Source: Acidaminococcus hominis (lineage in GTDB: Bacteria > Bacillota > Negativicutes > Acidaminococcales > Acidaminococcaceae). Taken from it: a stretch of 64,000 nucleotides of DNA. This document shows, piece by piece, positions 1-64,000 of this stretch (positions are counted from its first letter, which is position 1; each line of letters starts with the position of its first letter). A model generated the notes under the pieces. It worked only from the letters and a program-made list of their open reading frames with translations. It was not told where the DNA came from and did no database searches. Both the position numbers and the translations under genes were made by a program. Location: assembly GCF_900291475.1 (NCBI RefSeq), contig NZ_OLMM01000004.1, positions 322,028 to 386,027 on the forward strand, given 5' to 3'.

Positions 1-83
1 ACACTTTCTACTTCAGCAAAAGCGGGCAGGGCCATCCCCAGACACAGGGTCATAGCAGCCGCCAGGACAGCTTTTTTCAGCAT
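1..83 (-). CDS. N-terminal fragment of an exported protein (cut by window edge)
   Basis: Reading leftward from an ATG at 83, the frame stays open to the edge and encodes MLKKAVLAAAMTLCLGMALP followed by AFAEVES. This is a standard Sec signal peptide (Lys-rich start, hydrophobic core, A-F-A cleavage site). A GGAAGGAG ribosome site lies 9 nt upstream of this ATG; a second in-frame ATG at 89 is only 3 nt from it, so 83 is preferred. The mature protein is outside the window, so function cannot be assigned. It lies downstream of trmO on the same strand, separated by a terminator-like hairpin. Confidence 0.6.
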   Translation of the reverse strand, partial: MLKKAVLAAAMTLCLGMALPAFAEVES

Positions 84-177
84 TTGCATACGCTCCTTCC
101 AAATTTGGTTTCATTATGTAATCATACTACAAAAATCAGGATTGGTGCAAGAGAATTTATCGATACTGTAAAATGAA

Positions 178-207
178 AAGGACCCCCGGCACTTTCCGAA
201 GGTCCTT
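178..207 (-). terminator. Rho-independent terminator-like hairpin after trmO
   Basis: AAGGACC (178-184) pairs with GGTCCTT (201-207). On the minus strand the stem is followed by TTTTCATTTT, giving a plausible terminator for the trmO transcript. Confidence 0.5.
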
Positions 208-211
208 CTGC

Positions 212-261
212 TTATTCTTCCAATTTTTCAACCCAGAGGGTATTTCCGTCCACTCGGAACT
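212..261 (-). other. Out-of-frame C-terminal tail of TrmO
   Basis: Immediately past the trmO stop, another frame reads NVKFRVDGNTLWVEKLEE and ends with TAA at 212-214. This resembles the final strand segment of TrmO proteins (pattern DVxFxV...), which the in-frame product lacks. Restoring one base in the ACCGGTGGAAT stretch (about 266-277) would give ...LTGWNVKF... in one continuous frame. It therefore looks like the severed tail of the preceding gene rather than a separate peptide gene. Confidence 0.55.
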
Positions 262-888
262 TCACATTCCACCGGTCAGACCGTAGACCCGCTCCGGGTC
301 CTTTTGGTAATGGGGCCGGGGATCCTGGGCCAGGACGCCCCGGAGGGCTTCCTGCTGGGTCTGGGGCAGGGCTTCCAGAAGGCCCTGGGGATCTTCCACG
401 GTAAGCTGGGCATCCGCTGCCGGAGCAAAGCCGCTGCGAGCTTCCGGCCGGGCGTCAGCGTAGGGCACGTAGGGCTTGAGATCGTAGATGGGGGTGCCAT
501 CCAGCAAATCTGCCCCCGCCACCCAGATTTCCGGACCCTGGGGACCCTCCAGCCGGATTTCCCTAATTTCCACAAGAGAAAGCCCTAACGGGTTGGGCCG
601 AAAAGGCGACCGGGTGGCAAAGACCCCCAGCCGGGTATTGCCGCCCAGCCGGGGCGGCCGCACCGTAGGGGACCAGGTATGGTTCTTGGAAAAGCCCCAA
701 AGCAGCCATAGGTGGGAAAAGCCTTCCAGCCCCCGGAGGGCCTCCGGCCTGCGGAACCCCTCAGCCATAATAATCTTGCCGGCAAGCTGGGGTACCAGCC
801 CGCTTTGCCGGGGCAGGCCAAATTTTTCCTTCAGGTCCCCCTGGTACCAGGCCACCGGGTGCAGGGTCAATTCCCCTGTTTCGCTCAT
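262..888 (-). CDS. trmO: tRNA (adenine(37)-N6)-methyltransferase TrmO, C-terminus frameshifted
   Basis: TrmO (YaeB/TsaA family) uses SAM to N6-methylate t6A37 in threonine tRNAs. The 208-residue product shows the family signatures: GFSHLWLLWGF near residues 55-66, RSPFRPNPLGLSLVEI near 94-109 and DGTPIYDLKPYVPYAD near 130-145. The start is set by AAGGAGG six bases before the ATG. The protein ends abruptly at ...VYGLTGGM, while the expected last strand is encoded in another frame just downstream (212-275). A one-base deletion or sequencing error near 266-277 is likely. The catalytic beta-barrel core appears intact. The gene follows the SYLF-domain gene by 11 nt and probably shares its transcript. 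Confidence 0.85.
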   Translation of the reverse strand: MSETGELTLHPVAWYQGDLKEKFGLPRQSGLVPQLAGKIIMAEGFRRPEALRGLEGFSHLWLLWGFSKNHTWSPTVRPPRLGGNTRLGVFATRSPFRPNPLGLSLVEIREIRLEGPQGPEIWVAGADLLDGTPIYDLKPYVPYADARPEARSGFAPAADAQLTVEDPQGLLEALPQTQQEALRGVLAQDPRPHYQKDPERVYGLTGGM

Positions 889-899
889 AGGGCGCCTCC

Positions 900-1499
900 T
901 TAAAGATTATTGGGCTCGGTGAGCTTTTTATCCACGGTGAACCGGGTGCCGTTGATGCCCAGTTCGGCTGCCAGGCCTTTGGTGCTGACCCGGTACATCC
1001 ACATGCCGGGGGCTACCTGGAAAGCGCCTTCCAGGGAATCCCCGTGCACACCGTCCCGAGCTGCGGCCGCAGCCTGTCCGCCGAAGGTCCAGCCCTTCTT
1101 CACAAAGGAATCAAAGGCTTCCGGGGTATCAAAGACAAAGATGATGTTGGACTGGAGTACACCCACCCCCAAGCCCACCTTCATCTGGCTCATTTTCATA
1201 AAGACTTCCCGTTTGCTGTGCTGGTTGATGGCCCGGCCCCGGCCGTGACCACCGCCCAACAGGCCCAGATTGTAGCTGGTATCCACAAACACGGCGTATC
1301 CATAGGAATGCTGGATGGCTTCCCGGGATTTGGGCTGCTTTTCGTAGAGCTGGAGCAGAGCCTTATACGTTTTGGTTCTCAGCTCCGCCCGTTCACTGGC
1401 CAGGTCACTGGCACTGGGCGCCGCCAAAGCGGAGGCTGCCGGCAGGCAGACCAAAAGCGCCATGATGACACAAAGGAAAATCCTGCTGAGTTTTTTCAT
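900..1499 (-). CDS. Exported SYLF (Ysc84-type) lipid-binding domain protein
   Basis: A 199-residue protein with a signal peptide (MKKLSRIFLCVIMALLVCLP, cleavage near ALA-AP). The mature part fits the SYLF/Ysc84 domain: HSYGYAVFVDTSYNLGLLGG is followed by GHGRGRAI, then GLGVGVLQSNIIFVFDTPEA. Eukaryotic and some bacterial SYLF domains bind phosphoinositides or other lipids; the bacterial role is not settled. A Sec-exported form fits the periplasm or outer envelope of a diderm. GAGGACATC precedes the ATG. It lies between trmO and a larger exported beta-helix protein, 48 nt from the latter. Confidence 0.75.
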   Translation of the reverse strand: MKKLSRIFLCVIMALLVCLPAASALAAPSASDLASERAELRTKTYKALLQLYEKQPKSREAIQHSYGYAVFVDTSYNLGLLGGGHGRGRAINQHSKREVFMKMSQMKVGLGVGVLQSNIIFVFDTPEAFDSFVKKGWTFGGQAAAAARDGVHGDSLEGAFQVAPGMWMYRVSTKGLAAELGINGTRFTVDKKLTEPNNL

Positions 1500-1547
1500 G
1501 ATGTCCTCTTTTCTTCCGGACCCGGTCCGGAGGCCTGAATCTCAGGC

Positions 1548-2948
1548 TTATTTCACCGGCTTCAGATAGCCGCCGTTTTGCAGTTCGTAGGTCTTGCCGC
1601 CCAGGGCTGCATTGGCTGCATCGGCTGCGTCGTAATAAACGGTGAAGCCGTTGCCCTTAATGTTGGCCAGGGTGGTGTCCGCATCCTTGAGAGAAGTAAT
1701 GTAGCTGGTACCGGCCACCTGCCAGGAAGAAGAAGCGTCCAATTGGACGTCCACCCGTTTGGCCGTCTGGCTCCGGTTGATGGCGCCGGAATAGTGGCTG
1801 CCGTTTTGCAGATCCAATACCAGGGTGCTGGCATTATCCACAGAGATGTTGCCAAACAGAGCCTGCTGGTTGGCCATAAAGGTCAGGTCTGCTCCGTTGG
1901 ACCCTTCCGTCCCCCACTGGCCGGCGGAAACCTTGATCAGTTCCCCGCCCAGGTATTGGAGGGTGTTCAGTTCGGAATAGATCCGGGCCTGGGTATTGGT
2001 CACGTAGAACAGGGGGCCAGTTTTCAGGCTGCGCAGGGCAGAATTTTTCACGGACAGCCGGGTGGGATTGGCCCCATCAGCCCGGACCCCGTTCTGGTAC
2101 AGCAGAATGCCGTGGGTGCCGGAACCGGACACGTCCACGTATTCCAGCCGGGCAATATTGCCGCCTTCCACTACCGCAATCTGGCTGGCTGCGGCAGCGC
2201 CCTTGGCCTCAGCCAGGGTAATGTCCCCTTTGGAGTACACCAGGGGCGAGGCCTGGCCGCTGGTATTTACGGTGCTCTTGCTGACGTTCAGCACGGCCCC
2301 TGCCGGCTCGGTGGCAAGAGCAGCGGACCGGAGGCCCGTGGTGCCAATATTGATGTTGTCTGCAGTAATGCTGGCGCCTTTTACGGCATCCAGGCCCCGA
2401 GAATTTATCCCCGTGGTACGGATATTGGAATCATGAATCTTGATGACGCCTTTGGGCCCAGCCGCAAATACGGCGTTGGCGCCGTCCGCTTCCGTCCGGA
2501 TGGTGCAGCCGTCCAGGGCCAGGGTGGCATCTGCAGCCAGGACCCCGGCGTTTTGGCCGTTAAACTTGCTGCCCCGGACACTGGTGGTATTCCCGGTTTT
2601 GTTTAGGGCGCCGTGGGACAGGGTAACGTCTGCGCCGTTTTTCACCAGCACAATATTTTCATCGTTTTTCAAGGCAGCGTAACTGTCCGCCAGGGTGACT
2701 TTCTCCCCGGAAACCATTTTGGCTGCCGTAAATTCTACCAGGTCCAAAGGGGCGTCGGGCATGGGAACGGAAGCATTGCCGTAAACGGTGGTTTCGTCCT
2801 CAGCGGCCTCTGTGCTGCCAGTAGTCATTGTATCGGTCTGGGCAGCGGCCGTTTCTGCGGCTGCGGGAGTGGGTTCTGCGGCCCAGGCACAGGGGCTGGA
2901 AAGCAGGGCTGCCAGGATGGCCAAGCTCAATATTTTCGTCTTTTGCAT
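1548..2948 (-). CDS. Exported beta-helix (autotransporter-passenger-like) protein
   Basis: A 466-residue protein with a clear signal peptide (MQKTKILSLAILAALLSSPC, cleavage near WA-AEP) and a Thr/Ala/Glu-rich linker. About 380 residues of short strand-like repeats follow, with polar turns (LALDGCTIRTEADGANAVFA, KIHDSNIRTTGINSRGLDAV), typical of a right-handed beta-helix. The last 100 residues (SSSWQVAGTSYITSLKDADT then NIKGNGFTVYY) resemble the tail of autotransporter passengers. No C-terminal outer-membrane barrel follows, so it is either a stand-alone passenger-like protein or one secreted by a partner. Ligand unknown. A near-perfect palindrome lies upstream (2981-2998). Confidence 0.65.
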   Translation of the reverse strand: MQKTKILSLAILAALLSSPCAWAAEPTPAAAETAAAQTDTMTTGSTEAAEDETTVYGNASVPMPDAPLDLVEFTAAKMVSGEKVTLADSYAALKNDENIVLVKNGADVTLSHGALNKTGNTTSVRGSKFNGQNAGVLAADATLALDGCTIRTEADGANAVFAAGPKGVIKIHDSNIRTTGINSRGLDAVKGASITADNINIGTTGLRSAALATEPAGAVLNVSKSTVNTSGQASPLVYSKGDITLAEAKGAAAASQIAVVEGGNIARLEYVDVSGSGTHGILLYQNGVRADGANPTRLSVKNSALRSLKTGPLFYVTNTQARIYSELNTLQYLGGELIKVSAGQWGTEGSNGADLTFMANQQALFGNISVDNASTLVLDLQNGSHYSGAINRSQTAKRVDVQLDASSSWQVAGTSYITSLKDADTTLANIKGNGFTVYYDAADAANAALGGKTYELQNGGYLKPVK

Positions 2949-2980
2949 GAGTATCCCTTCTTTATCTTAGAATTGTACTA

Positions 2981-2998
2981 TTTTAGTATATACCAAAA
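2981..2998. promoter_or_regulatory. 18-bp near-palindrome upstream of the beta-helix gene
   Basis: TTTTAGTATATACCAAAA matches its own reverse complement at all but one base pair. It lies 33-50 bp upstream of the ATG of the beta-helix protein, just upstream of a TACAAT -10-like hexamer on the minus strand. A repressor or activator operator is likely; the regulator is unknown. Confidence 0.4.
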
Positions 2999-3013
2999 CG
3001 GTCCGGGACGCAA

Positions 3014-3050
3014 AAAACGGTTCCGCCCTTTGAGAAAGCAAAACCGTTTT
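3014..3050 (-). terminator. Terminator of the acyl-CoA ligase / bioY operon
   Basis: AAAACGGTT (3014-3022) pairs with AACCGTTTT (3042-3050), and a T-run follows on the minus strand. It sits about 30 nt past the ligase stop codon. Confidence 0.65.
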
Positions 3051-3080
3051 CGTAACGTCTTTTCAGTTATTTTGCATTTT

Positions 3081-4418
3081 TTAAAGGCTCTTACGGCTAT
3101 TTTGAACCAAAGCCTGAAGCTTTTGGCTGAGCTTCCTGCTGTCCACCTTGCCGGCTCCCGTTAGGGGCAGGGCGTCCAGTTCCAGCCAATAGCCGGGGAT
3201 TTCGCCAGGCAGCAGCAGGTCTTTCAGCTTTTTTCGCAGCTGCCCCAGGGTAATTCCCTGAAGAATAACGCAGGCTCCCAGGTCCTCTCCCCGGGCTGCC
3301 TCCTCTACGGGCAGCACCACTGCGTCGGCTACCCCGGCAACCGAAAGAATCGCCTGCTCCACATGGGTGCAGGATAGGGTCAGGCCGCCCTTGTTGATTA
3401 CCCGGCCGTCCCGGCCCAAAAAAGTCAGGTAGCCGTCCGCATCAAAATAGCCCCGGTCCTCCAAAGTAAAGGGGCAGGTCACCCCTTCCACATGGTAAGG
3501 GGTATCCACGTAGATTTTCCCGTCCAAAACGGAAACCTTCACCCCCGGACAGGGGCGCCCTACGCTCAGGGGGTGCTGCTGGAGTTCTTCGTAGGTGAGC
3601 CAGGTAATATAGTTCAGCTCGCTGGCTCCGTAGTACAGGTAAATCTGGCTGTGGGGAAAATGGGTCTTCAGCTGATCCGCTGTTTCCGGCGCCAAAAGCT
3701 GGGACCCGGCCATAATGGCCGTTACCGAGGGGTATTGCCCCTGGGCCGCCCGCAGCAGCAGCTTCAGCTTCACCGGCACCAGGTACAAGAGGGTCACCTG
3801 GAACTGGCCAATTTCCCGGAGCCAGGTGCGGCTGTAAAGGGTATCCGACAGCACCAGGGACGCTCCTGCATACAGCAGGGAAGCCCAGACGCTGAGGTTT
3901 CCCGTAAAGCTCATGCTGCCTTCCGTAAAGCCTACAGTATTCCCAGTTACCTGGAACTTTTTGTTCTGCTCAGTAAAAAAGCCGGCCCAGCTTGCGTAGC
4001 GCCGGAACATCAGCTTGGGCAGGCCGGTGGAGCCGGAACTCAGGACGCCCATGCACACCGGCTCAGGCTGGGGGTCCCCCTGGGGGGCAAATTGGACCTT
4101 TTCTCCCAAAAGATCCCCGTAGGGAATGTTTCTCCTGACCATAAATTCCCGGGCAGCAGCAGGCTTTAAATCTGGATGGGCCAAAACGGGTACGCAGCCC
4201 GCCTTTTCCGCTCCCAGAAAGCAAATCAGCTGCTCCAGGGCCGTTTTCCGCAGGATCAGCAGGGGCCGGTGTTCCGGTTGGAAAGCCGCCAGGGTTCTGG
4301 CATAGTCTTTCGCCCGCTCCAAAATCTCCTGATACGTATAACTGGCCTTTGCCGTAATCAGAAAGGGGCGCTCCGGCTGGACCGCCGCCCATTGTTCCAA
4401 AAGACCCAGATAATCCAT
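3081..4418 (-). CDS. Acyl-CoA ligase (class I adenylate-forming), bioY-linked
   Basis: AMP-forming CoA ligase, 445 residues from the ATG at 4418, which has AAGGAGG about 5 nt upstream; an in-frame start at 4478 would lie inside the thiolase gene. The P-loop-like motif SSGSTGLPK is near residues 127-135, the hinge motif LGRDGRVINKGG near 330-345, and the C-terminal catalytic lysine context TGAGKVDSRKL near 420. It is shorter than typical fatty-acyl ligases, close to o-succinylbenzoate-CoA ligase size. No menaquinone genes are nearby. It follows the thiolase by 10 nt in an operon with bioY, recalling Bacillus yhfT beside yhfS and yhfU. The acid substrate is unknown; a dicarboxylate or biotin-pathway acid is possible. 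Confidence 0.8.
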   Translation of the reverse strand: MDYLGLLEQWAAVQPERPFLITAKASYTYQEILERAKDYARTLAAFQPEHRPLLILRKTALEQLICFLGAEKAGCVPVLAHPDLKPAAAREFMVRRNIPYGDLLGEKVQFAPQGDPQPEPVCMGVLSSGSTGLPKLMFRRYASWAGFFTEQNKKFQVTGNTVGFTEGSMSFTGNLSVWASLLYAGASLVLSDTLYSRTWLREIGQFQVTLLYLVPVKLKLLLRAAQGQYPSVTAIMAGSQLLAPETADQLKTHFPHSQIYLYYGASELNYITWLTYEELQQHPLSVGRPCPGVKVSVLDGKIYVDTPYHVEGVTCPFTLEDRGYFDADGYLTFLGRDGRVINKGGLTLSCTHVEQAILSVAGVADAVVLPVEEAARGEDLGACVILQGITLGQLRKKLKDLLLPGEIPGYWLELDALPLTGAGKVDSRKLSQKLQALVQNSRKSL

Positions 4419-4428
4419 AGTTTCCTCC

Positions 4429-5625
4429 TTAGACCCTGCGCAGCAGCAGGCCGGATCCGGTGCCCCCGGCGCCGGCAATGGCGCACAGGCCCCAAATGCC
4501 CCCCGTTTCTTTCAGCCGGGCCAGGGCGTGGAGTACCAAAACAGCCCCGCTGGCCCCGTAGGGATGCCCATAGGCCAAGGCCCCGCCCAGGGGCAGGTAT
4601 CGGTCCAGGCAGCCGGGATATTTCCGGGCAAACAGGGCGCTGATTACCCCAAAGGCTTCATTATATTCAAAGGTATCAATGGCTTCAGGCCCAAGGCCGC
4701 TGCGCTGCAGCAGCTTGTCCCCCACAGCGAGGGCTCCCAAAGGGCTGAACCGGGGGTTCACGCCGGCTTCTGCGGCGTCCGCCACTTCCGCTAGCATTTC
4801 CGGGGCTTTGCCCTCCTGCTGCCACTGGCGGACTTTCCTTTCCGAGGCCAGCAGCACAAAGGCCGCCCCATCCTGGTGCAGGCAAGCGTTGGCTGCGGTC
4901 AGGGTGGGAGCAACGGTCCCGCACTGGGCCCGTTCTTCCGGGGTCAGCAGGGCTTCCGTTTCTTCCTGGGTAAACAGGGTGGGCATCCGGGCCGCCAGTT
5001 TGGCGGACATACGAGGACGGATGCTTTCGTCCCGGGTACTGCCAAAAAGGCTGGCAATATAGGGAGCCACCACCGACCCCGCGGCTGCCGCCTTTTGGTG
5101 GCTGCGCACCGGCCAACGGTCCAGCTCCTCCCTGGTAACCCCGTACACCTGGGCCGTCCGTTCTGCGCCCTCCAGCATCACCCGGGGACTATTGGAGTCC
5201 GGGGAAAATTGGGCCGTCTGGAAGCCGTCCGGGGTATATCGGGGATCTGACGGGGCGTAATGGCGCAGAGGCTGCAGGGAGGCCGATTCAAAGCCCCCGC
5301 AGAGCACTACGTCTGCCAGGCCGCTGCGCACCTTGGCAAAGCCCAAAGACAGGGCAGCCGCTCCGGAGGCGCACTGCATATCCAGGGTCAGGCAGGGAAC
5401 TTCCGGCTTTACGCCGGCCAGAAGTGCCGTCAGCCGGGTCAGGTTGCCCCCGGTACCCACCGCATTGCCTCCCAGGATTTCTTCTGCTTCCCGGCTCAGG
5501 GGATAACGCCGAAAAAGGGCCTGCAGCAAGGCAGCCCCTAATTTTTCCGGTGAAACCGTTTTAAATATGCCATTTTCTGCACCCAGGTGGCTGCGCAGGC
5601 CACCCAGGATATATACCCGCTCCAT
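4429..5625 (-). CDS. Thiolase-family acetyl-CoA acyltransferase
   Basis: A 398-residue thiolase. The nucleophilic cysteine is in MQCASGAAAL (about Cys85), followed by the FEYNEAFG motif, the catalytic histidine in GGALAYGHPYGASGA, and the C-terminal CAIAGAGGTGSG loop, so all catalytic parts are present. It could cleave or condense 3-ketoacyl-CoA. It starts 1 nt after the bioY stop and is followed 10 nt later by the CoA ligase. This arrangement matches the yhfS-yhfT-yhfU-type biotin-regulon clusters of other Firmicutes. Whether it acts in fatty acid salvage or in making a pimeloyl-like CoA ester is not decided by sequence. Confidence 0.85.
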   Translation of the reverse strand: MERVYILGGLRSHLGAENGIFKTVSPEKLGAALLQALFRRYPLSREAEEILGGNAVGTGGNLTRLTALLAGVKPEVPCLTLDMQCASGAAALSLGFAKVRSGLADVVLCGGFESASLQPLRHYAPSDPRYTPDGFQTAQFSPDSNSPRVMLEGAERTAQVYGVTREELDRWPVRSHQKAAAAGSVVAPYIASLFGSTRDESIRPRMSAKLAARMPTLFTQEETEALLTPEERAQCGTVAPTLTAANACLHQDGAAFVLLASERKVRQWQQEGKAPEMLAEVADAAEAGVNPRFSPLGALAVGDKLLQRSGLGPEAIDTFEYNEAFGVISALFARKYPGCLDRYLPLGGALAYGHPYGASGAVLVLHALARLKETGGIWGLCAIAGAGGTGSGLLLRRV

Positions 5626-5626
5626 G

Positions 5627-6211
5627 TTAAAACACGTACCGCTGGAGCCGGGAAGCCAGGAAGGCTGCCAGCACCACTTTCAGCACGTCTCCGATCAGGA
5701 AGGGGAAAACGGCCATAACCAGGGTCTTCCACAGACCCACCTTGGCTACCAGGTACATACTGATGCAGCCGCCGGCGTAGATGATGGGCATACCCACCAA
5801 AACCCCCAAAGCCACCAATTTGCCAAAGGACCATTTCCGGCCGCCCCGAATGGCGCTCATGGCCACTACGGCTGCCAAAAAGCCCAGGTTAAAGCCTCCG
5901 GTAGGTCCAAAAATCTTGGCCATGCCGCTGGTACCGCCTACAAAGACGGGGACCCCCACCATGCCCAGCAGCAAGTAGATGCCAAGAATTACTGCGGCCT
6001 GTTTAGGGGTTTTCAGGAACCCCACCAGATTCACCATAATGGTCAGGGCCGTCACCATGGCCGGGGTAAAAGGCAAGGGAAAAGAAATGTAGGCCGATAC
6101 GGCCAGCAGTGCCACGCAGACGGCGCTGGTGGTCAGGGCCCGGGTGGAACTGAGATGGCTGCCCTGGGTTCCCCGGGCAGAATGTAAAGTTTGATTGATT
6201 TCGCTGCTCAT
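5627..6211 (-). CDS. bioY: Biotin ECF transporter substrate-binding protein BioY
   Basis: A 194-residue integral membrane protein with about six hydrophobic segments and the BioY signature GVPVFVGGTSGMAKIFGPTG followed by GFNLGF. BioY is the biotin-binding S component that works alone or with a shared ECF energizing module; no ecfA/T genes are visible here. The start at 6211 is set by GGAGGAGGAGCAAC before the ATG. The preceding MaoC-like frame runs into this gene, and in another frame a TGA overlaps this ATG as ATGA. The next gene (thiolase) begins 1 nt after the stop. Confidence 0.9.
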   Translation of the reverse strand: MSSEINQTLHSARGTQGSHLSSTRALTTSAVCVALLAVSAYISFPLPFTPAMVTALTIMVNLVGFLKTPKQAAVILGIYLLLGMVGVPVFVGGTSGMAKIFGPTGGFNLGFLAAVVAMSAIRGGRKWSFGKLVALGVLVGMPIIYAGGCISMYLVAKVGLWKTLVMAVFPFLIGDVLKVVLAAFLASRLQRYVF

Positions 6212-6728
6212 GTTGCTCCTCCTCCAAATAAATCCCCTCCCCGGCATGCACCGGTTCCTGGAAAATAACTTCCATACGGCTGGGTTCTCCCAGCTTGCTA
6301 AATAGTTCCTGCCATAAGAGCAGGCCCTGGACCACAGGACGCTCCGTCAGGTGGATGGCGTTGTCGTCCCCGGTTGCCTGGGAAAAGGCGTACACCTCCT
6401 GGGGCGTAAACGCTTTCCAATATACACCTGGAGGCAAAGCCTCTCTTGAAGCTTCTTTAGGTAAACTATATTCATTATCATTGTTTACCTTCGTTGCCTG
6501 CCAAAACAGCAGTAACTCCAGCTGGCCCACCTGCTGGTGCTGCTCCCAGCCGGTAATCCGCAGCAGTTGGAACCGTTTCCGGTCCTTTACCACTTCTGCC
6601 GTAAACCGGGCAGTGGGTCCCGCCTTAGCCTGACGGCTATAGGCAATTTTTCCGATCAGGCTTCCCTGATACCGCTCTCCCTGAAAAGCCTGGAGCGCCT
6701 TGATGTATCCTGTCATATTTTCATTCAT
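6003..6728 (-). CDS. MaoC-like hotdog protein, C-terminus unclear and overlapping bioY
   Basis: First gene of the bioY operon. Residues about 100-165 carry a MaoC/enoyl-hydratase-like stretch (FSQATGDDNAIHLTERPVVQ, then GLLLWQELF) ending in FQEPVHAGEGIYL; the N-terminal 75 residues look like a degenerate first hotdog. After that the frame does not stop but runs 69 codons through bioY to 6003 with unrelated sequence. The natural end is probably near 6210, where another frame has TGA overlapping the bioY ATG, so a small indel near the G-runs at 6238-6246 or a natural truncation is likely. The last hotdog strands are missing. The start is 6728 or 6716; neither has a clear ribosome site, and 6728 sits almost at the predicted transcription start. 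Confidence 0.5.
   Translation of the reverse strand: MNENMTGYIKALQAFQGERYQGSLIGKIAYSRQAKAGPTARFTAEVVKDRKRFQLLRITGWEQHQQVGQLELLLFWQATKVNNDNEYSLPKEASREALPPGVYWKAFTPQEVYAFSQATGDDNAIHLTERPVVQGLLLWQELFSKLGEPSRMEVIFQEPVHAGEGIYLEEEQHEQRNQSNFTFCPGNPGQPSQFHPGPDHQRRLRGTAGRIGLHFFSLAFYPGHGDGPDHYGESGGVPENP
6459..6490. promoter_or_regulatory. BirA-like palindrome inside the MaoC-like gene
   Basis: AGGTAAAC (6459-6466), 16 nt, then GTTTACCT (6483-6490) form a perfect inverted repeat. In BirA format this is a pair of 9-mers 14 nt apart sharing the GTAAAC/GTTTAC core of the E. coli bio operator. It lies in an unusually AT-rich patch encoding the linker KVNNDNEYSLPKEA between the two hotdog halves. It may be a second, intragenic operator or a coincidence. 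Confidence 0.4.
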
Positions 6729-6737
6729 AGTGCAATT

Positions 6738-6790
6738 AGTGTACCGCTTTTTTCTTTCTTGTTCAATTCTTTTCTTAGAATGGTTAACGT
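6738..6790 (-). promoter_or_regulatory. Promoter of the bioY operon with BirA-like operator
   Basis: On the minus strand, TTGAAC (6761-6766), a 17-nt spacer and TACACT (6738-6743) form a sigma-A-type promoter. Overlapping the -35, the plus strand reads TTGTTCAAT (6759-6767), 14 nt, GGTTAACGT (6782-6790), close to the BirA consensus TTGTTAACC...GGTTAACAA. Biotin-dependent repression is the likely control. Confidence 0.5.
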
Positions 6791-6944
6791 ATTTTGTTAA
6801 ATTTAGGCTAGGATTTGCCACAAAAGGAATTTTTCTCTTACAATTTTACAGATTTCCTACAAATTTGGTTGCACTTCTGTTTCTATAAGCCTATAATTCA
6901 GGTTATACTTATTTTTATTTATTTTTCTTTGGGAGGGATTTTCC

Positions 6945-8216
6945 ATGAGCGCTGCCAAAAGCACTACCCGGTCTGCTCTAGCCAACTACCGGGACCCCAT
7001 TATCCTGATCACCTTCTGTATTATTGGTGCCATCCTGGGACTCTATTTGGGGGACAAGGCTTCTATCCTGAAGCCCATTGGCCAGATTTTCTTGAACTTA
7101 TTGTTTTGTTTGATTGTACCCCTGATTTTCTTCTCCATTGCCGGCTCTATTGCCAACACCAAGGATACGGGCAAGGTAGGGAAAATGATTGGCTACACCC
7201 TGTTGATTTTCATTACCACCGCCATCATTTCCGGTGCACTGATCCTGATTGTCACCCACTTTACCGGGGTGCCCACCACCTTTAACGCCCCCAAAGCCAC
7301 CCAGACGGCCATGAAGACGGTGTCCATCAGTGACCAGATTGTCAATACCCTGACGGTGGGCGACCTGCCGCTGTTGATTTCTCGGTTCCACGTACTGCCC
7401 CTGATCATCCTGACCATTTTCTTCGGCATCTGCGTCTCCATGATTGGCGAACCGGCCAAACCCGTAGTGGAATGGATGAACGCCATGTCCCTGGTATGCT
7501 ACAAGATGGTGGCCATTCTCATGAAAGCCGCTCCCATTGGTCTGGGCGCCTACTTTGCAGACCTGACCGGGACCTACGGCATCGACCTGTTAAAGGCCTA
7601 CGGCAATGCCATGCTGGTGTTCTACTCCGTGGTCATTCTGTACTTCTTCCTGTTCCTGGGGCTGTACGCCTACATTGGCGCCGGCAGCTGGGGGGTCAAG
7701 AACTTCTTCAAGGTCATCCTGGCTCCTGCCCTGACCGCCCTGGGCACCCGTTCCTCCGCCGCCACCATCCCTCTGCAGATGGAAGCCTGCGACAAACTGG
7801 GGGTTCCCCGGGAAATTTCTTCCGTGGTGGTAGCCATGGGTGCTACCTGCCATATGGACGGTGCCTGCATTGCCATCGTGTATTCCGAAGTGCTGGCCAC
7901 CACTCTGTTTGGCACCCCGTTGGCCGGCTTTGACTTTGCTTTGGCCCTGTTCGTGGGCGTAGCCTCCTCCGTAGCCACGTCTTCCGTACCGGGCGGCGGC
8001 GCAGCCGGTGAAACCATGATTGTATCCGTGTTCAACCTGCCGGAAGCAGCCTTCCCCATCCTGTTGATGGTTATCGAACTGTTTGACCCGGGCTGCACGC
8101 TGCTGAACTCCTGCGGCGACACCGTGGTTTCCATGGTCATCAGCCGGATTTTCTACGGGAAAGACTGGTACAAAAAGAACTTGAATGGAAAGGATGTCCT
8201 GGCCTATGAAGATTGA
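6945..8216 (+). CDS. Dicarboxylate/amino acid:cation symporter (DAACS, GltP type)
   Basis: A 423-residue polytopic membrane protein of the glutamate/C4-dicarboxylate symporter family. It shows the re-entrant loop 1 serine-rich motif (LGTRSSAATIPLQME), the cation-site stretch (CHMDGACIAIVY in place of the usual NMDG) and the second loop (SSVPGGGAAGETMIV). It imports glutamate, aspartate or C4-dicarboxylates with Na+ or H+. For an amino-acid-fermenting organism glutamate is a natural substrate, but sequence alone does not decide this. GGGAGGG lies about 9 nt before the ATG. The hydrolase gene downstream overlaps its stop by 11 nt, so the two are cotranscribed. Confidence 0.88.
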   Translation: MSAAKSTTRSALANYRDPIILITFCIIGAILGLYLGDKASILKPIGQIFLNLLFCLIVPLIFFSIAGSIANTKDTGKVGKMIGYTLLIFITTAIISGALILIVTHFTGVPTTFNAPKATQTAMKTVSISDQIVNTLTVGDLPLLISRFHVLPLIILTIFFGICVSMIGEPAKPVVEWMNAMSLVCYKMVAILMKAAPIGLGAYFADLTGTYGIDLLKAYGNAMLVFYSVVILYFFLFLGLYAYIGAGSWGVKNFFKVILAPALTALGTRSSAATIPLQMEACDKLGVPREISSVVVAMGATCHMDGACIAIVYSEVLATTLFGTPLAGFDFALALFVGVASSVATSSVPGGGAAGETMIVSVFNLPEAAFPILLMVIELFDPGCTLLNSCGDTVVSMVISRIFYGKDWYKKNLNGKDVLAYED

Positions 8217-9042
8217 TGCCTCCTATGTACTGCGGGAACCGGAACAGGGCAGCGCGGCCCTGCCGGACTCCCTGGACCTGATGCTCAATATTGGCGGCTC
8301 TCGGGTCCTGGGGGAAATCTATCTGCCCAGCGGGGTCTACGAGGCTCCCCATCCTGCGGTGGTCCTGTGCCACGGAATTCCTGGCACCAACTGCAACGAC
8401 GACCTGGCCCAAAGCCTCCGGCGCATGGGCTGTGTGGTGCTGCGGCTGTACCACCGGGGGGCCTGGGGCAGTGACGGGCTGTATTCCTTCTCCCACTGCC
8501 TGGAAGATGCCCTGTATACGGCCAACTGGGCCCGGGAAGAGGCTCCCAAGGAATACGGCATCGACCCGGACAATATTTTCCTGGCAGGCCACTCCAACGG
8601 CGGCAACACGGTACTGAACGCCGCCCGGCAGCTGCCCTGGATCAAGGGCATTATGGCCTTCTGCCCCTTTGACCATGCAGCCCTCCGGGACCTGCTGCAG
8701 GAAGAAGAAATCAAGGCCCTGTTTACGGAGATTTCCGCCGTACTCCATATTGAGAGCCCGGAAGTCCTGTGGCAGGACAGTTTCTCCCACTATAAGGAGT
8801 GGGGCTTTGCCCAGCTGGCTCCGGAATTCCAGCACCGGAACCTGCTGCTCATTGGCGGCAAGCGGGATACGGTGGCACCTCCGGACAAGATGGTGCTGCC
8901 CCTGTGGAATGCCCTGGAGCAGCTGCCCACCCAAGCTAACCACAAACTGGTACTCCTGGACTCCAACCACTCCCTGGATACCGCCCGGCTGGCCCTGGCC
9001 GAAACCCTGGGCACCTGGCTGGAACAGGTGGTAAAAGGCTAA
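8206..9042 (+). CDS. Alpha/beta hydrolase (dienelactone hydrolase-like)
   Basis: A 278-residue serine hydrolase. The oxyanion region is CHGIPGTNCNDD, the nucleophile elbow GHSNGGN, the acid lies in GGKRDTVAPP and the histidine in DSNHSLD, a complete Ser-Asp-His triad. No signal peptide, so cytoplasmic. The chosen start at 8206 overlaps the symporter stop by 11 nt and has AAAGGA upstream; in-frame ATGs at 8185 and 8194 are less well placed. Overlap with a carboxylate or amino-acid importer suggests it cleaves an ester or amide of an imported compound, but the substrate is unknown. Confidence 0.78.
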   Translation: MKIDASYVLREPEQGSAALPDSLDLMLNIGGSRVLGEIYLPSGVYEAPHPAVVLCHGIPGTNCNDDLAQSLRRMGCVVLRLYHRGAWGSDGLYSFSHCLEDALYTANWAREEAPKEYGIDPDNIFLAGHSNGGNTVLNAARQLPWIKGIMAFCPFDHAALRDLLQEEEIKALFTEISAVLHIESPEVLWQDSFSHYKEWGFAQLAPEFQHRNLLLIGGKRDTVAPPDKMVLPLWNALEQLPTQANHKLVLLDSNHSLDTARLALAETLGTWLEQVVKG

Positions 9043-9056
9043 ACCCTGATGAACCT

Positions 9057-9094
9057 AAAAGCCCTGACTGCAAGCTGTGCAGCCAGGGCTTTTT
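9057..9094 (+). terminator. Terminator after the hydrolase
   Basis: AAAAGCCCTG pairs with CAGGGCTTTTT; the T-run follows on the plus strand, 15 nt past the hydrolase stop. Confidence 0.75.
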
Positions 9095-9111
9095 CATTTG
9101 CAAAGCAAGAC

Positions 9112-9155
9112 AAAATAACCGTTCCCAAAAGCAAGCTTTTGAGAACGGTTATTTT
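9112..9155 (-). terminator. Terminator of the hcp operon (possibly bidirectional)
   Basis: A long stem, AAAATAACCGTTC (9112-9124) with GAACGGTTATTTT (from 9143), enclosing a smaller AAAAGC/GCTTTT hairpin. On the minus strand it ends in a T-rich tail just past the DUF488 stop. A/T runs on both sides allow bidirectional use. Confidence 0.75.
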
Positions 9156-9517
9156 TATAATTGGGTTTCCAGCCAGTGCTTCAGCACCACCGCATTGTTG
9201 TGTTCCTGGTCCTTGGCCCCGTACAGCAGGGTTACATTCCCCTGCTGGAGCAGGTTCCGTACCTTTTCCAGGAATGCCGCTGCGGCAGGATTTGCTGCCA
9301 GCTCTTTCTGGTAGGATTCCGTAAAGGAGGGAAACAGGTCCGGTTCATGGCCAAAGGACTTGCGCAGCTCTGGACTAGGAGCAATTTCCTTCTCCCATTC
9401 CTCCAGCTGGGCCTTGGCTTTGGCAATGCCCCGGGGCCACAGACGGTCCACCAAAATCCGGCAGCCGTCCGTTTCCTCACAAGTTTCGTAAATCCGTTTG
9501 ATCTGGAGATTTCCCAT
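9155..9517 (-). CDS. DUF488 family protein
   Basis: A 120-residue protein with the DUF488 (YeaO-like) signature: IKRIYETCEETDGCRILVDR followed by LWPRGIAKAKAQLEEWEKEI, then an LRKSFGH stretch and FLEKV...TLLYGAKDQEHNNA. Biochemical function is not established. AAGG lies 7 nt before the ATG. It starts 19 nt after the small Cys-rich protein downstream of hcp and ends in a strong terminator, so it is the last gene of the hcp transcript. This suggests, without proving, a role in the same nitrosative or oxidative stress response. Confidence 0.8.
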   Translation of the reverse strand: MGNLQIKRIYETCEETDGCRILVDRLWPRGIAKAKAQLEEWEKEIAPSPELRKSFGHEPDLFPSFTESYQKELAANPAAAAFLEKVRNLLQQGNVTLLYGAKDQEHNNAVVLKHWLETQL

Positions 9518-9536
9518 AGGAAAGCCTTCTATCTGT

Positions 9537-9698
9537 TTATTTCTTGGCCTGTTTTTCTGCCTTCCGGGCCAACTGCTCGCAGGCCGTCAGAGGATACTTC
9601 TTGGAGCTGTGATGGAAAGCGATGCAGGGTTCGCACTGGGCAAACCGGGGACAGGAAGTCCGGGGGCAGGGACAGATACTGGGGTCATATAGGGCCAT
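9537..9698 (-). CDS. 53-residue Cys-rich protein downstream of hcp
   Basis: Starts 1 nt after the hcp stop and encodes MALYDPSICPCPRTSCPRFA, then QCEPCIAFHHSSKKYPLTAC, then EQLARKAEKQAKK. Six cysteines fall in a C-x-C-x4-C-x5-C-x2-C pattern with a later Cys and two adjacent His, suggesting a small zinc or iron-sulfur site, with a basic C-terminal helix. Too short for many gene finders. The tight spacing between hcp and DUF488 makes translation likely. It could be a redox partner, metal chaperone or assembly factor for Hcp; that is inference. Confidence 0.7.
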   Translation of the reverse strand: MALYDPSICPCPRTSCPRFAQCEPCIAFHHSSKKYPLTACEQLARKAEKQAKK

Positions 9699-9699
9699 C

Positions 9700-11337
9700 T
9701 TAGGCGCCGAAGAACAGGTTCATATCGTCTTCCACAGAGCCGATGCCAGCGATGCCGAAGTTCTTCACCAGAACGTTGGCTACGTTGGGGGACAGGAAGG
9801 CAGGCAGGGTGGGTCCCAGATGGATGTTCTTCACACCCAGGTACAGCAGGGCCAGGAGAACGATAACAGCCTTTTGTTCATACCAGGCAATGTTGTACAC
9901 GATGGGCAGCTTGTTCACATCGTCCAGGCCGAAGACTTCCTTCAGTTTCAGGGCAATCAGAGCCAGGGAGTAGGAGTCGTTGCATTGGCCGGCATCCAGT
10001 ACACGGGGAATACCGCCGATGTCACCCAGGTTCAGTTTGTTATATCTGTATTTGGCGCAGCCAGCGGTCAGGATGATGGTATCCTTGGGCAGGGCTTCTG
10101 CAAACTTGGTGTAGTAGTCACGGCTCTTCATGCGGCCATCGCAGCCAGCCATTACCACGAATTTCTTCACAGCGCCGGATTTTACAGCTTCTACTACTTT
10201 GTCAGCCAGGGCAAATACCTGTTCATGAGCAAAGCCGCCAACGATGGTACCATGTTCAATTTCTACAGGAGGTTTGCATTCCTTGGCTTGGGCAATCAGG
10301 GCGCTGAAGTCCTTGTGGCCATTTTCGTCAGCTACAATGTGTTTGCAGCCAGGATAGCCGGCAGCACCGGTGGTCCACAGACGGTCTTTGTAGCTGTCTT
10401 TGGGCGGAACGATGCAGTTGGAGGTCATCAGGATGGGTCCGTTGAAGGTTTCGAATTCTTCTTTTTGTTTCCACCAGGCGTTGCCATAGTTGCCGGCAAA
10501 GTTGGTGTATTTCTTGAAGAACGGATAGTAGTGGGCCGGCAGCATTTCAGAGTGGGTGTATACATCCACGCCGGTGCCTTGGGTCTGATCCAGCAGCATT
10601 TCCAGGTCCTTCAGGTCATGGCCGGAAATCAGGATACCAGGGTTATTGCGTACGCCGATATCCACGGTGGTGATTTCAGGATTGCCGTAAGCACCGGTGT
10701 TGGCACCATCCAGCAGGGCCATGCCTTGTACGCCGTATTTACCGGTTTCCAGGGTCAGGGCAACCAGATCATCCACGGTCAGGCTGTCATCCAGGGTAGC
10801 GGCCAGGGCGCGCTGCAGGAAAGCATCTACTTCGGGGTTATCCTGTACCAGGTTGTTGGCATGTTTGCTGTAGGCAGACAGACCTTTCAGACCATAGGTA
10901 ATCATTTCCCGCAGGGAACGGATGTCTTCGTTTTCGGTGGCCAGTACGCCAACGTTCTTAGCTTTGGCATCAAATTCGCTTTCTTCCCCGTTCCACAGGG
11001 CAGCTTCCGGCAGGCCGGCCTTATCGGTCAATTGACCCAGCAGCTCAGCTTTTACCTGCAAAGTCTTTTTGATTTCAGCAATGATGGCTTCCCGATCGAA
11101 GTTGGCATTGGTGATGGTAATGAACAGGTTAACAGTACACAGGTGGTTTACTTCCCGGCTGACTTCCTTGCCTTCAGCACGCAGTTTGGTGGTGATGGCG
11201 GACAGGCCTTTGGTCACGTAGATCAGCAGGTCCTGCATAGCAGCTACTTCCGGTTTCTTGCCGCATACGCCTACAACCGTGCAGCCTTTGCAGCCGGCAG
11301 TTTCCTGACATTGAAAACAGAACATTTTATTTTCCAT
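9700..11337 (-). CDS. hcp: Hydroxylamine reductase / hybrid-cluster protein Hcp
   Basis: Hcp carries a [4Fe-4S] cluster and a hybrid Fe-S-O cluster. It reduces hydroxylamine and NO in vitro and acts in nitrosative stress. The 545-residue product starts at 11337, where AGGGGAG lies 7 nt upstream. The N-terminal cysteine motif is [20 protein letters not shown] then CGK. Hybrid-cluster ligands occur in the C-terminal half, e.g. the [12 protein letters not shown] and [10 protein letters not shown] stretches. Length is normal for the family. No hcr reductase gene is adjacent; instead a 53-residue Cys-rich protein and a DUF488 protein follow in the same transcript. The leader holds a palindrome at the position of a class II CRP/FNR site. 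Confidence 0.95.
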
Positions 11338-11404
11338 ACTTTTACTCCCCTTTTCTAACAGGTAAAAATGAGATTCTTTGAGGTGTTGTTCGCTCGATGG
11401 TTTT

Positions 11405-11447
11405 ATTATAAAGAAACCCACCTCCTTTGTCCGTTGTTAAAACAACG
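11405..11447 (-). promoter_or_regulatory. hcp promoter with CRP/FNR-like palindrome at about -41.5
   Basis: On the minus strand, CGGACA (11428-11433), 17 nt, TATAAT (11405-11410). The palindrome CGTTGTT-TT-AACAACG (11432-11447), also readable as GTTGT-N4-ACAAC, is centred 41.5 bp upstream of the predicted start. That is the classic spot for a CRP/FNR-family activator such as HcpR-type regulators. Confidence 0.5.
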
Positions 11448-11456
11448 AAAATAAAA

Positions 11457-12239
11457 TTATCCCAAGGAAACGTCCAAAATCATCATCACCGTGAAACCCA
11501 GGGCAAAGGTCAGCACCCCAATATTGGAATGCTCCCCTTCGGACATTTCCGGAATCAGTTCTTCCACCACCACGTACAGCATGGCCCCTGCCGCAAAGCT
11601 GAGGAAATACGGCAGCAGCCGGACAATGTACTGGGAGGCCCAGATGGTAAACACCGCCGCAATCGGTTCTACCACCCCGGACAGGACCCCGCCGACAAAA
11701 GCCTTGTGGTGTCCCAACCCTGCTGCCCGCAGCGGCAGGGAAATAATGGCTCCTTCGGGGAAATTCTGAATGGCAATCCCCAGGGACAGGGCAATGGCAC
11801 TGCCCAGGGTAATGGTCCCCGGGTCATTCAAAAAGCCGGCATAAATCATGCCCACGGCCATACCTTCCGGAATATTATGGAGGGTCACGGCCAAAATCAT
11901 CATGGTGGTCCGGGCCAAATGGCTTTTGGGCCCTTCCGCCTTTTGGGCGTTGAGATGCAGGTGGGGAATCAGGGTATCCAGCAGCAGCAGGAACAACGTC
12001 CCCACCCAGAACCCTACAGCCGCTGGAATAAAGGCCAGACGCCCCAGGGCAGCGGATTCCTCCAGGGCAGGAATCAAAAGGCTCCAAATGGACGCCGCCA
12101 CCATAACCCCGGCGGCAAAGCCCGTCAGCCCCCGCTGGAGCTGCCGGTTCAGCTGGTCCTTCATAAAGTACACACAGGCAGCCCCCAGGGATGTGCCTAA
12201 AAAGGGAATTAGGATTCCCTTCCAAATTTCAGAATTCAT
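11457..12239 (-). CDS. ZIP-family metal transporter (ZupT-like)
   Basis: A 260-residue protein with eight hydrophobic segments and ZIP motifs: HNIPEGMAVG in helix 4, FPEGAIISLPLR in helix 5, and HKAFVGGVLSGVVEPIAA. The loop between helices 3 and 4 has a short HLHLN histidine cluster. It likely imports zinc, iron or manganese. GAGAGGAG precedes the ATG. It lies 30 nt after the exported 214-residue protein and may be the last gene of the nucleoside-phosphorylase operon. Metal specificity cannot be read from sequence. Confidence 0.85.
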   Translation of the reverse strand: MNSEIWKGILIPFLGTSLGAACVYFMKDQLNRQLQRGLTGFAAGVMVAASIWSLLIPALEESAALGRLAFIPAAVGFWVGTLFLLLLDTLIPHLHLNAQKAEGPKSHLARTTMMILAVTLHNIPEGMAVGMIYAGFLNDPGTITLGSAIALSLGIAIQNFPEGAIISLPLRAAGLGHHKAFVGGVLSGVVEPIAAVFTIWASQYIVRLLPYFLSFAAGAMLYVVVEELIPEMSEGEHSNIGVLTFALGFTVMMILDVSLG

Positions 12240-12269
12240 GGATTGGCTCCTCTCTGAGATGTTTCCCGT

Positions 12270-12914
12270 TTAGATTTCCGGCTTGTTTTCCATTTTCATG
12301 GCCAAATTGCTAAGGGCATACTGGATTTCCCGTTCCGGCGGCACCGCCAGGGAAACCTCCGTGGTTTCCACCTTCCGCAGGTTCTTATGCAGGAATTTCT
12401 GGTTCTCCTGCTTGTACAGGTACAGATCGGCAGCGGTCAGCACCCGGAGCCAGGTATCCGGCCCGTCGTCCCACCAGCCCATAAGCATAGGTTCCACATA
12501 GTATTCTTCCATGGCTTTTACAATCACCACGGCCACCACGTCCGCCTGGGCCTTTTGGCCAATGGCAGCAAATTCCGCCGCAGTGTAATGGTCGTCATCG
12601 GAATTGGACTGGCTGAGCACCGCACTGGCCGCCTGGACAGCCTGGGGATCGTCAATGAAGGTATACTCGGCCCTAGGGTAGGCCTGACGCACCTGCCGCT
12701 TCCACAGGGCTTTCATGGCCGGGGTCACTTCCCCCGTTTGGTCGTAGACCACAAAGGCCATGCCCTTTCGGTTCAGGGGATCCCCCGCCACCGTTGGAAC
12801 GGCCGCCGGGCTTTCCGCCGGGGCCTGGGCGGCCCAGGCAGGGCTCCCGGGCAAAAGCATAACCAAGCTCAAGAGCGAAGCCAAAAGTACCAGTACTTGT
12901 TTCAGGGCTTTCAT
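12270..12914 (-). CDS. Exported protein of unknown function
   Basis: A 214-residue protein with a signal peptide (MKALKQVLVLLASLLSLVML then LPGSPAWAA). The mature part alternates strands and helices, with KGMAFVVYDQTGEVTPAMKA near residue 50 and the strand QADVVAVVIVKAMEEYYVEP near 130, an alpha/beta layout reminiscent of exported proteins that assemble in the envelope. I do not recognise the family. Its ATG overlaps the deoB stop as ATGA (12911-12914), so it is translationally coupled to deoB. That is odd for an exported protein and a cytoplasmic mutase. Confidence 0.6.
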   Translation of the reverse strand: MKALKQVLVLLASLLSLVMLLPGSPAWAAQAPAESPAAVPTVAGDPLNRKGMAFVVYDQTGEVTPAMKALWKRQVRQAYPRAEYTFIDDPQAVQAASAVLSQSNSDDDHYTAAEFAAIGQKAQADVVAVVIVKAMEEYYVEPMLMGWWDDGPDTWLRVLTAADLYLYKQENQKFLHKNLRKVETTEVSLAVPPEREIQYALSNLAMKMENKPEI

Positions 12915-14143
12915 TTTACCACCTTCTGTGCAGTCCCCCGTTTCAGGGTAAGGCCCAAATGCTGGGCCAGAATCTGCCCCATATCGGAGTAAGTTTCCAT
13001 GGGTTTCAGGGCGCCGGGAAGCACCTCCGGCCCAAAGAACAGGGCGGGCACGTGCTCCCGGGTATGGTCGGAGCCGGTCCAGGTAGGATCACAGCCGTGG
13101 TCCGCCGTCACCAGCACCAGGTCCCCGGGCTGGAGCTTGGCCCACAGTTCCGGCAGCCGCCGGTCAATGAGCATCAGCCCTTCCCCGTAGCCTTCCACGT
13201 TCCGGCGATGGCCGTAGGTAGAGTCAAAATCCACAAAATTGGTGAATACCAGACTCCTGTCCCCGGCATCGTCCATAGCCTGTAGGGTAGCGTCAAACAG
13301 GGCATCCAGGCCCGTTGCCTTATAGGCCTTGGTAATGCCCCTGTGGGCAAAAATATCCGCAATCTTGCCAATGGCGTACACGCCCCCGGCCTGTTCGTAA
13401 ACCGCATCTACCAGGGTGGGTTCCGGGGCGGGCACTGCATAGTCGTGGCGATTGCCGGTGCGCACGAAGGTATCCGCCGTTTCCCCTACAAAGGGCCGGG
13501 CGATAACCCGGGCAATATGGTAGGGCTGCACCAGCTGGTAGGCCGCCTGGCAAAGAGCGTACAGCCGGTCCAGGCCAAAATGCTCCTCATGGGCGGCAAT
13601 CTGCAGCACCGAATCCGCAGAGGTATAGACAATGGGCTTGCCGGTGCGGATGCTTTCCTCCCCCAGTTCCTTGAGAATGACCGTACCGGAGGCGTGCTTT
13701 TCTCCCAGCACCCCGGGCAGGTTTCCTGCCTGAATCAGGCCGTCAATAATGTCCTTGGGGAAGCAGTGGGGTACGTTGGGAAAATACCCCCAGTCAAACT
13801 TGACGGGGACCCCGGCCATTTCCCAATGGCCGCTGAGCGTATCCTTACCGCTGCTGATTTCCCGGGCGTAGGTATAGGCCCCTTTCAGGGGCTCAGCGGC
13901 GTTTAGGCTGGCCGCAAGTTTTTTGCCTGTACTGGCTTCATGGGCCAGTTCCAAGCCCACCTGGGCCAAATATGGCAGTTTTAAGAGGGGTTTTGCGGCA
14001 TCCTCTGCGTGGCCTTTGGCAAACCACTGGGCAATATGCCCCAGGGTATCCGCTCCTGCGTCCCCAAATTTGGCGGCATCCGGTGCGCCTCCAATGCCAA
14101 AAGAATCCAACATTAAGATGATACAGCGTTTCACTGGAATCAC
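12911..14143 (-). CDS. deoB: Phosphopentomutase DeoB
   Basis: DeoB interconverts (deoxy)ribose 1-phosphate and 5-phosphate, linking nucleoside breakdown to the pentose phosphate pathway. The 410-residue product shows the alkaline-phosphatase-superfamily metal site (IILMLDSFGIGGAPDA, FGDAGADTLGHI), the middle ISSGKDTLSGHWEMAG stretch, and the C-terminal LVLVTADHGCDPTWTGSDHT metal ligands. The start is a GTG: either 14143, overlapping the upstream TGA as GTGA, or 14134, which has AAGGGAG 8 nt upstream. The second is better spaced. The preceding gene is a nucleoside phosphorylase, so this is a nucleoside salvage operon. Confidence 0.95.
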   Translation of the reverse strand: MIPVKRCIILMLDSFGIGGAPDAAKFGDAGADTLGHIAQWFAKGHAEDAAKPLLKLPYLAQVGLELAHEASTGKKLAASLNAAEPLKGAYTYAREISSGKDTLSGHWEMAGVPVKFDWGYFPNVPHCFPKDIIDGLIQAGNLPGVLGEKHASGTVILKELGEESIRTGKPIVYTSADSVLQIAAHEEHFGLDRLYALCQAAYQLVQPYHIARVIARPFVGETADTFVRTGNRHDYAVPAPEPTLVDAVYEQAGGVYAIGKIADIFAHRGITKAYKATGLDALFDATLQAMDDAGDRSLVFTNFVDFDSTYGHRRNVEGYGEGLMLIDRRLPELWAKLQPGDLVLVTADHGCDPTWTGSDHTREHVPALFFGPEVLPGALKPMETYSDMGQILAQHLGLTLKRGTAQKVVK

Positions 14144-14928
14144 TCCCTTACCAACAACTCGTTCAAAGCCCGGTGGAGAATGGCCTGAAAGCGGCTTTCC
14201 GCCTGTTTATACACCTCCGGCGAAGCTATGCTCTCGCTTTGGGTCCGTTTGGCCACCACCCCGCACAGGCTGGCTGCCTTCATTCCCAGGGCCTGGGCCG
14301 TCACAAACACGGCGGCGGTTTCCATTTCATAATTGGTGACCCCCAGCTGCTGCCATTCCTTCATGCTGCCCTGGAAACGGCGGGGCACGTACCCGGTAAA
14401 GCTGTCATACCGTTCCTGGCCGGGCCAAAAGGTATCCGAAGATACGCAGATGCCCACCTGGTGCGGGATATTGAGCAGCCGGGCAGCATACACCAAGAGC
14501 TGGGTCAGTTCCAGGTCCGCTACCGCGGGAAATTCCAAGGGGGCGTAGTGGGTACTGGTACCCTCCAGCCGCACCGCTCCCTTGATGATGACCACCTCTC
14601 CCAGGTTCAGGTTCTCCTGGATGGAGCCGGTGGTGCCCACCCGGATCACCCGGCGAATGCCCAAACGGGCCAGTTCCTCCAGACAAATGGCGGTGGACGG
14701 CCCTCCCATGCCTGTAGAGCAGACCAGCACCGGCTTGTCCTGCACCTGCGCCAGGGCGCTGGTGTATTCCCGGTGGCTGGTCAGATCAATGGTCGGCCCC
14801 ATAGCCTCTGCCAGGGACCGGACACGCCCCGGGTCTCCGGGCAGTAACGCGATATCCGCTCCCAGAAGCATGTTCTGGGACAATTGGGTGTGGTACAATA
14901 CTTCTTCTGGTTTTGCGTAATGTCCCAT
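14140..14928 (-). CDS. udp: Uridine phosphorylase-type nucleoside phosphorylase
   Basis: Phosphorolytic cleavage of nucleosides to base and (deoxy)ribose 1-phosphate. The 262-residue protein has the phosphate-binding LLPGDPGRV loop near residue 30, the STGMGGPSTAICLEELARLG stretch near 85-104, RVGTTGSIQ, and the nucleoside-site motif NYEMETAAVF. These match the NP-I family, closest in style to uridine phosphorylase. The downstream GTGA overlap with deoB couples production of ribose 1-phosphate to its conversion to the 5-phosphate. Base preference (uridine or wider) is not certain. Confidence 0.85.
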   Translation of the reverse strand: MGHYAKPEEVLYHTQLSQNMLLGADIALLPGDPGRVRSLAEAMGPTIDLTSHREYTSALAQVQDKPVLVCSTGMGGPSTAICLEELARLGIRRVIRVGTTGSIQENLNLGEVVIIKGAVRLEGTSTHYAPLEFPAVADLELTQLLVYAARLLNIPHQVGICVSSDTFWPGQERYDSFTGYVPRRFQGSMKEWQQLGVTNYEMETAAVFVTAQALGMKAASLCGVVAKRTQSESIASPEVYKQAESRFQAILHRALNELLVRE

Positions 14929-14990
14929 ACAAACTCCTTTCCGGCCACAACGGCCAACTCAGTATACTTATATAATAACACGCAGGCGGA

Positions 14991-15026
14991 AAAAATGCGG
15001 GGCAAAAATTGCTTTTGCTCCGCATT
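14991..15026 (-). terminator. Terminator after the HD-domain gene
   Basis: AATGCGG (14994-15000) pairs with CCGCATT (15020-15026). On the minus strand a T-run follows, 8 nt past the HD-protein stop. Confidence 0.65.
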
Positions 15027-15033
15027 CTCTTCC

Positions 15034-15609
15034 TTATTCTTCCATTTCTTTTTGTACCGTTTCTTCACAGGAACGCATGGCCAAAATGCTCTGCTCAAAC
15101 AGTTTGTTGAGATCCCAGCCCAGCATATCGGCTCCCTGCTGGATTACGTCCCGGCTGCAGCCGGCGGCGAAATGCTTATCCTTGAATTTCTTCTTCAGGG
15201 ACTTCACTTCCATATCCTGGACGCTTTTGGAGGGCCGCATCAGGGCTGCGGCCCCAATGAGCCCGGACAGTTCGTCCACGGCATACAGCACCTTTTCCAT
15301 TTCCAGCTGGGGTTCCACGTCACTGCAGCGGGGCCAGCCGTGGCTGGCTACCGCATGAATCAGCTTTTCGTCCCAGCCTTTTTCCCGGAGGATTTCCGCT
15401 TCCTTCCGGCAGTGCTGGTCCGGATATTTTTCATAATCCAAATCGTGGAGCAGACCTACCAGGCCCCAGAAATCTTCTTCGTCCCCGTAGCCCAATTCCC
15501 GGGCAAAATAGCGCATACAGCCTTCTACCGTCAGCCCGTGCTGCCGGTGGAAAGGCTCCTGATTGTATTCCTTTAACAGTTCCCAAGCTTCTTCACGCGT
15601 TCCTGCCAT
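15034..15609 (-). CDS. HD-domain phosphohydrolase-like protein
   Basis: A 191-residue protein from the ATG at 15609 (GGGGAGAG upstream). The HD signature is LVGLLHDLDYEKYPDQHCRK near residues 60-80, with a downstream VASHGW and a YAVDELSGLIGAAALMRPSK stretch, as in small HDIG-type hydrolases found beside tRNA or nucleotide genes. Substrate unknown. The gene stands alone between terminators, with its own TATACT -10 element (extended TGC) upstream. Confidence 0.75.
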   Translation of the reverse strand: MAGTREEAWELLKEYNQEPFHRQHGLTVEGCMRYFARELGYGDEEDFWGLVGLLHDLDYEKYPDQHCRKEAEILREKGWDEKLIHAVASHGWPRCSDVEPQLEMEKVLYAVDELSGLIGAAALMRPSKSVQDMEVKSLKKKFKDKHFAAGCSRDVIQQGADMLGWDLNKLFEQSILAMRSCEETVQKEMEE

Positions 15610-15690
15610 AGCTTTCTCTCCCCTCGGATATTTGAGTATTGTGGAAAATTCCCCTATAGTATAGCACAAACCTGGGGTATCCGCCTAAAA

Positions 15691-15714
15691 AAATGCCGTG
15701 CCCAAAGGCACGGC
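15691..15714 (-). terminator. Terminator of rny
   Basis: GCCGTGCC (15695-15702) and GGCACGGC (15707-15714) form a perfect 8-bp stem. On the minus strand it is followed by ATTTTTTT, right after the rny stop. Confidence 0.85.
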
Positions 15715-15719
15715 CAATT

Positions 15720-17267
15720 TTATTTTGCATAATCCACGGCACGGGTTTCCCGCACAATGACCACTTTGATCTGCCCAGGATATTCCATATCCTCTTCGAT
15801 CTTTTTGGCCACGTCGTGAGCCAGAATGACGGAATCATCGTCGTCAATCTTATCCGGCTTCACCATAATACGGATTTCCCGGCCTGCCTGGACAGCATAG
15901 CATTTTTCTACGCCATCGAAGGATTCGGCAATTTCTTCCAATCGCGTCAACCGTTTCAGGTAGGTTTCCAGGGTTTCCCGGCGAGCTCCCGGACGGGCTG
16001 CCGAAATGGCATCCGCGGCAGAAACCAGGACCGCCTGGACGGAGGTTGCTTCGCAGTCTCCGTGGTGGGACATGATGGTATTGATGACGATATCGGATTC
16101 GTGATACCGTTTGGCCACTTCTGCCCCCAGATCCACATGGGATCCTTCCACCTCGTGGTCCACAGCCTTGCCAATATCATGCAGCAGGCCGGCCCGTTTG
16201 GCGGAGTTTACATCCACGCCCAGTTCGGCAGCCATAAGGCCAGCCAAATGGGCAACTTCGGTGGAATGCTTCAGCACGTTCTGACCATAGCTGGTGCGGT
16301 ATTTAAGCCGGCCCAGCAGTTTGATCAGTTCAGGATGCAGTCCATGAACGCCTGTTTCAAAGGTAGCCTGTTCACCGGCTTCCTTAATTTTCTGATCCAG
16401 TTCTTTTTGGGCCTTTTCCACCATTTCCTCAATACGGGCAGGATGGATACGGCCATCATTGATGAGCTTCTCCAGGGCAATCCGGGCAACTTCCCGGCGC
16501 ACAGGGTCAAAGCCGGAAATAATGACAGCTTCCGGCGTATCATCAATGATCAAATCGATACCAGTTAAGGTTTCCAGGGTACGGATATTCCGGCCTTCCC
16601 GGCCAATAATCCGTCCCTTCATTTCGTCGTTGGGCAGGGGAACAACGGTAACCGTAGTTTCCGTAACCTGATCAGCCGCACAGCGCTGAATGGCAAGGGA
16701 AATGATTTCCCGGGCCTTCTGGTCTGCCACGTCCTTGGCTTCCTGTTCCATATCCTTGATCAAACGGGCTTTGTCGTGTTTGACTTCTTCCCGTACATTG
16801 TCCAACAATTCCTGCTTGGCTTCATCGCTGGTCAAACCGGAAATCCGTTCCAGTTCTGTGACCTGCTGGCCATAAAGAGCATCGACTTTAGCTTGGGCAG
16901 CCTGCAGACGGTTGCTTTGCTCAATGAGTTTTTCTTCCTTCTTCTCATAAGCATCCATTTTCTTGTCGACGTTTTCTTCCTTTTGCACCAAGCGTCGTTC
17001 ATTTTTACTGAGTTCAGCTCTTCTTTCCTTGTTCTCCCGTTCCATTTCAGAACGCAGACGGTGGATTTCCTCCTTGGCTTCCAATAAAGCTTCCTTTTTC
17101 TTGGCTTCGGCGTCACGCATAGCCTCTTCCAGGATTTCTTTGGCTCTATCTTCTGCAGCCCCGATTTTGCCTTCGGCAACATTTTTCCGGGCCATATAGC
17201 CACCGCCCACACCTAACAAACAAAGGACAAGAGCGATAAATACACTAATGGGATCTATGATGTACAC
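15720..17267 (-). CDS. rny: Ribonuclease Y
   Basis: Membrane-anchored endoribonuclease that starts mRNA decay in Firmicutes. Order: N-terminal membrane helix ([20 protein letters not shown]), about 150 residues of charged coiled coil, a KH domain ([20 protein letters not shown] near residues 215-235), then the HD hydrolase domain ([24 protein letters not shown]). Length about 513 residues, as usual. The start is unusual: AGGAGG is followed by TGTACATCATA with no ATG. I give the GTG at 17267, which overlaps the ribosome site; ATC (17261) or ATA (17258) would be ideally spaced, and an ATG at 17303 lacks a ribosome site. The gene has its own strong promoter and a terminator. Confidence 0.93.
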
Positions 17268-17312
17268 CTCCTCTTCTCTAGAATTTTTGCAAAACTTGTT
17301 CATACAATAAAT

Positions 17313-17333
17313 AAGGCAACCAGAGGTCGCCTT
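17313..17333 (-). other. Hairpin in the rny 5' leader
   Basis: AAGGCAACC (17313-17321) pairs with GGTCGCCTT (17325-17333) apart from one wobble. On the minus strand it lies between the rny promoter and its ribosome site and lacks a T-run. A leader structure, perhaps an RNase target or stability element, is more likely than a terminator. Confidence 0.4.
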
Positions 17334-17363
17334 AAAACCCAATAAACACGATTGGACAAAGTT

Positions 17364-17392
17364 ATTTTATAGTATTTTCATAAGAGTGTCAA
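17364..17392 (-). promoter_or_regulatory. rny promoter
   Basis: Minus-strand TTGACA (17387-17392), 17-nt spacer, TAAAAT (17364-17369): a near-consensus sigma-A promoter about 100 nt upstream of rny. Confidence 0.7.
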
Positions 17393-17406
17393 TAAAGCTG
17401 CACAGC

Positions 17407-17435
17407 AAAAAGGGGACTATGCCTCGCATAGCCCC
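17407..17435 (-). terminator. Terminator of recA-recX
   Basis: GGGGACTATGC (17412-17422) pairs with GCATAGCCCC (17426-17435) with one bulged base. Minus-strand TTTTT follows, 19 nt past the recX stop. Confidence 0.75.
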
Positions 17436-17453
17436 GCTTCTATACTTTTTCTG

Positions 17454-17969
17454 CTAAAACAGGTCTTCTTCCCCGCCAGCTTCCTGCCACAATTGCAGGG
17501 CAGAAGCAATGGCTCCAAAGCCAAAGCCCCGGGAAGCCAGGCCTCTGGACAAGGCGGCTTTCCCCTTCCGGGGGTCTGCCTTGTACTTGCGCTGGAATTT
17601 TCCCAGTTGGGTCCTGGCCCAGTCACAGGCCCGCTCTGTTTCTTCTTCTTCCGTTACCTGGGCCAGTTCTTCCTGAATCAGTTCCTGGGGCACCTGCTTT
17701 TTGCTGAGCATCAGCCGCAGGTACTGGCGGCCGTAAAACCGCTTGCCCCGCCAGGCTGCCGTAATCCGGGCGGCGCAGCGGGCGTCGTCCAGGAAATGGC
17801 GTTCCGTCAGCTTGGCCAAAACCTGGTCTGCAAGGTCCTCCGGGCATTCCCGCTCCAACAGCTTGTCCCGCAGCTCAAACCGGGTGAAATCCCGCAGGGA
17901 CAGCTTGTCCAAGGCAAAGTTATAGGCTTCGGCGTAGGTACCCAGGGCTTTTCCCGACTTATTCCACAT
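17454..17969 (-). CDS. recX: RecX, regulator of RecA
   Basis: RecX binds RecA filaments and modulates recombination and SOS induction. The 171-residue product has the tandem three-helix repeats of the family: [20 protein letters not shown] near the start, [20 protein letters not shown] in the middle, and [20 protein letters not shown] near the end. Length is normal. Its ATG overlaps the recA stop by 11 nt, so it is translated from the recA transcript and shares its LexA control. A terminator follows. Confidence 0.88.
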
Positions 17970-19041
17970 TGTCCGGATTATCCTCCGGCGTCATGAGAAG
18001 GCCATCGTCTTCTTCCGGCTGGGCAGGAGCTGCCTGGGCCGTACTGGCCAGACCGGCTGCTGCCCGGATTTTCTGCTCAATTTCCGCAGCCATATCCTTG
18101 TGTTCTTTCAGGAAAGTCTTGGTATTTTCCCGGCCCTGGCCAATGCGTTCATCCCCGTAGGAATACCAGGCGCCGCTCTTATTGATAATTTCGTACTGGA
18201 CCCCCAGGTCCACCAGGCAGCCCTCGTGGGAAATGCCCTGGCCATACATAATATCGAATTCGGCCTGCTTAAAGGGAGGTGCAACCTTGTTTTTCACCAC
18301 TTTCACCCGGGTCCGATTGCCGATGATTTCGTTGCCGTTCTTCAGGCTTTCAATCCGGCGTACATCCATCCGGATGGTGGAATAGAATTTCAGGGCCCGG
18401 CCGCCGGTGGTGGTTTCCGGGTTGCCGAACATCACGCCTACTTTTTCCCGGATCTGGTTGATGAACACCGTAGCCGTCCGGGACTTGGAAATGATACCCG
18501 TGAGTTTCCGCAGGGCCTGGCTCATCAGCCGGGCCTGGAGGCCCACATGGGATTCACCCATTTCCCCTTCGATTTCTGCCTTGGGCACCAGGGCTGCTAC
18601 GGAGTCGATGACGATAATGTCAATAGCACCGCTGCGCACCAGGGCGTCGCAGATTTCCAGGGCCTGTTCGCCGGTATCCGGCTGGGAAATCAAGAGGTTG
18701 TCCACATCCACCCCCAGGTTCCGGGCGTATTCCGGATCCAGGGCGTGTTCGGCGTCGATGAAAGCTGCATAGCCGCCGCGCTTTTGGGCTTCGGCAATCA
18801 TGTGCAGGGCAACCGTAGTTTTACCGGAAGATTCCGGTCCATAGATTTCAATCACCCGGCCCCGGGGAATACCCCCTACTCCCAATGCCAAATCCAGGGA
18901 TAGTGCACCTGTAGGAATGGTTTCTATATTCATCTTGGCGCTGGCTGCCCCCAATTTCATAATGGAGCCTTTGCCAAAATCCTTTTCAATCTGTTTTAAA
19001 GCCGCATCCAGGGCTTTCGTCTTATCTGCATCCATACTCAT
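17959..19041 (-). CDS. recA: Recombinase RecA
   Basis: ATP-dependent strand exchange and LexA co-protease. The 360-residue product shows the Walker A motif GPESSGKTT near residues 67-75, [20 protein letters not shown] (Walker B region), and the DNA-binding loops [13 protein letters not shown] and [20 protein letters not shown]. Start [15 protein letters not shown] at 19041 is set by AAGGAG 8 nt upstream. A promoter with a LexA box between its -35 and -10 lies at 19077-19105, overlapping the end of hslO. recX is translationally coupled downstream. Confidence 0.98.
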
Positions 19042-19076
19042 GAATTCATCTCCTTGTCCATTGCTGTACATTATCT

Positions 19077-19105
19077 ATTTTACAAACATTTGTTCGTTTC
19101 GTCAA
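19077..19105 (-). promoter_or_regulatory. recA promoter with LexA (DinR-type) box in the spacer
   Basis: Minus strand: TTGACG (19100-19105), 17-nt spacer, TAAAAT (19077-19082). The box CGAACAAATGTTTG (19083-19096) fits the Bacillus DinR/LexA consensus CGAACRNRYGTTYC at 13 of 14 positions and fills the spacer, an ideal place for repression. Confidence 0.75.
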
Positions 19106-19965
19106 GATTTTCTAGGAAGCTCTCTCAGCTCGTCGGGAGTAAAGTGGTACGATTTGTTGCAGTATTGGCAATGAACCTCGGTTTGAGGGTCTTGAAGAAT
19201 TTCCTGGAAGTCCTTTTCCGGCAGGCCGCAGAGCATCTGGGCCACCTTTTCCCGGCTGCAGCTGCAATGGAAGGAAACCGGGTGGGATTCCAGAATTTCT
19301 ACCGGCAGGCCTTTGGCTACCCGGCGAATCATCTCCTCCGGGGTACAGCCGCTGCTCAGCAGTTCGGTTACGTAGGGCAGGGTCAGGATATTGTCTTCCA
19401 AGGTCTTGGCCGTTTCTTCGGACGCTTCCGGCAGCAGCTGGACAAAGTAACCGCCGGCAGTGGCCACAGAGCCGTCCTTTTCAATCAGGACGCCCAGGGC
19501 AACGCTGGAAGGGGTCTGCTCGGACACGTACAGGTACCGGGTCAGGTCCGCAGCGATTTCCCCACTTTTCAGGGTGGAAACCCCGGTAAAGGGTTCGCCC
19601 TTTTCCGGGCACCGGGTGACGGTGACAATGCCGTAATGGCCGACCCCGCCGCCTACATCCAGTTTGCCGTTTTTGGACGGCAGCATCACTTCCGGGTGCA
19701 TCACAAAGCCCCGGACCGTGTAATCCCGGGCATCGGCCATCACCTGGCCCAAAGGCCCGTCGCCCTTAAAGCGCACCGTTACCGCTTCCCCGGACTTCAT
19801 GGTAGCCGCCAGGAGCAGAGCCCCGGCAGCGGTACGGCCCAGGGCCGCCGCAGCCAGAGGAGAGCAGTGATGGATTTCGTTCATATATTGGGTCAGGTGG
19901 GTGGTGCTTACCGCATAAATCCGGGCATCCCCCGCCGTAGCCTTGACTAAAATATCTTCGGACAT
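19102..19965 (-). CDS. hslO: Hsp33 redox-regulated chaperone
   Basis: Hsp33 is a holdase switched on by oxidation of a zinc-bound four-cysteine site. The 287-residue product has a normal N-terminal fold (AALGRTAAGALLLAATMKSG, GDGPLGQVMADA, GGGVGHYGIVTVTR) and both redox pairs at the C-terminus: CSC in FHCSCSREKV and CQYC in EVHCQYCNKSYHF. It begins just 1 nt before ribH ends, so it sits at the end of the riboflavin operon and may be transcribed from the FMN-riboswitch promoter. The recA promoter overlaps its 3' end. Confidence 0.93.
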   Translation of the reverse strand: MSEDILVKATAGDARIYAVSTTHLTQYMNEIHHCSPLAAAALGRTAAGALLLAATMKSGEAVTVRFKGDGPLGQVMADARDYTVRGFVMHPEVMLPSKNGKLDVGGGVGHYGIVTVTRCPEKGEPFTGVSTLKSGEIAADLTRYLYVSEQTPSSVALGVLIEKDGSVATAGGYFVQLLPEASEETAKTLEDNILTLPYVTELLSSGCTPEEMIRRVAKGLPVEILESHPVSFHCSCSREKVAQMLCGLPEKDFQEILQDPQTEVHCQYCNKSYHFTPDELRELPRKS

Positions 19966-19966
19966 C

Positions 19967-20428
19967 TTACAGGCTCCGGGTCAGGTTGACCATTTCAATC
20001 ATGGACAGGGCCGTATCGGAACCCTTGTTGCCGGCCTTGGTACCAGCCCGTTCCACAGCCTGTTCAATATTTTCGGTAGTGAGTACGCCAAAGCCGGTGG
20101 GAACGCCAGTTTCCATGTTCACCAGGGCAATGCCCTTGGACACTTCGCTGCATACGTAGTCATAGTGGCTGGTAGCGCCGCGAATCACTGCGCCCAGGCA
20201 GATGATGCCGTCGTATTTGCCGCTTTGGGCCATTTTCTTGGCTACCAGGGGGATTTCAAAAGCCCCGGGAACCCAGGCCACCGTAATGTCGTCTTCTGCT
20301 ACGCCGTGACGCACCAGGGTGTCTTCCGCGCCGCTGAGCAGCTTGCTGGTAATTAACTCATTGAAACGGGCAACTACGATGCCAAATTTTAAACCCTCTG
20401 CCAGTAAATTTCCTTCTACTACTTTCAT
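19967..20428 (-). CDS. ribH: 6,7-dimethyl-8-ribityllumazine synthase
   Basis: Condenses the pyrimidine intermediate with dihydroxybutanone phosphate to make lumazine, the penultimate step to riboflavin. The 153-residue protein has [35 protein letters not shown], the phosphate-binding [15 protein letters not shown] motif and [15 protein letters not shown]. Normal length. Its start overlaps the ribBA stop by 4 nt. It is the last dedicated rib gene of the operon. Confidence 0.96.
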
Positions 20429-21654
20429 TTTTTAGCCTCCACTTCTTTTTCGTGTAATTCATGTCCCATGCGGACTTGTTTGGTTACCATATAGTGATGG
20501 TTGTAGCAATTGTCTTTCATGATGATGGGCACGGTTTCCGTAATGGTAATGCCGTAGCCGGACAGGCCCGCCCGTTTGGCCGGGTTATTGGTCATCAGCC
20601 GGATGGTGGTAAGACCCAGGTCCGCCAGGATTTGGGCACCAATGCCATAATCCCGCATATCCGGGGCAAAGCCCAGTTTCACGTTGGCGTCCACCGTATC
20701 CAGGCCCTGGTCCTGGAGTTCATAGGCCCGCAGTTTGTTGGCCAGGCCAATGCCCCGGCCTTCCTGGCGCATATACAGCACCACGCCGCAGCCTTCCTTC
20801 TCGATCATGCGCAGGGCCGTAGCCAATTGGTCCCCGCAGTCACAGCGCAGGGAGCCGAAGGCGTCCCCGGTGAGGCATTCGGAGTGGACCCGGACCAGCA
20901 CGTTCTTTTTGCCGGTAATGTCCCCTTTGATAATGGCCACATGGCATTTGTCGTCCAGATCATTTTCGTAGCCGATGGCCCGGAAGGTGCCGTACTTGCT
21001 GGGCAGGGCCACGTTGGCAATCCGGTGGACCATTTTTTCGGTCTTTTTCCGGTAAGCTACCAGGTCTGCCACGGTAATGAAGGTCAATTGGTGCTCTTTG
21101 GCAAATTCCATCAGCTCGGGGGTCCGGGCCATGGTGCCGTCAGCGCTCATGATTTCGCAGCAGATGCCCACCGGCTTCAGGCCTGCCAGCCGGCACAGGT
21201 CCGTAGTGGCTTCCGTATGACCGGTACGGCGCAGCACGCCGCCTTCCTTGCTGCGCAGGGGGAATACGTGGCCGGGCCGGCGGAAGTCGGAGGCCTTGGC
21301 GTCGTCCTCAGCGCATTTTTTCATGGTGTAGGCCCGTTCCACAGCGGAAATGCCGGTGGTGGTATCCTTATGGTCGATGGAAACGGTGAAGGCCGTTTCG
21401 TGGTTATCGGTGTTGTTGGCTACCATGGGGTCTAATTGCAGCCGGTCCAGAATTTTGCCGTCGCAGGGCATACAGATCAGGCCTTTGGCGTAGGTGGCCA
21501 TGAAGTTGATGGCTTCCGTGGTCACGTGCTCTGCGCTCATGATCAGGTCCCCTTCGTTTTCCCGGTCGGCATCATCGGTAACCAGCACCATCTTGCCGGC
21601 TTTCAGGTCGGCAATGGCCTGTTCAATGGTGTCAAATTTATACTCTTGTTCCAT
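20425..21654 (-). CDS. ribBA: Bifunctional DHBP synthase / GTP cyclohydrolase II
   Basis: Two early riboflavin enzymes fused, 409 residues. The N-terminal domain (about 1-205) makes 3,4-dihydroxy-2-butanone 4-phosphate: [20 protein letters not shown] holds the acidic metal and substrate residues, and [20 protein letters not shown] the HTEA region. The C-terminal domain (about 206-400) opens [23 protein letters not shown] then DQL supplies the zinc cysteines, and [20 protein letters not shown] the GTP site. Both halves look intact. Cotranscribed with ribE (15 nt gap) and ribH (4 nt overlap). Confidence 0.97.
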
Positions 21655-21668
21655 AGGTAATTTCCTCC

Positions 21669-22307
21669 TTAAAAGAAGCCATTTTCCAACAAGGTTTCCT
21701 TGGTCAGGCCCCCTGTTTTGCGTTTTTCCAGCATGCGCTGGACGTACTTGCCCAAAATATCGGTTTCCAGGTTCACCTTGTCGCCGGGCTTTTTGAAACC
21801 CAGGGTGGTGAACTGGACCGTCAAGGGAATCAGGGATACGGAAAAAGTGGTATCCGTGACTTCCGTAATGGTAAGACTTATGCCGTCAATGGCAATGGAG
21901 CCCTTGCTGACCATGCCCTGGAGCAGTTCCGGCCCGCAGCTGATGGTGGTGACCTTGGCAATGCCTTCCGGCACCATCTTCACAATGGTGCCCACCCCAT
22001 CTACGTGGCCGCTGACAATGTGGCCGTCCAGGCCGTCCCCTACATGGAGGGTCCGTTCCAGGTTTACCTTGTCCCCCCGCTTCAGGCTGCCAATGGTGGT
22101 GTGCCGGGCAGATTCCGGCATGACGTCCACGGTGAAGTGGCCCTGGTCAAAATGGGTCACGGTGAGGCAGGCCCCGTTGCAGCAGACGCTTTCCCCAATG
22201 GAGAGCAGCGGCGGAATCTTTTTGGCGGCAATGGTCAGCCGGTAGGAATTCTGTTCCCGGCGCAGGGTGTCCACCGTCCCCAGTTCCGCAACCAGTCCTG
22301 TAAACAT
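21669..22307 (-). CDS. ribE: Riboflavin synthase alpha subunit
   Basis: Dismutates two lumazine molecules to riboflavin. The 212-residue product has the two tandem lumazine-binding repeats: MFTGLVAELGTVDTL with SVCCNGACLTVT, then GHIVSGHVDGVGTIVKM with SIAIDGISLTITEV. Normal length. It follows ribD by 4 nt and precedes ribBA by 14 nt. Confidence 0.96.
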   Translation of the reverse strand: MFTGLVAELGTVDTLRREQNSYRLTIAAKKIPPLLSIGESVCCNGACLTVTHFDQGHFTVDVMPESARHTTIGSLKRGDKVNLERTLHVGDGLDGHIVSGHVDGVGTIVKMVPEGIAKVTTISCGPELLQGMVSKGSIAIDGISLTITEVTDTTFSVSLIPLTVQFTTLGFKKPGDKVNLETDILGKYVQRMLEKRKTGGLTKETLLENGFF

Positions 22308-22311
22308 ACGC

Positions 22312-23409
22312 TCAGCCCCTTTCCAAAAGGCCCGTAAGCATTAAATCCTCACCAAACACCTTATGCTGTGGTTCGCTGAGGGTAACCCGCTGGGCCATGG
22401 TTCTGGCCCCCCGGCCTCCAATGGCCGTCAGGTTCTTTTTCCCGCCCAAAAGGCAGGGAGCGATAAAGGCGTATACCCGCTGGGCCAGTTTCAGGTCCAG
22501 GAAGGAGCCATGGATTTGGCTGCCCCCCTCCACCAGCAGGCTGGTGATGTTGTTTTCGCCCAGTCGGTCCAGCAGTGCCCCCAGGTCCAGGGTACCGCCG
22601 TTTTCCGGCAGCTGCCAGATGGTCACCTGGTCCAGCCCCTTGAAGGCTGCCAGCCGTTCCGGATCTGCCTTGCAGGAGGTAACCAAAAGGGTTTTGGCCT
22701 CCCCGTCCTGGAAGACCTTCCGGTCCACCGGCAGCTGGCATTTGCTGTCCAGCACTATCCGCAGGGGATTTTTGCCTTCCACCAGCCGCACCGTCAGGGA
22801 CGGGTCATCATTTAGCACCGTATTTTTCCCTACCAGAATGGCGTCGTACTGGCTCCGGAGAGTATGGGCGTATTTCCGGGATTCTTCCCCGCTGATCCAT
22901 TTGGAATCCCCGGAAGCCGTGGCAATTTTCCCGTCCAGGGTCATGGCGTATTTCAGTGCCGTAAAGGGCCGCTTGTGGGTTACCCAATGGAGAAACACCT
23001 CGTTCTGGCGCCGGGCTTCCTCAGCCAGCACCCCGGTAACCACTTCCACGCCGGCTTCCCGGAGCCGGGCAAAGCCCTTGCCCCCTACCAGGGGATTGGG
23101 GTCCTCAATAGCGGCCACTACCTTGCGGATGCCCGCCTTGATCAGCGCCTCGCAGCAGGGACCCGTGCGCCCGTAATGGGAACAGGGCTCCAGGGTAACA
23201 TAGGCCGTAGCACCCTTAGTTTTCTCCCCGGCGTCCGCCATGGCATTTACTTCTGCGTGGGGCTGCCCCGCCTTGTGGTGATAGCCCCGTCCTACAATTT
23301 CGCCCTCAGGGCTGACGATAACGCAGCCCACCAGCGGATTAGGGCTGGTATTTCCCCGCGCCTGCTCCGCCAGGTCCAGAGCGATTCTCATATATTCCTG
23401 ATCTGTCAA
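22312..23409 (-). CDS. ribD: Bifunctional riboflavin deaminase/reductase RibD
   Basis: Second and third steps of riboflavin synthesis. The N-terminal deaminase zinc site is QPHAEVNAM and LEPCSHYGRTGPCCEALI; the C-terminal reductase domain follows from about residue 150 (FTALKYAMTLDGKIATASGD, SLLVEGGSQIHGSFL). I place the start at a TTG (23409), giving MTDQEYMRIALDLAEQA, typical for the family; the ATG at 23391 is the alternative. About 365 residues. First gene of the operon, directly behind an FMN riboswitch and terminator, so expression falls when FMN is plentiful. Confidence 0.94.
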   Translation of the reverse strand: MTDQEYMRIALDLAEQARGNTSPNPLVGCVIVSPEGEIVGRGYHHKAGQPHAEVNAMADAGEKTKGATAYVTLEPCSHYGRTGPCCEALIKAGIRKVVAAIEDPNPLVGGKGFARLREAGVEVVTGVLAEEARRQNEVFLHWVTHKRPFTALKYAMTLDGKIATASGDSKWISGEESRKYAHTLRSQYDAILVGKNTVLNDDPSLTVRLVEGKNPLRIVLDSKCQLPVDRKVFQDGEAKTLLVTSCKADPERLAAFKGLDQVTIWQLPENGGTLDLGALLDRLGENNITSLLVEGGSQIHGSFLDLKLAQRVYAFIAPCLLGGKKNLTAIGGRGARTMAQRVTLSEPQHKVFGEDLMLTGLLERG

Positions 23410-23432
23410 AAGTCCACCTGCTTTCTGCAAAA

Positions 23433-23462
23433 TAAAAGCCGCACTGCCTGGGGCAGCACGGC
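23433..23462 (-). terminator. Riboswitch-controlled terminator before ribD
   Basis: GCCGCACTGCC (23438-23448) pairs with GGCAGCACGGC (23452-23462), allowing two wobble pairs; the minus strand then reads TTTTATTTT. It lies between the FMN aptamer and ribD and is the expected expression platform. Confidence 0.8.
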
Positions 23463-23480
23463 AAAAATACACTTTTCGCT

Positions 23481-23587
23481 GTCTTTTCTCATCCAGACTG
23501 TACTGTCGGTATCGGGATTCCACCGATTCGTGCTTGCGCTCGCGGACTGTAACCGCCGGTAGGGAGTTCCACCCCGCCCCAAAGACA
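23481..23587 (-). promoter_or_regulatory. FMN riboswitch (RFN element)
   Basis: The minus strand shows the conserved RFN blocks: GGGGCGGGGTGGAA, CTCCCTACCGGCGGTTACAG, CCGCGAGCGC, GGTGGAATCCCGATACCGAC, AGTACAGTCTGGATGAGA. The closing helix pairs GTCTTT (23581-23586 side) with AAAGAC (23481-23486 side). FMN binding should favour the downstream terminator and turn off the rib operon. Confidence 0.95.
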
Positions 23588-23611
23588 ATTTCACTATAAA
23601 ATTACTCATTC

Positions 23612-23639
23612 ATTATATCATATGCACGGGACTTTGCAA
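23612..23639 (-). promoter_or_regulatory. rib operon promoter
   Basis: Minus strand TTGCAA (23634-23639), 16-nt spacer, TATAAT (23612-23617), just upstream of the FMN aptamer. Confidence 0.65.
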
Positions 23640-23643
23640 CCGC

Positions 23644-24969
23644 CTAGCCAAAGAAGCGGATCCGGGTCCGGCGGCCGTCCGGGGACACGTAATACAGATT
23701 GCCCAAATGCAGGGAGCCGTCCACCAGCTCAAACTGGGGCGCCACAATATCCCCGCCATCGGACTTGATTTCCACATCGCTGAACTTTAACTCCTTGTAC
23801 TGGTTGGAAAAGGTGCCGTGAATGGAATTGAACTGGACAATGGCGTACATCCCCTTGCCGGAATAGAAGGAGCCATAGGTCAGGGTGGACCGGTTGTCCC
23901 CATCGCAGAGCATCTTCAGGTCCAGCTGCACCAGGCAGCGGAAGAAGGGCACTCCGGTGGCGTCCTCGCTGTGGAGGTCGTGACCCATCACGTTGACCGT
24001 ATAGGCCTTGGTATCGATGTTGAAGCCCCCGTGGGCATCGCAGGTACCGCCAAACACATCTGCCGTCACGTTCTGGGCATCAATATAGCCGTCGGCGTAT
24101 TTAAAATTGCCCTTGACCTTGGTAAATTTCAGACCGGGCAGGTTCAGGTTGGGCATATACAGCTGGCCTACAATCACCGGATCCGGCAGGTCCCCGGTAA
24201 CATTGGCGGCGGCGGTCACCCGTTCGTGGATATTCAGCCCCGTTCCCAGGGAAGACGGATTCAGTTCCTTGATGCCCAGCTTCAGGTCGTAGGTGGACAC
24301 CCGGGGTTTCAGGTCAACCGCTCCCTGGATATCCACTCCTTTGCCTTCCAGGGTACCCCCCAGTTCACCGGTAGAAAAGTCGATGGTCAGTTTGTCCTTG
24401 CTGTTGTAGTGCAGATTGGCATTTACATCCTCAAAGGTATGGGTCCGCTGCTTGTAGTAGGCCGTCAGGTGGCAGTGGTTCAGGAGTACCTCCACATTGA
24501 CATTTTTCAGCTTGATGTCAAAGTTTTTCCGGTCTCCCTTTTTCCGCTGCTCCGGCGGCGGCAGCTGGGCAGCCCGGATGCCCCGGACGTGCATATTTTC
24601 GCTGAAGGTCAGGACAATATCTGCGTCGTCCAGCTGGAGCCGTTCAATGGTCCGGCTGTTGGTCCGCCGCAGGATAATGTCCAGGGGATTCACGTGGAAA
24701 TACCCGTTGGGAATGGTTATCCGGTTGCCGTCGTGGGCCCCCTTCCACTCCAGGTTTTCAAAATGCACGTGGCCAAAGGGGGTAGCGGTAATCCGCTCCA
24801 CCGTAATGGTGCCGTCCAGGTAGTGCTGCCGGGCCATTTCCCGGTTGAAAATGGCAGCTGCATGGATGCTGGCCAGATAGGCCAGCCAGCTGACCACCAA
24901 AAGGGCGGCCAGCAGACCTACCACTACCAGTTTGATTTTGACCTTATGGGTCCGCCAAAATGCCTTCAT
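23644..24969 (-). CDS. AsmA-like inner-membrane-anchored envelope protein
   Basis: A 441-residue protein with one N-terminal membrane helix (KLVVVGLLAALLVVSWLAYL) and a long beta-rich exported part. Repeats such as TPFGHVHFENLEWKG, VNPLDIILRRTNSRTIERLQ, VDIQGAVDLKPRVSTYDLKL and MPNLNLPGLKFTKVKGNF resemble AsmA/TamB-type domains, which form hydrophobic grooves between inner and outer membranes and are thought to carry phospholipid. This points to a diderm envelope. It lies 6 nt after rpe and ends the def-to-rpe housekeeping operon. Family assignment is by pattern, without a profile search. Confidence 0.65.
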   Translation of the reverse strand: MKAFWRTHKVKIKLVVVGLLAALLVVSWLAYLASIHAAAIFNREMARQHYLDGTITVERITATPFGHVHFENLEWKGAHDGNRITIPNGYFHVNPLDIILRRTNSRTIERLQLDDADIVLTFSENMHVRGIRAAQLPPPEQRKKGDRKNFDIKLKNVNVEVLLNHCHLTAYYKQRTHTFEDVNANLHYNSKDKLTIDFSTGELGGTLEGKGVDIQGAVDLKPRVSTYDLKLGIKELNPSSLGTGLNIHERVTAAANVTGDLPDPVIVGQLYMPNLNLPGLKFTKVKGNFKYADGYIDAQNVTADVFGGTCDAHGGFNIDTKAYTVNVMGHDLHSEDATGVPFFRCLVQLDLKMLCDGDNRSTLTYGSFYSGKGMYAIVQFNSIHGTFSNQYKELKFSDVEIKSDGGDIVAPQFELVDGSLHLGNLYYVSPDGRRTRIRFFG

Positions 24970-24975
24970 CGACAG

Positions 24976-25617
24976 TTACCGCAGGGCGGCAATGGCTTCC
25001 TGCCGGTCCGGCGCACCAAAGATGTAGAAACCGGCCACCAGCACATTGGCGCCGGCTTCCCGTACCTGTTTGGCCGTTTCGGCGTTGACGCCGCCGTCCA
25101 CTTCGATGAGGGTCTTCAGTTCCCGGGCTTCCAGCATAGCCTTCAGACGGCGGATTTTGTCCACGCTGGCCGGGATGAACTTCTGGCCCCCAAACCCCGG
25201 GTTGACGCTCATCAGGAGAATCATATCCGCGTCGGCCAGGACTTCTTCCACCAGGCACAGGGGAGAAGCCGGGTTCAGGGCCACCCCAGCCTGGATGCCC
25301 TTGCTGTGGATGGTCTGCAGCACCCGGTGGAGATGATGGGTGGCCTCGGCGTGGACCACAATCATGTCCGCCCCGGCAGCGGCAAAGCTGTCGATATAGT
25401 TTTCCGGATGTTCCACCATCAAGTGGCAGTCGAAGAACATATCCGTCCATTTCCGGAGGCATTTCACCACCGGCGCCCCAAAGGTCAGGTTGGGCACGAA
25501 TTGGCCGTCCATTACGTCAATATGCACCCAATCGGCACCGGCTTCTTTCAGGCTGGCAGTTTCTTCGGCCAGCCGGGCAAAATCGGAGGAAAGAATGGAA
25601 GGAGCAATGATTGTCAT
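24976..25617 (-). CDS. rpe: Ribulose-phosphate 3-epimerase
   Basis: Interconverts ribulose 5-phosphate and xylulose 5-phosphate. The 213-residue TIM barrel has IIAPSILSSDFARLAEET, the metal-site DWVHIDVMDGQFVPNLTFG, HLMVEHPENYI, MSVNPGFGGQKFIP and the phosphate loop VDGGVNAETA. Normal length. Overlaps rsgA by 4 nt. Confidence 0.97.
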   Translation of the reverse strand: MTIIAPSILSSDFARLAEETASLKEAGADWVHIDVMDGQFVPNLTFGAPVVKCLRKWTDMFFDCHLMVEHPENYIDSFAAAGADMIVVHAEATHHLHRVLQTIHSKGIQAGVALNPASPLCLVEEVLADADMILLMSVNPGFGGQKFIPASVDKIRRLKAMLEARELKTLIEVDGGVNAETAKQVREAGANVLVAGFYIFGAPDRQEAIAALR

Positions 25618-26501
25618 GATTTTTGACCTCTTTTCTTTTGTGCCGCCAATTCCTGGCGGATCATGCAGTAGGATTCATACCGGCTGGCGGCAATTTCTCC
25701 AGCAGCCACCGCTGCCTTTACGGCACAGTCCGGTTCATGGGTATGGGTACAGCCGCTAAACCGGCACTGCCCGGCCCGGGCTTTCAGTTCCCGGAACCCC
25801 TGGGCCGCATCGTCCATAACCAGTTCGGCCAAGTCGATATTGCCGAACCCTGGGGTATCCACAATGTAGCCCCCCTGGAAGGGCAGCAGTTCCGCAAAGC
25901 GGGTGGTATGCCGGCCCCGGCCGATTTTGGCGCTTACCTGGCCTGTTTTTAAAGAAAGTTCCGGATTCAGGTGATTCAATAAAGTGGATTTTCCCACCCC
26001 GGAAGGACCGCCAAACACCACCGTGCTGTCCGAGATTTTTTCCAGCAGGGCGTCCAGGCCCTTGCCGTTTTTGGCTTCCACCTGAAGCACCGGGTAGCCC
26101 AGGGGGGCGTACACGGCTTCCAGCCGGGCAAAGAACCCTTCAGGCGCCAGGTCAGCCTTGTTGAGCACCAGGACGGCGGGAATGTTTGCGGCTTCTGCCA
26201 GGGCCAGCAATTTATCGATTAAAAGAAAGCTGGGGTCCGGGTCGGCACAGGCAAACACCGCCGCCAGCCAGTCCACATTGGCCACCAGGGGACGCTGGAG
26301 CAGGTTCCGGCGGGGCAGGATTTCCGTAATCATGCCCTCGTCCCCGGCTGCGTCCAGTTCCACCCGGTCGCCGGCGGCAATGATAAAGCGTTTCTGCTTC
26401 AGCCGGCCCCGAACCTTGCAGGTGTACCAGGTTCCGTTGTCCCCCAGCACATAATAGTAGCCGTTATAGGTTTTGATGATTCTTCCTGTTTGCTGACTCA
26501 C
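25614..26501 (-). CDS. rsgA: Ribosome small-subunit GTPase RsgA
   Basis: Circularly permuted GTPase that checks late 30S maturation. The 295-residue product has an N-terminal OB fold (about 1-70), then G4 (VLNKADL) before G1 (GPSGVGKSTLLNHLN) and G3 (VDTPGFG), and a C-terminal zinc finger CRFSGCTHTHEPDC. Overlaps prkC by 4 nt, as in many Firmicutes, where the kinase can phosphorylate RsgA. Confidence 0.96.
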   Translation of the reverse strand: MSQQTGRIIKTYNGYYYVLGDNGTWYTCKVRGRLKQKRFIIAAGDRVELDAAGDEGMITEILPRRNLLQRPLVANVDWLAAVFACADPDPSFLLIDKLLALAEAANIPAVLVLNKADLAPEGFFARLEAVYAPLGYPVLQVEAKNGKGLDALLEKISDSTVVFGGPSGVGKSTLLNHLNPELSLKTGQVSAKIGRGRHTTRFAELLPFQGGYIVDTPGFGNIDLAELVMDDAAQGFRELKARAGQCRFSGCTHTHEPDCAVKAAVAAGEIAASRYESYCMIRQELAAQKKRGQKS

Positions 26502-28450
26502 AGGGATTTATCCTCCGCCAAAGCGCCGTTCACATAAATCTGTACGCTGGCATCCGGGCCCAAAGTGACCTGACGGGTAATCTGGGTTCCCGGCGCAACG
26601 GAGCCCGAGAATACCGTCCGGCTGCTGGTGGCATCGGATGCAATGATTTTCACGGTTTTGGCGCTGCCGCTGCCGGGTACCGTGTAGGTAATGGTCCGGG
26701 TGGAAGTAGTGCTGCCGGAAGAAGAGGAACTATCCTTGGTTTCCTTCTTTTCTTCCTTCTTGCCGGCGGATACCACCAGGTTCACCGTGCTGCCCCGTTC
26801 CACTACTTGGCCGGCCCCGGGGCTCACAGAGAGCACCGTGCCCTTGGCCTTGTCGCTATTGGTTTCTTCCAGCTTGCCCACGGTCAGGCCCATATCGCTG
26901 AGCTTGCTTCTGGCATCGTCCAGGGACAATCCTTCCAGGGAAGGCACAGCAGTCTGATTGCCGCTGATATTCATGACCAGGTCCACGCTGGTTCCTGGGG
27001 TTACCTTGCTGCCTGCGGATACGCTTTGGGAAATCACCGTACCCTGGGGCACGCTGGAATCATATTTCACCGTCAGGGAGCCCACCTTCAGCTTGGCTTT
27101 CTCCAAAAGCTGGGTGGCCTCGGACAGGCTCTTTTTCTTCAGGTCGGGCACCACCCCGGGTTCCGCCCCCTGGCTGACCACCAGTTTGATTTTCCGGCCG
27201 GCCTTCACCTTGCTGCCCGCACCCGGGCTCTGCTTGATGACCACGCCTTCGGCCACGGTGGGACTGTATTCCTTGGTGACCTCAAAGCCCAAATTGGCCT
27301 TGGTCAGCAGCAGTTCTGCTTCTGCCTGGGGCTTGCCCTTCACATCGGGTACGGGAATATCCCCGCTGGTATAGCTTAAAATGGCGTAGATTACGCCGCT
27401 TAGGACCACAATGGCCGCCAGGAAAAAGGCCAGGAATTTTTTCTTTTTGGCCCGGGCTGCCGCCTCCTCTTCCGGGGTCGGCACATCGTCCTTTTTGGGT
27501 TCTGCCGGCTGGGGTTTCAAAATCCCGTCCAGCATCTGGGTCTTGCTGATAACCATGGTCTCGTCGCTGACCGGCTTCCGGCTGGACGTATCGTACCAGG
27601 CCGGATCCAGGGGTTCTTCCTTGCCCAAAAGCCGGGTCTGGGCGTCCTTCAGGTCCGCCAGGAAATCATCGGCGGAAGCGTACCGCAGCTGGGGATTCTT
27701 GGCCAGGGCCTTGGTGACAATGTTGTCCAGATAGTAGGGAATGTCCGGGTCATAGCGCCGGGCCGAAGGGGTGGATGACTCCAGATGGTGCCGGGCCACC
27801 TCCAGGGGTGTTGCTCCATCGTAGGGCAGCTTGCCGGTAAGCATTTCAAAGAAGACCACCCCCAGGGAATACAGGTCCGATTGGGGGGTTACCGGCTGGC
27901 CGGCAGCCTGCTCCGGAGACAGGTAGTACACGGACCCGATAACGTTCTTGTCCGGCCCATTGCTGGGCTGGCCAAAGGCCCGGGCAATGCCAAAGTCGGT
28001 GATTTTGGCCACGCCCTTGGTGTCGATGAGGATGTTCTGGCTCTTTACGTCACAGTGGACAATGGAATGGTCATGGGCCTGTTTCAGGGCCGAGCAGATG
28101 CCGATGGCGTAGCGGACTGCGGTCTTGTAGTCCAGGGCCCCGTTTTCTTCAATGACTTCCTTCAGTGAGCGGCCCACCACGTATTCCATGACAATGTAAT
28201 AGATTTCGTGTTCGTTGCCGCAGTCATAGATATTGACGATATTGGGATGGGACAGGCCGGCCGCATTGCAGGCTTCCTGCCGGAAGCGAGCCACAAACTG
28301 CTTGTCCTGGATAAACTGGTCCCGGAGGATTTTGATGCCTACGTCCCGGTGCAGTACCGTATCGTAGCCATGGAACACTTCGGCCATACCGCCGCCGCCA
28401 ATTTTATCAATAATCTCATACCGGCCGTTCAAGGTTATTCTTCCGTTCAT
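26498..28450 (-). CDS. prkC: PASTA-domain Ser/Thr protein kinase (PrkC/PknB type)
   Basis: Membrane sensor kinase for cell-wall and growth signals. Order in 650 residues: kinase domain (about 1-270) with the glycine loop GGGGMAEVFHG, lysine in DVGIKIL, catalytic loop IVHCDVKSQNILID and TDFGIARA; a basic juxtamembrane linker; one membrane helix near 338-360; three PASTA repeats (about 365-570); and a Ser-rich tail with a beta domain. The catalytic loop reads HCD in place of HRD and KSQN in place of KPxN, unusual for this family. The catalytic Asp and DFG are kept. Coupled to the stp phosphatase by a 4-nt overlap. Confidence 0.93.
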   Translation of the reverse strand: MNGRITLNGRYEIIDKIGGGGMAEVFHGYDTVLHRDVGIKILRDQFIQDKQFVARFRQEACNAAGLSHPNIVNIYDCGNEHEIYYIVMEYVVGRSLKEVIEENGALDYKTAVRYAIGICSALKQAHDHSIVHCDVKSQNILIDTKGVAKITDFGIARAFGQPSNGPDKNVIGSVYYLSPEQAAGQPVTPQSDLYSLGVVFFEMLTGKLPYDGATPLEVARHHLESSTPSARRYDPDIPYYLDNIVTKALAKNPQLRYASADDFLADLKDAQTRLLGKEEPLDPAWYDTSSRKPVSDETMVISKTQMLDGILKPQPAEPKKDDVPTPEEEAAARAKKKKFLAFFLAAIVVLSGVIYAILSYTSGDIPVPDVKGKPQAEAELLLTKANLGFEVTKEYSPTVAEGVVIKQSPGAGSKVKAGRKIKLVVSQGAEPGVVPDLKKKSLSEATQLLEKAKLKVGSLTVKYDSSVPQGTVISQSVSAGSKVTPGTSVDLVMNISGNQTAVPSLEGLSLDDARSKLSDMGLTVGKLEETNSDKAKGTVLSVSPGAGQVVERGSTVNLVVSAGKKEEKKETKDSSSSSGSTTSTRTITYTVPGSGSAKTVKIIASDATSSRTVFSGSVAPGTQITRQVTLGPDASVQIYVNGALAEDKSL

Positions 28451-29166
28451 TTGACAGCCTCCAAATCGATGACAATAAAGGAAATGTTATCTTCGCCGCC
28501 TGCGGTAATGGCTCCGTCCAGCAGGCCGTCCGCCAGCCGGTCCAGGTTTTTGTATCCCAGGAGCCGTTCGATTTCCGCTTCGCTGATCATATTGGTGAGC
28601 CCGTCGGAGCAGATGAGGAGCTTTTGGGCACCCTCCAGCAGTACTTCAAAGGTGTCCACCTCCACCGCTTCCTCCACCCCAATGGCCCGGGTGATCATAT
28701 GCTTCTGGTCGGACTGGTCCGCTTCTGCCTGGGTCATCTGCTTTTGCCGCACCAGCTCGGCCACATAGCTGTGGTCACTGGTCACCTGGCGCAGTTGGCC
28801 TTCCTGGAAGACGTAGATCCGGCTGTCCCCTACGTGGCCCACAAAAGCGCTGCGGGCGTCCGGCAGGTACACAGCGGTCAGGGTGGTTCCCATGCCGTTA
28901 AAATTGGGTTTATCCTGGGAAAGTTCCCAGATTTTCCGGTTGATGTTCTGGATGCCGTGCTCCAGGGCAGCAAGAATTTCCTTCCGGGGCACCCCGGACA
29001 GGTCCAGCCGTGCCAATTGCTGCACGGCCTCGTAGCTGGCTACTTCACCGGCATCGGCGCCGCCCATGCCATCGGCAATGGCATACAGGTCCGGTTCCCG
29101 GACCAAGATGCTGTCTTCATTCTTCGGACGCACCAAACCCCGGCTGGTCCTTGTGACTGCTATCAT
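28447..29166 (-). CDS. PP2C-type Ser/Thr phosphatase (Stp/PrpC)
   Basis: Metal-dependent phosphatase that reverses PrkC phosphorylation. The 239-residue protein has the PP2C motifs RPKNEDSILV, AIADGMGGADAGEVAS, FVGHVGDSRIYVF, LLICSDGLTNMIS and GGEDNISFIVIDL, with all metal-binding aspartates. Overlaps rlmN upstream by 4 nt and prkC downstream by 4 nt. Confidence 0.94.
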   Translation of the reverse strand: MIAVTRTSRGLVRPKNEDSILVREPDLYAIADGMGGADAGEVASYEAVQQLARLDLSGVPRKEILAALEHGIQNINRKIWELSQDKPNFNGMGTTLTAVYLPDARSAFVGHVGDSRIYVFQEGQLRQVTSDHSYVAELVRQKQMTQAEADQSDQKHMITRAIGVEEAVEVDTFEVLLEGAQKLLICSDGLTNMISEAEIERLLGYKNLDRLADGLLDGAITAGGEDNISFIVIDLEAVK

Positions 29167-30224
29167 TTCTTTTGTGCCTCCTTTAAAGCACTGGCCCGCA
29201 ATTGTCCGCAGGCCGCATTAATGTCTTTGCCCATTTCCCGGCGCACGGTCACGTTGATATGGCGCTTTTTCAGGATTTGGAAGAACCGGTCCACGGCCCG
29301 ATCATCGGGACGGCGAAAGCCTTTTTCCGGAACCGGGTTGGCAGGGATCAGATTGATGACACATTCCTTATGCTCCAGGGCATCTGCCAGGGCCTGGGCA
29401 TCTTCCGGCCGGTCATTGAGCCCTGCCAGAAGGATATATTCGTACATGACCTGACGGCCATTGCTTTTTTCGTAGGCTTCCGCTGCCCGGATTACCTCCG
29501 GATAGGGGTACCGGTGGTTCACCGGCATCAGCTGGTCCCGCAGTGCCTTGCTGGCGGCGTGCAGGGAGATGGCCAGGTTGATGTTCCGGCCCTGCCGGGT
29601 CATTTCCTCAATCCCGGGCACAATGCCGCAGGTGGAAATGGTCATGTTCCGGTAGCCGATGCACTGGCCCCGGTCGCTATGGAGCAGGTCCAGGGCCCGG
29701 AGCACATTATCCAGGTTCAGCATGGGTTCCCCGCTGCCCATAATCACCACCCGGCTGACCCGTTCCCCGCTCTCCTGCAGCTGGCTTTGGAAGTAGTACA
29801 GCTGGGCCAGGATTTCGGCGGCGGTCAGATTCCGCACAAAGCCGTGGAGGCCGCTGGCGCAGAAGGCGCAATTCATGGCGCAGCCCACCTGGGAAGACAG
29901 GCAGGCACTGTAGCCGTAGTCGTGGTGCATCAGCACCGTTTCCACCGTGGCGCCGTCTTCCAGTTCCAGCAGCACCTTGTGGGTCAAGCCGTCCTGGGAG
30001 CGGTATTCCTTAATAGGTTTCACCTGTCTGGTCATAATTTTATAATGCTCTGCAAGCAGCTGCCGGTTGTCCTTGGACAGATTGGACATCTGCTCAAAGT
30101 CCACGGCGGATTTTTCGTACAGCCAGCGGAACACCTGTTCCGCCCGGAATTTTTTAAGGCCCAGAGCCACCAGTTCTTCCTGAAGCTCGGGCAGGGTGAG
30201 TCCCAGGATTTCCCGTTTTGCCAT
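29163..30224 (-). CDS. rlmN: Dual-specificity 23S rRNA/tRNA methyltransferase RlmN
   Basis: Radical-SAM enzyme making 2-methyladenosine at 23S A2503 and tRNA A37. From the ATG at 30224 the protein is 353 residues, with the cluster motif CAMNCAFCASG near residue 115, GEPMLNLDNVLRAL, and the C-terminal EMGKDINAACGQL holding the acceptor cysteine. The start lies 1 nt past the rsmB stop, with AAGG at the rsmB end as ribosome site; the in-frame start at 30269 would overlap rsmB. Confidence 0.95.
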   Translation of the reverse strand: MAKREILGLTLPELQEELVALGLKKFRAEQVFRWLYEKSAVDFEQMSNLSKDNRQLLAEHYKIMTRQVKPIKEYRSQDGLTHKVLLELEDGATVETVLMHHDYGYSACLSSQVGCAMNCAFCASGLHGFVRNLTAAEILAQLYYFQSQLQESGERVSRVVIMGSGEPMLNLDNVLRALDLLHSDRGQCIGYRNMTISTCGIVPGIEEMTRQGRNINLAISLHAASKALRDQLMPVNHRYPYPEVIRAAEAYEKSNGRQVMYEYILLAGLNDRPEDAQALADALEHKECVINLIPANPVPEKGFRRPDDRAVDRFFQILKKRHINVTVRREMGKDINAACGQLRASALKEAQKK

Positions 30225-30225
30225 G

Positions 30226-31569
30226 TTATTCACCCTTCCTTTCGAACAAACATAAATAAAAACCGTCAATGCCGTCCCGCCAGGGCAGGATCTGCAATTC
30301 CTCCACCAATTCCCCGGTCAGGGGGTGGGCAAAGGGCACCGGCGCAAAGTTAGGCTGGTCCTTGAGAAAGGCTTCCCGCACCCGGCTGTTTTCGTCCCGT
30401 TCCAGGGTGCAGGTACTGTAGAGGAGCCGTCCCCCCACCTTCACGTACCGGGCGGCATTGGCCAGAATTTTTTTTTGCAGGGGCGGGAACTGACTAAGGG
30501 TCCGCTCCTCTTTCCGCCAGCGGGCTTCCACCCGGCGGTTCAATACCCCCAGGCCGCTGCAGGGGGCGTCCACCAGAACCCTGTCCGCCGTCTTTTCCCA
30601 TTCCGGCACAACCACCGTACCGTCGGCCTTCTGGGTTTTGATGCAGGTAATCCCCAGGCGCTGGGCATTTTCCCTGACCAGTTCCAGCTTGTGGTCGTAG
30701 ATGTCAAGGGCCAGGATTTCTCCCTGATTGGCCATCTTCTGGGCCAGGTGGGTGGTCTTCCCGCCAGGGGCGCTGCACATATCGATTACCCGCTGTCCGG
30801 GCTGGGGATTCAGCACCGCCGCGTCCAGCATGGAACTTTCGTCCTGGATATACAGTTCCGGGCCAAAGTCCTGGAGCAGGCTGTCCAGGGAGGGCAGGCT
30901 GTCGCACAACAGCCCGTCCGGGGACCACTGGGACAGCCGGGTCACAATGCCCCGCTCTGCCAGCCGCTGCTGGAGGCTTTCCCGGGTGGTCTTCAGGGTA
31001 TTCACCCGTAAGGCCAGGGGCGGCACCTGGTTGTCAAACTGGCACAGCTTCACGGCCTCGTCCAGGCCAAAGCGGAACTTCCAGCGGCGAATCAGCCACT
31101 CGGGGTGGTAATAGCGCAGGGCCAGCCGGGTCAGTTCATACTTTTCCCCAGCCGGCAGCTTCCACTGGTTCTTGGTCCGGGCCAGTTGGCGCAGGGCCCC
31201 GTTGGCCAGCTTTACGCTGCCCTCGTTCACCCATTTCCGGGCCAGTTTGGCGCCTTCATTGCAGGCCGCCGAGTCCGGAATCCGGTCCAGGAACAGCAGC
31301 TGGTAGGCGCTGAGCCGGAGAATCACCAAAAGGGTTTCGTCCAGCTTCCACAGAGGACGATTCACCACCTTTTCCAGGTACCAGTCCAGGGTCCCCAGGG
31401 TTTTCACCGTGCCGTACACCAGCTCCGTGGTCAGTTTACGGTCTAACGCAGACAAAGGAGCCCCACGCAGCCCCTGGCTTAAAGCCAGGTTTGCGTAAGC
31501 CCCCTTGAGCAAAGTTTGTTTTAAAATCAGCAAAGCCGCTTCCCGCGGATCTTTAGTGGTTACGTTCAT
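30226..31569 (-). CDS. rsmB: 16S rRNA (cytosine(967)-C5)-methyltransferase RsmB
   Basis: 447 residues. The N-terminal NusB-like domain (about 1-145) is followed by a Rossmann methyltransferase domain: VIDMCSAPGGKTTHLAQKMA (SAM loop), LVDAPCSGLGVLNRR with one catalytic Cys, and LLYSTCTLERDENSRVREAF with the other. Both cysteines of the C5-methyltransferase mechanism are present. Overlaps the DUF116 gene by 17 nt and rlmN follows 1 nt later. Confidence 0.95.
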   Translation of the reverse strand: MNVTTKDPREAALLILKQTLLKGAYANLALSQGLRGAPLSALDRKLTTELVYGTVKTLGTLDWYLEKVVNRPLWKLDETLLVILRLSAYQLLFLDRIPDSAACNEGAKLARKWVNEGSVKLANGALRQLARTKNQWKLPAGEKYELTRLALRYYHPEWLIRRWKFRFGLDEAVKLCQFDNQVPPLALRVNTLKTTRESLQQRLAERGIVTRLSQWSPDGLLCDSLPSLDSLLQDFGPELYIQDESSMLDAAVLNPQPGQRVIDMCSAPGGKTTHLAQKMANQGEILALDIYDHKLELVRENAQRLGITCIKTQKADGTVVVPEWEKTADRVLVDAPCSGLGVLNRRVEARWRKEERTLSQFPPLQKKILANAARYVKVGGRLLYSTCTLERDENSRVREAFLKDQPNFAPVPFAHPLTGELVEELQILPWRDGIDGFYLCLFERKGE

Positions 31570-32341
31570 GTAAATCCTCTTTTATAATGAAAGACTTGAT
31601 GGCCTCTTCTACCTTGTGCATATCCGTGTGGGTATTGAAGCAGGGCCCGTTGGGCCGCTCGTTCAGCACCCCGATTACCGGCAGGGGAAAGACATCCTGG
31701 ATGCCGCTGGTCAGGTCCCGTTCACAGGCTACAGCCAAGATGGCTTTGGGCCGGGCCTTCTTCACGGCCTGCCGGGCCAAGGTCCCCCCGGTGGCAATGG
31801 CCACATGGACCCCGTATTTGTTGGACAGGGCCAAAAGGTCCCCTACCCCGCAGCGGCCGCACTGGTGACAGTTGTGGATGTCCCGGGTCACCTTATAGGG
31901 ACAGGTATCCAGCTGGATGCAGTGGGGGGTCAGGATCAGCAGACGATTGGCGGGAACCCGCACATGCTGCCGCCGGACCAGATGGTTGCTGACCTCAATA
32001 AAGGATTGTTCAATCCTCCGCTTGGAAATTCCCATCATTTTCCCCAAAAACAGTACCAGGGGATACAGAAAATTGATGATATGCCAGGCCCACATATAGA
32101 AAAATTTCATGGTGGGAAAACCCACAATGGCCATGACAATCCCCAGCACCCCGGAAACCAGGGCTACCGTTACAAGCAGCGCGGCAATCCCCACCACATG
32201 GGGCAGCAGCGGATGAAGCTGCTGCAGGCCCGGCACCATCAGCCGCCACAGGCCAAATACTACAAAGCCCGCCAGCACCGTGGCCAGGGAAACCAGCGCG
32301 ATAAACAGCCGTTTTTTCGGCCGCAGTACCATATCTATCAT
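31553..32341 (-). CDS. DUF116 family membrane protein
   Basis: 262 residues with two or three N-terminal membrane helices (FIALVSLATVLAGFVVFGLW, VVGIAALLVTVALVSGVLGI, MWAWHIINFLYPLVLFLG) and a cytoplasmic Cys-rich domain. The stretch CIQLDTCPYKVTRDIHNCHQ then CGRCGVGDLLAL and a later AVACERDL could hold a metal or Fe-S centre. DUF116 proteins commonly sit between fmt and rsmB in Firmicutes, but the function is unknown. The start is 2 nt after the fmt stop. Confidence 0.8.
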   Translation of the reverse strand: MIDMVLRPKKRLFIALVSLATVLAGFVVFGLWRLMVPGLQQLHPLLPHVVGIAALLVTVALVSGVLGIVMAIVGFPTMKFFYMWAWHIINFLYPLVLFLGKMMGISKRRIEQSFIEVSNHLVRRQHVRVPANRLLILTPHCIQLDTCPYKVTRDIHNCHQCGRCGVGDLLALSNKYGVHVAIATGGTLARQAVKKARPKAILAVACERDLTSGIQDVFPLPVIGVLNERPNGPCFNTHTDMHKVEEAIKSFIIKEDLHERNH

Positions 32342-32343
32342 TG

Positions 32344-33282
32344 TTATGCCAATATTTCTCCTGGTTCCAGACTTTTGCCGTTGACAAATTGGTCAGCCAG
32401 CATCCGTTTCTTGCCTTCCGGCTGGCATTGGGTAATTTCCAGACTTCCCTCTCCGCAGGCAACCAGGATGCCTTCCGGATTGGTTTCCAGCACCGTTCCC
32501 GGTGCCCCCAATTGACCCTGTTCGCTGCGAATCCGGCTGGCCCAAACCTTCAGGCGCTTGCCGCTGGGCAGCAGGGTAAAGGAACCCGGCCAGGGATCAA
32601 AGGCCCGGATCTGGTTGTGCAGCTCCCGGCTGGATTTGCTCCAATCCAGCTTTTCCATATCCCGGGTAATCAGGGACGCATAGGTAGCGTCCTGTTCCGG
32701 CTGGGGCACAGCCTTAGCCGTTCCCGCTGCCAATTGGTCAATGGTATCCAGCAGCAACTGGGCGCCCCGTTCCTTGAGAATATCGTGGAGCTGCCCCTGG
32801 GTCATTTCGTCCGTTACCGGTACTGCGGTTTTGGCCAGCATAGCACCCGTATCCATGCCCACGTCCATCTGCATAATGGTGACACCCGCTTCCTTTTCGC
32901 CTTTCAAGATGGCGTAATGGATGGGGGCCGCACCCCGATACCGGGGCAGCAGGGACGCATGAACATTGATGCAGCCGTACCTAGGCAGTTCCAGCAGGCT
33001 TTTAGGCAGAAACTGGCCAAAAGCAGCTACCACAATAAGCTCCGGGGCCAGTTCTTCCAGCGCTTCCAAAAATTCCGGGGTCTTCACCCGTTCCGGCTGA
33101 AGTACCGGCAGGTTCTGGGACAGGGCATATTCCTTGACGGCGGACATCATCACCTTGTGTCCCCGGCCTTTGGGACGGTCTGGTTGGGTGACCACCGCCG
33201 CAATTTCATGCTGGCCGCTTTCCACCAGGGCTTTCAGGCTGGCCACCGCAAATTCCGGGGTTCCCATAAAAACAATTTTCAT
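32344..33282 (-). CDS. fmt: Methionyl-tRNA formyltransferase
   Basis: Formylates initiator Met-tRNA using 10-formyl-THF. The 312-residue protein has MKIVFMGTPEFAVASLKALV at the start, the folate-site INVHASLLPRYRGAAPIHYA with catalytic His, and DTGAMLAKTAVPVTDEMTQG; the C-terminal tRNA-binding beta domain starts near residue 205. Normal length. Overlaps def by 4 nt, the usual formylation/deformylation pair. Confidence 0.97.
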   Translation of the reverse strand: MKIVFMGTPEFAVASLKALVESGQHEIAAVVTQPDRPKGRGHKVMMSAVKEYALSQNLPVLQPERVKTPEFLEALEELAPELIVVAAFGQFLPKSLLELPRYGCINVHASLLPRYRGAAPIHYAILKGEKEAGVTIMQMDVGMDTGAMLAKTAVPVTDEMTQGQLHDILKERGAQLLLDTIDQLAAGTAKAVPQPEQDATYASLITRDMEKLDWSKSSRELHNQIRAFDPWPGSFTLLPSGKRLKVWASRIRSEQGQLGAPGTVLETNPEGILVACGEGSLEITQCQPEGKKRMLADQFVNGKSLEPGEILA

Positions 33283-33758
33283 ATGCGTTCCTCTTCCTTG
33301 GGTTTGGCCGTCAGGCTGATGGCCTTATCAATAAACAAAATGCCTTCCAGATGGTCACATTCGTGCTGGAGAGCACGGGCCAAAAGGCCCTGGGCCGTAA
33401 GGCGGTAGTGGGTGCCCTTGGCGTCCTGATAGGTGACCGTAATCTGGGCCGCCCGCTCTACTTCCCCTTCGTAGGTGGGTACACTCAGGCAGCCTTCCTC
33501 GTCCACTTCTTCCCCCACGGGGTCAGACAGTACCGGGTTCACAAACTCCCGAATGCCATAGCCATCTCCAGCATCAATGACCACAATGCGCTTGCCCAGA
33601 CCAATCTGGGGAGCTGCCAGACCGCAGCCGTTGGCCCGGTACATGGTTTCCGCCATGTCCTTCATGAGCTTGGCCAATTTTTTATCAAAACGGGTAACCG
33701 GAGCTGCCTTTTCCCGCAGGATGGGCGCCCCAACTTTTACAATATTATAGATTGCCAT
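33279..33758 (-). CDS. def: Peptide deformylase
   Basis: Iron-dependent removal of the N-formyl group from nascent proteins. 159 residues from the ATG at 33758 (TAGGAG 8 nt upstream), with the three motifs GCGLAAPQIG, EEGCLS and QHECDHLEG that supply the metal ligands and catalytic Glu. A slightly longer in-frame start lies at 33788 but lacks a ribosome site. Confidence 0.97.
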   Translation of the reverse strand: MAIYNIVKVGAPILREKAAPVTRFDKKLAKLMKDMAETMYRANGCGLAAPQIGLGKRIVVIDAGDGYGIREFVNPVLSDPVGEEVDEEGCLSVPTYEGEVERAAQITVTYQDAKGTHYRLTAQGLLARALQHECDHLEGILFIDKAISLTAKPKEEERI

Positions 33759-33804
33759 ATGCATCGCTCCTATATCTTTTATTACCATTTTACCGTTAAC
33801 CTAT

Positions 33805-33813
33805 ATTATACCA
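33805..33813 (-). promoter_or_regulatory. Likely promoter of the def-fmt operon
   Basis: Minus strand TGGTATAAT (extended -10; TATAAT at 33805-33810) about 50 nt upstream of def. No good -35 is visible. The rest of 33814-33960 holds AT-rich sequence with a short CCCTT/AAGGG hairpin near 33920 and no gene. Confidence 0.5.
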
Positions 33814-33959
33814 TTGAATGGCAAAAAATCACCAGCCCACAGCCCGGTTTCTCCAGGAATCTGGGAAATTTCCGAAAAATTGCCCTATACGTAAAGTTTT
33901 AGAGATGATTTTTCCAAAAATCCCTTAAAAAGAAGGGTTTTCAAGGGTGCGCATAGAAT

Positions 33960-34150
33960 ATATAAAATAACAAGGAAAATATTCAGCACCCGTACTGTGA
34001 AAAGCAGCTGCAAGCTAGGCTGCTGCGTCACAGCTCTCCCCGCCCGAGGTTCTGCAGCTGCAGGCTCGGGCTAAGGCCGCCTGCCCAAGGATGAGGCAGG
34101 GCCCCATCAAGGTCTGACTGGCCGCCCGCCGTCAGACAGAAAAGGAGGGC
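33960..34150 (+). ncRNA. Four-hairpin structured leader upstream of the 534-residue protein
   Basis: A TATAAAAT element (about 33960-33968) is followed by four separate hairpins before the ribosome site AAAGGAGGG: H1 CTGTGA/TCACAG with inner AGCAGC/GCTGCT (33995-34033); H2 GCCCGAG/CTCGGGC (34042-34071); H3 CCTGCC/GGCAGG (34080-34100); H4 GTCTGAC/GTCAGAC (34112-34137). None has a T-run, so this is not a classic attenuator. I do not recognise a known riboswitch. It may be a regulatory leader, an mRNA-stability element or an independent small RNA. Confidence 0.5.
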
Positions 34151-34153
34151 ACC

Positions 34154-35758
34154 ATGGAAATGCAAAACGGACTGCCCTGGCTCCAGGGCCCCAGCCTATT
34201 CAATTTCATAAAAGAACATTTGACTCCCCAGGGCTTCTTTACCCTGAAAAACCTACCGGATACGGCGCCGGATTCCCTGTCCGCCGGGATGTTTCCCCTG
34301 CCGGGCATGAAAGACCTGTACCTGCTGGACGACGAGGCGGAAGCCGGGGAGTCCGGGGAAGCACTGTACCTGGACATCTACCAGGCTCTCCAGCGCTACA
34401 AGAAGAAACCCAGCCCGGAAGCAGCCCTCAGCCTGTACCAGCGGGTTACCCACGCCCCCTGCATCTTGTATTTCGATAAGCTCAGCCGGCGGGTCACCCA
34501 CCTGCGCTACTCCCCCAGCCTGTGGAAGCTGACCAAAACCTGGCTGTACCAAGCCACGGACCGGGAAGCGGTAAAATTCGCGGTGATTGCTGCCGGAGCC
34601 TTTTTAAAGAACAAACGGGGCAAACCGGAAGCAGAAGCCCTGAAACAGGATCTGCTGCTTTTGGCCCGCTGCGAGGAGTTCACCAAATTTGTCCTCCAGG
34701 CCCTGGAGGACAGTGACAGCCTGGACCAGGACGACCTGCGGGTCCTGCTGCTTCACACCACGGGCTGGGGCCGGGTCTGTGCCATCAAGCATTTCCACTT
34801 CACCACCCGGGCCTCCCAGGAATGGCTGCTGATGAAGGGGCTGAAGCTCACCGTCCACGACCCCAGTCTGCCCTTATGGGTGCTGGAACATCTGGACCTG
34901 GAAAAGTTCCTGGACCAAAAGAGCCTGTCCCACCCCCTGTTTTTGGGGATTACCCGGCTCCTGGCAGATTACTTCCAGTACCTGCTGGAATGCATCCAGG
35001 AAGACCTGCTGCCCCAGGAAAACAAGGTGGACCTGTTTACCCTGCTGCCCAAGTATTTTTCCCAGGCGGCGGACCATTACCTGGATATTGCCGTAGCCTC
35101 CTCCCTGGTAGCTATGGCGGCAGCCATCCAGTACATGCTCCAGAAAAAGTTCTACTTTGCCCTGTCGGCCATCCAGTGCCAAATCCTTTTGGATTCCCTT
35201 AACGCCCTGTTAAGCTCCGTGGACTGGCGGCCCAAGATTTTGGCAGCCCTTCTCACCCCGGAAGGCGAAGCCAACCTGCCGGTCATCGAAATGGCCGCCA
35301 TCCTGGACATTGATATCCAGCCGGAACTTTGGCGGCTGCTCAAAGAGCAGCCCAGCCTGACCACCCTGTACCGGCCCCTGCTGTGGCAGGCCAATGACCA
35401 GGATGTGAAAGACGTGCTGGCCTTTGCCCGGCTCCATCTGGACGACTACCTAAAAGGAAAGGGCCAGCTGGCAGATATGCTCCATCCCCTGGAATACTTC
35501 CCAGGACAGGGGGAAGACCTGCTGGAACGGAGCCTGACCAGCGGCAGCAGTGCCAACCGGTCCGATGCCCTGGACGTATTGGAATCCTGGTCGGACGGCC
35601 AAAAACCCCTGTCGGAGAAAATGCGCCAGGCCCTGTCCAAGGTCCAGAATCTCAGCAACACGCCACTGACCCGGCTGCGGATTGATAGCCTGCTCCAGGG
35701 AAAGGAACTGAACCTGGATGGAATCCGGAAAGCCCTGGAAAGCGGCTGTACTACCTAG
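34154..35758 (+). CDS. Large helical protein of unknown function
   Basis: 534 residues, no signal peptide, no membrane helix. Predicted to be almost all helix, with leucine-rich amphipathic segments (EALKQDLLLLARCEEFTKFV, LDSLNALLSSVDWRPKILAA) like HEAT/ARM-type repeats. A notable conserved-looking stretch is DDLRVLLLHTTGWGRVCAIK near residues 192-211. I recall similar Clostridial proteins of unknown role, but cannot confirm the family. The start is set by AAAGGAGGG 6 nt before the ATG. It is a lone plus-strand gene between def and priA, genes that are usually neighbours in Firmicutes, with its own promoter, structured leader and terminator. Confidence 0.7.
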   Translation: MEMQNGLPWLQGPSLFNFIKEHLTPQGFFTLKNLPDTAPDSLSAGMFPLPGMKDLYLLDDEAEAGESGEALYLDIYQALQRYKKKPSPEAALSLYQRVTHAPCILYFDKLSRRVTHLRYSPSLWKLTKTWLYQATDREAVKFAVIAAGAFLKNKRGKPEAEALKQDLLLLARCEEFTKFVLQALEDSDSLDQDDLRVLLLHTTGWGRVCAIKHFHFTTRASQEWLLMKGLKLTVHDPSLPLWVLEHLDLEKFLDQKSLSHPLFLGITRLLADYFQYLLECIQEDLLPQENKVDLFTLLPKYFSQAADHYLDIAVASSLVAMAAAIQYMLQKKFYFALSAIQCQILLDSLNALLSSVDWRPKILAALLTPEGEANLPVIEMAAILDIDIQPELWRLLKEQPSLTTLYRPLLWQANDQDVKDVLAFARLHLDDYLKGKGQLADMLHPLEYFPGQGEDLLERSLTSGSSANRSDALDVLESWSDGQKPLSEKMRQALSKVQNLSNTPLTRLRIDSLLQGKELNLDGIRKALESGCTT

Positions 35759-35772
35759 AAAACTCCGTATAG

Positions 35773-35806
35773 AAAAAGGGAACTGCCCAGGCAGTTCCCT
35801 TTTTTT
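35773..35806. terminator. Bidirectional terminator
   Basis: GGGAACTGCC (35778-35787) pairs with GGCAGTTCCC (35790-35799), with A-run before and T-run after. It serves both the plus-strand helical protein and the minus-strand esterase. Confidence 0.9.
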
Positions 35807-35812
35807 GTGCAA

Positions 35813-36901
35813 TTACAATCCTTTCAGCGTCCGGTTAAAGAATTCCAGCACCACTTCCATTACTTCCGGCTGGTACCAGTACACGCCCCCGTGGGCGGCG
35901 CCGGTAACCACGTACCGGGTGGAATCGATGCCCTTCTCTACCAGGGCCTTATGGAGGATTTCCGTCTGGCTGGGCGATACCACCACATCCTTATCCCCGT
36001 GCATCAACAGGAACGGCGGGGTCTTGGAGGAAATGTAGGTAATGGGGTTGGCGGCTTCTGCCTTTTTCAGGTCGGAAGACACATTCCCTGCATGGCCGGT
36101 AAAAACGGAAGAACCGTTAAGCCACAGGTTTTCCGTAGCCCCGTCCGAAGCGTGGAGCTTCTGTACGGCTTCCGAATAGTCTGCCCCAATCTTGGTCAGG
36201 TCGGACAGGCCATATTCGTCAAAAACGGCCTGGACATCACTGGACTGGTTCAGGTATTCCCCCTTGTCGAATTGCTTGGTGCCGTTGGTGGTACCGGCAA
36301 TGGCCACCAAATAGCCGCCGGCACTGCCGCCCCACAGACCGATATGTTTGCTGTCCACATTATACTGGGCAGCGTGGGCTCGAAGGAAGCGGACCGCCGC
36401 CTTCACATCTTCCAGGGGTTGGGGCATTTGGGCCGTAGGAGCCACCCGGTAGTTGATGCTGGCCACCACGTAGCCGTTTTCGGCCAGTTCCACCCGGCGG
36501 CTGAGCATATTATCCTTGTTGGCGTTGATAAAACCGCCCCCGGTGACAAAAATAACTGCCGGCAGAGGCGTTTTGGGGTTCTTGGGACGAATGATGTCCA
36601 TAGTAAGGGGTACGTTCTCGTAGCCCCGGCTGGGCACCTGGGCGTAAACTACCCCGGAAGTATAGGTCATTTCCGGTTTGCTCAGCTGCAAATCAATCCG
36701 GCCGCTGCCGCTTTTGTCGGCAGCCGGGGTGATTTTCCCCTGGGCAATATATTCTTTGACAGTTGTCATGGTTCCCTCCTGACTTTGGACAGCGGTTTTA
36801 CCGGGGGCCGCAGTCACCGGGGAAGCCGGTGCCGCATAGGCAGCGGCAGACAGCGCCGTCAGGCAGGCGCCCAGGGCTAAAGCCGTACGAATTTTTTTCA
36901 T
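35813..36901 (-). CDS. Exported alpha/beta-hydrolase esterase
   Basis: 362 residues from the ATG at 36901 (AAGGAG 8 nt upstream). The signal peptide is MKKIRTALALGACLTALSAA ending AYA-AP. The mature enzyme is a hormone-sensitive-lipase/acetylxylan-esterase-like fold: oxyanion GGGFINANKD (in place of HGGG), nucleophile elbow GGSAGGY, acid in MHGDKDVVV, histidine in GAAHGGVYW, so a full triad. It likely acts on short-chain or carbohydrate esters in the periplasm or outside. It lies downstream of priA, but a 43-nt gap and its own terminator suggest a separate unit. Confidence 0.8.
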   Translation of the reverse strand: MKKIRTALALGACLTALSAAAYAAPASPVTAAPGKTAVQSQEGTMTTVKEYIAQGKITPAADKSGSGRIDLQLSKPEMTYTSGVVYAQVPSRGYENVPLTMDIIRPKNPKTPLPAVIFVTGGGFINANKDNMLSRRVELAENGYVVASINYRVAPTAQMPQPLEDVKAAVRFLRAHAAQYNVDSKHIGLWGGSAGGYLVAIAGTTNGTKQFDKGEYLNQSSDVQAVFDEYGLSDLTKIGADYSEAVQKLHASDGATENLWLNGSSVFTGHAGNVSSDLKKAEAANPITYISSKTPPFLLMHGDKDVVVSPSQTEILHKALVEKGIDSTRYVVTGAAHGGVYWYQPEVMEVVLEFFNRTLKGL

Positions 36902-36944
36902 GGGAGATGCTCCTTCCATAAAATAGAATGAAGTAATACTTTTA

Positions 36945-39341
36945 CTATATCACGCTGATGGGATCCACGTCAAAAGACAGGCTGGGCTGGGCCCAAAATT
37001 CCGATTGGCGCAGCCATTCCTTTACGGGATCCATTTTATGACTTTTTAGCAGGATGTTGATTCGATAAATTCCTTTTACCATAGGCACAATGGCAGGGAA
37101 GGGGCCCAGGATTTCTACTTCCGCCTGGGTTTCCAACTGCCAGGCCTCCAGATTGTTCACCACCCGCTGGGCAGTGGAAAAGGCCGTTTCCATTTCCTTG
37201 TGCTGGACGGTAATCTTCAGCATCTTGGTAAAGGGCGGATAATTCAGCTCCTGCCGCTGGTCCAGTTCATGCTTGGCAAAGCCTTCATAGTCCTGCTTGG
37301 CTGCCAGCTGGAGAATGGGATTTTCCGCATCGTAGGCCTGAAACACCACCTGGCCAGGTTTGTCCCCCCGGCCGGCCCGGCCCGCAGCCTGGGTCAGCAG
37401 GGCAAAACAACGCTCCCCGCTGCGAAAGTCCGGCAGGTTCAGGGCTGCATCAGCGCTAAGGATGCCCACCAGGGTCACATTGGGAATGTCGTGGCCCTTG
37501 GCCACCATCTGGGTGCCCAAAAGCACGTTGTACTCCTGCTTGCCAAAGGCCCTGAGAATCCGCTCGTGGGCAAATTTGGCTGAGGTGGAATCCTGGTCCA
37601 TGCGAATGGGATGCACCCCCGGACACAGCTCCTGGATTTCCATTTCGGCCTTTTCCGTGCCGGTGCCAAAGAACTTGATCCGCTTGCTGCCGCAGTTGGG
37701 GCAGGTGTGGGGCACGGGCATGGTATAGCCGCAGTAATGGCATTTCAGCAGCTGGTCCTTGGCGTGGTACACCAGGGAAACGGCGCAGTGGGGACAGGTA
37801 ATGGCCTCCCCGCAATCCCGGCACAGCACAAAGGTGGAGAAGCCCCGGCGGTTTAGCAGCACAATGGCCTGCTCCCCATGCTGGACGGTCTGCTCCAGTT
37901 TTTCCCGGAGTTCTCCCGAAAGTACGGACCGGTTCCCCTGCTGCAGCTCCGCCCGCATGTCCACAATGGATACCTGGGGCAGGCGGCTGCCGCTTTTGGC
38001 CCGCTGGGTCAACCGCAGCCGGGTATATTTCCCCTTCCGGGCGTAATAATAGGATTCCAGGTCCGGGGTGGCCGAGCCCAAAAGCACCGGCACCTTCCGG
38101 TAATGTGCCCGGTACTGGGCCACCAGCCGAGCATGATAGCTGGGCCGGGTTTCCTGTTTGTAGGTACCTTCGTGTTCCTCGTCGATGATAATCAGGCCCA
38201 AATTTTCAAAGGGGCAGAACACCGCTGAGCGGACCCCAATCAGCACCCGTGCCTGGCCGGAGCGCATTCTCTCCCACACGTCCGCCCGCTCATTGGCGGA
38301 CAGCTTGCTGTGGGCCACGGCCACATGGTCCGAGAACCAGGCCTTAAAACGCCGCACGATCTGCCCGGTCAGGGCAATTTCCGGCACCAGTACCATCACC
38401 TGCTGCCCGGCCCGGACGGCCCGGTCGGTCAGCCGCAGGTAGACTTCCGTCTTGCCGCTGCCGGTGATGCCTTCCAGAAGAAAGGTCTGGGGCTCCTTTT
38501 CCGTTCTGGCCCGGTCCACCGCTTCCACCGCAGCCTGCTGCTCCGGAGTCAGCTGCAAATTTTCCCGGGGTGCCTCCAGATGCTCGTAGCTGTCCCGCAG
38601 CACCCGGCGCTGCCCTTCCTCCAGATAGCCCAAAAGCACCAGAGCGTGGATTACATCGTTGGAGATGCCCTTGGCTTGCAGTTCGTGGCTGGTCAGCACG
38701 GTCTTTTCCGGTAATAGGGAAAGGGCGGCCTGCCGGCTTTTACCCCGGATCAGGCCGTCCTTTAGGGCCTGGCGCCCTGCGGCAGTGCTTTGCAGGGTAC
38801 GTTCGGTCTTTTCCCGCAGCTTGTATTTGGTTGCGAAGGACAGGCTCACTGCCCCTTTGGTGATCAGTCCCTTCAGGGCATTTTCCCCTCCGTCCAGGCG
38901 GCAGATTTCCTTCCGGGACCGGCCGCCCCGAAGCAGCAGATAATCGTAGAACTCCTGCTCCGGTTTGGTCAATTCTCCGGCAAAATCCGGTTCCGGCTGG
39001 TAACGGCCGGTGACGGCCACACTGCTCTTGCCTGGAATAAACAGGCGCAGGGCTTCCGCCAAGGTACAGAGATAGTACTGGGACAGCCAATGGGCCGTGG
39101 CCAGCATCTCCTGATCAAACCAGGGCGCCGTGCCCAACACATCGGCAATGGCCTTCAGGTCCAGGGAAAGGTCCGGCTCCCGGTCCTCCTCCACAATAAA
39201 GCCTTCCAGCATTTGTGAGCCAAAAGGCACCACTACCCGCCAGCCTTCGTCCAGAAAGTCCATGCTTTCCGGCACCCGGTAGGTGAACTGCCGGAACATA
39301 TTCTTTACCGGCAAATTAATGGCAACCTTTGCATACTTCAT
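36945..39341 (-). CDS. priA: Primosomal protein N' (PriA helicase)
   Basis: Replication-restart 3'-5' DNA helicase, 798 residues. N-terminal DNA-binding domain (VPFGSQMLEGFIV), Walker A GITGSGKTEVYLRL near residue 290, DEEH box IIIDEEHEGTYKQETRPSYH, then the eight-cysteine zinc domain (LCRDCGEAITCPHC, LLKCHYCGYTMPVPHTCPNC) and helicase motifs V-VI (LLGTQMVAKGHDIPNVTLVG, LTQAAGRAGRGDKPG). Starts 1 nt after the metK stop, so it is transcribed behind the SAM riboswitch. Confidence 0.97.
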   Translation of the reverse strand: MKYAKVAINLPVKNMFRQFTYRVPESMDFLDEGWRVVVPFGSQMLEGFIVEEDREPDLSLDLKAIADVLGTAPWFDQEMLATAHWLSQYYLCTLAEALRLFIPGKSSVAVTGRYQPEPDFAGELTKPEQEFYDYLLLRGGRSRKEICRLDGGENALKGLITKGAVSLSFATKYKLREKTERTLQSTAAGRQALKDGLIRGKSRQAALSLLPEKTVLTSHELQAKGISNDVIHALVLLGYLEEGQRRVLRDSYEHLEAPRENLQLTPEQQAAVEAVDRARTEKEPQTFLLEGITGSGKTEVYLRLTDRAVRAGQQVMVLVPEIALTGQIVRRFKAWFSDHVAVAHSKLSANERADVWERMRSGQARVLIGVRSAVFCPFENLGLIIIDEEHEGTYKQETRPSYHARLVAQYRAHYRKVPVLLGSATPDLESYYYARKGKYTRLRLTQRAKSGSRLPQVSIVDMRAELQQGNRSVLSGELREKLEQTVQHGEQAIVLLNRRGFSTFVLCRDCGEAITCPHCAVSLVYHAKDQLLKCHYCGYTMPVPHTCPNCGSKRIKFFGTGTEKAEMEIQELCPGVHPIRMDQDSTSAKFAHERILRAFGKQEYNVLLGTQMVAKGHDIPNVTLVGILSADAALNLPDFRSGERCFALLTQAAGRAGRGDKPGQVVFQAYDAENPILQLAAKQDYEGFAKHELDQRQELNYPPFTKMLKITVQHKEMETAFSTAQRVVNNLEAWQLETQAEVEILGPFPAIVPMVKGIYRINILLKSHKMDPVKEWLRQSEFWAQPSLSFDVDPISVI

Positions 39342-39342
39342 T

Positions 39343-40521
<1,179 letters not shown>

Positions 40522-40536
40522 AGTTCCTCCTTGAGT

Positions 40537-40567
40537 AAAAAAAATACTCCCCATTGAGAGAGAGTAT
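40537..40567 (-). terminator. Riboswitch terminator before metK
   Basis: ATACTC (40544-40549) pairs with GAGTAT (40562-40567); the minus strand then has eight T residues. It sits between the SAM-I aptamer and the metK ribosome site. Confidence 0.85.
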
Positions 40568-40572
40568 ATAGG

Positions 40573-40679
40573 CTCTCATCTCACAATCGAAAAACCGCAT
40601 TGTAGGATTTAGCACCGTTGGCTTACGCCATGGTTGCTGTGGGTTCATTGGGCCATTCCCTCCGCCACTCTTGATGAGC
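40573..40679 (-). promoter_or_regulatory. SAM-I riboswitch (S-box)
   Basis: Minus strand shows the S-box blocks CTCATCAAGAGTGGCGGAGG, GAATGGCCCAATGAACCCAC, AGCAACC, AACGGTGCTAAATCC and the closing GATGAG. CTCATC pairs with GATGAG (40575-40580 side) to close P1. SAM binding should favour the terminator that follows. Confidence 0.95.
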
Positions 40680-40701
40680 AATATGTAGTTTGCAATAAAA
40701 C

Positions 40702-40730
40702 ATTATATACAACTGTATCAAAAAAAGCAA
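40702..40730 (-). promoter_or_regulatory. metK-priA promoter
   Basis: Minus strand TTGCTT (40725-40730), 17 nt, TATAAT (40702-40707), 23 nt upstream of the SAM aptamer. Confidence 0.65.
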
Positions 40731-40771
40731 TAGTCAACCCAGCCTTCCCGGAGAAAGGCCGGGGCTGCCTT

Positions 40772-41818
40772 TTAGTAATGGACCACATTCTTGCCGGCCC
40801 GGATTTTGTCCACCACCGGCTGGCCTTCCTCACTGCGCAGGTAGTTCCAGGTAGTCTCCGGCACCAGGGCCTTCACTTCGTCCCAGTTGCCCTGCTGGAT
40901 ATCCCGGCGCACGGTAGAAGCACTGACCACAATGCCGTTTTGGGTTTTCCGGGGCACAATGACGCAGCCAATCCCCGCTTCCGGCAGCCGTTTGGCCATG
41001 ACCTGGTTGTAGAGCCCGGTCACCAGGCTGGTGGGTTCCTCCCCTACGTAGCGGGCGGTAATGCCCATGCGGGCAGCAATTTTCGTGAAAATGGCCAGGT
41101 CCAGGTTGGCGTGGCTCAGGATTACCGCTTCCTCATCCTTTTGGAAGTAGCTGGGGAAGGTGTTCTGGCTGATGATGTAGGGACCGCTGTCGTGGTAGCG
41201 GATATTCTTCAAATGGGCCGTGCCTTCCATAATCAGGCGCTTGCGCACCGTATAGGGAAAGAAGCTGGCGTCCTCGCTGACCATGAACAAGTGCACCAGG
41301 TCATTTTCCTGGGCGGCCTTTTCCACCAGGTACTGGTGTCCCAGGGTAAAGGGGTTGGCGTTCATCACCACGGCTGCCACCCGGGGTGCTTCCACCTTGC
41401 TTTGGGCCAGCTGGTCCAGGTAGTGGGCAAAGCCATCGTGCTTATTTTCCATAAATACCACCTGGTCTTCTACCCGGGCAATTTCGTAAAAGCCCAGGTC
41501 CCCGAAGAACTTGGCGGACGAACATTTGGTGTACAGGAACAGGTGGGTATGGCCCTGTTCAAACTGGCGCTGGACCAGATGGGAAACGATTTCGTTCATC
41601 AGGCCTTCCCCCTGATGGTGGTGATCCACCGCCATGCAGCGCAGGGTATTTCCAAAGCAGCTGCCGGTGGCTACGGCGTGGTAATCCTGGTCAAACATGA
41701 CACAGGTATAATCCAAATTGGCATCCCGGCGGATTCCTTCCTGCTCCAGCAGTGCATTCACTTGGGCATTGGTGCGGGTGTCAGAAGGGTACACCGGAGA
41801 AATTACATAATCAGACAT
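40772..41818 (-). CDS. citC: [Citrate (pro-3S)-lyase] ligase
   Basis: Acetylates the prosthetic group of citrate lyase to activate it. 348 residues from the ATG at 41818 (GGAGGAG upstream). N-terminal GNAT-like half (GSCFGNTLRCMAVDHHHQGE) is followed by a nucleotidyltransferase half with the H-x-G-H-like motif MNANPFTLGHQYLVEKAAQE and VSASTVRRDI near the end. Length matches CitC. No citDEF or citG genes are in the window, so its target is elsewhere or it has another acyl-carrier substrate. A promoter (extended TGTTATAAT) and an upstream terminator make it a single-gene unit. Confidence 0.88.
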   Translation of the reverse strand: MSDYVISPVYPSDTRTNAQVNALLEQEGIRRDANLDYTCVMFDQDYHAVATGSCFGNTLRCMAVDHHHQGEGLMNEIVSHLVQRQFEQGHTHLFLYTKCSSAKFFGDLGFYEIARVEDQVVFMENKHDGFAHYLDQLAQSKVEAPRVAAVVMNANPFTLGHQYLVEKAAQENDLVHLFMVSEDASFFPYTVRKRLIMEGTAHLKNIRYHDSGPYIISQNTFPSYFQKDEEAVILSHANLDLAIFTKIAARMGITARYVGEEPTSLVTGLYNQVMAKRLPEAGIGCVIVPRKTQNGIVVSASTVRRDIQQGNWDEVKALVPETTWNYLRSEEGQPVVDKIRAGKNVVHY

Positions 41819-41861
41819 AAGCTCCTCCGTACGTTCTAGAATGGTTCCATTATAACACAAA

Positions 41862-41891
41862 GGAGAGGGCCCCCTAAAGGGCACCCTCTCC
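41862..41891 (-). terminator. Terminator after the DUF362 gene
   Basis: GGAGAGGG (41862-41869) pairs with CCCTCTCC (41884-41891) with an extra GCCC/GGGC inside. Minus strand TTTGTGTT follows, and the -10 of citC (attata 41849-41854 on plus) lies just beyond. Confidence 0.6.
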
Positions 41892-41934
41892 AATCTGACA
41901 CTCAACTTTTCTTATGTACCGTAAAAGGAAACAG

Positions 41935-43056
41935 TTACATCCGGACCAGTTCGTATTCCCGGGTGCCCAGGCCTATCTTCACGCCATGTTCCAGCGTGGT
42001 TTCCCAGTCCACCAGGGGGTTGCTGTCCAGGAAATGGTCGTGGTGCTCCTCCCAGCCCTTTTCGGCCAGGTGGTCGGACAGCTGGCTGTTGGGCAGGGGC
42101 GGCATCTTCTGGCAGGCATCGGCGCAGGCCTGATCCACGGCAATGGGATCGGTGGAAGCAAAAATGCCGATGTTGGGCAGAATGGGTGCGTCATTTTCCC
42201 CGTGGCAGTCGCAGTTGGGGGAAATGTCCATAACAAAGTTGATGAAGAAGCTGGGCCGGCCGTGGAGCACAGCCAGGGTGTACTCAGCCATTTTCCGATC
42301 CAGCAGCTCGTTGGCATCCCACTGTACCGTTTGGATGGCGTCAAAGCTGCAAGCCCCAATGCAGCGGCCGCAGCCTACGCACAGGTCTTCGTGAATAAAC
42401 GCTTTGTTGTCAATGTACTCAATGGCGTCAGAACCGCATTCGCTGGCACAGTGCCGGCAGCCCCGGCACAGCTCCGGGTCCACCTTGGGAGTACCGGAGG
42501 AATGCTGTTCCATTTTCCCGGCCCGGCTGCCGCAGCCCATGCCGATATTCTTGATGGCGCCGCCAAAGCCGGTAGATTCATGACCCTTGAAGTGGGCCAG
42601 GCTGACCACAATGTCCGCATCCATAATGGCCCGGCCAATTTTGGCCTTTTTGATGTATTCCCCATTGGGTACGGGAACTTCCACTTCATCGGTGCCCCGC
42701 AGGCCGTCCCCGATGATGACCTGGCAGCCCGTGGTGGTAGGATTGTAGCCGTTTAAGGCGGCACATTCCAGATGGTCCAGGGCGTTTTTCCGGCTGCCCG
42801 GATACAGGGTGTTGCAGTCTGTCAGGAAGGGTTTGCCGCCCCATTCCTTGATTAGGTCCGTAACCGCCTTGACATACTGGGGCCGGATGGTGGCCAGGTT
42901 GCCCAATTCGCCAAAATGCATCTTCACAGCCGTATATTTGCCTTCGAAGTCAATGCTGTTCATTTTGGCCACTTTGCACAGCCGCTGGAGTTTGGTCAGC
43001 ATGCTGGTACCCACTGGGCAGCGAAAATCCGTAAAATACACTTTTGCTTTTTCCAT
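41935..43056 (-). CDS. DUF362 protein with 2x[4Fe-4S] ferredoxin domain
   Basis: 373 residues. The DUF362 fold spans about 1-180 and 250-373 (KMHFGELGNLATIRPQYVKA, MDADIVVSLAHFKGHESTGF, GGAIKNIGMGCGSRAGK). An inserted ferredoxin-like segment near 188-230 has two clusters, CRGCRHCASECGSDAI and CVGCGRCIGACSFDAI. Such proteins are common in anaerobes; the role in electron transfer or Fe-S delivery is unproven. It stands alone with a terminator after it. Confidence 0.85.
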   Translation of the reverse strand: MEKAKVYFTDFRCPVGTSMLTKLQRLCKVAKMNSIDFEGKYTAVKMHFGELGNLATIRPQYVKAVTDLIKEWGGKPFLTDCNTLYPGSRKNALDHLECAALNGYNPTTTGCQVIIGDGLRGTDEVEVPVPNGEYIKKAKIGRAIMDADIVVSLAHFKGHESTGFGGAIKNIGMGCGSRAGKMEQHSSGTPKVDPELCRGCRHCASECGSDAIEYIDNKAFIHEDLCVGCGRCIGACSFDAIQTVQWDANELLDRKMAEYTLAVLHGRPSFFINFVMDISPNCDCHGENDAPILPNIGIFASTDPIAVDQACADACQKMPPLPNSQLSDHLAEKGWEEHHDHFLDSNPLVDWETTLEHGVKIGLGTREYELVRM

Positions 43057-43133
43057 GAATGAATAACTCCCCTCGGTGCTTTGTCCTCAAACGGGACAGG
43101 TGCCCTGTACCTGATAAAATAGAGTAAAACCGC

Positions 43134-43616
43134 TTAATGGTGGTACTTTTCGTTGCGCAGAATCTTGAAGGCCCGGTAGATCTGCTCCAGCAGAAGAACC
43201 CGGATCATCTGGTGGGTGAAGGTCAGGGGTGAAAAGCTCCAGCGGAAATCCGCCCGCCGGCGCAGGTCATCCGTATAGCCAAAGGGGCCTCCAATGACAA
43301 AGGTCAGATGGCTGACCCCCTCCACCATCCAGCGGTCCAGCTTCTCCGCCAGCTGGGGAGAGGAAATTTCCTTTCCCTTCAGATCCAACAGCACCACATA
43401 GCTGTGGTCGTCAATCAGCTTCAGGACGCGCTCCGTCTCTTTTTGCAGTACCTGCTGCTCGGCAGCCGGAGAGGCGTTTTCTGGCATTTTTTCTTCCGGA
43501 ATGCATTTGATTTCCAGCTGGCAATAGGCCCCCAGCCGTTTCACAAATTCCGCCTCTGCGCTGCGCAGATAGTCTTCTTTTAATTTGCCCACACAGGCAA
43601 TGGTAATCTTCAGCAT
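43134..43616 (-). CDS. rlmH: 23S rRNA (pseudouridine(1915)-N3)-methyltransferase RlmH
   Basis: SPOUT-class methyltransferase acting on helix 69. The 160-residue product has MLKITIACVGKLKEDYLRSA at the start, the SAM-knot stretch LTFVIGGPFGYTDDLRRRAD, and the C-terminal FTHQMIRVLLLEQIYRAFKI. Normal length. Its ATG overlaps the htrA stop by 1 nt (TGATG). Confidence 0.96.
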   Translation of the reverse strand: MLKITIACVGKLKEDYLRSAEAEFVKRLGAYCQLEIKCIPEEKMPENASPAAEQQVLQKETERVLKLIDDHSYVVLLDLKGKEISSPQLAEKLDRWMVEGVSHLTFVIGGPFGYTDDLRRRADFRWSFSPLTFTHQMIRVLLLEQIYRAFKILRNEKYHH

Positions 43617-44746
43617 CAGTTATTGCTGTCCTGCTGGGGCATTTCTGTTAAGGTTACGTTCTTATCCACTTCCGTATCGCCCCGCAAGATGGTGACAGGA
43701 ACCGTCTGCCCTACCTGGCACTTGTTCAAAGCGTCCCGAAGAGCAGCCACCGAATCAACCTTAGTCCCATTGAATTTGGTAATGATATCATTCGGGCGAA
43801 TGCCTCCCTGATAGGCTGGACCATTTTGAAACAATTTGGCTACAAACAGCCCTCCTCTCAGGTCGATATTGAACCCAAACCGTTCTGCCAAGGTCTTGTC
43901 AATGAGGCTGACCCCCAAATACGGGCGCACCACCCGGCCCTGTTCGGCCAACTGCTTGATAATGGGTTTGGCTTCGTTGATAGGAATGGCAAAGCCAATG
44001 CCTTCTACGCCGCTGACCACAATCTTGGCGCTGTTGATGCCGATGACCTGACCGTCTGCGTTGGCCAGGGCCCCGCCGGAATTGCCGGGGTTAATGGCTG
44101 CGTCGGTCTGGATCAGGCGGAAGCGCTGCTCACCCAAATCAATGGTCCGGTTCAGGGCGCTGATGACGCCGGCGGTTACCGTACCCCGGAATTCCATGCC
44201 CAGGGGGTTACCGATGGCAATGGCCGGTTCGCCCACCATCAGGGTATCGGAATCACCAAATTCCGCTACCGGCAGATCCTCGTCGGCCTGGATTTTCACC
44301 ACTGCCAGGTCCGTGGTGGGATCGGTGCCCAGCACCTTGCCGGTGTAGGTTTTGCCGTTGGACAGGCTGACCACAATTTCCTGGGCCCCTGCCACTACGT
44401 GGTTATTGGTCACAATCAGGCCATCCTTGCTGTAGATGACCCCGGAACCGCTGCCCTTTTCCACCAGCTGGGTCCGGTTGAAATAATCCCGCACCAGGGC
44501 CTTGTTGGTAATACCCACAACCGTAGGACCCACTTTCTTGGCAGCCTGGACGATGGGAGTATTCCGATTGGCACTGAGCTTGGAATCGGCTTCCTTCATT
44601 TTCTCTTCCTGGGTGGTAGCCGGCTTGGCAGCCGTCTTATCATTGGTGGCCTTGCTGGCCAGCCCGCAGCCGGCAGTAAAGAAGCTCATGCTGAGAGAAA
44701 GAGCCAGTAAGGTGCTCAAGGTTTTTTGGGAAAGTTTGCGTTTCAT
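43616..44746 (-). CDS. htrA: HtrA/DegP-type serine protease with PDZ domain
   Basis: Envelope quality-control protease, 376 residues. Signal sequence with a possible lipid-attachment Cys (SLSMSFFTAGC; the -3 residue is Thr, so not a perfect lipobox). Trypsin-like domain with triad VTNNHVV (His), TTDLAVVKI (Asp) and NPGNSGGAL (Ser); one PDZ domain near 275-370 (GGLFVAKLFQNGPAYQGGIR). Located between an MBL hydrolase and rlmH, as in the distal part of the walRK locus in Bacillus. Confidence 0.92.
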   Translation of the reverse strand: MKRKLSQKTLSTLLALSLSMSFFTAGCGLASKATNDKTAAKPATTQEEKMKEADSKLSANRNTPIVQAAKKVGPTVVGITNKALVRDYFNRTQLVEKGSGSGVIYSKDGLIVTNNHVVAGAQEIVVSLSNGKTYTGKVLGTDPTTDLAVVKIQADEDLPVAEFGDSDTLMVGEPAIAIGNPLGMEFRGTVTAGVISALNRTIDLGEQRFRLIQTDAAINPGNSGGALANADGQVIGINSAKIVVSGVEGIGFAIPINEAKPIIKQLAEQGRVVRPYLGVSLIDKTLAERFGFNIDLRGGLFVAKLFQNGPAYQGGIRPNDIITKFNGTKVDSVAALRDALNKCQVGQTVPVTILRGDTEVDKNVTLTEMPQQDSNN

Positions 44747-44758
44747 ACGATCACTCCT

Positions 44759-45544
44759 TTAGGACCGGACATTGCTTACCAGCTCCTGCTGGGAAGCCAC
44801 GAACAGTTGAATCTGGTGGGGCTGGGGCATTTGCTTCAGCTGGTTTTCCACCGTTTCATAGGCGATATGGGGGGTATTGTTTTTTTCACTGAGATGGGCC
44901 AGGAATACTTCCTTGGGCAGCACCGGCAGTTCCGTAAGAAATTGGCCCGCGGTCACATTGGACAAATGGCCGTATTGGCCGGCAATGCGCCGTTGGAGCT
45001 GGGGCGGATAGGGTCCGTTGCGCAGCATGGTTTCATCATGGTTGGCTTCCAGGATGAGGACTTCTGCGCCTTCCACAGCATTTCTCACCGTTGGGGTAAT
45101 GGTGCCGCAGTCCGTCAGGTAGGTACACTTTTCGTCCCCGTAGAACAGCTGGTACCCCACCGGATCCGCCGCATCATGGGAAATCTTAAAGGGTTCGATC
45201 CGGAGCCGGCCCAGGGTGCAGGACCGGGGTACCGCCCGCACCTGTTCCCGGGTAAGCAGCCGGCGCACCGGCAGCTGGGACCAGGTCTTTTCATTGGCGA
45301 AAATGGGTACGGTTCCGTAATGCCGGCCAAACACATCCAGTCCGGCCACGTGGTCCTTGTGCTCATGGGTCAGGAAAATCCCGCTCAGGTCTTCCGGCTC
45401 CAGGCCGCATTTCTTCAGGCCCTGGACAATCCGCCGGCAGGAAATCCCTGCATCAATAAGCACCGCCGTGTCCCCCACCCGGATCAGGGTGGAATTGCCC
45501 CGGCTGCCGCTGGCCAAAATATCAACTTCAAAGTCTGTCTGCAT
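44759..45544 (-). CDS. MBL-fold hydrolase, WalJ/YycJ type
   Basis: 261 residues from the ATG at 45544. Metallo-beta-lactamase fold: ILASGSRGNSTLIRVGDTAV, the metal motif LTHEHKDHVAGLD, GYQLFYGDEKCTYLTDCGTI, ILEANHDETML and HLSEKNNTPH. These match YycJ/WalJ-type proteins, proposed to link replication and cell-wall growth. The next genes are htrA and rlmH, the order of the walRKHIJ-htrA-rlmH locus, but walRK are not next to it here. Confidence 0.85.
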   Translation of the reverse strand: MQTDFEVDILASGSRGNSTLIRVGDTAVLIDAGISCRRIVQGLKKCGLEPEDLSGIFLTHEHKDHVAGLDVFGRHYGTVPIFANEKTWSQLPVRRLLTREQVRAVPRSCTLGRLRIEPFKISHDAADPVGYQLFYGDEKCTYLTDCGTITPTVRNAVEGAEVLILEANHDETMLRNGPYPPQLQRRIAGQYGHLSNVTAGQFLTELPVLPKEVFLAHLSEKNNTPHIAYETVENQLKQMPQPHQIQLFVASQQELVSNVRS

Positions 45545-45645
45545 CGTTTCTAACACCTTTACCAATACAAAATTACCGTTTTTTCTAGGAAACAGCCCTC
45601 ATAACGTTACTGTATATTATAACAAATCCAAAGGGCAAAATGTAA

Positions 45646-45678
45646 AAAAACACCGAACTCTTACAGCTCGGTGTTTTT
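45646..45678 (-). terminator. Terminator of the perR-like gene
   Basis: CACCGA (45651-45656) pairs with TCGGTG (45668-45673) with A/T runs on both sides; it lies just past the stop of the Fur-family gene. Confidence 0.75.
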
Positions 45679-45688
45679 ACAGCTAGGA

Positions 45689-46114
45689 TTATGCTTTCCG
45701 CTGGCATTTAGGGCAAACGCCATAGAAATAAAATTGGTGTCCGTTTACGTCAAAACCGGTTTGCTTGGAAACCATGTCTTCAATCTGTTTGGCCTCGATA
45801 TGGGGCACATCAAAGACTTTTCCGCATTTGGTGCATCTGATATGCGGATGTTCCATTACATTGGCATCATACCGGTAACTTTCTTCCCCCGTATTCAGTA
45901 CCTGGACTATACCCAGTTTGCTGAAAATCTCCACAGACTTATACACGGTTGCAAAACTCATCGTAGTGTATTTGTCTTTCACCTTGTCATAAATCATTTC
46001 TGCGGTGGGGTGTTCTTTTGTATGAGCCAGCATCTCATAAACGGCCAAACGCTGAGGCGTTACCTTGCAGCCATTGTCCCGGAGCACTTTTGCCAACTCA
46101 TTGGAGCTTAACAT
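45689..46114 (-). CDS. Fur-family regulator, PerR-like
   Basis: 141 residues from the ATG at 46114 (GGGAGGTGG upstream). Winged-helix part VTPQRLAVYEMLAHTKEHPT then AEMIY, recognition stretch MSFATVYKSVEIFSKLGIVQ. Regulatory-site residues match PerR: His in KEHPT, Asp in YRYDAN, two His in MEHPHIRC, Asp in KVFDV. Structural zinc CTKC and CPKC. PerR senses peroxide by metal-catalysed His oxidation and represses oxidative-stress genes. A Fur, Zur or Mur role cannot be excluded. It has its own strong, AT-rich promoter. Confidence 0.85.
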   Translation of the reverse strand: MLSSNELAKVLRDNGCKVTPQRLAVYEMLAHTKEHPTAEMIYDKVKDKYTTMSFATVYKSVEIFSKLGIVQVLNTGEESYRYDANVMEHPHIRCTKCGKVFDVPHIEAKQIEDMVSKQTGFDVNGHQFYFYGVCPKCQRKA

Positions 46115-46178
46115 TCTCGCCACCTCCCTTCCTACCCACAAGTGAATGCGGCTGATATCTTATTTAATAACTGTAATT

Positions 46179-46207
46179 AATATATATTATTTTTTGTTCT
46201 TTGTCAA
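46179..46207 (-). promoter_or_regulatory. Promoter of the perR-like gene
   Basis: Minus strand TTGACA (46202-46207), 17 nt, TATATT (46179-46184). The spacer and flank (AATAATATATATTAATTA) are AT-rich and partly symmetric, as in Fur-family boxes, so autoregulation is plausible. Confidence 0.6.
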
Positions 46208-46510
46208 TTTACTTTCCTAACTTGTTATTTAAAAAAAATGATAAAGTTTAGATTGTTAAATTTGTAGCTTTTTGGATTGTTTAATGTTATTTTTTAGTTA
46301 ACACTTAGTTTCACCCTGAAAAAAATAAAGCCTTCTGACAGGCAGTGCAAATGCATCCATTTCTCAGGAAAGCATCCTGCTGCGGCAGAGAGCCAAGGGC
46401 TGCAAAAATACATAAATATTTTACCATTATTATTTGGATTTTTCCATAAAAACTAACAATTTTTTTTAGGAATTTTTACACTTTTGGTTTTCTCCTTCCC
46501 GCGCAGTAGT
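46208..46510. other. AT-rich intergenic region without a gene
   Basis: No open frame of interest on either strand. There is a small hairpin CAGGA-AAGCA-TCCTG (46365-46379) inside a locally GC-richer patch (46330-46410); the rest is AT-rich. No known riboswitch is recognised. Confidence 0.4.
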
Positions 46511-46512
46511 CG

Positions 46513-46521
46513 TGCTATAAT
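46513..46521 (+). promoter_or_regulatory. Extended -10 promoter for the small Gly/Tyr-rich protein
   Basis: TGCTATAAT (TATAAT at 46516-46521) on the plus strand, about 40 nt upstream of the ATG; the -35 is poor, as expected for an extended -10 promoter. Confidence 0.5.
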
Positions 46522-46561
46522 ACATAGAGACCTTTTGGCCTGTTTGCAAGGAGGAAATGCC

Positions 46562-46816
46562 ATGAAAAAATCTATGCTGCTCTTCACCCTGGTACTTCTG
46601 GGCCTTTGGAGCCTGGGCGGTGCCGTGCTGGCCTCCAGCCCCGTGCCGGAATACGGTCCCGGCTACGGGTGGTATTGCCAGGGCGGCGGTCCTGGTTACG
46701 GCTATGGCTGCGGCCAGGGGCGCGGCAAGGGCTATGGCAGCGCCAGGGAAAGGCTGCCCCAGAGTGCTCCCCCAAATGGGAACTGCCAGGGCGGTACCTG
46801 CTGGGTCGGCCAATAA
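46562..46816 (+). CDS. Small exported Gly/Tyr-rich protein
   Basis: 84 residues with GGAGGAAATGCC before the ATG. Signal peptide MKKSMLLFTLVLLGLWSLGG ending AVLA-SS. The mature 58-residue part is rich in Gly, Tyr and Cys (PGYGWYCQGGGPGYGYGCGQ, then GRGKGYGS) and ends NCQGGTCWVGQ, four cysteines in all. Low-complexity composition suggests a small extracellular or periplasmic structural or metal-binding peptide. No family recognised. Confidence 0.7.
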   Translation: MKKSMLLFTLVLLGLWSLGGAVLASSPVPEYGPGYGWYCQGGGPGYGYGCGQGRGKGYGSARERLPQSAPPNGNCQGGTCWVGQ

Positions 46817-46855
46817 CAAAAAATTCGGGTGTGCTCAGCACATCCGAATTTTTTA
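46817..46855. terminator. Bidirectional terminator
   Basis: AAATTCGGGTGTGCT pairs with AGCACATCCGAATTT with one wobble; A-run before and T-run after. Shared by the small plus-strand gene and the converging L,D-transpeptidase. Confidence 0.85.
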
Positions 46856-46865
46856 TTTCCTGTAT

Positions 46866-47606
46866 TCAATCTTGAATGGTTACCGGCATACCCACATAGG
46901 CTACCTGGCGCAGCTCTTCCAGCTGGTCGTTCTGCAGCCGGACGCAGCCCTCCGAGGCATTGGTGCCGATGGAAGCTGGATCATGGGTGCCGTGGATGCC
47001 GATGCCGTCCCAATTGCCCCCGCTGAGGTTTCTGGTATCCAGGCTGATAAACCAGGGCCCGTAAGCTCCGGCAATGGAACCGTTGCCATCTCCAAAGTCA
47101 TGGGTCCAGCTGGAAGCATCATCAATTTCGTCCACCAGAAAAGTGCCCGTTGGGGTCATGTTGTCCCCGCTGACCTGTTTCTGGCCCAGGCCGCCCTTGC
47201 CTACGGCGCAGCCCCAGGCCCGGACCACCATTTGGCCGTCCATAAGATAGAATTTATGGTCACTTTTATCAATCAGCACCCGATATTTAGTTCCTTTTTG
47301 CAAGGGAGCCGTCAGCAGATTGGTTCCTTGGGAACCTTCTCCCAGGCCCGGGCCTCCCTGCTGGGTGCCGATTTCCCCGGTTCCGGAGCTGCTGGCTGCG
47401 GGCTGGGCAGGCGTCTTTTCCTGGGCAGCCGTTTGGGCTGAAGCAGCCGTTTGGGCCGGTGCCTTTATGGAAGGACTGGGTCCCAGTCCTCCCTTGTAGC
47501 CAAAAGCAAAGCAGCCGGCCAGTACCAGCACCAGGCAAAGGACTGCCAGTACCCCTGCCGCCAAGCCTTTATGGGAATGCCCCCCTGGGCGAGAATTCGT
47601 AGTCAT
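46866..47606 (-). CDS. L,D-transpeptidase (YkuD domain)
   Basis: 246 residues from the ATG at 47606 (AAGG 9 nt upstream; 47615 is an alternative). N-terminal membrane or lipoprotein signal with a good lipobox (VLVLAGC), an Ala/Gln/Ser-rich linker to about residue 100, then the YkuD domain: YRVLIDKSDHKFYLMDGQMV at its start and the catalytic IGIHGTHDPASIGTNASEGC then VRLQN, with the His and Cys in place. Forms 3-3 peptidoglycan cross-links or attaches proteins to peptidoglycan. Confidence 0.9.
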   Translation of the reverse strand: MTTNSRPGGHSHKGLAAGVLAVLCLVLVLAGCFAFGYKGGLGPSPSIKAPAQTAASAQTAAQEKTPAQPAASSSGTGEIGTQQGGPGLGEGSQGTNLLTAPLQKGTKYRVLIDKSDHKFYLMDGQMVVRAWGCAVGKGGLGQKQVSGDNMTPTGTFLVDEIDDASSWTHDFGDGNGSIAGAYGPWFISLDTRNLSGGNWDGIGIHGTHDPASIGTNASEGCVRLQNDQLEELRQVAYVGMPVTIQD

Positions 47607-47742
47607 ATGGTCCATCCTTCTTTCCTAATGTCTTTTATCATACCATTCTGCTATTTTTCTAGCAAGCGATGGTCCAGGGCCCAGGGTAGATTTTGCGTTT
47701 TTTTCACTTTTTGGACTGCGGTAGGGCGAGCAGTCCTCCCCT

Positions 47743-48648
47743 TCAGGGATTTTGCTTCAGGTATTCGCTCCAGCTTAGATTGGTTTTCCCCGCCTTTTTC
47801 TCCACGGTATATTGGTAGAACTGGCGTACCCGGTAGATTTTCCGGGCATTAGCGCTTTCCATCCAGCCAGTGGCCTTTAGGTTGAGCAGATCCAAGCCCC
47901 CCAGCTTGGCCTGCCGGTCCGTAATGGTTTCCAGGCTGTCCTGGGGTGCATTCCGCCAAATGTCCCAGATGGCCAGAAAGGCCGTAGTCCGGCCCACCCC
48001 GGCCTGACAGTGGAAATGGAGCCAGGCCTCGGGAGGCAGGGTATCCGCCCACTGCAGGAAGGCATCCACCTGCTGGGCCTCGGGCCAGAGATGGTCCGTG
48101 CAGGGGAACCGCTTATAGCCCACCCCAAAGACGGCGGCCAGCTGCTCCTCAGTAGGTGCCAGCAGCACCTGTACGGAAACCGGATCCTTGGGGAGCTTTT
48201 TCTTGCTCAGGGAATAATAGGTTTCTTCCCTGCCGCTTAGCTGGGAAAGCTGTCGGTTCTCCGCTGCCGTAACCGCTGCGGGGGCAAGACCCACGTTGCC
48301 CCAGTTGTTCTTCCCGTACCAGCTGACCGCAGCCCCATTAAAATAGCCGTGGGATTCCTGGCGCAGGTCCACATCCACCACCTGTCCGGGCTCCACTCCC
48401 CGGGCTTTCAGGTCGTTTACCACGGCCGCCAGGTTCAGGGCCGAGGGCTGGCCGCTGCCGCTGGCCCGCAGGGGCTGGTCCACCCGGTAGTTCCGGGGCA
48501 GTTTCAGGGTATTGGGGGCATCCAGCCGCCACACAAAGCCCGGCTCCCGTTCCACCTTGACCTGCAAAGCCGGGGCCGCCGCCCAGGCACCTCCCATAAA
48601 CAATTGGCTGACCACCAGCCACAGGGCAGCACGTTTCTTCCACTGCAT
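47743..48648 (-). CDS. Exported PTP-like phytase / tyrosine phosphatase
   Basis: 301 residues with a signal peptide (MQWKKRAALWLVVSQLFMGG ending AWA-AA). The signature loop HCQAGVGRTTAFLAIWDIWR near residue 212 is the Cys-x5-Arg P-loop of PTP-like phytases, nearly identical in style to Selenomonas ruminantium PhyA; the general-acid region TDHLWPEAQQVDAF also fits. It probably dephosphorylates myo-inositol hexakisphosphate or other phosphomonoesters outside the cytoplasm. It stands alone, without inositol genes nearby. Phytase versus protein phosphatase activity cannot be settled by eye. Confidence 0.82.
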   Translation of the reverse strand: MQWKKRAALWLVVSQLFMGGAWAAAPALQVKVEREPGFVWRLDAPNTLKLPRNYRVDQPLRASGSGQPSALNLAAVVNDLKARGVEPGQVVDVDLRQESHGYFNGAAVSWYGKNNWGNVGLAPAAVTAAENRQLSQLSGREETYYSLSKKKLPKDPVSVQVLLAPTEEQLAAVFGVGYKRFPCTDHLWPEAQQVDAFLQWADTLPPEAWLHFHCQAGVGRTTAFLAIWDIWRNAPQDSLETITDRQAKLGGLDLLNLKATGWMESANARKIYRVRQFYQYTVEKKAGKTNLSWSEYLKQNP

Positions 48649-48729
48649 CCCATCATCTTCTTTCCTAATATAGTCCTTTAGCGGAGCTCTGCAGCTTGCC
48701 GTACAAATGGCACACAGACTCCGGCACTG

Positions 48730-49500
48730 CTATTTTTCCGGCAGCCAGCCAAATTTCCGGCAGGCATTGAGGATTCCGCCCTTATCATTGTCCTGGGTCA
48801 CATAATCCGCCCGTTCTTTCAGGACCGGCCGGGCGTTGCCCATGGCAATGGCGAAAAAGGGTTTCCGGAACATGGTCAGGTCATTGAGCCCGTCCCCAAA
48901 CACCACGGCGTCAGAAGGATCGGCGTGAAGCAGGTGCATGAGCTTTTCAATGCCCCTACCCTTGTCCACCGGCTCCACCAGATACGTATGGTCAATATAG
49001 GGCAGGTGGGGCAGGCCCTGCTGAAAGGCAGGTTCTGTACCTTCCGCTTCCCGGGCATAGGTAATCTTGAAAATCGGGTCCAGGGCTTCAATGTCCACCG
49101 GACCTACGTGGGTGGTCATGTAGTTTCTAGGGTCTTCCCGGGGGTAATCCTGGTAGGGCGTATACCGGTCCAGGGTGTTATCCACCACCACCGCCCAGGG
49201 CTGCTGCCGTCTGGTCAGGTCCCGGAGCAGGGCCCGGGCAGGTTCCAAGGGGAGCCCTTCCATGGACAGGATTTTTCCGTCCACCGTAAGGCTGCTGCCC
49301 CCGTCCGCCACCATAGAAGAAATTCCGTGTTTCTGGGCAAAGGCTGCCGCATCACACTGGATTCGGCCTGTGGCCAGGGCTACAAAGTGCCCGGCGGCCT
49401 GGAGGGCATCCAGGCAATACTGGGTATCCGGAGGTACCTGCTGGGAAATCCCCAGGCCCAGGGTCTGGTCAATATCAAAGAAAAAATATTTTTTATGCAT
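48730..49500 (-). CDS. HAD-superfamily phosphatase, Cof type
   Basis: 256 residues, HAD class with C2B cap: motif I KYFFFDIDQTLGLG, LATGRIQCDAAAFAQKHGIS as motif II region, LVEPVDKGRGIEKLMHLL with the motif III Lys, and VFGDGLNDLTMFRKPFFAIA as motif IV. Such enzymes hydrolyse sugar phosphates, nucleotides or other small phosphoesters. A short perfect hairpin AGCCGGC-GA-GCCGGCT (49518-49533) lies in its leader. Confidence 0.85.
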   Translation of the reverse strand: MHKKYFFFDIDQTLGLGISQQVPPDTQYCLDALQAAGHFVALATGRIQCDAAAFAQKHGISSMVADGGSSLTVDGKILSMEGLPLEPARALLRDLTRRQQPWAVVVDNTLDRYTPYQDYPREDPRNYMTTHVGPVDIEALDPIFKITYAREAEGTEPAFQQGLPHLPYIDHTYLVEPVDKGRGIEKLMHLLHADPSDAVVFGDGLNDLTMFRKPFFAIAMGNARPVLKERADYVTQDNDKGGILNACRKFGWLPEK

Positions 49501-49659
49501 AAGTCATCCTTTTCCTTAGCCGGCGAGCCGGCTGATTTTTCCTTATTATACCACGGGGATTTGTGCTTTTTGGAGAACAAGTGTAAAATAGAGCCATTGA
49601 CCCCACAGGTTCGGGCTGACGCTCTGCGCCGGCCTAACAATAGAGAAGGAGTGATTCAT

Positions 49660-50076
49660 ATGCTGAAATTTCTGCGCAGCTGGCATACCCGCCTTACCGC
49701 AAAGGACCCTGATGCCAAGGGCCGTTCCGTCCACGGCCTGCTGGCCTTTGTCCTCTTGGCTGTGCTGTGCTTATGCCTCTTTTTTGCCCATTCCATCTAC
49801 CAAAAGAGAGAAGCCGAAAAAGCCGAACTGGAACGTTCCCTGCGCCTGCAGCAGGCAGAACAGCAGCAGCGCCTGGAAGAAGCCAAACGGGCAGCCCAGC
49901 AGCCCCGGACCCCGTCCCTGCCAGTTCCTTCCCAACCCGGTAACGCAGGAACCCAGCCCCAGCCAAATGTCCGCCCGCAGAATCCGCCTCAAGGCCAAAC
50001 TGGCGGCTTGCCCCTGGAGCCCAAGGTAAAGGCCCAGACTCCTACCATGATTCAGCCAGGAAAAGGCGTCCGTTAA
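49660..50076 (+). CDS. Small single-pass membrane protein with coiled coil and Pro/Gln-rich tail
   Basis: 138 residues, GAAGGAG 8 nt before the ATG. A short basic N-terminus is followed by one membrane helix (HGLLAFVLLAVLCLCLFFAH), a charged Glu/Gln coiled coil (about 49-80) and a Pro/Gln/Gly-rich low-complexity tail. Topology resembles small envelope or division proteins. No family recognised. Confidence 0.65.
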   Translation: MLKFLRSWHTRLTAKDPDAKGRSVHGLLAFVLLAVLCLCLFFAHSIYQKREAEKAELERSLRLQQAEQQQRLEEAKRAAQQPRTPSLPVPSQPGNAGTQPQPNVRPQNPPQGQTGGLPLEPKVKAQTPTMIQPGKGVR

Positions 50077-50113
50077 GGACAATTCATATTTATCTTGATA
50101 AAAACAAGAAAAA

Positions 50114-50193
50114 ACAACCCCTTTTTGCTTGAAACTTGTTTCATCCTAGTATAGAATGGTACACAAGTGTTTCATATTGCAGAAAGGGGTTGT
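50114..50193 (+). promoter_or_regulatory. NSS transporter promoter, TGAAAC palindrome and SD-pairing repeat
   Basis: TTGAAA (50129-50134), 17 nt, TAGAAT (50152-50157). The -35 is overlapped by the palindrome TGAAAC-TT-GTTTCA (50130-50143). In addition ACAACCCCTTT (50114-50124) and AAAGGGGTTGT (50183-50193) form a perfect 11-bp inverted repeat; the second copy contains the ribosome site. Confidence 0.45.
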
Positions 50194-50199
50194 ACTACT

Positions 50200-51693
50200 T
50201 TGTCCGAACAAAATCCTTTAGATTCTTTCGGTTCCCGCCTTGGCTTTATCCTGGTTTCTGCCGGCTGCGCCATTGGCATTGGGAACGTCTGGAAGTTTCC
50301 TTACCTTTGCGGCCAATTCGGGGGCGCCGCCTTTATCCTGATCTATTTAATCTTTCTTCTGATTATGGGCATCCCCGTCATGGTCTGCGAATTCGCCATT
50401 GGCCGGGGCAGCCGCCGCAGCGCTGCCAAAAGCTTTGAGGTGCTGGAACCGCCGGGCACCCGCTGGCACCGGCTGAAAGGCATCAGCATTGCCGGCTGCT
50501 ACCTGCTGATGATGTACTACACCACCGTTACCGGCTGGATGCTGTACTACTGCTGGCTCCACATCAAGGGCACCTTTGTAGGCGCTTCACCGGAGTTTAT
50601 CAAGGCTTCCTTTGGCACCATGCTGTCCAGCCCCAGCATCCTGGTAGGCTGGATGGTGATTACCTGTCTGCTGGGCTTTGCGGTCTGCTATTTGGGCATC
50701 CAAAACGGGGTGGAACGGATCAGCAAGTGGATGATGTCCGCCCTGCTGCTGCTGATGATTGTCCTGGCCGCCCACTCCCTGTTCCTGGACGGGGCAGAAA
50801 AGGGCATCGCCTTCTACCTGATTCCCAATTGGGACTCGGTAAGCCAGCTGGGCTGGGGCAACATGATTTTTGCCGCCATGAGCCAGGCGTTCTTCACCCT
50901 GTCCATTGGTATCGGCGCCATGCTGATTTTTGGGGCCTACCTGCCCCACGGCCGCAGCCTGTTTGGGGAAGCCACCACCATTACAGCCCTGGACACCTTT
51001 GTGGCCCTGATGGCCGGCTTCATCATCATCCCGGCCTGCTTTGCCTACGGCATTGAGCCGGACGCCGGTCCGTCCCTGATTTTCCTGACCATTCCCAACC
51101 TGTTTGTACAAATGCCCGGCGGCCGCTTCTGGGGCATGATGTTCTTCATCTTCCTGTCCTTTGCCGCCCTGTCCACGGTCATTGCCGTATTTGAAAACAT
51201 CATCGCCTTTGGCATGAACCTGTACGGCTGGGACCGGAAAAAGAGCGTGCTGATTAACGCCGTCTGCGTGATTCTCCTCAGTGTTCCCTGCGCCCTGGGC
51301 TACAACCTGTGGGCCGGCTTCCAGCCTCTGGGCCCGGGCACCGCCGTGCTGGATCTGGAAGACTTTATCGTTTCCAACAACCTGCTGCCCCTGGGCAGCC
51401 TGGCCTTTGTGCTGTTCTGCACCCGGGAAAACGGCTGGGGCTGGAAGCACTTCCTGGCGGAGGCCAACGACGGGGAAGGCCGGAACATTCCCACCTCCCT
51501 GCACAGCTACCTGCAATACGTACTGCCGCTGATCATCATCTCCATCTACCTGAAGGGCTATTACGATATGTTCGCCAGCCAGGGTACGGAAGTGCTGGTC
51601 AAATGGTTCTGCGTGGCCTTCCTGTTCCTGGGCTTCATCTTCTATTGCAGCGCCGGCAAACCTGCGGCTTCCAAAAAAGCTGCCAACGAATAA
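50200..51693 (+). CDS. Sodium-dependent neurotransmitter-symporter-family (NSS) transporter
   Basis: Twelve-helix Na+-coupled amino-acid transporter of the LeuT fold. The TM1 signature is SRLGFILVSAGCAIGIGNVW then KFPYLCGQFGGAAF, with the unwound TM6 region FFTLSIGIGAMLIFGAYLP. 497 residues from a TTG at 50200, preceded by AAAGGGG 10 nt upstream; a GTG at 50167 is the alternative but lacks a ribosome site. Imports an amino acid, exact substrate unknown. Ends in a strong bidirectional terminator. Confidence 0.92.
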   Translation: MSEQNPLDSFGSRLGFILVSAGCAIGIGNVWKFPYLCGQFGGAAFILIYLIFLLIMGIPVMVCEFAIGRGSRRSAAKSFEVLEPPGTRWHRLKGISIAGCYLLMMYYTTVTGWMLYYCWLHIKGTFVGASPEFIKASFGTMLSSPSILVGWMVITCLLGFAVCYLGIQNGVERISKWMMSALLLLMIVLAAHSLFLDGAEKGIAFYLIPNWDSVSQLGWGNMIFAAMSQAFFTLSIGIGAMLIFGAYLPHGRSLFGEATTITALDTFVALMAGFIIIPACFAYGIEPDAGPSLIFLTIPNLFVQMPGGRFWGMMFFIFLSFAALSTVIAVFENIIAFGMNLYGWDRKKSVLINAVCVILLSVPCALGYNLWAGFQPLGPGTAVLDLEDFIVSNNLLPLGSLAFVLFCTRENGWGWKHFLAEANDGEGRNIPTSLHSYLQYVLPLIIISIYLKGYYDMFASQGTEVLVKWFCVAFLFLGFIFYCSAGKPAASKKAANE

Positions 51694-51696
51694 CCT

Positions 51697-51748
51697 AAAA
51701 AAGAAATGCCTATGGATGCTTTCGTCCATAGGCATTTCTTTTTTTGCG
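51697..51748. terminator. Strong bidirectional terminator
   Basis: GAAATGCCTATGGA pairs with TCCATAGGCATTTC, flanked by A6 and T7. Ends the NSS gene and the converging thioesterase operon. Confidence 0.95.
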
Positions 51749-51749
51749 T

Positions 51750-52133
51750 TTAGGCGTCTTCCAGTTTTTTCCGGATGGGAATGGGCCGGCCTGCCTCGTT
51801 GATGGAGACATAGGTAAAGACCCCGTCCGCCGCCTTAATGGGCGCCGCGTCTTCCGTTTCCGGCTCCAGATAGGCCACCACCTCCACGTCCAGGGAGCTG
51901 CGGCCCACCCGGATGACCCGGCCTTCCAGCTGCAGCACCGTGCCGTAGTGGATGGGCACGTAGAAATTGATGCTTTTCACTGCTGCCGTGGTCACCCGGG
52001 TCCAGGTAAAGCGATGGGCCGTAATCCCCGTCACTTCGTCCATCCAGCCCATCAGGGTGCCCCCAAACAGATTTCCCGCGGAGTTGGCCATATTCAGCAT
52101 CACCGAACGGGTCATGGTGCAGGTGGCAGTCAT
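51750..52133 (-). CDS. Acyl-CoA thioesterase, YciA/BACH-type hotdog
   Basis: 127-residue single hotdog domain: the LNMANSAGNLFGGTLMGWMD then EVTG motif holds the catalytic region of YciA/cytosolic acyl-CoA hydrolases, followed by FTWTRVTTAAVKSINFYVPI and YGTVLQLEGRVIRVGRSSLD. Hydrolyses acyl-CoA esters; chain preference unknown. Overlaps the SGNH esterase gene by 4 nt, so cotranscribed. Confidence 0.85.
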   Translation of the reverse strand: MTATCTMTRSVMLNMANSAGNLFGGTLMGWMDEVTGITAHRFTWTRVTTAAVKSINFYVPIHYGTVLQLEGRVIRVGRSSLDVEVVAYLEPETEDAAPIKAADGVFTYVSINEAGRPIPIRKKLEDA

Positions 52134-52726
52134 GCCAGGGCCCTGCTTTCCTCCATGAGTTTCACAAAAGCAGCGGCCACAGCCTTGTAGCCTTCTGCGT
52201 TGGGATGGAGCCCGTCCAGCAGCAGTTCCTTGCCGCTTTCTGCAGCGGCCTTGGTCAGCACTTCCTGAAAGTCCAGCACCGGAAGGTTCCGGCGGGCAGC
52301 TTCTTCGTCCAGCCAGGCCCGGTAGGTTTTCAGGGCCTCATTGTGCTTGTCCACTTCACTGGGCACCTGCCAGCCGGCTTCGGCACTTTTCAGGGTAGTC
52401 AGCGGCGGCTTGCCCAGCACAATCACCTTCAGCCCGGCTTCCTGGGCCTTATCCAGGGTCACCTGGATATTTTCTTCGATGGAGCTCATGGGTTCATCCA
52501 GCATGATATCCCGCATGCCGCACAGGATAAAGACCCCGTCGGCATTTTCGTTCAGCACATCATAGGGGAACATCCCCCGCATCACCAGGGTCAGTTTGCC
52601 GCCGGCAGCGTTGTTCACCACTTCCAGGCCCAGCTTTTTGCCGGCAATGTCCGGCCAGGTTTCTGTTAACGTTACGTTGGGGCAGCTTACCAAGCTGTCA
52701 CCGATAAAAGCCATTTTCATAGTCAT
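52130..52726 (-). CDS. SGNH/GDSL-family hydrolase
   Basis: 198 residues. Block I KMAFIGDSLVSCPN (nucleophile Ser), block II Gly in NAAGGKL, block III in ILCGMRDIML (family Asn replaced by Arg-Asp context), and block V LLDGLHPNAEGYKAVA with the Asp-x-x-His pair. No signal peptide, so cytoplasmic. Likely an esterase or thioesterase. Start is 52726 or the ATG at 52720. Follows the M20 gene by 10 nt and overlaps the thioesterase. Confidence 0.82.
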   Translation of the reverse strand: MTMKMAFIGDSLVSCPNVTLTETWPDIAGKKLGLEVVNNAAGGKLTLVMRGMFPYDVLNENADGVFILCGMRDIMLDEPMSSIEENIQVTLDKAQEAGLKVIVLGKPPLTTLKSAEAGWQVPSEVDKHNEALKTYRAWLDEEAARRNLPVLDFQEVLTKAAAESGKELLLDGLHPNAEGYKAVAAAFVKLMEESRALA

Positions 52727-52736
52727 TCTCCTTATT

Positions 52737-53945
52737 TTAGGTGCGGGCGCTGAAATCCTTGCCCGCCTTCAGCTGCTGCAGTGCGTTGATGGCCAGCTGG
52801 CTCATCAGCCGGGAACCGACCACCAGGGCCTGTTCATCCGGGCAGAATTTGGCGTTGTGCAGACCGTGGACGGGCTGGTCTTTGATGCCGCAGCCCAGCC
52901 ACAGGAAGGCGCCGGGCACCTTCTGCAGGTAGAAGCCAAAGTCTTCGGCGGTAAGGTCCGGGGAAATACCGGGCACCAGGGCCTCGTCCCCCAGCACCTG
53001 GCGCACCGTTTCTGCTGCCAGCTGGGCCGGTACCGGCCAATTGTCCAGTACCGGGTAGCCATAGAAATATTGGAAATCGTAGTCGATGCCGGCACTGAGC
53101 TTCAGCCCTTCCAGAATGCCCTTGATGAATTCCGGAATCTTTTTCCGGTTGTCTTCATCCAGGGTCCGGATGGTGCCTTCCAGGGTCACTTCCCCGGGTA
53201 CCACATTGTACCGGGAACCGCCCTGGATGGTGCCGAAATTGATGGTGGCCGTAGCCAGGGGGCTGATCCGCCGGCTGACAATATGGCTCACCTGCTGCAG
53301 GAAGTCGGCAGCCGCCATAATGGCATCCACCCCTTCCTGGGGATGTCCGGCATGGGACGTTTTCCCTTTGATAATCACCTTGATCCGGTCGGAGCCGGCC
53401 ATTAAGGCGCCGGCCTTAACCCCTACCTGGCCGCATAGGAAAGTGGGCCACATATGGAGGCCAAAAACCCCCTGGACCCCGTCCAAAAAGCCGTCCTGCA
53501 TCATGTACCGGGCACCGCCGGTAGGAGACATTTCTTCCGAGGGCTGGAACAGCACCCGGACGCTGCCTGCCAGTTCGTCCTTCCGGCGCAGCAGGCGCAG
53601 GATGGTCTCCAGCAAAGTGGTGATATGCATATCATGGCCGCAGGCGTGCATGACCCCAGGGTTTTGGGAAGCATAGGGCAGACCCGTAGCTTCCGTTACG
53701 GACAGGGCATCCATATCCGCCCGCAGGGCAACCATAGGGCCGGGCTGCGCCCCTTGAATAGTAGCAGCCACCCCGTAGTGGCCCTTGCCCCGGACCGGGT
53801 TAAGGCCCAGCTCCGTCAATATATCAAAAACCTTTTGGGACGTTTGTATTTCTTTGGTGCTGACTTCCGGGTGTTCATGGAACCAGCGGCGCCAGGCCAC
53901 ACATTGGGCCTGCAATTCTTCTTCAGTCATTTTCTGTACATCCAT
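52737..53945 (-). CDS. M20-family amidohydrolase (IAA-amino-acid/hippurate hydrolase type)
   Basis: 402 residues from the ATG at 53945 (GGAGGGG upstream). Peptidase M20 fold with metal motif MHACGHDMHITTLLE, catalytic LFQPSEEMSPTGGARYMMQD, the dimerization-domain start KGKTSHAGHPQEGVDAIMAA, and a C-terminal TAEDFGFYL. Cleaves N-acyl amino acids or similar amides. The order M20, SGNH, thioesterase suggests a small operon handling acylated compounds. Confidence 0.88.
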   Translation of the reverse strand: MDVQKMTEEELQAQCVAWRRWFHEHPEVSTKEIQTSQKVFDILTELGLNPVRGKGHYGVAATIQGAQPGPMVALRADMDALSVTEATGLPYASQNPGVMHACGHDMHITTLLETILRLLRRKDELAGSVRVLFQPSEEMSPTGGARYMMQDGFLDGVQGVFGLHMWPTFLCGQVGVKAGALMAGSDRIKVIIKGKTSHAGHPQEGVDAIMAAADFLQQVSHIVSRRISPLATATINFGTIQGGSRYNVVPGEVTLEGTIRTLDEDNRKKIPEFIKGILEGLKLSAGIDYDFQYFYGYPVLDNWPVPAQLAAETVRQVLGDEALVPGISPDLTAEDFGFYLQKVPGAFLWLGCGIKDQPVHGLHNAKFCPDEQALVVGSRLMSQLAINALQQLKAGKDFSART

Positions 53946-54072
53946 AGATTTCCCCTCCAACCTTGATGTTCCAGGCAGCTTCCCCACTCCAGAGGAAATT
54001 TCCTGGTAAGGCTATTCTAACACGGAAACAGGGTTTGGGAAATGGTTTCCCCGGGTCCCCTTCCCGGCAGAG

Positions 54073-54102
54073 AAAAAGCCCCCGTCCCAAGGGACGGAGG
54101 CT
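54073..54102 (-). terminator. Terminator of nrdDG
   Basis: AGCCCCCGTCCC (54077-54088) pairs with GGGACGGAGGCT (54091-54102) with one mismatch; minus strand TTTTTC follows, 15 nt past nrdG. Confidence 0.85.
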
Positions 54103-54116
54103 CAGTACTACAGGAT

Positions 54117-54656
54117 TCAGGCGTAATCGGCACCTTCCCAGAGGACAATCTTTCCAGTTTTCAGGGATGCGGGAACGTTGATGATCCGCTGGTTCCGGCT
54201 GCCCTTAAAGCGCAGGTTCAAATCCTTCTCGGCGTCCACAAACTCGCCATCTACCAGGATATCCAGGTATCCCAGCATTTCCCGGGTAATTTCCGGGTCC
54301 CCCACCTTGCCGGCCAGCAGCTCCGTATCGTACAGATAGCCGCTGTAGCACCAGATGGTCTTTTCCGGAAACCGTTCCCGGATGTGACGCAGGAGGCCTA
54401 CCAAAACTGCCTGGTTGGCGGGTTCAAAGGGTTCCCCGCCCAACAGGGAAAAGCCCCTGATGTAACTAGGTTCCAGGTCTTCCATAATTTCTTGCACGGC
54501 TTCGGACCCAAAGGGTTTGCCGTATTGGAAGTCCCACGCCTCCTGGTTAAAGCAGTTCTTGCAGTGATGGGTGCAGCCGCTGACGTACAGGGATACCCGG
54601 ACGCCGGGGCCGTTGGCCACGTCACATTTTTTTATGACAGCGTAATTCACGAACAA
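54117..54656 (-). CDS. nrdG: Anaerobic ribonucleotide reductase activating protein NrdG
   Basis: Radical-SAM activase that installs the glycyl radical on NrdD. 179 residues, cluster motif YVSGCTHHCKNCFNQEAWDF (C-x3-C-x2-C) near residue 27, then FSLLGGEPFEPANQAVLVGL and IWCYSGYLYD, typical for NrdG. Follows nrdD by 8 nt. Confidence 0.96.
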   Translation of the reverse strand: MFVNYAVIKKCDVANGPGVRVSLYVSGCTHHCKNCFNQEAWDFQYGKPFGSEAVQEIMEDLEPSYIRGFSLLGGEPFEPANQAVLVGLLRHIRERFPEKTIWCYSGYLYDTELLAGKVGDPEITREMLGYLDILVDGEFVDAEKDLNLRFKGSRNQRIINVPASLKTGKIVLWEGADYA

Positions 54657-54664
54657 AAGCCTCC

Positions 54665-56797
54665 TTACAGGTGTAATACTCTGGATTTGATTTCTTTGGT
54701 CTTGCCTACATTCCAGAAGTTTTCACCCAGGTAGCCGCAGGTCCGGCGGGTTACGTTCATCTTGGACTGGTCTTTGTTATGGCATTGCGGGCATTCCCAT
54801 TCCAGGTTGTCGTTGATCATAATCTCTCCATCAAAGCCGCAGACCTGGCAGTAGTCGGATTTGGTGTTGAATTCCGCATACTGGATATTATCGTAAATGA
54901 ACCGGACCACATCTTCAATGGCCGTGGGGTTCTTCTTCATGTTGGGCACTTCTACGTAGGAAATGCAGCCGCCGGAAGAAATGGGCTGGAACTGGCTTTC
55001 AAATTTAAATTTGGAGAAAGCGTCGATGGGTTCCCGTACATCCACATGGTAGGAGTTGGTGTAGTAGCCCTTATCGGTAATATCGGGGATGGTACCAAAG
55101 CGTTCCTTGTCGATCCGGGCAAAACGGTAGCACAGGGATTCTGCCGGGGTGCCGTACAGGGCAAAGCCCAGGCCGGTCTGTTCCTTCCATTCGTCGCAGG
55201 CCTTGCGCAGACGCTTCATCACCCGCATAGCGAATTCTTCCCCTTCCGGGGTGGTTTGGCTGACGCCCTTCATAGCCTTGGTGCATTCGTACAGGCCGAT
55301 GTAGCCCAGGCTCAGGGTGGAGTAGCCGCCTTCCAGCAGCTTGTCGATGGTTTCGCCCTTCTTCAGCCGGGCAATGGCGCCGTTCTGCCAATGGATGGGG
55401 CTGACATCGCTGCGAATGCCTTTCAGGGCGTTGTGGCGCACCATCAGGGCTTCGTAGCACAGCTGCAGCCGTTCGTCCAGCAGCTTCCAGAATTTGTCTT
55501 CATCGCCTTTGGCAATGATGCCAATCTGGGGCAGGTTCAGGGAAACTACGCCCTGATTGAAACGGCCTTCGAATTTATAGTTGCCCTTTTCATCCTTCCA
55601 GGGAGACAGGAAGGAACGGCAGCCCATGGGAGAGAACACATTCCCCTGGTAGATTTCCTTCATCTTCTTGGCAGAAATGTAGTCCGGGTACATCCGTTTG
55701 ATGGAGCAGCGTACGGCCAGCTCGGTCAGATAGTCGTACTTGCCGCCCTTCAGGCAGTTATTTTCGTCCAGCACATACACCAGTTTGGGGAAGGCCGGGG
55801 TCACATACACGCCCACTTCGTTCTTGATGCCCTGGAGCCGCTGCTTCAGGATTTCTTCGATGATTTGGGCATTTTCCTCAATGTATTCGTCCTGGGGATC
55901 CAGGTGCATGAACAGCGTTACAAAGGGGGATTGGCCGTTGGTGGTCATCAAGGTGTTGATCTGGTATTGGATGGTCTGGACGCCGCTGGCCAGTTCATCC
56001 TTCATCCGGCTGTCCAGCACAGCTTCCATGTCCTCTTTGGACATTTGGCCATGGGTGGTTTCCAGCAGGCGTTTCTTGAATTTTTCCCGGCTCCGGCGCA
56101 GGTACTTGCCCAAATGGGATACATCTACGGACTGGCCGCCGTATTGGGCAGAAGCCACGGAAGCAATAATCTGGGTCATTACGGTGCAGGCTACCTGGAA
56201 GCTCTTGGGGCTTTCAATCAGCTTGCCGTGCATAACCGTGCCGTTGTCCAGCATGTCGCCCAGGTTTACCAGGCAGCAGTTGAACATGGGCTGGATGAAA
56301 TAATCGGCATCATGGAAGTGGATGACACCGTCATCGTGGGCCCGGGAAATTTTTTCCGGCAGCACCACCCGGCGGGTCAGGTCCCGGGAAACTTCCCCGG
56401 CAATCAAGTCACGCTGGGTGGAAACCATTACCGCGTTCTTGTTGGAGTTTTCTTCCATAACGTCCTTATTCTTGTTGCTGATCAAAGACAGGATGGAGTC
56501 GTCAGTGGTATTGGCCTTGCGGACCAGTGCCCGGTTGTACCGGTAAATGATGTAGGCCTTGGCCAGGGCATAACGGCCCCGGGTCATGATCTGTTTTTCC
56601 ACCATATCCTGGATATCTTCCACCAGCAGTCTGGTTTTTTGCTTGTGCTCCACGAAAGAAGCGATCTCTTCAATATCTTCCAGCGGAAGCTGCTCTTTTT
56701 CCTCTACGGCCTTGTTGGCCTTTTGAATGGCTGTTACGATTTTGCTGCGGTCAAAAGTTACCGTAGAACCGTCGCGCTTGATTACTTTTTTAGCCAT
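54665..56797 (-). CDS. nrdD: Anaerobic ribonucleoside-triphosphate reductase NrdD
   Basis: Class III ribonucleotide reductase, 710 residues. N-terminal ATP-cone (KRDGSTVTFDRSKIVTAIQK), body with the active-site region, C-terminal zinc site (CQVCGFDG and CPQCHN) and glycyl-radical motif RRTCGYLGENFWN near residue 690. Oxygen-sensitive, fitting a strict anaerobe. Promoter carries candidate NrdR boxes; nrdG follows and a terminator ends the unit. Confidence 0.97.
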   Translation of the reverse strand: MAKKVIKRDGSTVTFDRSKIVTAIQKANKAVEEKEQLPLEDIEEIASFVEHKQKTRLLVEDIQDMVEKQIMTRGRYALAKAYIIYRYNRALVRKANTTDDSILSLISNKNKDVMEENSNKNAVMVSTQRDLIAGEVSRDLTRRVVLPEKISRAHDDGVIHFHDADYFIQPMFNCCLVNLGDMLDNGTVMHGKLIESPKSFQVACTVMTQIIASVASAQYGGQSVDVSHLGKYLRRSREKFKKRLLETTHGQMSKEDMEAVLDSRMKDELASGVQTIQYQINTLMTTNGQSPFVTLFMHLDPQDEYIEENAQIIEEILKQRLQGIKNEVGVYVTPAFPKLVYVLDENNCLKGGKYDYLTELAVRCSIKRMYPDYISAKKMKEIYQGNVFSPMGCRSFLSPWKDEKGNYKFEGRFNQGVVSLNLPQIGIIAKGDEDKFWKLLDERLQLCYEALMVRHNALKGIRSDVSPIHWQNGAIARLKKGETIDKLLEGGYSTLSLGYIGLYECTKAMKGVSQTTPEGEEFAMRVMKRLRKACDEWKEQTGLGFALYGTPAESLCYRFARIDKERFGTIPDITDKGYYTNSYHVDVREPIDAFSKFKFESQFQPISSGGCISYVEVPNMKKNPTAIEDVVRFIYDNIQYAEFNTKSDYCQVCGFDGEIMINDNLEWECPQCHNKDQSKMNVTRRTCGYLGENFWNVGKTKEIKSRVLHL

Positions 56798-56826
56798 ACC
56801 CGATCCCTCTCTCCTGAATTTTTTCT

Positions 56827-56919
56827 ACGCAATATATTGTCATTCTTTTATATACAGTTATTTTTGACTGCCCTAATATCATACAATATCTCGAACCATT
56901 TCGCAACTACATATTGTGT
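56827..56919 (-). promoter_or_regulatory. nrdD promoter with candidate NrdR boxes
   Basis: Minus strand TTGCGA (56901-56906), 17 nt, TATGAT (56878-56883). Boxes resembling the NrdR consensus acaCwAtATaTwGtgt: plus strand CAACTACATATTGTGT (56904-56919, 13 of 16), ATACAATATCTCGAAC (56881-56896, weaker) over the -10 and spacer, and ACGCAATATATTGTCA (56827-56842) in the leader. Confidence 0.5.
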
Positions 56920-57039
56920 AAACATCAACGTAAATACACCCAAAACACAACAGGCTGTGTGTTCTCGCAAAGCGGACAAAGATTACGCTTTTGCCTTTTT
57001 CCGTTTCAATCTGTCTTTTTATCTATTTTTTCAGAGGCC

Positions 57040-57069
57040 AAAAAAGGCGGAGGAATGAGCCCTCCGCCT
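57040..57069 (-). terminator. Terminator of the M20/YfcC operon
   Basis: AGGCGGAGG (57045-57053) pairs with CCTCCGCCT (57061-57069); minus strand TTTTTT follows. 20 nt past the M20 stop. Confidence 0.8.
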
Positions 57070-57088
57070 AGTTGATAATATTTATTGT

Positions 57089-58288
57089 TTACACTTCATT
57101 ATTGTTTTCCGCAGACAATCTGGCCCGAAATTCTTCCTGAATTTTTTGTAACTCTTCTGGCTGCTGAACCAATTCCAAAATGGTATCCGCCAGAATTTTG
57201 GCTCCAAACACAATGGCCTTATGGGCCGCCTCCGACTTGCCGGCCTGGATAAAGGCTTCCGAATGGGATACCGTTCCCGGGGGAACAAAGGCTACCCGGA
57301 TGCAGGAGCCGGGAACCCGGTGCATTACATTGGCAAAGTCCGTGGACCCGGTCCGCTCCCGGGGCGGCTGGCAGTTGGGAGCCTTCAGCTGCCGGGCGTG
57401 GCGCATCAGGATATCGTTTAAGGTCAGGTTGGGAATCTTGTTGTCCAGCAGTTTGCCCAGCTGGTATTCCACCTGGGTTTCCGTCATCAGGGCGGCCCCC
57501 TGGTAGATTTTCTCCAGCCGCTGCATCAGCCCCTTCACTTCCCCCACTGTATTGCCCCGGACCATTACCTGGGCCTGGGTAAAGCTGGGGACCACATTGG
57601 CAGCGGTGCCGCCGGCGTTCAAAATGTTGTAATGGATCCGCACATCGTCGGGCACATGCTCCCGCAGGCACTCAATGCCGTGGAAAGCCAGCACCATGGC
57701 GTCCAGGGAGCTTCGGCCGTCTTCCGGCTTTAGGGCTGCATGGGCCGCCTTCCCATGGTAGGTCAGGGTGTATTCCCCGTTGGCCAGGCATTTGATATCC
57801 GTCTGGGTGGCGGGGCCCCCGTGCATCATAAGGGCCACATCCAGTTCCTCAAAGGTCACCCCATTTTCAATCATAATGTATTTGCCGCTGATATTTTCTT
57901 CCCCGGGGGTGCCGTATACCGTCAGGGTAAAGGGTCTGTCCCCAGCTACCTTTTTGATGGCCGCAGCAGCGCCCAAAATGGCCGGTCCCTGCATTTGATG
58001 GCCGCAGCCATGTCCCATACCGGCTAGGGCATCATATTCGCACAGAAGGCCAAAATTGGGGCCCCCTTCCCCGTTTTTCCAAACGGCCTTAAAGGCTGTG
58101 GGCAGGGTAGCCAGTCCCCGGGTTACGGTAAAGCCCTGCTGCTCCAGATAATCCGTCAGCAGCCCGCTGGCATACACCTCGTTGGGCCCCACCTCCGGGT
58201 GATCATAAATGGCATCGGACAGCTGCCACAATTGGGGCGCCAATTCATCAATCCAGGCATTGGCCTGGGCAATTTTCTGTTCCAGCAT
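57089..58288 (-). CDS. M20-family amidohydrolase (ACY1L2/AbgB-like)
   Basis: 399 residues, GAAGGAG before the ATG. Metal motif GMGHGCGHQMQGPAILGAAA, catalytic YGTPGEENISGKYIMIENGV, LTYHGKAAHAALKPEDGRSS, and C-terminal ERTGSTDFANVMHRVPGSCI. The pattern fits the AbgB/PM20D2 branch that cleaves dipeptides or N-acylated amino acids such as aminobenzoyl-glutamate. Follows the YfcC-type transporter by 27 nt: an import-and-hydrolyse pair. Confidence 0.88.
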   Translation of the reverse strand: MLEQKIAQANAWIDELAPQLWQLSDAIYDHPEVGPNEVYASGLLTDYLEQQGFTVTRGLATLPTAFKAVWKNGEGGPNFGLLCEYDALAGMGHGCGHQMQGPAILGAAAAIKKVAGDRPFTLTVYGTPGEENISGKYIMIENGVTFEELDVALMMHGGPATQTDIKCLANGEYTLTYHGKAAHAALKPEDGRSSLDAMVLAFHGIECLREHVPDDVRIHYNILNAGGTAANVVPSFTQAQVMVRGNTVGEVKGLMQRLEKIYQGAALMTETQVEYQLGKLLDNKIPNLTLNDILMRHARQLKAPNCQPPRERTGSTDFANVMHRVPGSCIRVAFVPPGTVSHSEAFIQAGKSEAAHKAIVFGAKILADTILELVQQPEELQKIQEEFRARLSAENNNEV

Positions 58289-58315
58289 GTTGTCTCCTTC
58301 TTTCTTGGCAAAGTT

Positions 58316-59737
58316 TTACATCGGTCCCAGCTGGATAAATTGGGCAATGGCCGCCAGGATGCAGCCCACCACCAGCCAGATGAGAAACATTTTCCACATA
58401 AACCGCATCCACCGGTCGTAGGGGATGTTGGTCACGGACAGGGAACCCATAAGCGCTGTGGAGGTAGGCAGGATGTAGTTGCAGAACCCATCCCCAAAGT
58501 TGAAGGCCAGCACCATGGTCTGCCGGGTAACCCCCAGTACATCGGAAAGGGGCGTCAGGATGGGCATAACCGCCATCGCTTGGCCGCTGCCGCTAGTCAG
58601 GAAAACGTTGATGATGGTATTGGCCACCACCATGCCGGGAGCAATTACCACCGCCGGCAGCCCTTCCAGCATTTGGGACAGGGAATGGACAATGGTGTAG
58701 GTGATTTTTCCGTCGTTCATAATGGAACTGATGGCAGCTGCCATACCGATGATGTAGGCAGCCCCCAGCATCTTTTTGCTGCCCTCAATAATGTCCTTGC
58801 ACACTTCGTTGGCGCTGGCGCCGCACAATAAATCTGCAGCTACCGCATAAACCAGGAACATGGCAGACATGTGATTCATTCTCCACTGCCAAACAATTGT
58901 GCCATAGATGATAAAAGCAAAAACTACAATCAGCAGAATAAGGGGAATAATTTTTTTGGTAGTCAGTTTTCCGGTTGCTTCCAAATCCAGCGTGCCTTCC
59001 CGCTGGAGAGTTTCCTGGTCCAGGTCGTACATGGGACTCAGCTCCGGTTTGGCTTTCACCTTATTGGCATACCGGATCAGAAAGATATTGGTCACAATGT
59101 AATACACCACAAAGCAGAAGGACCGGTAGCCCAAGCCGGAATAGGGCGGTAGCTCCGCAATGTTCTGGGCCACCAGGGTGGTCGATACATTCAGGGTCCC
59201 CGTAGAAAAACCAATAGCTCCACCCAGCAGCATAATGGAAGCCCCAGAAATGGAATCCAGGCCCATGGCCATGCTCAGCATCACCATCACTGGCGCAAAG
59301 GGAATAAAGGTATTCACGGCCTGGGTGGTGCAGATTAACCCAAATAGCAGGGTCAGGGCCGGGATAAAGATGTACAGCCGGTCCGAGAATTTCCGGGCGC
59401 CAATGGCCAAAAGGGCCTGGAGCGAGCCGGTTTTCGTCACCACATGGAAGGCGGCCCCGGAGAAGAAGATGATCATCATCAGTTCCGCCCTCTGCACACA
59501 GGCATTAATAATGTACAGAGGAATCAGCAAGGGGTTCACCCCGCTGCTCTGCACATAGTGGAAAGTTGCCGGATCCACCATTTTCCGGCCGCTGGCATTT
59601 TTCACGAAATCATACATCCCTGCGGGAATGATCCACGTAAGAAGCACCGCCAGCAATATCATCACGAAGATGATCACAAAAGTATGGGGTACTTCCATTT
59701 TTTTGACAGGTTTTCCTGCCGCCGCATTTGCTGTCAT
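58316..59737 (-). CDS. YfcC-family (DcuC/AbgT-like) membrane transporter
   Basis: 473 residues from the ATG at 59737 (GGGAGTAGGAAA upstream). About twelve membrane helices. The PF03606-type pattern includes KKMEVPHTFVIIFVMILLAV, LTWIIPAGMYDFV and the C-terminal FLTSGSGQAMAVMPILTPLS then VLAFNFGDGFCNYILPTST. Family members carry C4-dicarboxylates, arginine/ornithine or peptide-like amides. With an M20 hydrolase behind it, uptake of an N-acyl amino acid or dipeptide is the best guess. Divergent from a LysR regulator. Confidence 0.85.
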   Translation of the reverse strand: MTANAAAGKPVKKMEVPHTFVIIFVMILLAVLLTWIIPAGMYDFVKNASGRKMVDPATFHYVQSSGVNPLLIPLYIINACVQRAELMMIIFFSGAAFHVVTKTGSLQALLAIGARKFSDRLYIFIPALTLLFGLICTTQAVNTFIPFAPVMVMLSMAMGLDSISGASIMLLGGAIGFSTGTLNVSTTLVAQNIAELPPYSGLGYRSFCFVVYYIVTNIFLIRYANKVKAKPELSPMYDLDQETLQREGTLDLEATGKLTTKKIIPLILLIVVFAFIIYGTIVWQWRMNHMSAMFLVYAVAADLLCGASANEVCKDIIEGSKKMLGAAYIIGMAAAISSIMNDGKITYTIVHSLSQMLEGLPAVVIAPGMVVANTIINVFLTSGSGQAMAVMPILTPLSDVLGVTRQTMVLAFNFGDGFCNYILPTSTALMGSLSVTNIPYDRWMRFMWKMFLIWLVVGCILAAIAQFIQLGPM

Positions 59738-59791
59738 TTTCCTACTCCCTTTCCGCAGCAGCCGTTGCGGGCTGCTGCCCTTGATAGGTTC

Positions 59792-59858
59792 ATTGTAAGA
59801 AAATTCAGCTTGTACGTCCAATTGTTCTATTTAATCTACTGATAGATTTTTTCTATCA
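59792..59858 (-). promoter_or_regulatory. Transporter promoter with LysR-type T-N11-A palindrome
   Basis: Minus strand TTGGAC (59816-59821), 18 nt, TACAAT (59792-59797). Perfect 7-bp-arm palindrome TGATAGA-N5-TCTATCA (59840-59858) contains T-N11-A and is centred 64 bp upstream of the predicted start, the usual recognition-site position for LysR activators. Confidence 0.6.
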
Positions 59859-59894
59859 TTTGTACAAAATACTGGCTTACCGCAGCAGCTTCCA

Positions 59895-59903
59895 TGCTAT
59901 AAT
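59895..59903 (+). promoter_or_regulatory. Extended -10 of the lysR gene
   Basis: TGCTATAAT (TATAAT at 59898-59903), 40 nt upstream of the regulator's ATG; poor -35. Confidence 0.5.
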
Positions 59904-59943
59904 GGATGAAAATCGGTAAATTTGTCCCTAAGGAGGCAGCAGC

Positions 59944-60870
59944 ATGACCTTTCCCCTGCGCCAGCTCCAATATCTCTGCGTGCTGGCAGAAACCGGCAGC
60001 TACCATACCGCTGCCCGCAAACTCTATATTACCCAGCCCACCCTCAGCATTGCCATCAAAAAGCTGGAGGAGTCCTTGGGGGTTCCCCTGTTCCTGCGGG
60101 ACGGCCGGTCGGTAACCCCCACCCCAGAAGGGGAGCTGGTCCTCGCCTACGCCCGGAAAATCTTGGACCTGGACCAGGAGCTGGCCAGTGCGCTGCTGCC
60201 CTTGCAGCAAAGGCGCCAAAACAGTCTGCGCATTGGCACCTACCTGATCTATTCTTCCCTTCTGATGCCCACCCTGATTGCCGCCTTCCACCGCACCCAT
60301 CCGGACGCCGAAATCAAGCTGACCCATGAGCACCACCAGGAACTGCTGCAAGGGCTGAAGAATAACCAATTTGATGTGATTCTCTCTATCCAGGATCAAC
60401 CGGACCCGGAATTTGCCCAGCGGCTGTTGAAGCGGGAACCCCTGCTGCTGGCCCTTTCTCCGGACCACCCGGCCTGTGCCCAGGCCATTCCCGTAGCCGG
60501 CTCTCCCTATTCTTTTCTGGATTTGGAAGCTCTGCCAAAGGAACTACTGCTTTTGCAGCGACCCTACCAGCAGGTGCGGCTCCAGGAAGATAAGCTGCTG
60601 AAAACCGCTGGATTAAACCAGGCAAGGTTCAAAGAAGTGGGCAGCATCGAAACGGCCGTGCGCCTGGCAGCGGAAGGAATGGGGGCTGCTTTCTGCATGA
60701 GTTCCTACGTCCATGCCCTGCACATTCCCAAGCCCATCCGCTATTTTCTTACAGGGGACCTGCAGACGGCTCCCTGGCTGACCCTGTCCTATGCCAAAGG
60801 CCAGGAACACAACCCTACCCTCCGGGCCTTTCTCCGGCTCACCCAGGAAACCGTGGCCCAAATACTGTAA
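59944..60870 (+). CDS. LysR-family transcriptional regulator
   Basis: 308 residues, AAGGAGG 7 nt before the ATG. N-terminal winged HTH MTFPLRQLQYLCVLAETGSY then HTAARKLYITQPTLSIAIKK, linker helix, and effector-binding domain from about residue 90 (SLRIGTYLIYSSLLMPTLIA). Divergent from the transporter and M20 genes; a T-N11-A palindrome lies between, so it probably activates them in response to the transported substrate. Confidence 0.93.
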   Translation: MTFPLRQLQYLCVLAETGSYHTAARKLYITQPTLSIAIKKLEESLGVPLFLRDGRSVTPTPEGELVLAYARKILDLDQELASALLPLQQRRQNSLRIGTYLIYSSLLMPTLIAAFHRTHPDAEIKLTHEHHQELLQGLKNNQFDVILSIQDQPDPEFAQRLLKREPLLLALSPDHPACAQAIPVAGSPYSFLDLEALPKELLLLQRPYQQVRLQEDKLLKTAGLNQARFKEVGSIETAVRLAAEGMGAAFCMSSYVHALHIPKPIRYFLTGDLQTAPWLTLSYAKGQEHNPTLRAFLRLTQETVAQIL

Positions 60871-60903
60871 AAGGCGTTTCTCCCCAGTTAGGAGAAACGC
60901 CTT
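60871..60903. terminator. Bidirectional terminator between lysR and CoA-transferase
   Basis: AAGGCGTTTCTCC (60871-60883) pairs with GGAGAAACGCCTT (60891-60903), a 13-bp perfect stem with T-runs on both strands. Confidence 0.95.
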
Positions 60904-60916
60904 TTGGTTTAGCTTG

Positions 60917-62251
60917 CTAATACAATAGCCCGTACTTTTTGGCATCCTGCCGCAGCTGCTCCCGAAACTCCGGGTGGGCAATGGCAATCAGGGCTTCCAC
61001 CCGCCGGGGAATGGAAAGGCCCCTGAGGCAGGCAGTACCGTACTCGGTTACCACGTAGTCCACCAGGGTCCGGGAACTGGTCACCACTGTCCCCGGCCGG
61101 AAGCTGGTGACAATCTTGGATTGCAGCACCCGTTTGCCGTCGGCAGTCTTGGCTTCGTAGGCGGAGGGCAGGGCCAGAATGGATTTACCGCCGGGAGAAA
61201 ATTGGGCTCCTTGGATGGTTTCCGGCTGGGCCCCGCTGGCCGAGAACTGGCGAAAGCCCATGGATTCCCCTGCGCTTTGGCCAGTGAGATCAATTTCCAG
61301 GGTGGAATTCAGGGATACCATATTTCGGTTTTTGGCAATAATCCGGGGGTTGTTGGTAAAGGTCCCTGCCCGGAACAGGACGCTGTGGTTGTCGTCCACA
61401 AAGTCGAACAGGTCCTGTCCCCCGCTGACGCTGGAGCAGATGGAAAAGCCGTCCATAAAACCCTTTTGGGAATTGTCCACGGCGCCGGAACGGATCAGCT
61501 CCAGCATGGCATAGCCAAACACCCCGGAGTGGATGCCCAGGTGCTTCCTATTGCGCAGCTCCACAGCTACCGCATTGGGCAGATGGCCCACCCCCAGCTG
61601 CAAGGTGGAGCCGTCCGGAATCAGTTCTGCCACCCGGGCGGCAATCTTCTGGTCCACAGGCTTTGCTTTTCCGGGGTTCCCTGCCGGTACCGGCCGGTCC
61701 GTTTCCGTAAAGGCGGTTACCCGAGACAGTGGAATCAGGGTATCCCCGCAGATTCTGGGATACTTGGAGCTGACTTCCAAAAGGACCAGGGCTCCCGCAT
61801 TAATAAGGTCCCGTTCAAACAGGGTACTCACCGAAAGAATGAAGTTTCCTTGGGCATCCAGGGGGGCCGCCGTTGCCAGCAGCACCGGCCGGCGACCTTC
61901 CCACCGGGCCCGGTCCATAGTCTTGCGCACCAGGCTGGTGGTATCCCCGGGCAGAAAACTGCACAGCCCTTCCTGGCAAGCCTTGCGTACAGGCGGACTG
62001 AAGAACCAGCTCACATGTTCCACCGTATCCCGCATAGCCGGGTCATGGAACCAGGCATGGTCATAATTGGGCCCACAGGAATTGAACACCAGATTTTTCC
62101 GGCCCCACTGCCGCAGCAGGGGCATCTCCTCAATCAGGGTCACCGGTGCTGAACTGCTTTGGGCGCTGAAAATATAATCGCCGTCCTGGATAGAGGCAAG
62201 CACCTCTGCCGGCGTTTTCCGTTTGGCCAGGTATTGGCTGTTTAAATCCAT
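60917..62251 (-). CDS. Acetyl-CoA hydrolase/CoA-transferase family protein
   Basis: 444 residues from the ATG at 62251 (GGGAGG upstream). Cat1/4-hydroxybutyrate-CoA-transferase fold: LQLGVGHLPNAVAVELRNRK near residue 213, LGIHSGVFGYAMLELIRSGA, SLNSTLEIDLTGQSAGESMG, and RTLVDYVVTEYGTACLRGLS near the C-terminus. In classical CoA-transferases of this family the LGIHTEM stretch holds the catalytic Glu; here it is LGIHSGV, so Glu is replaced by Gly. It may belong to a distinct hydrolase or transferase subgroup. An IS3-type element lies 18 bp upstream of the ATG and separates it from any native promoter. Confidence 0.85.
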   Translation of the reverse strand: MDLNSQYLAKRKTPAEVLASIQDGDYIFSAQSSSAPVTLIEEMPLLRQWGRKNLVFNSCGPNYDHAWFHDPAMRDTVEHVSWFFSPPVRKACQEGLCSFLPGDTTSLVRKTMDRARWEGRRPVLLATAAPLDAQGNFILSVSTLFERDLINAGALVLLEVSSKYPRICGDTLIPLSRVTAFTETDRPVPAGNPGKAKPVDQKIAARVAELIPDGSTLQLGVGHLPNAVAVELRNRKHLGIHSGVFGYAMLELIRSGAVDNSQKGFMDGFSICSSVSGGQDLFDFVDDNHSVLFRAGTFTNNPRIIAKNRNMVSLNSTLEIDLTGQSAGESMGFRQFSASGAQPETIQGAQFSPGGKSILALPSAYEAKTADGKRVLQSKIVTSFRPGTVVTSSRTLVDYVVTEYGTACLRGLSIPRRVEALIAIAHPEFREQLRQDAKKYGLLY

Positions 62252-62269
62252 GATAACCTCCCTTAGGAC

Positions 62270-62295
62270 TGGTGTGCTCCCCGTCAAGTAGACAG
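62270..62295 (+). repeat. IS inverted repeat (orfB side)
   Basis: Begins TGGTGTGCTCCCCGTCAAGT then AGACAG. Matches the other end at about 18 of 26 positions, including the outer TGGT and the AAGTAGAC block. Confidence 0.7.
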
Positions 62296-62314
62296 TTCCT
62301 AATAATATAAACCT

Positions 62315-63253
62315 CTACGCCGCCATTTGGTAGCTATTATGTTTTTGCATAGGGGTCAAACGGCCCAAATTCCGCTGCAAACGGCCACTGTTGTAATACT
62401 CCATGTAGTTATTAATCATCGTTACCAAAGCTTTACGGCTGTCGAAGTCACGAGTATAGTACCGTTCTCTTTTCAGCATGCCCCAGAAGCCTTCCATCGG
62501 GCCATTATCAATGCATTTTCCTATCCGTGACATACTCTGCGTCATACCAGCATCTAGAATCATCTTGCGGAAATCCCTGCAGGTGTATTGGAATCCCCGG
62601 TCAGAGTGAAACAGGGGATGCGCGCCAGGGTTTTTCAACAATGCCTTATTGAAGGTATTGAATACCAAATTTTTATCGTTCCGGTTGCTTATCACATAGG
62701 AAACAATTCGTCTGTCATACAGGTCAATAATCGCGCTCAGATATACCTTATGCACAACTACCCCCTCATAGTAGTGAAATTCTGAGACGTCAGTACACCA
62801 TTTCTGGTTAGGGGCATCGGCTTTAAATTCCCTATTCAAGATATTTTCTGCAATGTATGCAGGATCTATTGCACGCTGGGTGCAGCCCTTAGGGGCATAT
62901 TTAATCGTAGACTTTATATTTATCACTCGACAAAGATGAAGAACGCGACCGTCACCAATTGCTATTGGTTTCGTGTCAGGATAGATCTTCTTATTTGGGG
63001 CTCGTAAGTCATCAGCTATTCGTCTGTACCCTTTAGCTGGGTCAGCCTTGTATATCTCTTCTATTCTTTTAGCAATTTCCTTGTCGTCAATTTCGCGTGC
63101 TGAAGGCTCTCTATGAAGCCATTTGTAGTAGCCGGCCCGGGACACTTTTCCCAATTTGCACAGGCCAAGAATAGGGTAATTCTTTTCAGCGTGCAGTTCT
63201 TTAATGGCTTCATAAATGGCTCCATATCTTATTTGTGTGAATCCCGCCTCCTT
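62315..63253 (-). CDS. IS3-family transposase OrfB (DDE integrase domain)
   Basis: Catalytic part of the OrfAB transposase, read after a -1 frameshift near 63253. HTH_21 region SRAGYYKWLHREPSAREIDD, then the DDE residues in NQKWCTDVSEF, LFHSDRGFQY and GPMEGFWGMLKRERYY. The C-terminus YMEYYNSGRLQRNLGRLTPM is typical of the IS150 group. It could also start at the ATG 63154, but that would lack the first helix. Confidence 0.9.
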   Translation of the reverse strand, partial: KEAGFTQIRYGAIYEAIKELHAEKNYPILGLCKLGKVSRAGYYKWLHREPSAREIDDKEIAKRIEEIYKADPAKGYRRIADDLRAPNKKIYPDTKPIAIGDGRVLHLCRVINIKSTIKYAPKGCTQRAIDPAYIAENILNREFKADAPNQKWCTDVSEFHYYEGVVVHKVYLSAIIDLYDRRIVSYVISNRNDKNLVFNTFNKALLKNPGAHPLFHSDRGFQYTCRDFRKMILDAGMTQSMSRIGKCIDNGPMEGFWGMLKRERYYTRDFDSRKALVTMINNYMEYYNSGRLQRNLGRLTPMQKHNSYQMAA

Positions 63254-63927
63254 TCCACAATATCGAGTTTTTTTAGGAAATCAATCTCCATATCCTTGGC
63301 TTTGAGTTTTGCATTAGCCAGTTTGAGTTCAGCTTTCATACACTCATATTCTGTAGGGGCTTCTTCAGGGACTTCTACTGGCTTCCTGTGTCCGCGCCCA
63401 TCTATGAGTCCTTCGGTATTGTACTTATTATATTTTAAGACGTAATTTCTGACTTGCTGGTAGGAAACCTTAAACTTTTCAGCGGTTTCATGGTAAGCAT
63501 TCCCGTTTTCAATGCAGTATTTTACGATTTCAACGCGCTCGTCAAAGGTCGTTTGTCTAGCTTTAGTCATGATCTTGGCACCTCCAGTACCCGAACTTTT
63601 TAGTTCCTCATGACTATTATACTTCTTTAACCAGTCTCTGATTTGACGAGAACTTTTTAATCCGTATTTTTGTACCAGCTGGGACATAGTCGTTTCGCCC
63701 TTAAGATATTCCTCTACGCATTGGATCTTAAGATCAGCAGAATAACTTTTAACCTGTCTTTTGTTAAATACCTCAGGACCATTTCCTATATATTCATCTA
63801 CCCAATACTGTACTGCTTTCCAGTGAACCCCTAACCTTTTTGCAGAAACCATTGGTGATTCTTCATGAGCAAGAACAGCTTTGACAGCCTTTAATTTATC
63901 CTCTGCACTGACTTTCGATATAGACAT
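63229..63927 (-). CDS. IS3-family OrfA (helix-turn-helix protein)
   Basis: 232 residues from the ATG at 63927 (AAGGAG 10 nt upstream). Two HTH units (AKRLGVHWKAVQYWVDEYIG and VQKYGLKSSRQIRDWLKKYN), a third near TAEKFKVSYQQVRNYVLKYN, and a C-terminal leucine-zipper helix AELKLANAKLKAKDMEIDFL. Stops at 63229; the orfB frame is entered by slipping back one base at GAA-AGG (63253), giving ...DIVEKEAGFTQIRYGAIYEA.... Confidence 0.88.
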   Translation of the reverse strand: MSISKVSAEDKLKAVKAVLAHEESPMVSAKRLGVHWKAVQYWVDEYIGNGPEVFNKRQVKSYSADLKIQCVEEYLKGETTMSQLVQKYGLKSSRQIRDWLKKYNSHEELKSSGTGGAKIMTKARQTTFDERVEIVKYCIENGNAYHETAEKFKVSYQQVRNYVLKYNKYNTEGLIDGRGHRKPVEVPEEAPTEYECMKAELKLANAKLKAKDMEIDFLKKLDIVERRRDSHK

Positions 63928-63973
63928 TTTACATACTCTCCTTTCAACGAATCCAGGAGGTTTAACTATATGC

Positions 63974-63999
63974 CAGTCTACTTTATTCATAGCATACCA
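63974..63999 (-). repeat. IS inverted repeat (orfA side)
   Basis: Read inward from 63999: TGGTATGCTATGAATAAAGT then AGACTG. It pairs with the 62270-62295 repeat and defines the element's end one base before the window edge. Confidence 0.7.
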
Positions 64000-64000
64000 G

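Follow-up and report, generated by a model that had tools for sequence, protein, structure and literature searches.

A probable four-gene operon of Acidaminococcus combines BioY with an altered thiolase-like enzyme and may salvage a biotin-like acid

Four genes of an Acidaminococcus genome, encoding a MaoC-like protein, BioY, a thiolase-like protein and an acyl-CoA ligase, lie head to tail on the minus strand at 3081-6728 of the window, the whole 64 kb stretch of DNA that we analysed (Table 1). Tentatively, and with a little less than even confidence, we read them as a BirA-repressed operon that salvages a biotin-like acid by rebuilding its side chain rather than making biotin de novo.

Gene layout and relation to known systems

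The gene order on a single strand was as the preliminary description had given it. Gaps of 1 nt between the bioY and thiolase genes and 10 nt between the thiolase and ligase genes, together with a MaoC-like frame that overlaps bioY, make a single transcript likely and support the operon proposed there. No stop codon closes the MaoC-like frame where its end would be expected, and it continues to 6003, sharing 209 nt with bioY in another frame; overlaps of like kind, with a variable end, were found in nine genomes of the genus and in genome G011. Promoter and terminator scans stayed near shuffle level (promoter-like sites, 2 compared with a shuffle mean of 1.6; terminator-like sites, 8 compared with 6.3), and no riboswitch was matched by Rfam at the gathering threshold within positions 1-12000.

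Table 1 Features of the locus, in window coordinates.
Feature	Position	Strand	Basis
AMP-forming acyl-CoA ligase-like protein, 445 aa	3081..4418	(-)	PF00501 and PF13193 above cut-off
Thiolase-like condensing or acyl-transfer enzyme without second catalytic Cys (A384)	4429..5625	(-)	Thiolase_N 109.7 bits, Thiolase_C 73.5 bits
BioY, substrate-binding (S) component of ECF biotin transporter	5627..6211	(-)	PF02632 110.1 bits, cut-off 25
MaoC-like frame extension, out of frame into bioY	6003..6211	(-)	no stop at expected end
MaoC-like double-hotdog (R)-hydratase/dehydratase-like protein, 172 aa counted up to bioY start	6212..6728	(-)	ATG at 6728
Second candidate BirA operator, at codons 80-90 of MaoC-like gene (within linker 79-96)	6459..6490	(-)	PWM 9.2
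Candidate BirA operator upstream of operon, 30 nt before MaoC-like ATG	6759..6790	(-)	PWM 7.8 and conserved position

BioY is the sole match of its family in this genome, resembles the BioY structure 4dve (E 1.8e-12) and is predicted to import biotin or a vitamer. The ligase scores 115.6 bits against PF00501 (AMP-binding; cut-off 29.9) and conserves the core motif residues. Its best NCBIfam match is PRK07638, and the thiolase-like protein matches PRK06690; we take these to be the YhfT and YhfS families, respectively, and both matches fall well under the equivalog cut-offs (161.3 bits against 518, and 183.9 bits against 498).

As a gene run that unites bioY with genes for a thiolase and an acyl-CoA ligase, the operon is a variation on the known BirA-controlled bioY-yhfT-yhfS kind. 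The accessible text of PMC4016012 reports that BirA binds at and regulates bioWAFDBI, yuiG and yhfUTS in Bacillus subtilis, and the yhfU-yhfT-yhfS genes there (BioY, ligase, thiolase) supply the same three functions behind a BirA operator, which here is a candidate; our locus differs in its added hotdog dehydratase-like gene, its gene order and the second candidate operator inside its first gene. Thiolase and ligase homologues also stand under BirA, as predicted here, in the yhfS-yhfT pair of Staphylococcus aureus, where bioY is a separate transcription unit, the function is likewise unproven and the accessible parts of the sources mention no hotdog partner (PMC6391492, PMC7235819). Among the papers within reach of our literature search, which most subscription papers lay beyond, none assigns the operon a function or names the hotdog partner.

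Conservation and the link to biotin

The four-gene order is identical in all nine Acidaminococcus genomes examined, dozens of other anaerobes share the set, and it spans 28 thiolase lineages, which is more than chance would give. When loci were found by the thiolase alone (the best 80 of 313 confirmed places), the ligase was present in 76, BioY in 57 and the MaoC-like gene in 46, in several gene orders; the company of bioY, whose absence elsewhere the preliminary description would have counted against its proposal, is thus kept outside this genome. A 100-locus set, in which 20 loci (L036-L055) were chosen for BioY beside the thiolase and several duplicate places among the 80, placed BioY in 26 of the 28 lineages. 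Beyond the four genes no neighbour family occurred in more than 4 of the 28 lineages, and neither reductase nor ECF partner genes were recurrent; the reductases discussed below would therefore come from general metabolism.

The genome encodes a BirA with an N-terminal helix-turn-helix (Group II; G000:C18:461-1180, 218 bits; PF08279 HTH_11 at residues 17-70). We scored candidate operators with a position weight matrix built from 43 boxes of genera other than Acidaminococcus. With this outside-genus matrix, the box before bioB was the top match of its region in eight of the nine genus genomes and second in G008, and boxes preceded bioY2-bioD-bioA or bioD in 8/8 loci and bioF in 2/2. The upstream box of the operon has the genus form ACGTTAACC-N13/14-TTGAACAA, and the equivalent place in the other eight genus genomes scores 6.0 to 25.2. 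By score alone the box in this genome is not above background, as another minus-strand site scores 7.9; its support comes from the position conserved over the genus. One of 50 shuffles reaches its score of 7.8. The internal box is the top-scoring site of the window on both strands. It lies at the same codon in this genome (G000) and in G003, G005, G007 and G008, where 28, 321, 0, 61 and 1 of 5000 synonymous shuffles, respectively, equalled the observed score, and is missing from G001, G002, G004 and G006. A weak promoter-like site at 6504-6477 of the minus strand shares part of this box and is only suggestive. We infer that BirA binds at these candidate operators, and predict that the operon is repressed by BirA and switched on when biotin is scarce.

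BirA-type boxes stand ahead of 69 of the 76 BioY-bearing copies in the 100-locus set, in which 3 of the 100 upstream regions were too short to score. No box scoring 10 or more was found in 16 of the 21 loci without BioY, so that some Selenomonadaceae show no visible tie between the enzymes and biotin. Together with the frequency of BioY among loci and lineages, the boxes at bio genes and a locus (L144) with bioB immediately upstream of the thiolase-ligase pair, the boxes at BioY-bearing copies argue for a link to biotin; these boxes and the helix-turn-helix of BirA lend weight to the earlier assignment of the locus to the BirA-controlled yhfU-yhfT-yhfS type.

A link of this kind could also arise if the operon spared biotin rather than supplied it: when biotin, and with it acetyl-CoA carboxylase, runs low, the ligase and the thiolase-like enzyme would activate scavenged fatty acids and hand them to lipid synthesis, and the import gene would merely be co-regulated. 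This would account for the operon being found whether or not a genome has bioB or bioF, and for copies that lack BioY; the accessible text of PMC6391492 uses the phrase 'fatty acid elongation', under BirA control, for yhfS-yhfT in S. aureus. BioY would not be needed, yet it is attached through several gene orders at most of the thiolase-found loci, and the weak matches of the ligase to its nearest named families indicate no fatty-acid specificity. We consider this explanation somewhat unlikely.

Active sites of the thiolase-like enzyme and its hotdog partner

In 101 aligned rows of the thiolase-like family, the nucleophilic cysteine (CXS; Cys85) is kept in 100 with one gap, Asn322 of the NEAF motif in 99 (one Gly, one gap) and His354 of the GHP motif in 99 (two gaps). 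The second catalytic cysteine (CXG), the base, is replaced by Ala in 95 rows and Gly in 4, with two gaps, and hence by Ala or Gly in 99/99 readable copies. Two ordinary thiolases of genome G031 carry LCIGGG at this motif. Asp82, Gln84 and Tyr352 are family-specific and invariant. The operon enzyme thus shares the fold family, the nucleophile and the NEAF and GHP motifs of biosynthetic and degradative thiolases (EC 2.3.1.9 and EC 2.3.1.16), but differs from them in the lost base and in two extra signatures, D-x-Q-C and A-Y-G-H-P. In thiolase the base role belongs to Cys378, according to the accessible text of PMC3406046.

The MaoC-like protein is too diverged to reach the Pfam cut-off (PF01575, 11.7 bits against 27). 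Its family profile matches the R-specific enoyl-CoA hydratase 1iq6 (E 1.4e-8), and the Asp-x4-His catalytic motif of R-hydratases, which aligns with that of 1iq6, is kept in 61 of 62 rows, with one gap. An AlphaFold model (mean pLDDT 86.5) has the hotdog fold and resembles double-hotdog dehydratases, with low confidence in the linker between the two hotdogs. The closest solved structure is HtdX (Rv0241c); relative to HtdX and the MaoC or hydratase-2 double hotdogs, the protein is shorter and about 14% identical. The hydratase-like step earlier proposed as an addition to the operon is thus supported. In a second group of five clusters the partner is FabZ-like rather than MaoC-like. The His of the FabZ motif has a functional role, and it is Gln in four of these five partners.

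The same residues would suit an acyltransferase or thioesterase that does not condense, with the operon adding or removing an acyl group, for example by transferring a CoA-activated vitamer to a carrier or an amine. The half of the active site that forms the acyl-enzyme (Cys85, Asn322 and His354) is intact, the base is gone and Asp82, Gln84 and Tyr352 are invariant, all of which speaks for this reading. We nevertheless regard it as unlikely, since it gives no clear role to a hotdog partner that keeps the R-hydratase Asp and His.

Degradative trimming, in which steps resembling beta-oxidation shorten a homologue or an acyl conjugate of biotin, was suggested by the three activities that the preliminary description assigned to a beta-oxidation turn, and the fold and motifs of ligase, hydratase and thiolase were confirmed for all three. 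Thiolytic cleavage, however, uses the cysteine that every readable copy lacks; hotdogs of the MaoC and FabZ families are R-specific, whereas hydration in beta-oxidation is normally S-specific; and neither acyl-CoA dehydrogenase nor 3-hydroxyacyl-CoA dehydrogenase families recur among the neighbours in the 28 lineages. This makes trimming quite improbable. R-specific partners of both kinds and the lost base instead suggest that the side chain is built up rather than broken down.

Biotin-synthesis genes and a possible salvage route

Our survey covered birA, bioA, bioD, bioB, bioF and bioW. This genome has birA, bioA, bioD and bioB; neither bioF (best match 22 bits) nor bioW was found, and bioF is missing from seven of the nine genus genomes, including two assembled as a single contig. 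The operon is therefore no replacement for bioW in this genome and has no BioF to supply. Of 41 genomes, 23 have the operon-type thiolase, and bioF was present in 11 of these and absent from 12; among the 18 that lack this thiolase, 9 have bioF. The operon shows no visible dependence on bioF. In 39 genomes behind 39 of the 80 loci, picked for long contigs and spread with assembly completeness not given, bioF was missing from 19 of the 27 operon genomes with bioB, and bioB was not above cut-off in 12 of the 39; with the gene set of this genome, these counts argue against a precursor route.

Supply of pimelate or pimeloyl-CoA in place of BioW, BioC/BioH or BioZ would call for just such enzymes (ligase, condensing enzyme and dehydratase), and the accessible text of PMC6593275 counts 74 species with BioF-A-D-B and no known pimeloyl source. 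Such a supply is very improbable given the missing bioF, the coexistence of operon and bioW elsewhere (G009, G018, G020, G024, G026, G033, G037 and G040, among others) and operon genomes with neither bioB nor bioF, such as the isolate [Clostridium] citroniae (G074). For this genome we reject it, barring a BioF-independent KAPA synthase; the CoA-activated precursor that the preliminary description had envisaged was not borne out in the pimeloyl-CoA sense, whereas its other idea, work on the side chain of a biotin-like compound, may still hold. A role for the operon as a BioF-free KAPA maker is also not favoured, because in G014, G031 and G039, which have bioA, bioD and bioB, both bioF and an operon-type thiolase are missing. 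The gene set of this genome is exactly that of the A3-type biotin auxotrophs (BioA-BioD-BioB-BirA, with KAPA salvage; PMC6593275), a source whose accessible text does not mention the thiolase-ligase-hotdog module and whose main text has the term thiolase 0 times.

In the salvage reading the substrate would be a biotin vitamer and the direction constructive. BioY would import a biotin-like acid and the ligase would charge its carboxylate with CoA. The thiolase-like enzyme would then condense on its retained cysteine without a base of the Cys378 type, as decarboxylative condensing enzymes do, after which a household ketoacyl reductase, the R-type hotdog (by dehydration) and a household enoyl reductase would complete an R-type extension cycle. 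The product might be biotin directly, or might enter the BioA-BioD-BioB steps still present in this genome. Against salvage by condensation, use of malonyl-CoA would itself require the biotin enzyme acetyl-CoA carboxylase, and the lost second cysteine could equally mean plain acyl transfer or hydrolysis. We also count against the biotin-salvage reading that the MaoC-like gene is absent from 34 of the 80 thiolase-found loci, that most FabZ-like partners have lost the motif His and that the upstream box scores low here.

A bolder proposal, which we think distinctly unlikely, is that anaerobes living in the gut, rumen and mouth undo the beta-oxidation that biotin undergoes in the host: bisnorbiotin would enter through BioY, be activated by the YhfT-like ligase, gain two carbons from the condensing enzyme without base cysteine and, through the R-type hotdog and household reductases, become biotin without any biotin-synthesis gene, with BirA acting in one Acidaminococcus clade through a second operator in the disordered linker of the first protein.

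Years after it was first recognized, the thiolase-ligase pair under BirA has no proven role. Our data set the pair apart from pimelate supply in this genome, show two kinds of hotdog partner and reveal a consistent active-site loss, and these three results together bring the question of function within reach of assays on purified proteins with a small set of vitamers. If salvage of a biotin with an altered side chain is true, current predictions of vitamin phenotypes leave out one route in the biotin balance between host and gut bacteria.

Organization of the operon and its relatives

The order MaoC-like gene, bioY, thiolase and ligase is common to all nine Acidaminococcus genomes examined. 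The source genome (2,605,487 bases, 99.84% complete) holds the window at G000:C4:322028-386027. The MaoC-like protein scored just 11.7 bits against a Pfam cut-off of 27. Its frame lacks the expected stop and overlaps bioY out of frame by 209 nt, and an overrun of 209 nt or longer was found in all nine genus genomes (loci L036-L044). As the end of this frame varies among species, the extension into bioY is probably unselected. The neighbouring dicarboxylate-symporter-like gene is retained in several genus genomes (also L039, L041 and L043).

Operon features and candidate BirA-type sites (window positions unless a locus is named)
Feature	Position	Strand	Remark
MaoC-like gene	start ATG 6728	minus	first of four operon genes
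bioY	6211-5627	minus	second operon gene; Pfam well over cut-off
Thiolase-like gene	5625-4429	minus	third operon gene; Pfam well over cut-off
Ligase gene	4418-3081	minus	fourth operon gene; Pfam well over cut-off
MaoC-like/bioY overlap	6003-6211		out of frame
Dicarboxylate-symporter-like gene	6945-8216		transcribed away from operon
Upstream candidate site	6759-6790		score 7.8
Unrelated site	19054		score 7.9
Internal box	6459-6490		within MaoC-like coding sequence; window's best score
Box past bioA	L082:10602, L084:5913, L086:2882, L087:10130		strong BirA-type match
bioB beside thiolase-ligase, Clostridiaceae bacterium U.11_7	L144:6914-9176		bioB immediately upstream; bioY on other strand

A thiolase-alignment scan of named genome contigs confirmed 313 places. 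Near the best 80 of these 313 thiolases we found a ligase at 76 loci, BioY at 57 and a MaoC-like gene at 46, so the pairing of bioY with thiolase and ligase noted in the preliminary description extends beyond the source genome. The Acidaminococcus order recurs in Veillonella; Anaerovibrio has BioY-ligase-MaoC-thiolase, Lachnospiraceae have MaoC-thiolase-ligase with an adjoining BioY on the opposite strand, one Spirochaetaceae and one Phascolarctobacterium genome have thiolase-ligase-BioY, and Quinella and other Selenomonadaceae have MaoC-thiolase-ligase without BioY. Clustering 100 loci, 20 of them picked by BioY, at 65% thiolase identity gave 28 lineages, with the ligase in 28, BioY in 26, the MaoC-like gene in 20 and no other neighbour family in more than four. 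In genome G016 (L048 and G016:C49) the thiolase, ligase and bioB genes are each broken, with BioY and the MaoC-like gene apparently intact.

Five clusters without a MaoC-like gene, from other families and orders (G012, G025, G026, G033 and G040), carry a FabZ-like protein after the ligase; of the four scanned for PF07977, three scored above its cut-off. The FabZ-motif His has a role in dehydratase activity, and four of the five proteins have Gln in its place, which makes them less likely to act as ordinary dehydratases. At many loci there is no hotdog partner of either kind (MaoC is absent from 34 of the best 80 of 313).

Predicted control by BirA

A box search seeded with BirA-type half-sites and run on operon upstream regions of other genera yielded 43 boxes with the consensus TTGTTAACC-N13-15-GGTTGACAA. 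Scored by a matrix minus its own box, 69 of 76 loci with BioY reached 10 or more, versus 5 of 21 without (shuffled-sequence medians, -0.3 and -1.7, respectively). With the genus excluded entirely from training, the matrix placed boxes upstream of bioB (the region's top match in eight of nine genomes, second in G008), bioY2-bioD-bioA or bioD (8/8 loci; joint first in the source genome) and bioF (2/2). The source genome's BirA carries an HTH domain. The upstream candidate site scores no better than an unrelated site, and its support is therefore its conserved position and the higher scores in most relatives. Further strong boxes lie just 3' of bioA in G003, G005, G007 and G008, and a third bioY directly follows birA in A. 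fermentans (L090, G007:C7).

The internal box occupies identical codons in G000, G003, G005, G007 and G008; none was found in the MaoC-like gene of the other genus genomes (G001, G002, G004 and G006). Among 5,000 synonymous shuffles per genome using the window's codon usage, 28, 321, 0, 61 and 1, respectively, reached the observed score, in genomes too closely related to be five independent tests. The box encodes MaoC-like residues 80-90, within a stretch (79-96) modelled at pLDDT under 50 and presumably free to vary in sequence. We infer that it works as an operator.

Biotin genes and the proposed role

The source genome has bioB, bioD, bioA and birA, and a genome search found neither bioF nor bioW; this set matches the A3, KAPA-salvage type (BioA-BioD-BioB-BirA) of PMC6593275. 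Across the genus, bioB is present in 9/9 genomes, bioD and bioA in 8/9 each, bioF in 2/9 and bioW in 0/9. The operon-type thiolase occurs in 23 of 41 genomes (the G016 copy is broken and the G028 copy cut by a contig end); with bioF called at 400 bits or more, which takes in three just under the curated cut-off, bioF is missing from 12 of these 23 and found in 9 of the 18 others. For the 39 genomes behind named loci, bioB was over cut-off in 27 and bioF in 7 (one further 2 bits below, one further in pieces); 19 of the 27 bioB-bearing genomes have no bioF. Both genes are missing from the isolate [Clostridium] citroniae (G074), which carries the operon. The operon thus needs neither BioF nor BioB. 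In G018 (L049/L096) and G024 (L051/L097), bioW and bioF matches share a single open frame (633 and 658 aa), which suggests a BioW-BioF fusion; bioF lies in similarly long frames in G063 and G068 (637 and 654 aa).

Bacillus subtilis yhfUTS is a known bioY-ligase-thiolase operon under BirA, of unproven role (PMC4016012); the window's thiolase and ligase fall below the YhfS and YhfT equivalog cut-offs and are not classed as such. The BirA-controlled ligase-thiolase of Staphylococcus aureus, also of unproven role (PMC6391492 and PMC7235819), has bioY apart, whereas in Acidaminococcus it is within the operon. New, as far as the literature was searched, are the two kinds of hotdog partner, the operon thiolase's consistent lack of the base Cys, the internal candidate operator and the separation from bioF.

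The combination of R-type hotdogs with a condensing enzyme that lacks the base for thiolysis suggests that an acyl chain is built rather than degraded; rival readings are trimming of a chain, acyl transfer without C-C bond formation and a supply of fatty acids that would spare biotin. Three features together suggest that the operon salvages a compound with much of biotin already in place: its predicted expression when biotin is scarce, an importer of the biotin family and its lack of dependence on BioF or BioB. For such salvage, biotin with a shortened side chain would be the natural candidate substrate, for example bisnorbiotin, which accounts for 13-23% of the biotin compounds found in human urine (PMC9106636).
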